A stretch of 26,375 bases of DNA from a virus, in the IMG/VR virus record IMGVR_UViG_3300020183_000397, positions 1 to 26,375 of that record; one strand, 5' to 3'. The first letter of the stretch is position 1. The number at the start of each line of letters is the position of its first letter. The position numbers were made by a program, and so were the translations under genes. Shown here in pieces: positions 1-26,375 of this stretch. The notes below the pieces were generated by a model. The model was not told where the DNA came from, made no database searches, and saw only the letters and a list, made by a program, of their open reading frames with translations.

Positions 1-127
1 TCTTCACTTCAGGATCAAGCCATTCTTTAAGAGTATCTTCAGCATCTGTAATATTATATGCTACTATATTAACAATACCTTCCATTCCTTCTATAGAGAA
101 TGTGTATAATTTTATACTTCCGCTCAT
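1..127 (-). CDS. Hypothetical protein, 3' end cut by the window edge
   Basis: The first 42 codons of a gene that runs off the left edge. The start codon is at 127, two bases after the QueE stop (TAACATG arrangement), so it is probably translationally coupled to QueE. The visible N-terminus begins MSGSIKLYTFSIEGMEG and reads like a short beta-strand followed by a helix (residues about 28-37, rich in D and E). No domain can be recognised from this fragment. The tight spacing with QueE suggests the same transcription unit, but says nothing certain about function. Confidence 0.6.
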   Translation of the reverse strand, partial: MSGSIKLYTFSIEGMEGIVNIVAYNITDAEDTLKEWLDPEVK

Positions 128-128
128 G

Positions 129-959
129 TTATACGTTTAATGTTTTATTCCAAGCTGCAATATGCAATCTAGTTAAACCACGGAAACGATACTTTTTAGC
201 CATTTCTAAACAGAATTGAGTACGCTCTTCAAAATCTTCAACATCATCTAAACCAGGCATACAGACGATATTCTTCAAAGGAATATCTAAAGGTTTTACA
301 AAGTCTTCAAAAATCTCCTTAATATCATCTTCTGTACTGATAACAAACTTAAATTGATAATTACTGTGTTCCATAATACGTCTAAGAGCAGGTTCAATAA
401 ACCGTTGCTTTTTAGTCATACCTGAATTAGCTAGTTTAGGTGAGCAGTTAATTTGATTCAATTCCTTAAACAAATTATCTTCAATATAAACAGTACCGTT
501 AGTTTCTATTTCATTATAAGGCGTAATCGAAGCATCTTGCTCGTACCAATAAGTTAAGAAATTATAGATTGCTTCTTGGTGTCCTTTAATTGTAGGTTCA
601 CCACCAGTCCAAATAATATGAATATCACCGTTCTTAATATCTTCGTAAACTCCTTGCTCTTTCCATCTATCGATTAGATACTGAAAATCTCTATCTTCAC
701 CTCTCCACAACCATTGAGAAGTACTATCGCAAGTCCAAGTTGCTTTACCTTCTGCGTGAAGATCACCTACGAATATTTCTCCGTCTTCTAATAATTTTGC
801 TTTCTCTAAGGCATTAGCATACTTACGGCTCATACCGCAAGTTAGGTTACAAATACCTAATCTAACAAAATAGGAAGGTATTCCAGACGAAATACCTTCA
901 CCTTGGACAGAGTAGAAGTCACTTGATATTAATAGTTTATTAGGGTCTATCTTTGACAT
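129..959 (-). CDS. queE: 7-carboxy-7-deazaguanine synthase (QueE), radical SAM
   Basis: Radical SAM enzyme that converts 6-carboxytetrahydropterin to 7-carboxy-7-deazaguanine, the step after QueD in the preQ0 pathway. Visible are the N-terminal FYSVQGEG motif (residues 15-22), the GGEPT motif of radical SAM enzymes, an ETNGT motif, and a CSPKLANSG segment. The cluster cysteines are unusual: C37 and C41 form CX3C, but the third cysteine (C77, in TWTCDS) comes 35 residues later instead of two. This insertion is, to my knowledge, shared by other phage QueE proteins. The start overlaps the upstream gene by 20 bp and has an A-rich leader without Shine-Dalgarno. The product feeds queuosine or 7-deazaguanine DNA modification; QueC and FolE would have to come from outside the window or from the host. 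Confidence 0.93.
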   Translation of the reverse strand: MSKIDPNKLLISSDFYSVQGEGISSGIPSYFVRLGICNLTCGMSRKYANALEKAKLLEDGEIFVGDLHAEGKATWTCDSTSQWLWRGEDRDFQYLIDRWKEQGVYEDIKNGDIHIIWTGGEPTIKGHQEAIYNFLTYWYEQDASITPYNEIETNGTVYIEDNLFKELNQINCSPKLANSGMTKKQRFIEPALRRIMEHSNYQFKFVISTEDDIKEIFEDFVKPLDIPLKNIVCMPGLDDVEDFEERTQFCLEMAKKYRFRGLTRLHIAAWNKTLNV

Positions 960-1413
960 ATTTTTGTTTTAATTTTTTATACCTGAATATAATCTTATTT
1001 CTAATAGGATACAACCATTCATACTTAAAAAAGTTCCAAGTCTTAAAGTGTTCATCAACATCATTTAGAAAACTGCTAAAGTAATCTTGTAATTCGTTCA
1101 ACTCTTCCCAAGTAGGTTTTTTACCTGGGAGTATTTCAGTTTCTTTATATTCTAACTTTCCACTTTCTTCGTTATACTCTGATGGTGTATAGGTAAAATC
1201 TTTTGCAAAAAGTTCCTCTACTTCACGTAATACTGACGAACGAGATCTGTCTACCAAGTCACCGTAGGTTATACAGTAACTTGGCATGTCACAGATTTCA
1301 AACACTTGACTGCGTCTCAACTTATTTGTAGGAAATTTATATTGCATATCAGTACTCCAAGTAGAACTCCAAAAGGTATACCACCTACTACTTGACCATC
1401 TCGAGTAGCTCAT
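940..1413 (-). CDS. Hypothetical phage protein, aromatic-rich N-terminus
   Basis: 157 residues, function not recognised. The N-terminus (residues 1-30) is very rich in Trp, Ser and Tyr (begins MSYSRWSSSRWYTFW). The middle is acidic (residues about 85-120), and the C-terminus is basic and aromatic. Two cysteines (FEICDMPSYC) sit near residue 45. No signal peptide, membrane segment or catalytic motif is evident. The ATG overlaps the stop of the upstream 46-codon gene (ATGA), and its own end overlaps the start of QueE by 20 bp, so it is locked into the QueD-QueE gene block. That suggests co-expression with deazaguanine synthesis, but no role can be assigned. Confidence 0.8.
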   Translation of the reverse strand: MSYSRWSSSRWYTFWSSTWSTDMQYKFPTNKLRRSQVFEICDMPSYCITYGDLVDRSRSSVLREVEELFAKDFTYTPSEYNEESGKLEYKETEILPGKKPTWEELNELQDYFSSFLNDVDEHFKTWNFFKYEWLYPIRNKIIFRYKKLKQKYVKDRP

Positions 1414-1550
1414 AATTTTGTTTTAATATAATCAATCAAAATTTTAATATAATCAATCAAAATACGAATACTCGGCCATTCTGATAAGAGTATAATTAAA
1501 CTTGGGTGTTTTTCACCACATAGACCAAGTATGTGAAATAACTCGTGCAT
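1410..1550 (-). CDS. Small HEXXH-motif protein with internal 7-residue duplication
   Basis: A 46-codon gene filling what would otherwise be a 136-bp gap. Its ATG (1550-1548) overlaps the stop of the upstream gene (TAATG), and its TGA overlaps the ATG of the downstream gene (ATGA). This double coupling argues strongly that it is real. The product begins MHELFHILGLCGEKHPS, with an HEXXHXXG zinc-peptidase-like motif at residues 2-9 but no clear third histidine at the metzincin position (G12 instead; H15 follows). At 46 residues it is far too short for a classical metalloprotease. Residues 30-43 are a perfect duplication of ILIDYIK, encoded by a 21-bp tandem repeat. No Shine-Dalgarno is needed if termination-reinitiation occurs. 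Function unknown. Confidence 0.72.
   Translation of the reverse strand: MHELFHILGLCGEKHPSLIILLSEWPSIRILIDYIKILIDYIKTKL
1421..1462. repeat. Perfect 21-bp tandem duplication, two copies
   Basis: Two identical adjacent 21-bp units (1421-1441 and 1442-1462). They lie inside the small HEXXH gene and keep its frame, adding exactly seven codons (ILIDYIK twice). The lack of any difference between copies implies a recent duplication or continuing slippage. Confidence 0.9.
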
Positions 1551-1789
1551 TACTTAGATTTTTTCTTTCTCTTAAGTTGTTTCTCTGCAATTGTAAGATC
1601 TTCCTCTACCGTCTTTTCTTTCTTTGGTTCTGGTCTTACTAGATCTCTAACTTCTTTTTTCCATTCTTCCTTGCCAATGTACTGAAACACTCCGCTATTT
1701 ACTTTATCCTCAGCATCTTGATTATCAGTTCTTCTAATTTCTCCAAGTTTGTAGTGCTTGGTTTCCTTTACTGCTTTTATACACTTCAT
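1550..1789 (-). CDS. Hypothetical small charged protein
   Basis: 79 residues, not recognised. The N-terminal half (MKCIKAVKETKHYKLGEIRR) could be a small beta domain. The C-terminal half from about residue 45 is a strongly charged Lys/Glu stretch ending in KRKKKSK, probably helical or disordered. The start is well supported by a strong Shine-Dalgarno sequence. Its stop overlaps the start of the HEXXH micro-gene (TAATG). It is the first member of the tightly overlapping run that ends with QueE. Confidence 0.8.
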   Translation of the reverse strand: MKCIKAVKETKHYKLGEIRRTDNQDAEDKVNSGVFQYIGKEEWKKEVRDLVRPEPKKEKTVEEDLTIAEKQLKRKKKSK

Positions 1790-1791
1790 AG

Positions 1792-1799
1792 TTTCCTCC
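1792..1799 (-). promoter_or_regulatory. Strong Shine-Dalgarno (GGAGGAAA)
   Basis: On the minus strand GGAGGAAA sits a few bases before the ATG at 1789. Most other genes in the window have A-rich leaders without such a site, so this one should be efficiently initiated. It probably sets the level for the coupled genes behind it. Confidence 0.65.
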
Positions 1800-1814
1800 G
1801 TGTTTTTTTATTTA

Positions 1815-2279
1815 TTAGGGAATATACGTAGCAGAGTTTCTTTCATTTTCGAAAAACTCTACTTTAATTATTTTAACTCTTCCATTAGTTTCTTCTACTA
1901 CTAAAGGATTTAGTTTACTATATAGGAACTCTGCAAATTTCTCTGCGCCTACATTAGGCAAAAGTCTTAATTGAATAACTCCTAAAGAATCCATAGTTTT
2001 AAATCCACTAATACCTGGATCATCTTCTGCTACTAAGCAAGTGTGATCGAACATATAATCCATCCACTCTTTAGGACTCTTTCCATCAATCTTACCTTGA
2101 GATCTTTTCATACCTCCGAAATCCCATACCCAGTTTCTCTCATCTAAATCTCCTTCAAAATAAACTCTAAAGGAGATACCATATCCGTGAATATACTTAC
2201 AGTGAGTACCCTCTGCTTTCCATTGTCTAAAGATAGTACTATAACCGTCAAATAACTTACTCGAAATAAATTTTGCCAT
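1815..2279 (-). CDS. queD: 6-carboxytetrahydropterin synthase-like protein (QueD/PTPS family)
   Basis: Expected to make 6-carboxy-tetrahydropterin from dihydroneopterin triphosphate, the substrate of QueE. Recognisable landmarks are C27 and H31 in CKYIHGYG (family CxxxHGH), the DFG segment (WVWDFGGMKR), FDHTCLVAEDD (family LDHxxLND), LPNVGAEKFAEFLY (family PTSE helix), and a final FFENERNSATY (family ET...A.Y). The 154-residue length is a little above the usual 120-150. Two of the three expected zinc histidines appear replaced: the AAH position reads TIF, and the second H of HGH is Y33. To my knowledge this form occurs in other phages, so it is probably a distinct phage subfamily rather than a dead enzyme. 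Its gene lies between the DUF5522-type gene and the block leading to queE. Confidence 0.88.
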   Translation of the reverse strand: MAKFISSKLFDGYSTIFRQWKAEGTHCKYIHGYGISFRVYFEGDLDERNWVWDFGGMKRSQGKIDGKSPKEWMDYMFDHTCLVAEDDPGISGFKTMDSLGVIQLRLLPNVGAEKFAEFLYSKLNPLVVEETNGRVKIIKVEFFENERNSATYIP

Positions 2280-2291
2280 AACTTAACTTAT

Positions 2292-2480
2292 TTATTTAAT
2301 ATCTTGTTTTTTATTTTTGCTTCCAACTTCTGTAGTTCCCTCCTTATGTTTGGGAGTATAGGGACAGTGGCGACATTTGTTACCACAACAGTAACCTCTG
2401 TCTAAATGCCACTGCTCCTTAAATACTACTTTTGTATCTTCTATATAATAATGAATTCCGTTTATGAACTCTTTAGCCAT
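2292..2480 (-). CDS. DUF5522-type cysteine-rich mini-protein
   Basis: 62 residues. The core (residues 24-42) reads WHLDRGYCCGNKCRHCPY, which matches the small cysteine-rich family I know as DUF5522, frequent in Bacteroidota and found in phages. Cysteines are at 31, 32, 36 and 39, so C32-X3-C36-X2-C39 has the spacing of a radical SAM iron-sulfur motif, although the protein is too small for a radical SAM barrel. It more likely binds a metal or cluster. The C-terminal tail (residues 45-62) is charged and probably disordered. It starts one base after the stop of the ribonucleotide reductase gene (TAACATG), suggesting coupled translation. Function unknown. Confidence 0.8.
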   Translation of the reverse strand: MAKEFINGIHYYIEDTKVVFKEQWHLDRGYCCGNKCRHCPYTPKHKEGTTEVGSKNKKQDIK

Positions 2481-2481
2481 G

Positions 2482-4338
2482 TTATACTATTTCACACGCT
2501 CCTCCTGCACAGGCAACTTCACCTTTTAAATCTGTGTTGTCTGCTAACTCTATAACTTTTGATAAGTCAATATTGTGTAGGTGAGTCACTTTTTCTTCAT
2601 ACTCCTCCTTGGTGCAGTCTGAAAAAGGTGCTTGAGTGTAGGTATGTTCTGAGTATGGTAATACCGATAAACCATTATAGAACTTTCTATTATCCCACAT
2701 CCACTCTCCTACCATTTCCCACTCATCGTCTTTTATAGAAACAGTTGCTGAAATATTGTGAGTGTTTTGCCCTGTTCTATGTCCTGGTTTAATCCAGTTT
2801 TGATAGAAGTATTTTACTCTTTCTAGTAATTCTAATGCAGATTCGGTTCTAAGAATAGATCCTTCTGGAGCTTTTTGTGGAGCTGAGATGATTGCTGTAT
2901 CGTGAGGTCTATAAGCATCGTCTTCAAGAAGTTCTGGATGATAAATTGCTAAGTAGGAGTATATTGCTTCGTTTTTACCAACTCTGATTCTACGAATATA
3001 ATAGTCGTTATGCCAAGCATGTATACCTGAGCTTGTACCTAAAGTTAAAGAAGAAGTTCCTGAAGGTTTGATTGCAGTGCATCTTGCTGCTGAGTTAATA
3101 CCTAACAACTTTGCTACTCTTTCATTTTCTTCTTTTACTACTTGAGCAGCTGCTTTTAAATCTAACTTCTGTGCTTTACCAGAACCAATACCGGTCATAC
3201 CTACTCCAATTAAAGCTTCTTTTTCTGTTGTACGCTTCCATACTGGTCTTAAATAATGGAAGTCTGTATAGGAAGCCTGTAGTGTTCCAATAAAGGATGC
3301 TGCTTTAACTCTTGCATTCAAATCTTCTTGATCTACAACATCTGAGACGTTTACTTCACAGAGGTTACAGAATTGAAAAGGTCTTAATGCAATTTCACAA
3401 CAAGGATTAGTTCCCCAATCTTTATCATTATTAAAGTAGATTCCTGGCTCTCCTGCATGAGAAGCTTCAATCCTCTTCCAGAGATCTATGAAAAATTCCT
3501 TTGTTACTTTATTTCTCAATAGTACTGCTGAGTTATTAGCTCTTCCTCTTTGAGGGTTTAACTCCCACCAAGCACCTGACTTAGCTGATATCATCTCATT
3601 ATCATCTGCACTAAATAAACTAATTAAAGCTGCTCTTCTAATACCACCTGCTAATACTGCATCTGCAATGTGACAGATCATATCATGTACTTCAATAGGA
3701 GATAATTTATCACGATCTTGTTTACTTGATAAAATTCCTTCTAACTTTACTAAACATTCTTTTAATGGCTGAGGTCCTGGAGCTTTTCCACCTGAAGTTA
3801 CAAGTCTAGCACCTTTGGGTCTAATGTCAGAAAAATCAAATGCGGGAGTTGATCCACCTTCAAAATAAGATCTAACTAATACTTTAACAGCATCAGCCCA
3901 TCCCTCAATTGAATCACCAACTAAAAAACGTCTTGTCTTTTTTGGATCTGGTTTTCTAATTTCTGGTAATTCTTCTACGTGATGTTTTTGTACTGAAAAT
4001 CCTACCCCTGTTCCGCCTAGCAAAAGGAACATGGTTTCTCCAAATGCTCTCCAATCATCAATAGGTAGATAAGCACAGTTGTATATTCTATTAGGACTGA
4101 TTTCAATAGGCTTACCTGCAAATTGCATAGACCTCATTGAAGGCAGGGCCTTTTTATCATATACAAACTTATAGGCCGTCTCAATTTCATCAGCTAAATT
4201 AGGAAACTTTTTTAAATGCATTGATTTATTTCTGTCTACTAACTCTGTCCACGTTTCCCTTCTTTGTAATTCAGGAACGTATTTGCCATATTTCATGTGC
4301 ACAGTAATGTCTGATAAAATTTTTTGCGAGATGTCCAT
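2482..4338 (-). CDS. nrdJ: Adenosylcobalamin-dependent (class II) ribonucleoside-triphosphate reductase
   Basis: Reduces ribonucleotides to deoxyribonucleotides for phage DNA synthesis, using a coenzyme B12 radical and so independent of oxygen. The sequence resembles the monomeric Lactobacillus leichmannii-type enzyme: C88 (YNCAYLP) and C324 (FQFCNLCEVN) as the substrate-reducing cysteine pair, NPCCE at 311-315 providing the thiyl-radical C313 with N311 and E315, a KPSGTSS loop, and a C-terminal CX4C pair (C610, C615) for reduction by thioredoxin. At 618 residues it is shorter than the roughly 740 of the Lactobacillus enzyme but looks complete. The leader (CCAAAAAACA before ATG) has no Shine-Dalgarno. 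The host must make or import cobalamin. Confidence 0.95.
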   Translation of the reverse strand: MDISQKILSDITVHMKYGKYVPELQRRETWTELVDRNKSMHLKKFPNLADEIETAYKFVYDKKALPSMRSMQFAGKPIEISPNRIYNCAYLPIDDWRAFGETMFLLLGGTGVGFSVQKHHVEELPEIRKPDPKKTRRFLVGDSIEGWADAVKVLVRSYFEGGSTPAFDFSDIRPKGARLVTSGGKAPGPQPLKECLVKLEGILSSKQDRDKLSPIEVHDMICHIADAVLAGGIRRAALISLFSADDNEMISAKSGAWWELNPQRGRANNSAVLLRNKVTKEFFIDLWKRIEASHAGEPGIYFNNDKDWGTNPCCEIALRPFQFCNLCEVNVSDVVDQEDLNARVKAASFIGTLQASYTDFHYLRPVWKRTTEKEALIGVGMTGIGSGKAQKLDLKAAAQVVKEENERVAKLLGINSAARCTAIKPSGTSSLTLGTSSGIHAWHNDYYIRRIRVGKNEAIYSYLAIYHPELLEDDAYRPHDTAIISAPQKAPEGSILRTESALELLERVKYFYQNWIKPGHRTGQNTHNISATVSIKDDEWEMVGEWMWDNRKFYNGLSVLPYSEHTYTQAPFSDCTKEEYEEKVTHLHNIDLSKVIELADNTDLKGEVACAGGACEIV

Positions 4339-4378
4339 TGTTTTTTGGTTATAAAATTTAAAAATAGAAATAGCATTA

Positions 4379-4396
4379 CCGCTGATTTCTCAGCAG
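4379..4396 (-). terminator. Hairpin with GAAA loop, possible terminator
   Basis: On the minus strand CTGCTGA-GAAA-TCAGCGG forms a 7-bp stem (one G-U pair) with a GNRA tetraloop, between the small gene ending at 4421 and the reductase starting at 4338. The sequence after it is AT-rich but lacks an immediate clean U-run, so it may be a weak terminator, an mRNA-stabilising hairpin or a processing site. Confidence 0.4.
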
Positions 4397-4420
4397 TTTA
4401 CGTACAAAACCTTTTTTAAT

Positions 4421-4627
4421 TTAGCTTAGGTATTTGGTGATTTTATCGCGGTTGAAATCTGAGTCTTTACCAACTATGCTAGACATTTTTAATGTCTCAG
4501 CTTCTGTAGCTTGTCCCAATAGGTTTGATTGTACCTTAGACGCTGTCAACTTCTGTAGATAAGTCTTAGCAACTTTAAATTTGCTAACAGCTGCTTTTTT
4601 AGCTTCATAAATTGATAATATACTCAT
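4421..4627 (-). CDS. Hypothetical small protein
   Basis: 68 residues, function not recognised; beginning MSILSIYEAKKAAVSKFKVA, predicted mostly helical and basic in the first half. The reading frame is open 13 codons further upstream to an ATG at 4666, but the start at 4627 is preferred because GAGGAA stands directly before it and the upstream extension (Arg/Tyr-rich) looks like leader sequence. It sits between the DnaB-type helicase and the ribonucleotide reductase, and a hairpin follows its end. No membrane segment or known motif. Confidence 0.65.
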   Translation of the reverse strand: MSILSIYEAKKAAVSKFKVAKTYLQKLTASKVQSNLLGQATEAETLKMSSIVGKDSDFNRDKITKYLS

Positions 4628-4640
4628 GATTCCTCGATTG

Positions 4641-4653
4641 TAATAATAAATAC
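4641..4653 (-). promoter_or_regulatory. TATTTAT-type upstream motif
   Basis: Minus strand GTATTTATTATTA, 13 bases before the preferred ATG at 4627. It is one of several similar motifs in this window placed shortly before start codons. Promoter function is inferred only. Confidence 0.3.
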
Positions 4654-4668
4654 TAGTTTTTCTCAATT

Positions 4669-6066
4669 TTAACCAATTTTTCTTGTTAATTCGAAGTATT
4701 TTTTACCCAAAGCTGCTCTCTCATTGTTACTAAAAGATGTAAATGATTGACTACCAGTAGGTCGTATTGGGTTATTAGGATCACTTATATACATATTAGT
4801 ATCATCTAACTCGGTTGAAGCTATTTCAATCTTACCAACATTTGTATCGATCTTGGCTCCATACGTCATTCCATCCATTCCATATCTATTTTTCATAATA
4901 TGAACCCTACCAGTTCCATCTACCTTATCTTGTCTCTTCCTTGAAAGAGATATAGCAAAATCTGCAACCATTATCTTACCATAGCTACCTGCTGCTTTAT
5001 CAGCTTCAATAATATCATCCTTAGCCCCCATTCTATTTACCTGAGAAACCGTCCATACAGGTAGATTAAATTCTCTTGCTAATCCCTTTGTTGCTGTATA
5101 AACATCATCAATTTCTTCCTTTCTATCTGCAGCTTTCCTGCCAGATTTAAGTAAATCAACGTAATCTATAATAATAAGATCTGGATGAAAGCCTAAATCT
5201 CTACATTTTTGAATATGCCCTTCAATTGTAGATATTGAAGCTTTACCTGGAGTATACTCTTTTACGATAAGTTTGCCCTGTAGAGTCTTGATTGTATCTT
5301 CTACCTCATCCCTTCTACCGGCTGCCTGTTCCATACTTGCTTGAATAAAGTTAGCATCATATCTTCTTCCTACATAAACTTCTGATAACTCTAATGTATA
5401 GTGAAGTACGTTGTAACCAAGTCTTACGGCTTCTGCTCCTAGAGATATCAACATCCAAGATTTACCACCTCCAGGATTACCAAATACCAAACCAAGGTCT
5501 CCTTTGCCTAAACCTCCTGCAAGTAATCCATCAATTATAGTCCATCCTGTTGGTACACAGCCTCTCTCTTCTACTCTATAACGACTTTCTACATCTTTAA
5601 CATATTCATGTCCCAAGTTTTTATCTTGGCCTGCTTTAGAAGCTCTATCAATTAAACCTCTAATATTTTCATAATCTCCCTTCTCCAATAATTCAATAGA
5701 TTTAAAAATAGCGTTCTTTAGCTGCTGGTTACGACAAAAATTAGAAAACTCTTGCTCAATATATTCTCTATCATCGTTAATTACCTTATAAGCTTCTTTT
5801 AACTGCTCTATAATAGAGACTTTAAGTACTTCGTTAGGTATTTTTTTTACTTCTGCTGATAGATAATCCAAAGAAGGAGTAGTATGGTATTTTGCATAAT
5901 ATTGTAAGACCTCTTCTAGTATCCATTTATGTGCTGGGTTATCAAAATGCTCTGGATCTACAACGTCGTATATGTTTGTTAAAAATTCTTTATGTTTTAG
6001 TAGTGAGTTCAAAACTTTAATTTGAAAACTCATACCATATTGTGATAAACTCGATAATGTTCCCAT
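4669..6066 (-). CDS. DnaB-type replicative DNA helicase (T4 gp41-like)
   Basis: Hexameric helicase that unwinds DNA at the phage fork. The N-terminal helical domain covers roughly residues 10-150. The RecA-like motor follows: Walker A GNPGGGKS at 196-203, a catalytic glutamate in TLELSE (about 227), Walker B LIIIDYVDLL with D301, and the SQ sensor (341-342) in TVSQVNRM. The late motif with MKNRYGMDG is typical of the DnaB/gp41 family. Length 465 is normal. A strong Shine-Dalgarno (AAAGGAGAGG, 6071-6080) precedes the ATG. It lies immediately downstream of the 5' nuclease gene, fitting a replisome cluster. No separate primase gene is visible, and no primase domain is fused to this protein. Confidence 0.95.
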   Translation of the reverse strand: MGTLSSLSQYGMSFQIKVLNSLLKHKEFLTNIYDVVDPEHFDNPAHKWILEEVLQYYAKYHTTPSLDYLSAEVKKIPNEVLKVSIIEQLKEAYKVINDDREYIEQEFSNFCRNQQLKNAIFKSIELLEKGDYENIRGLIDRASKAGQDKNLGHEYVKDVESRYRVEERGCVPTGWTIIDGLLAGGLGKGDLGLVFGNPGGGKSWMLISLGAEAVRLGYNVLHYTLELSEVYVGRRYDANFIQASMEQAAGRRDEVEDTIKTLQGKLIVKEYTPGKASISTIEGHIQKCRDLGFHPDLIIIDYVDLLKSGRKAADRKEEIDDVYTATKGLAREFNLPVWTVSQVNRMGAKDDIIEADKAAGSYGKIMVADFAISLSRKRQDKVDGTGRVHIMKNRYGMDGMTYGAKIDTNVGKIEIASTELDDTNMYISDPNNPIRPTGSQSFTSFSNNERAALGKKYFELTRKIG

Positions 6067-6070
6067 ATAA

Positions 6071-6080
6071 CCTCTCCTTT
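6071..6080 (-). promoter_or_regulatory. Strong Shine-Dalgarno of the helicase gene
   Basis: Minus strand AAAGGAGAGG, followed by TTAT and ATG at 6066. It fixes the helicase start and is one of the few canonical ribosome-binding sites in the window. Confidence 0.65.
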
Positions 6081-6097
6081 ATTTAATATAATCTATT
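6081..6097 (-). promoter_or_regulatory. ATTATATTAAA upstream motif
   Basis: Minus strand AATAGATTATATTAAAT just upstream of the helicase Shine-Dalgarno. An almost identical sequence stands before the polymerase gene (11261-11275). It may be a promoter or leader element; function is inferred. Confidence 0.3.
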
Positions 6098-6102
6098 TTA
6101 AT

Positions 6103-7134
6103 CTATTTTGCAACTTTGTAATGTTTCAACTTCTCAAACTTATTAAAAAGCCAGAGCTCGGCATTAGGAATTGCATTTTGCAAGGTGTCATCCTCATACA
6201 TCCTGAGAAATTTCTTCTTATCCATTGTTTCTTTTGGATTTACAAGCGTTTCTTTAATTGCTTGAATAGAATCCTCAGGAATGTTTGGATCGTGTAAATC
6301 CATTAATTTTTGATTTATTTCAAGTTGGTAGGAGAAGTTTGCAATCTTTCCATACATTTTACTGCTATCTAAATTTCTTCTACAGTGATCTAAAACCTCA
6401 ATAAGTCGAACTTGCCTATCTTCTTTTAGCATAGGAAATAATTTAAGCATAGTTTTTTCTCCTAATCCATGTACACCTGGTACATCATCTCCATTATCAC
6501 CTAAAAGTATTTTTTGTGTAAGGTAGTTTATTGGTAAAATACCAAACTCCTTTTGAACTGTTTCAGGATTATAAAATTTTTTCTTAGTAGGAGAATAAAC
6601 TGTTACTTTATCACTAACAAGCTGAATATAATCTTTATCCGAAGACATTATAAAAACCTCCTTACGTAAAACCTTTGCAATATATCCAATAACATCGTCT
6701 GCCTCAATTTTATCTTCCACAATAATATCAACTGGTAGACATTTTAAATACTGGATTAATCGTACGATCTGAGTTGTGATTGCTTCCGACTCCTCTTCTT
6801 GATCATCAAAAGCATCCCAGTTAGTAATCTTTTTTAGACGTCTGTTTGCTTTATACTCTGGGTATAGGTTTCTTTTATTTGTAGATCCACCTTCTCCGTC
6901 AAAAACTAATATAACTCTTGTAGGGTTTGTTAACTCTATTGCATGTCCTAAGGACTTTAAAAAACCTACCATACCACCAATATGGTTACCTTGAGGATTT
7001 AGTTGATGAACTACTACAAAACTTCTTAGAAAAGTATTTAGTGCATCAATAATAAGAACTCTATCATTACGATAGAGCTCCTCTTGCTTAGCTTGCTTTA
7101 ATTTACTTATAATGTCATTAAATAGTTTGTCCAC
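6103..7134 (-). CDS. 5'-3' exonuclease / flap endonuclease (T4 RNase H-like)
   Basis: FEN/PIN-type nuclease that removes RNA primers and 5' flaps from lagging-strand fragments. Acidic metal-binding residues are in the family order: D30 in LIIDALN, D79 in LVFDGEGG, the YKANRR helical-gateway segment (94-99), EADD at 144-147, SSDKDY with D166 and D168, and GDNGDDVPGVHGLGEKT (212-228), which combines the last metal ligands with the helix-three-turn-helix DNA-binding motif. Length 343 is close to T4 RNase H (305) with a longer C-terminus. The start codon is GTG, not ATG. It overlaps the end of the DenV gene by 17 bp, and no better start keeps the D30 motif. The helicase gene follows. Confidence 0.92.
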   Translation of the reverse strand: MDKLFNDIISKLKQAKQEELYRNDRVLIIDALNTFLRSFVVVHQLNPQGNHIGGMVGFLKSLGHAIELTNPTRVILVFDGEGGSTNKRNLYPEYKANRRLKKITNWDAFDDQEEESEAITTQIVRLIQYLKCLPVDIIVEDKIEADDVIGYIAKVLRKEVFIMSSDKDYIQLVSDKVTVYSPTKKKFYNPETVQKEFGILPINYLTQKILLGDNGDDVPGVHGLGEKTMLKLFPMLKEDRQVRLIEVLDHCRRNLDSSKMYGKIANFSYQLEINQKLMDLHDPNIPEDSIQAIKETLVNPKETMDKKKFLRMYEDDTLQNAIPNAELWLFNKFEKLKHYKVAK

Positions 7135-7516
7135 TCTCTTTTTTTTGTTTAGCTAATGGATTAGCTAATCTTTCTTTAATTCGCTCTGCCACAATATCAA
7201 TATCTCTTTGTGTTGGTACATAACCATTCATTAGATGAGCTGGAACGTTGTCCCACGAACTAAGATAACTTTGTACATTAAATCCTCGAGCCTTACATTC
7301 AGTATACACATCAATATAACGCTCTTTTAAATATCCTAGCTTGTCATAGAAAAAGCTAACGTGCCCCTTACCTAAAGTAAACTGAGCAGGTACGTTTTTA
7401 AGATTATATTTACCTTTTCCTACTACATTTGGAATACGCTTCATCTCTCTATGCTCAGCCATCAAATGTTTATCTGTAAGAGTTTTAGGAGGAATACCGA
7501 TATTAATACGTGTCAT
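7118..7516 (-). CDS. denV: Pyrimidine-dimer DNA glycosylase / AP lyase (T4 endonuclease V family)
   Basis: Cuts DNA at UV-induced cyclobutane pyrimidine dimers, acting as glycosylase and then AP lyase. The similarity to T4 endonuclease V runs along almost the whole 132 residues. It keeps MTRIN with the N-terminal Thr2 nucleophile (exposed after Met removal), R3, H17 (DKHLMAEHRE), R23, the catalytic E24, and R27. FTLGKGHVSFFYDKL and ECKARGFN are further conserved blocks. The end overlaps the start of the 5' nuclease by 17 bp. It stands between UvsX and the nuclease, so repair is embedded in the replication cluster. This suggests a phage exposed to sunlight, for example in surface water, which is an inference. 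Confidence 0.95.
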   Translation of the reverse strand: MTRINIGIPPKTLTDKHLMAEHREMKRIPNVVGKGKYNLKNVPAQFTLGKGHVSFFYDKLGYLKERYIDVYTECKARGFNVQSYLSSWDNVPAHLMNGYVPTQRDIDIVAERIKERLANPLAKQKKESGQTI

Positions 7517-7545
7517 AAACCTTTATTTTTTGTAATATCAATATT

Positions 7546-8616
7546 TTACTCTTCGGAGGCATCAAAAATATCTCGATTATCCTCTTCCGTTTCTTCTACT
7601 ACATCAAAGTCTGTAGATCCAAGAACCTTTAACCACTCACCTGAGTGATCTTTTTTATACTTATTTAGATCATTTGTGGTATCTAAAATAAATCCGTGAA
7701 CTGTCATAATTACCTTATTCGTGGTGGTAATTCCAGTAACGTGGTTTTTATCGCAACTAATTTTAGTTCTCTTAGCAAACTCTACATCCTTACCATTCTT
7801 AGTAGCTTTAATCTTATTAGTTCCAGAGTTCGTAACATTACCAAATGTAATTACCAACGAAGCATCGAAGAACATTGTATCACCACCTTTGTTCTTTAAC
7901 TTAGGTTGACCCATAATAGATTCAGGCTTTGCTACCCAAACTTTATTGATTGCTACAAATGTATTTGTGTAAGGCTGGCTTTCTTTTCTTGATAGAACAA
8001 TCTTCTGATTAATAAAGTTACCAAATGTCTTTGACATTGCACCTGCATTCCACTCATTGTTATTCTTATTAGATGTTATTGATAGCTCACATGGAATAGA
8101 TCCCACTGAATCCCAGAAGAAGCATAATTCGTAGGGTAGGTTGCCTCTCTTTTGTTCATCTAAAATATCTGCCATAAAAGCACCTACATCTTCAATACTG
8201 TTCAAAGTTTCTCTATCTCTAAATAAAAAGAATCCTTTATAATCAACTACCTCTCCATTTTCATCACATACTTCCTCAAACTGTAGTCCCATCATACGAG
8301 CATGTTCCCAACTCCACTTCATTTCAGTTACAATGAATACAGGTAATATGCCCATGTTCTGAGCATTAACAGCAGCTTCTAATAAAGCTGTTGTTTTACC
8401 TGTATCACTGTGTCCTCTTAGAATAGTAATATGACCTTTAGGAATACCTGGAATTGATAATGTTTCTTGAAATGCACTCGATAAAGGAATCCACCCTTGA
8501 GATTTAAACTTTACCGAAGTAGCAGATAAGTTCTTACTTTTCTTGAATTTTTCAAGATTAAAATCTCCCTTCACTGCGGCTGCGACTGCAGCATTTAGTG
8601 ATTTACCTTTTGCCAT
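7546..8616 (-). CDS. uvsX: UvsX/RecA-like recombinase
   Basis: Strand-exchange ATPase for recombination-dependent replication and repair. Walker A GHSDTGKT is at 68-75, with a short N-terminal helix-rich region before it. A catalytic glutamate lies in FIVTEMKWSWE (about 98), and Walker B is LCFFWDSVGS with D169. The region around 235-250 (GGDTMFFDASLVI) fits the L2/core end. The acidic C-terminal tail (EETEEDNRDIFDASEE) resembles that of RecA and UvsX, which modulates DNA binding. At 356 residues it is near T4 UvsX (391). The leader is AT-rich without Shine-Dalgarno. It lies directly behind the single-strand binding protein gene, as in other T4-like replication modules. No UvsY homologue was recognised. 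Confidence 0.9.
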   Translation of the reverse strand: MAKGKSLNAAVAAAVKGDFNLEKFKKSKNLSATSVKFKSQGWIPLSSAFQETLSIPGIPKGHITILRGHSDTGKTTALLEAAVNAQNMGILPVFIVTEMKWSWEHARMMGLQFEEVCDENGEVVDYKGFFLFRDRETLNSIEDVGAFMADILDEQKRGNLPYELCFFWDSVGSIPCELSITSNKNNNEWNAGAMSKTFGNFINQKIVLSRKESQPYTNTFVAINKVWVAKPESIMGQPKLKNKGGDTMFFDASLVITFGNVTNSGTNKIKATKNGKDVEFAKRTKISCDKNHVTGITTTNKVIMTVHGFILDTTNDLNKYKKDHSGEWLKVLGSTDFDVVEETEEDNRDIFDASEE

Positions 8617-8631
8617 ATTTTAATTTTAAGA

Positions 8632-9438
8632 TTAACTGAATAGTGCATCAAACTCATCGTCTACTGACTTCTTAGGCTTAGCCTCTAAAGTGTAGTTTGC
8701 TTTAGGAGCTTCTGTAGTTGATTCCGATACTTCAGGTTCAACTGCAGCTGCAGGCTCTTGAGCAGCTTCTGGATCCAAGAACTCAACTAAACGAGTTTTC
8801 ATAGTGTCATAATCAAAACGTTTAAATTGATCTGCTGGATTTGGTTGAGTTGTTAACCAAGTCTTTACTTGATTTGCATCTTCGGATAGTGATGTGGTTT
8901 TGGTTTTAACACGAATGTTTGTTTTACCAAAAGAATTACCTGCTGCAGCTGCATCCAACTTTTCTACAGTCAAATCACGTCCATTTACAGGATCTGTGTA
9001 ATCTTGTACGTCTTCATCTTCTGCAATTGCCAATAATTCCATGTAAACTTCTTTACCAAATTCCCACAAACGAACGCCTTTGTTTTCTTCACCACGTACA
9101 ATTACTGGTGCAAAGACTCTCATTTTAGGTTGAAGTTTTTTAGATAGAGCCCAATTATCTCTATCATATGGACCTTTTTTTAACTCATTTGCAAAGTCAA
9201 CAATAGGGTCTTTCTCTCCAAAATTAATAGGAGAAATCATTACTTTGGCATTTCCAATACCATAGTGAATAAACAACTCTTTAAACGGAGATGTTTTGTC
9301 GAAAGCCGAAGGTACAATACGGATTGTGTACTTACCTGTAGTTGGTCTCCACATTGTTTCAGTCAAATCCTTACGTTGATTGACACCTGGCTTAGCTTGC
9401 AATGCATTTAGCTTTGCTTTGATTGCTTGTAAATCCAT
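8632..9438 (-). CDS. Single-stranded DNA-binding protein (T4 gp32-like)
   Basis: Coats single-stranded DNA at the fork and organises the replisome. The layout matches gp32: a basic N-terminal segment (residues 1-30, LNALQAKPGVNQRK), a central OB-like core from about 30 to 200 (GKYTIRIVPSAFDKTSPFKELFIHYGI), then a low-complexity linker rich in Ala, Glu and Pro, and an acidic tail ending DDEFDALFS. That tail is the typical protein-interaction tip of SSBs. There are no cysteines at all, so the zinc site of T4 gp32 is missing. The leader is A-rich. The neighbours are UvsX behind and the polymerase pair ahead. Identification rests on architecture and context rather than on a catalytic motif. Confidence 0.82.
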   Translation of the reverse strand: MDLQAIKAKLNALQAKPGVNQRKDLTETMWRPTTGKYTIRIVPSAFDKTSPFKELFIHYGIGNAKVMISPINFGEKDPIVDFANELKKGPYDRDNWALSKKLQPKMRVFAPVIVRGEENKGVRLWEFGKEVYMELLAIAEDEDVQDYTDPVNGRDLTVEKLDAAAAGNSFGKTNIRVKTKTTSLSEDANQVKTWLTTQPNPADQFKRFDYDTMKTRLVEFLDPEAAQEPAAAVEPEVSESTTEAPKANYTLEAKPKKSVDDEFDALFS

Positions 9439-9458
9439 AACTTATTATTTTTTCTTTC

Positions 9459-9472
9459 TTTAATATAAATCA
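9459..9472 (-). promoter_or_regulatory. TGATTTATATTAAA upstream motif
   Basis: Minus strand TGATTTATATTAAA, about 20 bases before the ATG of the single-strand binding protein. It belongs to the recurrent AT-rich upstream motif family; its role is inferred. Confidence 0.3.
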
Positions 9473-9492
9473 AAAGCTGATCGTTTCCAACT

Positions 9493-9924
9493 TTAGGCTG
9501 CTATAATTTTAAATATTTTAGTTTGCAGCTTTCTCAAGTCAGCACCTTGCGTTAATAAAACCGTGTTTTTAAAGTCTAGCCAATTAACCTTATAGCTTGA
9601 ATCTACTACTCCTTCATTTAGTTCCTTAATTAAAAGGTTAAGAGCATTAATAGTATATAAAGTGTTAGTCTCTTTTTTTCTGTGTAAGAGAATAGTATTT
9701 GGTAGAATTCTAGAAGAAGAATTTATTGGATCTATATTATAAGTACAAAGTACCTCTTCCGTATCTGGTGATTCGAGAACAAAGATCTTTCCGTAAAGAA
9801 TACTATAAGTATCTTTAATAGTTTGTAACGTTTCTTCTAATTTATCTTTCGAAGAAAATGTGGCAAATAACTTATTCAAAATCTGTTCAATTGTGTAATA
9901 TTCCTGTAACTCAATGTGTTCCAT
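9493..9924 (-). CDS. Hypothetical protein coupled to the DNA polymerase gene
   Basis: 143 residues, not recognised. It is predicted alpha/beta, with an N-terminal helical region (residues 5-45), a central beta-rich part (47-80), and a conserved-looking C-terminal block starting at RKKETNTLYTINALN (about residue 82). Its ATG overlaps the stop of the polymerase gene (TAATG), so the two are translated together, and the single-strand binding protein follows. The position suggests a polymerase or replisome accessory factor, but no sequence motif supports a specific role. No cysteine pair, membrane segment or nuclease signature is seen. Confidence 0.8.
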   Translation of the reverse strand: MEHIELQEYYTIEQILNKLFATFSSKDKLEETLQTIKDTYSILYGKIFVLESPDTEEVLCTYNIDPINSSSRILPNTILLHRKKETNTLYTINALNLLIKELNEGVVDSSYKVNWLDFKNTVLLTQGADLRKLQTKIFKIIAA

Positions 9925-11243
9925 TATAAATATGTCTGGTTTTGTAGAGAATTGTAGTCCTTGCCGTATTTAAACTTGGCTGTTAATTTGTGATTCTTAA
10001 TTAGTTCTTTAATTTTTAAGATGGGTTCTTTGCCATCTTTTACATCAAAATCTATAAGTAAAGAGTCGTAAACAACCAATATTACCTTACTCTTTACTTC
10101 ATTTAACACGTCTAAAATGCTGAGTAATAGGCTAGTGTTACTGTTGGTTTCGAGGTTTTGTATGTAATAATTAAATAGTTTTTGAGGGTATAAATCGTTA
10201 TTTTTTCTTAACCATCTTCCAGTTGGTAAGTAAATTCCATCGTTATTAGTATATGAATCCCATAAAAATCTTTGCATCTGAACGATCTTCTTAAAAAAGG
10301 GTATACTTATATAATCCTCCGAAATACCTCCATAGATTAGTCTAAAACTAAGCTCTTTTGCTTCCTTATACTCTTCTTCCGTAATGTCTTCTTTCTTAAA
10401 GTATTCTCTTGCAAGTAGAGTATGTATACTTTCCTCAGAGTCAGCGTACTCACCAAGTAAATTTGCAATCAATCTAAGATGGTATGCTTCAAAATCCAAC
10501 TCAATCAACATACTATTTGTAGGAATAAATGCACTTCTAGATTTATCTTCTTTATTTATTGCGAGAAAGTTTATACTATTGAAAGCATTTGTAGGTCTAG
10601 CTGTTAGATTGTTTAGATTATAAGAAGAATAAACCTTACCATCTTTGAACGAAAATAAAGAACTGTTAAATTCAAAATATTTGTTGAATAGCTTTTCATC
10701 TATAGCTAAGCCTTGTTCTTCTACTGCTTTGTAAACATCAATCATTTTGTTTTGGGTATCGGAATATGTGTCCCCTATGTATCCTTTTAACAGGTTATAG
10801 AAGATCTCTGACCTTTCATATAATTTAACTATCGGTATAATCCTATTTAGATCTGTTCTTTGATAATGTTTTCTATAAAACTCTTTGTATATTTGAGGTT
10901 CAATATCAAACTCAGGAATTTTATTATTCCTGTTCATTATAATTGTACTTATATCCCAAACATTTTTGGTATCCAAAAAGTAACTTGTAAACTTTCTATC
11001 ATAGCAATAGAGAGATTTGTGTAATCCTAAAAAAGTTTTTATAAGGTTGAAATCTAGGCTAAAAGTTTCAGAGTGACTCAAAGGTAGTATATAGCCCTTC
11101 TCTTGAGTTCGGTAGTATATTGCTATAGGAGTATTTAGTTTAGGATGATAATTATTATTACCTACTATTACTTCTATGTATGCATTCTCTTCAGGAAAAA
11201 GTTGTGAGAGCTGCTCTCTTGTTTCAATTATGAAATAAGCCAT
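9924..11243 (-). CDS. Divergent short family-A DNA polymerase
   Basis: Probable replicative polymerase of the phage. The C-terminal half carries family-A palm and finger motifs: motif A LIELDFEAYHLRLIANLLGE with catalytic D250, motif B KELSFRLIYGG with K296, F300 and Y304 spaced as in the Pol I O-helix, LPTGRW (family FGRRR region), and motif C ILVVYDSLLIDF with D393. Odd points are H255 where Pol I has the steric-gate Glu, E292 where Pol I has the O-helix Arg, and YDS instead of HDE in motif C. The N-terminal part (1-170) may be a degraded exonuclease domain (NVWDISTIIM), but exonuclease motifs are not clear. At 439 residues it is much shorter than T7 polymerase (704). Polymerase identity is inferred from motif order; activity is not certain. 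Confidence 0.8.
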   Translation of the reverse strand: MAYFIIETREQLSQLFPEENAYIEVIVGNNNYHPKLNTPIAIYYRTQEKGYILPLSHSETFSLDFNLIKTFLGLHKSLYCYDRKFTSYFLDTKNVWDISTIIMNRNNKIPEFDIEPQIYKEFYRKHYQRTDLNRIIPIVKLYERSEIFYNLLKGYIGDTYSDTQNKMIDVYKAVEEQGLAIDEKLFNKYFEFNSSLFSFKDGKVYSSYNLNNLTARPTNAFNSINFLAINKEDKSRSAFIPTNSMLIELDFEAYHLRLIANLLGEYADSEESIHTLLAREYFKKEDITEEEYKEAKELSFRLIYGGISEDYISIPFFKKIVQMQRFLWDSYTNNDGIYLPTGRWLRKNNDLYPQKLFNYYIQNLETNSNTSLLLSILDVLNEVKSKVILVVYDSLLIDFDVKDGKEPILKIKELIKNHKLTAKFKYGKDYNSLQNQTYL

Positions 11244-11260
11244 GTGTAACCTTCATTTTT

Positions 11261-11275
11261 ATAATATAATCTATT
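11261..11275 (-). promoter_or_regulatory. ATTATATTATA upstream motif
   Basis: Minus strand AATAGATTATATTAT, 17 bases before the polymerase ATG. Its first 13 bases match the element before the helicase gene. It could be the promoter of the replication block; inferred. Confidence 0.3.
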
Positions 11276-11293
11276 ACATCTAGAGATCCAACT

Positions 11294-11950
11294 CTACCTA
11301 GTAGGTTTTGCAAACTTATCGTACTTACCTCCAATAAACTCTACTAATCCTTTAAAAAATACGTTTCTGCTTTCAACTAATCTTTTGTTCGTATCTATAA
11401 TACCAGCAGTTCTAACTCCCGTTTTAGTATTAACTGAATCTGTTAAAGGTCCTGATATTTGCCAGAATAAGTCCGTTGCTACATGCATTTCGTAATTATA
11501 TTCGCTTCCTGGTAGTTTAAGTGAATTAAAAACATCTTTACTTACTTCTACTATAAATCCATCTTGATTTCTTCTTTTAGCAAAGTATCTAGTAATAGAT
11601 CCTCTTTGATAATCAGAAGGAGTTGGTTGAGGGAAGAAAGATCTTATAGTTGTAAAAGATTCTATTTCTGGTAGGCTTACATTTTTTAGAGTATTATACT
11701 CGTTAGCAGTATCAGTATTTGCTATAGTATATCCCGTTGCTACAGGAAATTCAGTAGTATCGTTCGCTCCTGCTGAAGGTCTTATAACCGTTAAAAGTTT
11801 AGACTGTCCAGTTACCGGGTCGTTTCCAGTAAAATACTTGTTATCATAAGTTTGATAATAAGGACCTCTATAAGGTTTTCCGTCTAGGTAGAGAGAATCC
11901 CCTGTTGATATTAATCCAGTTATTACTCTACTTAAAGGATAGTATTTCAT
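11294..11950 (-). CDS. Hypothetical structural protein downstream of the hub gene
   Basis: 218 residues, function not recognised. The N-terminus (MKYYPLSRVITGLISTGDSL) is followed by a Gly/Tyr/Pro-rich stretch (GKPYRGPYYQTYDNKYFTG) that looks like an extended or beta-rich structural region. The C-terminal half is mixed helical, with no catalytic motif, signal peptide or clear transmembrane segment. It is the last gene of the tail block, 15 bp after the hub-peptidase gene and 50 bp before the replication genes, so a baseplate or tail-tip role is the most likely reading. A non-structural role cannot be excluded. Confidence 0.75.
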   Translation of the reverse strand: MKYYPLSRVITGLISTGDSLYLDGKPYRGPYYQTYDNKYFTGNDPVTGQSKLLTVIRPSAGANDTTEFPVATGYTIANTDTANEYNTLKNVSLPEIESFTTIRSFFPQPTPSDYQRGSITRYFAKRRNQDGFIVEVSKDVFNSLKLPGSEYNYEMHVATDLFWQISGPLTDSVNTKTGVRTAGIIDTNKRLVESRNVFFKGLVEFIGGKYDKFAKPTR

Positions 11951-11965
11951 ATTCTTAATCTGTTA

Positions 11966-14900
11966 TTATTTTGATCCATATCTAGTACCTACTTTTGCTT
12001 CGTTTCCAGGTACTGCTCCTCCATCTGATACGAACATAGGTAAGAAATCTCCTGGATCACATACTTTTCCAGTCTTCCACTCTCCTTCGTATAGTTCAAA
12101 GTGTAAATGGAATCCCGAAGACCTACCTTCAGTACCCATATATCCAATAGGTGTTCCTTGTTTTATTTTTTGGCCAGCTTTTACTTGTATACCACCAGGA
12201 GGTAGGTGTCCGTATACTGACTCGTAAACTTTACCTTCTATATTATGAGATAAAACTACGTACCCTCCATACCCTTGAGGGTCGCAAGGACCGCAGGCAA
12301 TCTTTACAGTACTATCTGCAATAGCGTAGATAATATCTCCGTTAGTACCTTTACTACCTACTTTACTACTGAGAGTGATATTCTTATTACTTCCGTTAGG
12401 ACCCGTTATATCGTATCCCTTGTGACCATTAGGATTACCTGCTACTCCTTTAGTTTTACTACCAGCTCTTCCTAAAAAGTCTGCAAAAGTATAAGGAATG
12501 TTAAGAGGCCATATAAATCCTAATTTTGATACGCTAGTTGGAGGAGTAGCAGTAGTTATAGGAGCACTTCCTAAAGCTCTGGATCCAGCTGCTGATCCTG
12601 CTAACTGTCTTGCTTTTTGAGATATAGTATAACCTGAATTTAAAGTATTTTGTTTTGGTATATTAACCATTTGCGCGGCTACCTTGGTAAACCATCTATT
12701 ATTACTAATTTCGTGATCTAATTTACTTATAACGAAACCTACCTTAACTACGCTTCCGTTTTTATATTGAGAAGGTAACCTATCTGCAGGTATTACAAAT
12801 CCTTCTCTTAACTTCATTGTACTTATCCCGTCCATCGTAAAATCAATCTTCAACGGAAGAATACCTCTAGCAGTAACGCTGTCACTTTCCACCGTAAATC
12901 CTGTATTAGTTGATTTAATATTAGACTTCAACGTACCACAAGTTTCAGAATAAAAATTTGATACGTTCTGAATATCTAAAATATTAAACTTCTTAGTACT
13001 GTAGATATTAATCATATGCTGGTTAAGACTGATAGCTAAAGGAAGTAAATTTTCCGGAGTAGCAGTTACTACGCCTTTACCTGAAGGTGTTACCGTTTTA
13101 AACGGCATTATTCTGTTTTCTAGTTTACTATTTAAAGCAGTAAAAGCAGAAACATCCTGTCCTGGTTGTACTGGATTTCTCTCTCCTGCAGCTGCGGTAG
13201 TAGCAATAGCTGAAGCTAACTTATTACTTACATCGGTAGAAAAATTTAAACTGTGGACTACTGTACCTAATCCGTAAATAGGAAAAGTAGGGTACTCTGT
13301 ATTCTCTCCTCTGTTAACTAACTGTTCGTCGTAAATTCTCATTACGTTAGAATCATCATCATAACCAACTTTAAATTTATTAATATTACCCGTAGCTTTA
13401 GCGATACCTGAAAGAAGATTATCTAAAAACCCTGAAAGATAAACTATTCCATCTTTATCAGACATTGACATATTCTGCAAAGTAAGAAGTATATAGTCTA
13501 TAGATACTAAAATATTCATTATTTTACCTCTAGTAAAATCTTGAACTGTATCATCGATATAGGATCCCATTTGGGATTTCTTACTATCCATATCAGTAGC
13601 AATAACGTTCATATCAGGACCAAATAGTTCAGGAGTAATTTTAGCTACATCGATACTCCTTTTAGTATACATTTCTTTTATTCTTTCAGAATTTGCTCTA
13701 AAATCTAATAAACAAACCGTAGGATCAACTGAACATTGAGCTGGAAAAGTAAAGCAAAAGTTAGTATCTGGATTAAAGTCTATATAAACTAAAGGTTTTT
13801 TTACTCCTTTGCCGGTATTGTACATAGTACAGTTACTATTCATATAGGCAAGAAGTAAACCTAAAGGTATATAAACTAATTCTGTAGTAGTTACTTCGTT
13901 ATTAGCTACTACTTCAAAATCTGGATAATAGTAAGTTCCTAATTTTTCAAAAGATACTTGAGGTATAGTTACGTCAGTTCTACCTGCCATGTAAGCAGAA
14001 TTATAACCATATTTAAAATCTTCAGTTGGATTTCTCCATAACCCTAATCCTGCATTACAAGCATATCCAACGTAACTATTAAAATCAGAAAAGTTTTTTC
14101 CTAATAAAGCTTGTTGTTTCCATAGCATTAAAGCCGAAGATAAAGCTGAACTAAAGTTATTAGCGGTAGTTTGAGCATCAGTGGTATTACTCTGTTCGCT
14201 TTTTTTAGTTTCTTCTCCTGATTGTTGAGAAGGAACTGTTGGTACACCTGTTACTATAGGAGTTCCATCAGTACCATTAACCTTTAAAGATTCTATTATA
14301 GCTCCTATTCCAGTTAAAGTTAAGGTACAAGTATAACTTCCTCCCTTATCCATTGCCCAAGAATAATTACTTACTCTACCTAACATAGCGTCATAGTTAC
14401 CAAAACTCTCTCTTCTTCTCTTATTCATCTCTATATAGAGTTCCTCTTTGTTGTAATCGTTAGAGAAAATATCTATAGGAAATTTTGCTATTTGAATACC
14501 TCCGTTATTATCTGCATAAGTAGTATGTCCCCATTCTAATAACATATCAAAACCTAACCTAAGGTACAGTACGTCTATTATATCTAACTGATTTAGATTG
14601 TGACAGTTAAGTTCTATTTTAGCAATTCGTACTGAACCTGCAGTACCTGCCGGAGTAATGTTTATAGATTTTATACCTGGCATTGGTCTGACTCCTAGCT
14701 CTGTAATACCTCCTTGACCGTAAGATTTATTACCTAATATACTATAATCTTTTCCGTTACCTGCGTAAATTCCATTAAAAAGAGTCCATTTTTTTGCTAA
14801 CTCGATCCCTCCATCTCCTAACACTTTAGCTAGTTCATCATCTTTTACTTTTACGAAAGAAGTTAATTTAGCAAAAGCATTCTTTCTAGATTTAAAGATT

Positions 14901-15016
14901 ATACTAGCTTCAGATTGTAACTCATCTACTCCTTGTAAAGAAGCTCTTCTTTTAACTTGATCTATTACGCTCTGTTCAAGTGGATTACCAATAAGATTAT
15001 AAGGATTATTTCCCAT
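11966..15016 (-). CDS. Baseplate hub protein fused to an M23 endopeptidase
   Basis: Likely central baseplate spike/hub that also digests host peptidoglycan during DNA injection, comparable in role to the T4 gp27-gp5 complex. The N-terminal region (residues about 60-260) carries the block ITELGVRPMPGI followed by LYLRLGFDMLLEWG, typical of tail hub proteins of large phages. A Ser/Thr/Gln-rich linker follows around 265-290, then a long beta-rich body. The C-terminal domain from about 831 is a peptidase M23 (LytM-like) domain with HKGYD (H865, D869), YGHL (H937) and HLHFE (H970, H972), the zinc and catalytic residues. All are present, so the enzyme should be active on peptide cross-links. It starts 7 bp after the gp53-like gene. 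Confidence 0.9.
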   Translation of the reverse strand: MGNNPYNLIGNPLEQSVIDQVKRRASLQGVDELQSEASIIFKSRKNAFAKLTSFVKVKDDELAKVLGDGGIELAKKWTLFNGIYAGNGKDYSILGNKSYGQGGITELGVRPMPGIKSINITPAGTAGSVRIAKIELNCHNLNQLDIIDVLYLRLGFDMLLEWGHTTYADNNGGIQIAKFPIDIFSNDYNKEELYIEMNKRRRESFGNYDAMLGRVSNYSWAMDKGGSYTCTLTLTGIGAIIESLKVNGTDGTPIVTGVPTVPSQQSGEETKKSEQSNTTDAQTTANNFSSALSSALMLWKQQALLGKNFSDFNSYVGYACNAGLGLWRNPTEDFKYGYNSAYMAGRTDVTIPQVSFEKLGTYYYPDFEVVANNEVTTTELVYIPLGLLLAYMNSNCTMYNTGKGVKKPLVYIDFNPDTNFCFTFPAQCSVDPTVCLLDFRANSERIKEMYTKRSIDVAKITPELFGPDMNVIATDMDSKKSQMGSYIDDTVQDFTRGKIMNILVSIDYILLTLQNMSMSDKDGIVYLSGFLDNLLSGIAKATGNINKFKVGYDDDSNVMRIYDEQLVNRGENTEYPTFPIYGLGTVVHSLNFSTDVSNKLASAIATTAAAGERNPVQPGQDVSAFTALNSKLENRIMPFKTVTPSGKGVVTATPENLLPLAISLNQHMINIYSTKKFNILDIQNVSNFYSETCGTLKSNIKSTNTGFTVESDSVTARGILPLKIDFTMDGISTMKLREGFVIPADRLPSQYKNGSVVKVGFVISKLDHEISNNRWFTKVAAQMVNIPKQNTLNSGYTISQKARQLAGSAAGSRALGSAPITTATPPTSVSKLGFIWPLNIPYTFADFLGRAGSKTKGVAGNPNGHKGYDITGPNGSNKNITLSSKVGSKGTNGDIIYAIADSTVKIACGPCDPQGYGGYVVLSHNIEGKVYESVYGHLPPGGIQVKAGQKIKQGTPIGYMGTEGRSSGFHLHFELYEGEWKTGKVCDPGDFLPMFVSDGGAVPGNEAKVGTRYGSK

Positions 15017-15023
15017 AACTACT

Positions 15024-15335
15024 TTATCTAACTTTATTTATCTGAACAAATTTGCTAAGTATATCTTGTACATTGCTTGGTATTCTAATTTGTATTCCAT
15101 TCTTAACGTACATTGAACTTCCTGATAAGTTATTTGCTACTGCAATAACCCACCACAAACTAGGATCAGAATAGAAATCGTAAGCTAGTAAATCTAGTCT
15201 GTCATCAGACGTAGTTATAATATAAGTATCATCTACAGAAGGTTCAACTTCTGGATAGAGTGCGTTTCTATAATAACGAGGATCTGTAGGAGCACTGCCT
15301 GATAAAAGTTGTATGTCTAAGTATCTATTTGCCAT
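15024..15335 (-). CDS. Baseplate wedge protein, gp53/LysM-like
   Basis: 103 residues. The segment from about 40 to 90 (DDRLDLLAYDFYSDPSLWWVIAVANNL, then a short loop and IQIRIP) is the LysM-like fold shared by T4 gp53 baseplate wedge proteins and tail protein X of other phages. The DRLDLLA and LWWVIA pieces are diagnostic. It contributes to the baseplate around the tail tube. Its ATG overlaps the stop of the preceding large tail gene (TAATG), and the hub gene follows by 7 bp. This is the normal order tape measure, tube-tip, small LysM-like protein, hub. Confidence 0.88.
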   Translation of the reverse strand: MANRYLDIQLLSGSAPTDPRYYRNALYPEVEPSVDDTYIITTSDDRLDLLAYDFYSDPSLWWVIAVANNLSGSSMYVKNGIQIRIPSNVQDILSKFVQINKVR

Positions 15336-17566
15336 TATATTTCGAATAAGTTAGCTTTTTGACCAGTATTAGGTGTAACGAACGGTGTAATGTTCTTAGC
15401 ATCAAAAGATCTTCTTGGTAAGAAGTTGTGTATTGGAGTAAATTGCATACTTGCTTTAATAGCGTGAGGTAGTTGATAGATATCTTTATCTATACCTAGA
15501 GGATCTAAAGCAACTTCCCAAGGACTATTTTCTACTATAGTTAAATTTATATTGTTTATAAATCCAGGTTGTTCGTAAATATAATCTCCAATAGTTATTT
15601 GAACTAACGGAGCTCTCATAAATCCGGAACCTCCTCCTGTACCAAATCCTGCATAAGCTGGATAGGTTTGAGATACTAAATAATTTAACTTTCTATAAAG
15701 AGGTTTCATTTCAGCTCTAGATTGAGCTGCTATAGTTAAGTCGAAGTTTACTTTTCTCTCTGCCGAGTTGTACGTATAGAACTTTTCTCCTCTACCGATA
15801 TACTGATAATCTTGATAATTTGCACTATAGTTATCTTGAAAGTTTGTAAGAAAAGCTCTAAATACCATTGGTATTGATTTATTAGAGTTATCAGGTTGTA
15901 CTTCCATTGCTGTAATAATACATTTAATCATATCAGTATTATCTCCAGCATTTGAAGCTCCTACGTCTAAAGCATTTATTTCATCTACTCCTAAATCATT
16001 ACCTTTATTACCAACGGTATTATACTTCTCTCTATTAATAATTTTTGAACCAGGATTACCAGTTCCTTTCTTATTTGCTCTATAACCTTCTCCAGATTTA
16101 CCTGCATACCCTTCGGTTTTAGGACCTTTATATCCTATAATATCTCTTCTAAAATCACCGTTAATAGCTAATCCAGTGTTTATACCACTTGCTTCTCTAT
16201 TATTATCTTCCTTAAGTTTAGCACTTAGTTGAGCATACGTTAATACTCTAGGTCTATTTATTTCAGCAATAGTACCTCTAGTAGTACCTACACCCATAAT
16301 AAGAAAACCATTAGCAAAAGTATCCTGTAACGATCTTTTTATAATTATTTCAGTACTACTACCACTAAATTGAGATCTAGCTGAATCAGGTATATTTATG
16401 TTATAGATTGATCCTCCAGGTAATATCTTTCCGTTGTTAACTTTAAAAAGAATATTTCTTAATTTTTCACTTGCATAGGCTTCTACCGATATTGCGGGAT
16501 CTAAATTTGACCCTATACCAAGTAAGGAAAGATTCAGCATTGATACTGGAGCAACTCTAGTAGTTGCTGTTTTAGTAAAAGTAGGGTATTGTAAACCTGA
16601 CCACGTAGTTGTGTCAGAATATCTCTTAATAAGCATTTGACTTGAATCCTGCTGAGTTACTCCTGTTGGTAAATCTATTGTTCTTATCGGAGATCCCGGA
16701 GCTATGTGATATAGACTGTCTTTAGTCATTGATTGGCTATACAAAGAAACTAGTCTATCCTTCTTTAAATAATCACTCCCAGTAGCATATAATTCAAAAT
16801 TAGAACCGGATAATCCGTTTAGTTTAACATCTTTCCAAGTATTAGTAAAAGAAGCTCTTTGTATAGTAGTAAAACTATATTGTCCATTACTTTGAGGTCC
16901 TCCTTGATATTCAAAAAGAAAGTTTCTCTGTCTCGAAACGCCTAGAGCGTAAATGATACCTAAAGTTTGATCTTTATCTGCTAAGAAAGGTTTATCTAAT
17001 ACCTTTAAATCATATAATACTTTTAATCTATTTTCACTAAGCCCTTTCCGAGAAACTACGTATTCGTATTTACTTTGATAAGGAGTTACTGCAAATACTC
17101 CAAATTTGTCTAAGTGAAAACCTGATCCCTGTCTTGCTACTTGAGCTAATAAGTTACTGTTATCTTCTTTATAGATTCTGGTATACTCAATAGGTTGACT
17201 AAGTCTTCCAGATAAATTAGCTTGTACTGCTCCCTCTACTTTAGGATTCATAAAAGCTAAATCTCTTTCTTTCTTTCCAAACAATCTTCCTTTAGCAGTA
17301 TTCTTTAAAAGATAATTTACTCTGTCTTTATCTACAGGAGCAAAAATAGGAGTAGGTACTCCGTTTATAACTTGACTTGCTACCCTAATAGGGTTATCTA
17401 TTCCACTTCTTACCTGTTGATAAAAATCTAACTGTGCTTGAGTAGCATTCTCAGGTAAAGGACTCTTAATAAAAGGTTGTCCGCTAGATCCACCATCTGG
17501 CCTATCTTGACTATACTTTAACGATTTAAAGTCCGTTTTTAATTTAAGTAATTTACTTGTAGGCAT
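15335..17566 (-). CDS. Large baseplate / tail-tube tip protein
   Basis: 743 residues, recognised only by context and general features. The N-terminal half is beta-rich with many Ser, Gly, Tyr and Asn residues, typical of a virion protein. The C-terminal region (about 546-743) is a more compact domain with MVFRAFLTNFQDNYSANYQDY, ERKVNFDLTIAAQSRAEM and LYRKLNYL, resembling conserved segments of T4-like baseplate proteins such as gp48/gp54 that connect tape measure and tube to the baseplate. It starts just after the tape measure stop (TAAAATG) and overlaps the gp53-like gene. No enzyme motif or transmembrane segment is seen. Equivalence to gp48 or gp54 is an inference from position. Confidence 0.7.
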   Translation of the reverse strand: MPTSKLLKLKTDFKSLKYSQDRPDGGSSGQPFIKSPLPENATQAQLDFYQQVRSGIDNPIRVASQVINGVPTPIFAPVDKDRVNYLLKNTAKGRLFGKKERDLAFMNPKVEGAVQANLSGRLSQPIEYTRIYKEDNSNLLAQVARQGSGFHLDKFGVFAVTPYQSKYEYVVSRKGLSENRLKVLYDLKVLDKPFLADKDQTLGIIYALGVSRQRNFLFEYQGGPQSNGQYSFTTIQRASFTNTWKDVKLNGLSGSNFELYATGSDYLKKDRLVSLYSQSMTKDSLYHIAPGSPIRTIDLPTGVTQQDSSQMLIKRYSDTTTWSGLQYPTFTKTATTRVAPVSMLNLSLLGIGSNLDPAISVEAYASEKLRNILFKVNNGKILPGGSIYNINIPDSARSQFSGSSTEIIIKRSLQDTFANGFLIMGVGTTRGTIAEINRPRVLTYAQLSAKLKEDNNREASGINTGLAINGDFRRDIIGYKGPKTEGYAGKSGEGYRANKKGTGNPGSKIINREKYNTVGNKGNDLGVDEINALDVGASNAGDNTDMIKCIITAMEVQPDNSNKSIPMVFRAFLTNFQDNYSANYQDYQYIGRGEKFYTYNSAERKVNFDLTIAAQSRAEMKPLYRKLNYLVSQTYPAYAGFGTGGGSGFMRAPLVQITIGDYIYEQPGFINNINLTIVENSPWEVALDPLGIDKDIYQLPHAIKASMQFTPIHNFLPRRSFDAKNITPFVTPNTGQKANLFEI

Positions 17567-17567
17567 T

Positions 17568-20105
17568 TTAACTATATGTTGAAGATCCTGGATTTAACAA
17601 ATTACCTGGAACAGTAGAAGCATTATACGCTACCGATGATGCCAATACTTGATCGTTTACTTTTAATACTATAGGGTTGTTTGATTGACCTCCTGATTTA
17701 TTTACTAACTGTTCTAGTAGAGCAACCATTCTGTTCATCTGTGCTGCTGAGTTAGCTCCTAAATACAATTCTCCTTTATCTACTTTTGCGAAACCTGTCT
17801 GAGTTATTAATCCTCCGTCTGCCTGTTTTGGTGCACCTGCTTCTAATCTATTTAAGTCATAAGGGACATATCCTGGTCTATATTGGTAACTTCCAACACT
17901 TGGATTAATTTCATACTTAGAAGAAGGTTGGGCTGCTCTACTTCCTAAATAAGTTTCCGATTTACCTTGATTAGTACTATTAGGAGCCATACCTGCTACT
18001 ACATCGGTACCTTTTACTGCTAATCCCATAGCTCCTAACTTAGCTTCAAATGCTGGTTTAGCCAAAGTCATTGCTAATGCTTCCATTGCTAATCCCATTC
18101 TCTCAGTAGCAGCTGACATTCTATCTTGAATAGACATTTGATCAAATTGAGTCGCTAGTGCTTTGTCTCCTAGTTGAGCTAAAAACTCTTGCTTCTTTCC
18201 TTTAAGTACAGCTATTTCATAATCTTTTTTAACCTTTTCTAAATCATCGGTTTTTAAAGCAGCTAAAACTTGCTGTTGCATCAAAGTCTTACTCAATTGA
18301 TCTGTACTCATTCCTAAAGCTTCTGCAGTCGCTTGCTGAGCGAGTCTATTCATTTTACCGTACTTAACGGCATCAATATTTTGATTATTAAGTTCTTTTA
18401 CTAAACCTCCTAAATCATTAGTTAAAGCATAGTAACGAGCTCTTTCAAGATTTAAATTTTGTCCCATTAAAAGCTCTGCAGTCATTTGCTTTTCGATCGA
18501 CGTATTAAAATCTAAAAGTTTATCTTGAATACCTGCTATATCTTTAAGCTCCATTCCAAAAGCTCTTGCCGTAATTGCAGCTTTAGCTAATGCTGCATCT
18601 TGACCAATATAGTTAATTCTTACGGAATCAGATAGCTTAGCTAAATCTTTTAATACTTCTCTTTCGTCTACGGCAGATTGAGTTATAGCTTTTTCTACTC
18701 TAATTTGAGCTAGTCTAGTTTTAAACATCTCCATTTGAGATGTCTTATTGATAAGAGACGTTCTATTTAGGTCAGCAGCAATCATTGCAGCTTCACCATT
18801 CATCTCTTTCATTGCAAAACGAAGCCTAGTATTCTCTTCTAATCTTTTGTCATCAAGTCTTACTGCAACTCCTAATTCCTGATTTGTTGCTATTTGAGCT
18901 TGAGTTAGATTTTTAGCATTAACAAAAATACTTTTAGAATCTGCAGCTATTTGAGTAAACTGACTACGAATGCTAAATGCAGTTTCATAATTAGTATTAA
19001 GGTATCTAGCTAATTGAGCAGCATCGGCATCAACTACTTTAAAAGCTGCTGCTGTAGCGTCTATACCTTTTTTAAGAGCTTCCCCAGCTTTTTTAGCAGC
19101 AACTAATTGAGGTTGTCCTGCTGCCATTAAAGCTTTGTCAGCAGCGTCCATTTCTAACAGACTTCCTCCACTTCCTGCAGATGCACCATCGTCCATTTTA
19201 AAAACTCCTCTAGATACTAAATCATCTCCTTTAAATAACTTAGTACCTGCTATAATATCATCCTTATCATTTATTTTAAAAGTACCTTCTGGGGCTAATA
19301 GAGTTCTTTTTCCATATCCTTTAAAGTCATCTGCTTGCTTCTCTTTACCCTTCATTGCCATTTGTCCAAGTGCCCCTAACAACCCCGTAAAACCGCTTTT
19401 TTCAGACATACTCCCGAATATACTTTCTGCGACAGCCCTTCCTTTCGATATCTCGCCTTGGGCGACTCTTTTTAAAGTTTTATCAGGAACGTTAAGACCT
19501 AGACCTGATAGAAAACCTACTTTTTTTGATTTTTTTAAATTTTCATATTTTTCGGTAGTCTTTTCTGATTTGTTAATGTAATACTCTTGCTCTTTTAGCT
19601 CCCCTGTTTGAAGAGATAACAGAGTTAATTCGTTTCGTAAACTCTTCCTTCGCGCATTACTAAGTTTTTCTGATTTAAGCTCTTCTGCTAAACTATCTAT
19701 TCTAATTCTTAAGATTGATCGGTGTTCTGAAATTGATTTTTTTAGGTCAGTTGTAATTTTTGTACTTAGTATACCGCCTTTCTTAAGAATCTCTTGATAA
19801 CCTTCAGCTTTTTTCCCTATCTCACTAAACGAGCTACTTATATCTTTAAAATTAGCTTTTTCTTCTAGTCTAGCTTTTTCTTTACCTTTGACTACTTTAT
19901 CATACTCTTTTTGAATTAACCTTATTTGATCTGCTTCTTTTTTCAACTCGTCTAGGACTCCTCTAATAGATTTAGACGAATCCTTAAAAGTCTCCGTAAA
20001 AACTCTTCTTGCTTCCTGAGCATTCTTAAATAGTCTACCTTCAAGCTCATTCATGAGCTGTATATACTCTTGTAATTCTTCTTTACTTAGATTAGGATTC
20101 GCCAT
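17568..20105 (-). CDS. Tape measure protein
   Basis: Long helical protein that fills the tail tube and fixes its length. Residues 1-210 are a highly charged coiled coil. The middle is Ala-rich helical and repetitive. The C-terminus contains QADGGLITQTGFAKVDKGELYL near 755-775, a signature of tape measure C-termini, followed by NRMVALLEQLVNK. At 845 residues, and about 1.5 angstrom per residue in a helix, the tail would be roughly 125 nm long (inference from the known length rule). It lies directly behind the frameshifted gp26-like gene, the position of the tape measure in most tailed phages. No lysis or transglycosylase domain was recognised. Confidence 0.85.
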   Translation of the reverse strand: MANPNLSKEELQEYIQLMNELEGRLFKNAQEARRVFTETFKDSSKSIRGVLDELKKEADQIRLIQKEYDKVVKGKEKARLEEKANFKDISSSFSEIGKKAEGYQEILKKGGILSTKITTDLKKSISEHRSILRIRIDSLAEELKSEKLSNARRKSLRNELTLLSLQTGELKEQEYYINKSEKTTEKYENLKKSKKVGFLSGLGLNVPDKTLKRVAQGEISKGRAVAESIFGSMSEKSGFTGLLGALGQMAMKGKEKQADDFKGYGKRTLLAPEGTFKINDKDDIIAGTKLFKGDDLVSRGVFKMDDGASAGSGGSLLEMDAADKALMAAGQPQLVAAKKAGEALKKGIDATAAAFKVVDADAAQLARYLNTNYETAFSIRSQFTQIAADSKSIFVNAKNLTQAQIATNQELGVAVRLDDKRLEENTRLRFAMKEMNGEAAMIAADLNRTSLINKTSQMEMFKTRLAQIRVEKAITQSAVDEREVLKDLAKLSDSVRINYIGQDAALAKAAITARAFGMELKDIAGIQDKLLDFNTSIEKQMTAELLMGQNLNLERARYYALTNDLGGLVKELNNQNIDAVKYGKMNRLAQQATAEALGMSTDQLSKTLMQQQVLAALKTDDLEKVKKDYEIAVLKGKKQEFLAQLGDKALATQFDQMSIQDRMSAATERMGLAMEALAMTLAKPAFEAKLGAMGLAVKGTDVVAGMAPNSTNQGKSETYLGSRAAQPSSKYEINPSVGSYQYRPGYVPYDLNRLEAGAPKQADGGLITQTGFAKVDKGELYLGANSAAQMNRMVALLEQLVNKSGGQSNNPIVLKVNDQVLASSVAYNASTVPGNLLNPGSSTYS

Positions 20106-20116
20106 TTAAATATCTA

Positions 20117-20129
20117 TACAAATAAATAG
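20117..20129 (-). promoter_or_regulatory. TATTTAT-type upstream motif
   Basis: Minus strand CTATTTATTTGTA, 11 bases before the tape measure ATG. Same motif family as at 21811 and 24118; role inferred. Confidence 0.25.
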
Positions 20130-20137
20130 TTTAGAAC

Positions 20138-20437
20138 TTACTTTTTGGGTTTTGGAGCTTTTACGTTATACGCTTGTTTAACTTCGTCAGGAATCTGAGC
20201 TTTGTTAGACTTTTTTAGTTCTACTCCTTGATTTACAATATAATCGTCTCCAGAGTTAGCTCCAGATATAGTATCGTAGTGATCTTTTAGTTTCTTAAAG
20301 GTAAACTTACGTAACCAAGTAGGCATATTATATACCGTACTAAAGTCATAACCTCCCTGCCCATGAAAACATATATCATGGATCTGAGCAAATAAGGCTA
20401 TTCTATCATTAGGACTCAGGGTAAAAAAAGGTAGAAT
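20138..20437 (-). CDS. Frameshifted C-terminal extension of the gp26-like assembly protein
   Basis: A 100-codon open frame that begins right after a stop codon at 20438-20440 and overlaps the end of the gp26-like gene in the other frame. Its only ATG of note (20326) lies inside the frame without a Shine-Dalgarno. The 32 codons before it read as conserved protein, including RIALFAQIHDICFHG and GGYDFSTVYNMPTWLRKF. I therefore read it as reached by ribosomal frameshifting (net +1, or -2) on the run of seven T at 20429-20423 (minus strand), giving a fusion of about 344 residues. Two-frame tail assembly chaperones just before the tape measure gene are widespread in phages. The C-terminus is lysine-rich. 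Alternatives are a sequencing indel in the T run or independent translation from 20326. Confidence 0.7.
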   Translation of the reverse strand: MLPFFTLSPNDRIALFAQIHDICFHGQGGYDFSTVYNMPTWLRKFTFKKLKDHYDTISGANSGDDYIVNQGVELKKSNKAQIPDEVKQAYNVKAPKPKK

Positions 20438-21173
20438 CTAAAGGTAGATCTATACCCTCCTCTGTATAGGTTTCAGACTTAAAATCAAACTTTAGTTCAA
20501 TTCCAGGAGTGATATCTTTTACGTATTTTCTGAATGCTTTGGCATGTCGTGCTAGAAAGTGATTATCTACGAAATCTCTAATAGTAGATTTACTGGTATC
20601 TCCATTTACTGAAGTGACGAGATATTTCATTCTAGTAGATAATTCTGGTGAGTCTAAAGGATTTAATTTCCTATAACCTTGAATATCTCTATCTATCTCT
20701 TTTTCATCCTTAACTGTAAGGAGTTTGAAAGTTAAGTTAGTTTTAGTTTCTTGAATATTATATTCGAATGAATTTTTACCGTCTACTGCTAAAGACTCCT
20801 CTAAAGTTTTAGTACTTAATTCTGCTAAATCTACTACTACGGTTTCTTCTACTGCAGTATTAGGGTTAAGAAATTGAACTTTATAATCTTTTCCGTAACC
20901 TAAAATTCTTGCTGCTACGAGTAAAGCATCCCTATCTGCTACTAATAAGTCGTCGTAATTAATCTTAGTAACAATTAAAGATTGTAATAACTTATCAAAC
21001 ATTACATTTTGTCTGATATAAGCAATGTTAGTGAGAATATCCTCTTCTTTAGCTGTCATGTACTTCAATTCGACAGTTCCTGAGGATAATGCACTGTCTT
21101 TAGAATAAAGTAACCCTTTAGAAGGTAATTCTACCGTTTCGGTAGGCATTTGAAAACCTGTGTTTGTACTCAT
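20409..21173 (-). CDS. T4 gp26-like baseplate/tail assembly protein
   Basis: 254 residues. The block VELPSKGLLYSKDSALSSG, then VELKYMTAKEEDILTN, and VTKINYDDLLVADRDALLVAARILGYG are hallmarks of the family I know as T4 baseplate protein gp26 (Pfam T4_baseplate). The protein is likely an assembly factor rather than a major virion component. Its position directly before the tape measure, and the overlapping second frame, match the two-product tail assembly chaperones (lambda G/GT type). The 0-frame product ends STFFYPES at 20409; a shifted ribosome would leave at the FF codons. The leader after the 21251-21280 terminator is AT-rich with AATAAAC repeats and no Shine-Dalgarno. Confidence 0.85.
   Translation of the reverse strand: MSTNTGFQMPTETVELPSKGLLYSKDSALSSGTVELKYMTAKEEDILTNIAYIRQNVMFDKLLQSLIVTKINYDDLLVADRDALLVAARILGYGKDYKVQFLNPNTAVEETVVVDLAELSTKTLEESLAVDGKNSFEYNIQETKTNLTFKLLTVKDEKEIDRDIQGYRKLNPLDSPELSTRMKYLVTSVNGDTSKSTIRDFVDNHFLARHAKAFRKYVKDITPGIELKFDFKSETYTEEGIDLPLDSTFFYPES
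20423..20429 (-). promoter_or_regulatory. Candidate ribosomal frameshift site (T7 run)
   Basis: Minus strand ACC TTT TTT TAC in the gp26-like frame. The other frame is open only between the stop at 20438-20440 and the 0-frame stop at 20409-20411, and the T7 run is the only slippery sequence in that short window. The required shift is +1 or -2, not the commoner -1. Confidence 0.6.
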
Positions 21174-21230
21174 AACGTATTTATTGTTTATTGTTTATTT
21201 TCCTATTCAATACGAACGTATCTTTCTTTC

Positions 21231-21245
21231 TTTATATAAATATAC
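21231..21245 (-). promoter_or_regulatory. Candidate promoter behind the tail tube terminator
   Basis: Minus strand GTATATTTATATAAA, only a few bases downstream of the strong terminator at 21251-21280 and 57 bases before the gp26-like ATG. Since transcription should stop at the terminator, the genes that follow need a new promoter, and this motif is the best candidate. Confidence 0.4.
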
Positions 21246-21250
21246 GAGAC

Positions 21251-21280
21251 AAAAAAAATTCCCTCATTTCTGAAGGAATT
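21251..21280 (-). terminator. Rho-independent terminator after the tail tube gene
   Basis: On the minus strand AATTCCTTC-AGAAAT-GAGGGAATT forms a 9-bp stem with one G-U pair, and the downstream arm runs straight into a stretch of U (eight A on the plus strand, 21251-21258). It lies 30 bases after the tail tube stop. It probably allows high, separate expression of sheath and tube against the low-copy assembly and tape measure genes. Confidence 0.85.
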
Positions 21281-21309
21281 CTTATATATTTTACTATTAA
21301 AAATCTAGT

Positions 21310-21798
21310 CTAAAAGTTGAGGACTGCGTAATCGTACGACAAACTTAAAGTAATTTCTGAAATTTCAGATTGCTGAGACCAGTCAAATCCATTAGTCGTA
21401 TAGTTGTTAATAAAAGCACCTTTGATTACCCACTCTCCTACGATATCTCCTACAGGACCTAAAGTATTTAGAGTAATATCTTTCTTATAAAAGTCTGAAT
21501 ATCCGTCACGTCCTGTTACTGATTCGTGTGATAAACGTACCCACTCCATTACAGCTTGAGCACCAGAAGGTGTAATTGGATCGTACAAGCTAATATCAAT
21601 ATCTTGCCACTCTCCTTTACCTTTGATTTTACGATATACGTTGATATGATCTAATTTGATTGTCTCAAACTTGATAGTAGGTACTGCAGCCTTCTTAATG
21701 AAGTATGAAGGAATACCATCAATATACATAATAAAGCGATGTGTTACCTTAGGTTCAAACGCTGTGAAAAATATCTCATTTGGATTTAATACTGCCAT
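21310..21798 (-). CDS. Tail tube protein (T4 gp19-like)
   Basis: Forms the stacked hexameric rings of the inner tail tube through which DNA passes. The 162-residue length equals T4 gp19 (163). The N-terminal FEPKVTHRFIMYIDGIPSYFIKKAAVP, the segment VYRKIKGKGEWQDIDISLYDP and the C-terminal ITLSLSYDYAVLNF are typical of the contractile-phage tube family. The ATG is preceded by a TATTTAT-type motif and an A-rich leader. The gene is followed by the strong terminator and lies close to the sheath gene, separated from it by one lysine-rich gene. Confidence 0.93.
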   Translation of the reverse strand: MAVLNPNEIFFTAFEPKVTHRFIMYIDGIPSYFIKKAAVPTIKFETIKLDHINVYRKIKGKGEWQDIDISLYDPITPSGAQAVMEWVRLSHESVTGRDGYSDFYKKDITLNTLGPVGDIVGEWVIKGAFINNYTTNGFDWSQQSEISEITLSLSYDYAVLNF

Positions 21799-21810
21799 TT
21801 TCTGTCTTAT

Positions 21811-21823
21811 TTAATATAAATAT
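21811..21823 (-). promoter_or_regulatory. TATTTAT-type upstream motif of the tail tube gene
   Basis: Minus strand ATATTTATATTAA, 12 bases before the tail tube ATG. It is a good example of the recurrent motif; the tube is expected to be a highly expressed late gene. Promoter function is inferred. Confidence 0.35.
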
Positions 21824-21866
21824 TAGACTAATTGTTTTTTATTTTTTTTTCACAACTCTGTTTGGT

Positions 21867-22310
21867 TTACATTCCACCACCCATCTTTTTACTGATAGCG
21901 TCGGATAACTCTTGTTCTAATTTTTTCTTCTCTTCTGGAGTTTTAGCATTCTTCCACTGATCGTATTTCATTTTAATAAACGGAATAGATCCTAAAAGAA
22001 GTCCACCTACGCCAGCCCAGAAATTAGGATCAGCAAGAACGCTTTCTTCCATCTTATCTCCTTCTTCTTTTACTTCTTCTACTGCATTTTCAGCTAACAT
22101 TTGCTTAACAATAGGATATAGAGATTCTTTAAGCTTCTTTTTAGCATCAGCTTTCTTTTTAGCTTCTACTTTTTTCTTATCTTCAGCTTTCTTTTTTTCG
22201 TCAGCTTTCTTTTTATCAGCTACTTTCTTAGCTTCTGCTTTTTTATCAGCAGCTACCTTCTTAGGGTCAACTACTTTCTTTGCTTCTGTAAGATTAATTC
22301 TAATTTTCAT
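21867..22310 (-). CDS. Lysine-rich protein with one hydrophobic segment
   Basis: 147 residues, not recognised. Residues about 9-62 are an almost uninterrupted Lys/Ala/Asp/Glu array (repeats like KKKADEKKKAEDKKK), predicted to be a single long charged helix. A short amphipathic block (SLYPIVKQMLAE) and an acidic stretch follow. Residues about 93-112 (DPNFWAGVGGLLLGSIPFI) are Gly-rich and hydrophobic and could form a membrane segment. The C-terminus is charged and ends MGGGM. It lies between sheath and tube genes, both abundant virion proteins. The Lys-rich helix could bind nucleic acid or membrane, but nothing specific supports either. The repeat is low-complexity, so homology claims from it would be unsafe. 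Confidence 0.8.
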   Translation of the reverse strand: MKIRINLTEAKKVVDPKKVAADKKAEAKKVADKKKADEKKKAEDKKKVEAKKKADAKKKLKESLYPIVKQMLAENAVEEVKEEGDKMEESVLADPNFWAGVGGLLLGSIPFIKMKYDQWKNAKTPEEKKKLEQELSDAISKKMGGGM

Positions 22311-22321
22311 TTTTTATTATA

Positions 22322-24100
22322 TTATGCTCCGAATGTAGCTCCAGTAGGAGTGATGTTGAAGTCAACGATTATAAATTCTGATGTCTTAGTTGGTTGTAAA
22401 TAAATTGCACCTACTAATTGGTTTCTATCGATTACATCAGCTGTATTATTAGTTTCATCCATTACAACTTGGAAAGCATATAAACCTTGTCTTTGCTGCA
22501 CATACTGTAAGTATGGATTAACTTGGTTTAGGAATGAATTTCTTGTTGCTGTAGTGTTTGGTTCAAATAATAGAGTAGAAGAAATTTGATTAACATTAGC
22601 TTTTAACTCGATTAATAATCTTCTTACATTAACTCTATTTAATGCTGAGTTAGCTGATTGTAAAGTCTTCTGACCTAAGATTACCGTACCTTGACCTGGT
22701 AATACACCTATTGGATTCACCTTACCTTGATAAAGAGCATCTCTATCTGAAACGGATAAACGTCTTTCTGGTTGTATTACTGTTGGTAAAGCACCTCTGT
22801 TAATACCTGCTGGTGCAAACCAAGGTTGACCAACTCTATCGTTATACTCATAAGCTGCTGGTACTACTGTAGAAGGTGGACAGAATACTAATTTACCTGT
22901 CTCTTGAGATCTCATTTGCAACCAAGGATAGTAGGTAGCTCCATAAGATGAATCTATAGACTGAGCTAAACCAATAACGGTATTGTTAGAAGCTACGTTA
23001 TATGCTACGGTATCAACTACAGCAATTGCATCTCCTCTCTGTTGAGTATTAGATACTAAAGTAGAAATTAAGTTAGGAGCGTTTTGTAAGTTAATACCAG
23101 GGGCATAAATTACGTTATATTGAAATAAGTCTTTATTAGATAGAACGCTAATACTAGAAGTATAGTTATCTACTACTACGCCTTGAATAGGTAAGTTTTG
23201 TAAACTAGGGATATTTTCAAACATTGAACCTGTAACTGCATTATTAACTACGCCAGTTGCTCCGAAAAATCCTCCGAAACAAGAACCTGAACCTACTGCA
23301 GGAATGAATTGTATATACTCTGGTTTAGGAGCTCCTGTTGGAGTTAAGTAATTAGGAGTAGGGTTATTTACTGCTTTTACTCTCACATATCTACTGTTAT
23401 TGGGATAAGATCCAGTAGTAGCAACGTAAAAATTACCTTGTCCGTCTAAAGTTAACTGAGAAGATTGATTTCCGATTACGTATTCAATATAGTTAGAAGA
23501 GTTAGGATCTAAAGATAAATTATTCCAAGACTCTAATACTGTTTTAGCACCTTCGTAGTCATTACCTTGTCTAATAGAGAGACTAAATTGACCAGAAGCT
23601 GTATTAGCAGAGGTAATTTCCCATCTGATATTATCCGATGATCCAGAAATTAAAGCTGATCCAGTTAAATTATATAGTGAGCTAGTAGTTACTTGACCTC
23701 CAGCTACTACACCTTCACCAATACTGTTCATAATAGAACCTTGCGATAAAGTTTCTAATACGAAAGAAGCTGAAGTTACTGCACTGAGTATACTAGCAGA
23801 TGCAGGAGCATAAGCACCACTTACCACTCTAGATACTAACAAAGAAGATCCTCCTTGTTGAAAATAGTTATAAGCTGCAATTGATGTTAAATACTCGGTA
23901 GTTGTACCTAGAATGTCTACGAAATCACATCCAAATTTAGATTTGAAATCTGAGTAGGAAGTTACTATTGTAGGTATGCTTACCGGACCCTTTACCGTAG
24001 GACCAATAAGTGCTGCTCCAACTGAGATAGGGCCTGTAGTTATCTGAGAAGTATCATTTTCATTTAAGAAAATGCCCGGTGAGTTTAATGTTACTGCCAT
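22322..24100 (-). CDS. Contractile tail sheath protein (T4 gp18-like)
   Basis: Sheath subunit that contracts to drive the tube through the host envelope. The N-terminus MAVTLNSPGIFLNENDTSQ fits the sheath start (PGxYxxExD), followed by SVGAALIGPTVKGPVSIPTIVTSYSDFKSKFG and ISS-type segments of the conserved first domain. The C-terminal part (SDRDALYQGKVNPIGVLPGQGTVILGQKTL, then VNVRRLLIELK) and the last segment, TKTSEFIIVDFNI, are the diagnostic C-terminal sheath domain. At 592 residues it is slightly shorter than T4 gp18 (659). This gene is the basis for calling the phage a myovirus. It is followed by the lysine-rich gene and the tail tube gene. Confidence 0.96.
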   Translation of the reverse strand: MAVTLNSPGIFLNENDTSQITTGPISVGAALIGPTVKGPVSIPTIVTSYSDFKSKFGCDFVDILGTTTEYLTSIAAYNYFQQGGSSLLVSRVVSGAYAPASASILSAVTSASFVLETLSQGSIMNSIGEGVVAGGQVTTSSLYNLTGSALISGSSDNIRWEITSANTASGQFSLSIRQGNDYEGAKTVLESWNNLSLDPNSSNYIEYVIGNQSSQLTLDGQGNFYVATTGSYPNNSRYVRVKAVNNPTPNYLTPTGAPKPEYIQFIPAVGSGSCFGGFFGATGVVNNAVTGSMFENIPSLQNLPIQGVVVDNYTSSISVLSNKDLFQYNVIYAPGINLQNAPNLISTLVSNTQQRGDAIAVVDTVAYNVASNNTVIGLAQSIDSSYGATYYPWLQMRSQETGKLVFCPPSTVVPAAYEYNDRVGQPWFAPAGINRGALPTVIQPERRLSVSDRDALYQGKVNPIGVLPGQGTVILGQKTLQSANSALNRVNVRRLLIELKANVNQISSTLLFEPNTTATRNSFLNQVNPYLQYVQQRQGLYAFQVVMDETNNTADVIDRNQLVGAIYLQPTKTSEFIIVDFNITPTGATFGA

Positions 24101-24117
24101 GTTTATTGTTAATTATC

Positions 24118-24130
24118 TATTAATAAATAT
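24118..24130 (-). promoter_or_regulatory. TATTTAT-type upstream motif of the sheath gene
   Basis: Minus strand ATATTTATTAATA, 17 bases before the sheath ATG. Same motif family and similar spacing as for the tail tube; role inferred. Confidence 0.3.
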
Positions 24131-24153
24131 CTCTATAATAGACGAAACTCTGT

Positions 24154-24423
24154 TTATGAAACTAAAATACCAGTAGATAGATCTATAGTAGAACTACCAT
24201 ATTTTTCTTGTAACTTTTTTGATAGGTCAGCTTCCTTTCTTTTTATCTCTTTTAGACTTTGAAAAGCTTGTTCAATCTCCCTCTCTATCTTACCCAAAGA
24301 CTCATTAGCAGTTTTCTGATCTACATATAACTGACCAATATCGTAGGTGGTAGCTAGATAGTCGTTTTGTATAGCTTTTATCTCTTCTAACTCTTCTGGC
24401 GTAACTGATTTTACTTCTGACAT
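24154..24423 (-). CDS. Small coiled-coil protein
   Basis: 89 residues, function not recognised. Residues about 8-75 are predicted to be a helical hairpin or coiled coil (ELEEIKAIQNDYLATTYDIG, then LGKIEREIEQAFQSLKEIKR and SKKLQEKYG). The last 15 residues (SSTIDLSTGILVS) look like a beta hairpin. Proteins of this type occur, to my knowledge, in many T4-like marine and freshwater phages near the sheath gene. It starts three bases after the stop of the membrane-anchored gene, so the two are probably translated together. A chaperone or minor virion role is possible but unproven. Confidence 0.78.
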   Translation of the reverse strand: MSEVKSVTPEELEEIKAIQNDYLATTYDIGQLYVDQKTANESLGKIEREIEQAFQSLKEIKRKEADLSKKLQEKYGSSTIDLSTGILVS

Positions 24424-24426
24424 AAA

Positions 24427-24621
24427 CTACTTCTTTTTAGCTGGTTTTTTAACAACTTTTTTTGCTTTCTCAACTACCTCTTTTACTTCTTCTTTAACTT
24501 CAGCGACTTTTTCTTCTAATACATCTGGAATGTTGTTACCATCTGCATCTCTTACTTTACCTGTTTTCATTGCGATAAATAATGCCGCTGCTAAAATTAA
24601 AACGATTACTAAAACTGTCAT
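24427..24621 (-). CDS. Small membrane-anchored protein
   Basis: 64 residues. Residues 2-18 (TVLVIVLILAAALFIAM) form a clear transmembrane helix or uncleaved signal anchor. DADGNNIPDVLEE follows, like a calcium-binding DxDGNxxPD loop, and then a long Lys/Glu/Val helix ending KKPAKKK. With one N-terminal helix and a basic tail it would sit in the cytoplasmic membrane with the tail probably inside (positive-inside rule). A holin, spanin-like or assembly role can be imagined, but no lysis gene partner is adjacent, so no function is assigned. It is flanked by the fiber gene and the coiled-coil gene. Confidence 0.8.
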   Translation of the reverse strand: MTVLVIVLILAAALFIAMKTGKVRDADGNNIPDVLEEKVAEVKEEVKEVVEKAKKVVKKPAKKK

Positions 24622-24637
24622 GATCTTTTATTTTTGG

Positions 24638-24655
24638 TTTATAAATATAAATATA
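24638..24655 (-). promoter_or_regulatory. TATTTATA upstream motif
   Basis: Minus strand TATATTTATATTTATAAA, 16 bases before the membrane-protein ATG, in the gap after the fiber gene. It is the longest version of the recurrent motif; role inferred. Confidence 0.3.
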
Positions 24656-24672
24656 TTGATTTTTCTTAAAAA

Positions 24673-26375
24673 TTATATTTCTTGAATTCTTAAATAAATT
24701 CCTTTTGTTGCACGAGCATTAGCTGGCCAAGCTGTACCATCAGGTGCTCTACCAGGTCCTACTCCAAAAGTAGCATTAAATCCATTACCTTGTTGACTTG
24801 CTCCGTAGAAATAACATTGTAGAGTAGTGGTTGATGTTATTTGCACAACACCTCTTGTCATAGTAGAGTCTGCAGAAGCTGATACAGCAAGATAATTATC
24901 CCAGTAGTTTGATAGATTATTATATAATCTTTGAGGATCTTGAAAAAGTGCTGGTCTTGCAAAGGTAGTATTTGCGCCGGCTATCAAGTATGCACTAACA
25001 TATCCATTAAGATAACCTGTACTTATAAGTCCATTAATGCCTCCTAAGTCTAATTCAATATCATAAATACCTGGTGCAAGTGTGACGTTTGTTGAACTAC
25101 CGGTTCTTCCTACTCCTATCTTAGTGTTTTGAGAAGATGTAATGAAACTTGTAAATGTGAATTGAGTTACAGTTGTACTAGCATTACTGGATACTGTAAA
25201 AATGTTTTGAGAGCCAACATTATATCCATAAAAGAATGCTTTTGGTGTTGCATGGCTTGCTGAGGCTACTACTCCTATTACATTACTACCTGTTACAAAA
25301 GAAGCTGTTCTAGCTGTGTTAACAAACGAAGCTGTTTGGGCTGTTGATACAAAACTAGCCGTTCTTGCTAAATTAACAAATGATGCTGTATGTGAAGTTA
25401 ATGCTTGAGATGCAGAATATGCATTTGAATAGGTTGCAGCTGCCGTAGGTGCCCATGAAGCACTCCATGCAAATGATGCTGTTTCTGCTTGAGAATAAGT
25501 TACAGGTAAATTATAGTAAGAAGCTGTTAAAGCATGACTTGATGTTAAAGAAGATGTAGCAAATTGCGCATTCTGCACAAATGAAGCCGTGTTTGCTGTT
25601 GCTACAAAAGATGCTGTTAAAGCTGTAACAACAAAAGAAGCAGTCTGTGCTGTTGCTACAAAGGAAGCAGTTTGAGCTAGTGTTACAAATGAAGCAGTAC
25701 TAGCAAAAGAAGATGATACTGCGTTTTGTACAAATGATGCGGTTTGAGCTGTTTGTACGAAGGATGCTGTCTGTGCTAGTGTTACAAATGAAGCTGTGCT
25801 AGCAAATGAAGCGGTAGCAGGAACATTTAATGCATGAGAGGCGGTTATAGCAAAGGATGCACTTACTGCTGAACTTGCTGTACCATTAAGTGAACCTGTA
25901 AAACTACCTGTAAATGATCCTGTATTAAAAGAAGAAGTTGTTACTAATGTATCTATTCTTAATACATTAATAACATTTCCCATACCACTATGGTTTGTAC
26001 AATAGTAGTATAATGTAGTAGGAGTATTATAGTTGACTTCTATTTGTATAAAATTAGGGCCACTAGTTACTCCCGTTGTATATTGAGTAGGACCATTTGG
26101 AGAGGTAGAAAATTTAAATGGGTGAGAACCTCCAACTGCACTTGTATTAAATCTATAAGTAGCACCTGGTGTAAAAGATAATTTAGGTCTGCTTATACTA
26201 TCAATTATAAATACACCACCACTATCAGTTACAACATGAGTAAATACGCTTTCAGTTAAATTGTTAATTCTAGTATCAAAGGAGGCAGATGTAGATGCAT
26301 AATCAACACCATTTATCCCTAATGAACCAGTAATTGAAACACTACCTGTAAACTGATGTGTATCTGTAAGTAAAG
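24673..26375 (-). CDS. Tail fiber / receptor-binding protein, N-terminus beyond the window
   Basis: The frame is open without interruption to the right window edge (at least 566 codons visible), so the ATG at 25983 is internal and not the start. It codes the Met of the conserved TNHSGMGNV motif. Order of parts: an edge segment (SVSITGSLGINGVDYAS); a cupredoxin-like domain ending YYYCTNHSGMGN, common in phage structural proteins; a shaft with about 12 copies of the nonapeptide TASFVxxAx and related S/T/A repeats; and from about codon 240 after the internal Met a C-terminal head of roughly 195 residues (TPKAFFYGYNVGSQNIFTV to YLRIQEI), probably a beta-sandwich such as the C1q/TNF type. The head is the likely receptor-binding part. 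No chaperone gene follows directly. Confidence 0.85.
   Translation of the reverse strand, partial: LLTDTHQFTGSVSITGSLGINGVDYASTSASFDTRINNLTESVFTHVVTDSGGVFIIDSISRPKLSFTPGATYRFNTSAVGGSHPFKFSTSPNGPTQYTTGVTSGPNFIQIEVNYNTPTTLYYYCTNHSGMGNVINVLRIDTLVTTSSFNTGSFTGSFTGSLNGTASSAVSASFAITASHALNVPATASFASTASFVTLAQTASFVQTAQTASFVQNAVSSSFASTASFVTLAQTASFVATAQTASFVVTALTASFVATANTASFVQNAQFATSSLTSSHALTASYYNLPVTYSQAETASFAWSASWAPTAAATYSNAYSASQALTSHTASFVNLARTASFVSTAQTASFVNTARTASFVTGSNVIGVVASASHATPKAFFYGYNVGSQNIFTVSSNASTTVTQFTFTSFITSSQNTKIGVGRTGSSTNVTLAPGIYDIELDLGGINGLISTGYLNGYVSAYLIAGANTTFARPALFQDPQRLYNNLSNYWDNYLAVSASADSTMTRGVVQITSTTTLQCYFYGASQQGNGFNATFGVGPGRAPDGTAWPANARATKGIYLRIQEI
25290..25835 (-). repeat. 27-bp coding repeats of the fiber shaft
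   Basis: Degenerate tandem units of 27 bp coding TASFVxxAx, about 12 recognisable copies in two blocks separated by a non-repeated stretch (around 25400-25560). Some copies are nearly identical at DNA level (two runs of TLAQTASFV), which allows recombination and copy-number change. Confidence 0.8.

Follow-up and report, generated by a model that had tools for sequence, protein, structure and literature searches.

A single gene of a T4-related phage with a contractile tail probably encodes a tail assembly chaperone in two forms, short and long, the long product arising through a +1 ribosomal frameshift near the end of the short reading frame. We put the probability of this reading, which is built on sequence comparison, at about 0.87. 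The gene lies in a stretch of viral DNA of 26,375 nucleotides (IMG/VR record IMGVR_UViG_3300020183_000397, positions 1 to 26,375), which as a whole is called the window in this text. The original prediction, made from the letters of the window, was that a programmed frameshift joins a gp26-like protein to a second frame; the relation of the two frames, the putative slip site and the missing start codons all support it. The features concerned are the following:

20409-21173, minus strand: predicted short tail assembly chaperone of the gp26 family, zero frame, 254 aa (PF12322, phrog_150, model pLDDT of 92.6, nearest solved structures)
20138-20437, minus strand: second (+1) frame, putative C-terminal domain of the long chaperone (frame relation, stop counts)
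20423-20429, minus strand: candidate slip site TTT TTT T, followed by AC CCT GAG (TTT YTN T kept in 144 of 144 distinct junctions)
20412-20437, minus strand: stretch in which the shift of the window must occur, bounded by the TAG of the +1 frame (20440-20438) and the TAA of the zero frame (20411-20409)
20430-20432, minus strand: codon ACC preceding the T run (relatives strongly prefer a C at the base next to the run)
20138-21173, minus strand: predicted trans-frame product, 344 aa and about 39.0 kDa with a +1 shift (345 aa with a -2 shift)
17568-20105, minus strand: gene that follows the C part, encoding the 845-aa tape measure protein (338 residues align at 29% identity with the protein annotated as tape measure in Flavobacterium phage immuto, E 4e-23)
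21310-21798, minus strand: tail tube protein of the gp19 family, upstream neighbour (PF06841, E 3.3e-08; phrog_4542)
22322-24100, minus strand: tail sheath protein (PF17482, E 5e-12; phrog_23)

The second frame stands in the +1 relation to the gp26 gene. Its open stretch begins at 20437, behind the upstream TAG, and ends at 20141, before a TAA at 20140-20138. The first ATG (20326) is codon 38; the 37 codons that precede it in the window include neither ATG nor GTG nor TTG. Both frames are simultaneously free of stops for only 26 bases (20437-20412), and the junction reads ACC TTT TTT TAC CCT GAG TCC TAA in frame 0. Recomputation returned the same coordinates for both frames and for the T7 run at 20429-20423 as had been proposed, and the T7 is the single slippery sequence that the overlap holds, again as proposed. 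Among the runs of seven or more T on the coding strand of the window, it alone is intragenic; the other lies between genes, in a terminator-like stretch upstream of gp26. Across positions 1 to 26375, runs of seven or more T occur 14 times on the plus strand and twice on the coding minus strand, an imbalance that looks as if T runs were avoided in messages.

The gene order is tube, gp26-like gene, C part and tape measure. A place just before the tape measure gene had been likened to that of the two-product chaperones of other phages, which holds true, with the tube gene on the other side. The presence of the sheath gene at 22322-24100 indicates a contractile tail. Between the tube and sheath genes, positions 21867-22310 encode a 147-residue protein with a weak match to phrog_15587. 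Elsewhere in the tail region (11966-15016) we find a protein of 1016 residues that ends in an M23 peptidase domain and may be a cell-wall enzyme carried on the tail. A block of replication and repair genes at 2482-8616 encodes a ribonucleotide reductase with an insertion domain of the B12-dependent type, a DnaB-like helicase, a 5'-3' exonuclease, a pyrimidine dimer glycosylase and a UvsX-like recombinase.

The zero-frame protein matches PF12322 over residues 28-234 (E 8e-07; 29.4 bits against a cut-off of 24.5) and phrog_150 over residues 7-250 (E 1e-11). Along the 282 positions of the phrog_150 profile, the zero-frame protein spans 10-232 with 45.8 bits and the +1 fusion 10-269 with 55.8 bits, while T4 gp26 spans 14-235 and T4 gp51 spans 13-280, which identifies gp51 as a longer member of the gp26 family. 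Because the fusion extends the profile match as gp51 does, the best reading is that it corresponds to gp51 and the short form to gp26. Fusions from the huge metagenomic phage LR756508 and from Microcystis phage Mel-JY01 reach profile positions 273-274, and those from immuto and from a further relative (L086) extend less far. Searches of Pfam and PHROGs with the C part alone gave no credible family; hhalign placed it against the C-termini of gp51 proteins in the expected register, with a weak E of 0.008. A check proposed with the original prediction, for fusions that carry both parts in one frame, had a divided outcome: no such fusion was found in this lineage, and T4 gp51 is the equivalent long form in a single frame.

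The N and C parts were folded separately. The N-part model (pLDDT 92.6) has as its best solved neighbours, at middling scores, 3klu (YqbN, presumably a prophage tail chaperone; Z 6.2) and 2ob9 (the HK97 tail assembly chaperone; Z 5.5). The C-part model is helical, with a pLDDT of 70, and a fold search with it returned no reliable match. Together with the gene order, these modelled fold neighbours support two tail assembly chaperones, one short and one long, comparable to gpG and gpGT of lambda. Two proteins of Leptospira phage LE4 match the models, A0A343LED6 that of the N part and A0A343LED7 that of the C part; since their accessions are consecutive, the same split may exist in LE4.

Relatives were gathered by protein searches that did not require a slip site. 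In viral contigs, 372 were retrieved with the gp26 query and at least 597 with the second-frame query, and the C part lies in the +1 frame at 188 of the 189 related loci that have both parts, so that the second frame, whose fate across related phages had been named as a check, is kept in the same relation. The one exception (L182) has a normal junction; upstream of it, an altered A-rich stretch interrupts frame 0 of gp26. Two loci that match the L182 sequence up to the A-rich stretch (L180 and L184) are both intact, and the change is either a real mutation or an assembly error. Removal of duplicates from the 189 loci left 144 distinct junctions. Downstream of the site, the +1 frame of the distinct related junctions contains one stop in 9174 codons, compared with 1455 in 9313 for frame 0 and 445 in 9174 for the -1 frame, and its openness is therefore far beyond chance.

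The same arrangement is present in isolated phages, namely Flavobacterium phage immuto (TTT CTT TGG) and Microcystis phage Mel-JY01 (TTT TTT TGG). The more distant Bacillus phage SP-15 (L247, KT624200) also has it, with TTT TTT CAC and the C part in the +1 frame at about 2170-2490, where the annotation lists only the 39-aa hypothetical protein SP15_046; this suggests that the +1 arrangement extends to Bacillus phages. In LR756508 the junction reads TTT CTA TTC, and the joined-protein profile matches both parts independently, one per frame. Another huge-phage relative of gp26, LR756511 (L112, junction near 4770), has an ATG for the C part right behind the zero-frame stop, unlike the +1 relatives. 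In a tree of the N part, which is provisional and has long branches, the +1 rows stand together and apart from T4 and S-PM2, with LR756511 among them. A search of a genome collection returned six MAG contigs, some of them named Flavobacteriaceae or Winogradskyella. Neither Tenacibaculum phage pT24 nor Campylobacter phage CP220 showed a junction of the TTT YTN T +1 type.

All 144 distinct junctions carry TTT YTN T. The commonest forms are TTT TTT TGG CCT GAC (95 of 144) and TTT CTT TGG CCT GAC (29 of 144), and a few read TTT CTA or TTT CTT TAC; two loci that at first appeared to deviate (L147 and L187) read TTT TTT TTC and fit the pattern. We took 58 representatives, consisting of the window and 57 relatives filtered to less than 72% mutual identity. 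Among these the latest opening of the +1 frame is 2 bases ahead of the site and the earliest frame-0 stop comes 15 bases past the first base of the site, which confines the common shift window to 17 nt, essentially the conserved element.

Codon choice around the site is strongly biased, with p values that ignore shared ancestry in each case. For the Phe of the first slip codon, all 58 representatives use TTT, compared with 415 of 519 cases elsewhere in the same genes (binomial p 2e-6, shared ancestry ignored), while conserved Phe columns upstream are roughly 10-20% TTC. The codon before the site is AAC rather than AAT at a ratio of 29:1, compared with 246:535 elsewhere (p 2e-13, shared ancestry ignored), and GGG accounts for 22 of the 38 Gly codons at -9, compared with 69 of 768 elsewhere (p 7e-13, shared ancestry ignored). 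Coding does not readily account for these biases, because translation of the +1 frame is not required until the shift. With a C in front of it, the run would be less prone to backward slipping, and the GGG at -9 may act as a weak Shine-Dalgarno-like element; the best Shine-Dalgarno match upstream of the site is no better than in control stretches, and a search of the junctions for a stimulatory RNA structure downstream found none. The window has ACC before the run and no GGG at -9, and the missing GGG together with UAC in the A site makes its site a minority form.

The original prediction had left the choice between a +1 and a -2 shift, and the frame relation, itself confirmed, fits both equally well. 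A -2 slip on the U run would yield a product of 345 residues with one extra Phe, and shifts of this size occur in Mu-like tail genes. It is improbable here, as a tandem -2 slip would place the UGG-reading A-site tRNA of most relatives on UUU two bases back, where it is unable to pair; the C preferred just before the run would be of no help to backward movement, and TTT CTT T fits the known +1 slip on CUU_U. A -2 slip of a single tRNA is formally possible as a variant. For a +1 slip it is enough that the P-site tRNA, paired with UUU or CUU, moves on to the following UUU, and the family data favour +1 over -2. Two CTA sites allow the slip one codon earlier, from UUU to UUC, and thus offer more than one candidate slip codon. 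A -1 shift was rejected, as relatives with TTT TTT TGG CCT GA meet a TGA three codons on in the -1 frame.

The second frame could alternatively be a separate gene. An ATG start for it is made unlikely by the finding that 47 of the 144 distinct junctions lack ATG, GTG and TTG upstream of the conserved block in the +1 frame; the startless stretch is still constrained as protein: in these relatives the codons before any start have a pN/pS of 0.28 and the whole C part one of 0.31, both rough values since synonymous changes are near saturation. The remaining junctions, to which the window does not belong, have ATG, GTG or TTG in the overlap, at scattered positions. A conserved start of its own, which had been named as evidence that would speak against the frameshift, is thus not what the relatives present. 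Translation might still begin at a rare CTG (20420-20418 in the window, +1 frame), perhaps by re-initiation after the gp26 stop, as CTG is conserved at that position in most junctions and as the C part of S-PM2 and LR756511 is a frame with its own ATG. We regard this as slightly less probable even than the -2 slip: the CTG simply encodes a conserved Leu, it would leave the invariant TTT YTN T, the preceding C and the GGG excess unexplained, candidate starts elsewhere are scattered among relatives, and T4 gp51 carries both parts in one chain.

Slippage of RNA polymerase on the T7 homopolymer, which the window shares with most relatives, could in principle produce mixed messages. However, the 29 junctions with TTT CTT TGG and the few with TTT CTA or TTT CTT TAC keep the same frames with a homopolymer too short to slip, and TTTCTTT excludes polymerase slippage as the shared mechanism, leaving it a very small probability. 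Smallest of all is the chance that a sequencing or assembly error in an error-prone homopolymer has split one continuous gene, an explanation refuted for the family as a whole by the same relation at 188 loci from many samples, including isolate genomes and non-homopolymer junctions. With the arrangement common to so many independent assemblies and to isolated phages, reads with six or nine T, the outcome that was to speak for one continuous gene, are very unlikely.

Under the preferred +1 reading, most ribosomes would stay in frame 0 and stop at 20411-20409, releasing the short chaperone of 254 aa. A minority would shift by +1 at UUU UUU U (20429-20423), where the P-site peptidyl-tRNA-Phe would re-pair on the UUU one base downstream while the A site holds a waiting sense codon, UAC in the window and UGG in most relatives. 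The shifted ribosomes would then continue in the second frame to 20141 and complete a long chaperone of 344 residues with a helical C-terminal domain. By analogy with gpG and gpGT of lambda, tape measure binding would fall to the N part, while the C part would bring in tail tube subunits. We infer the occurrence of the shift, its efficiency, the exact slip codon and the chaperone function from these comparisons.

The proposed system combines traits of several known ones. Like the gpG/gpGT class of lambda, it would yield two products, one short and one long, from a gene that directly precedes the tape measure gene, although the shift there is -1 and here would be +1 on TTT YTN T. T4 gp26 and gp51 belong to the same family as the window gene, but they are encoded by two separate genes on opposite strands, whereas here a single gene has two frames. 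Long-tailed phages other than T4 widely share the two-product frameshift (PMC5009743), and the title of Vladimirov et al. 2022 (Virology 566:9-15) favours a non-frameshift mechanism for chaperone genes of T4-like phages. The slip site itself resembles that of prfB, which is CUU_U and, in a small minority of prfB genes, UUU_U (PMC5009743); the prfB shift is +1, the direction that the frames imply here, and it too occurs in Bacteroidota, being found in 72% of surveyed Bacteroidia, whose ribosomes rarely use Shine-Dalgarno pairing (PMC8710568). The two differ in that prfB has UGA in the A site, whereas UGG, UAC or UUC follows the slip codon here; in that prfB has a Shine-Dalgarno-like element 3 nt upstream, whereas no close AGGAGG and only the GGG excess at -9 is seen here; and in that prfB serves autoregulation, whereas the two products here would act in structural assembly.

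Other tail loci offer further comparisons. Shifts of +1 in tail genes occur in SPP1 and in Listeria phage PSA, phages of other types that we liken to the present case without sequence comparison. Cyanophage S-PM2 (L233, NC_006820) divides the N and C parts between gp26 and a short gp51 that occupy different frames, and the split falls where it does here along the profile, but the S-PM2 C part lies in the -1 frame and has its own ATG. This ATG is just behind the gp26 stop, and TCT TTT TTC is found at the gp26/gp51 junction, in the region 1660-1864; a -1 shift is possible at that junction too. The Vandenendeviridae, among them phage Adele, have a conserved T run at the end of a chaperone gene before the tape measure gene, from which a frameshift was deduced (PMC12846349); run and position are as here, and the shift proposed for these other phages is -1 on GTTTTT.

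Altogether, the locus probably encodes a tail chaperone that belongs to the T4 gp26 family and is made by frameshifting at a site like that of prfB, and an incomplete literature search found no report of this +1 family. In annotated genomes the C part is missing or cut down to a hypothetical protein of 36-39 residues, which means that one of the two chaperone forms is absent from the annotation. Flavobacterium phage immuto provides a cultured test case for +1 shifting in Bacteroidota. We consider it possible, though somewhat less likely than not, that +1 shifting on UUU-YUN-U is an old and stable route to both tail chaperones across a T4-related branch that includes phages of Bacteroidota, Microcystis and Bacillus as well as a huge phage, that it proceeds while a sense codon occupies the A site, a prfB-like slip lacking the usual stop codon, in hosts that include Bacteroidota, whose ribosomes rarely use Shine-Dalgarno pairing, and that T4 genes 26 and 51 represent another, possibly derived route. 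T4 is the stated exception among frameshifted chaperones, and the anticipated link between its gp26 family and the frameshifted class gains support from the conserved prfB-like site: a T4-related +1 family would bridge both classes.
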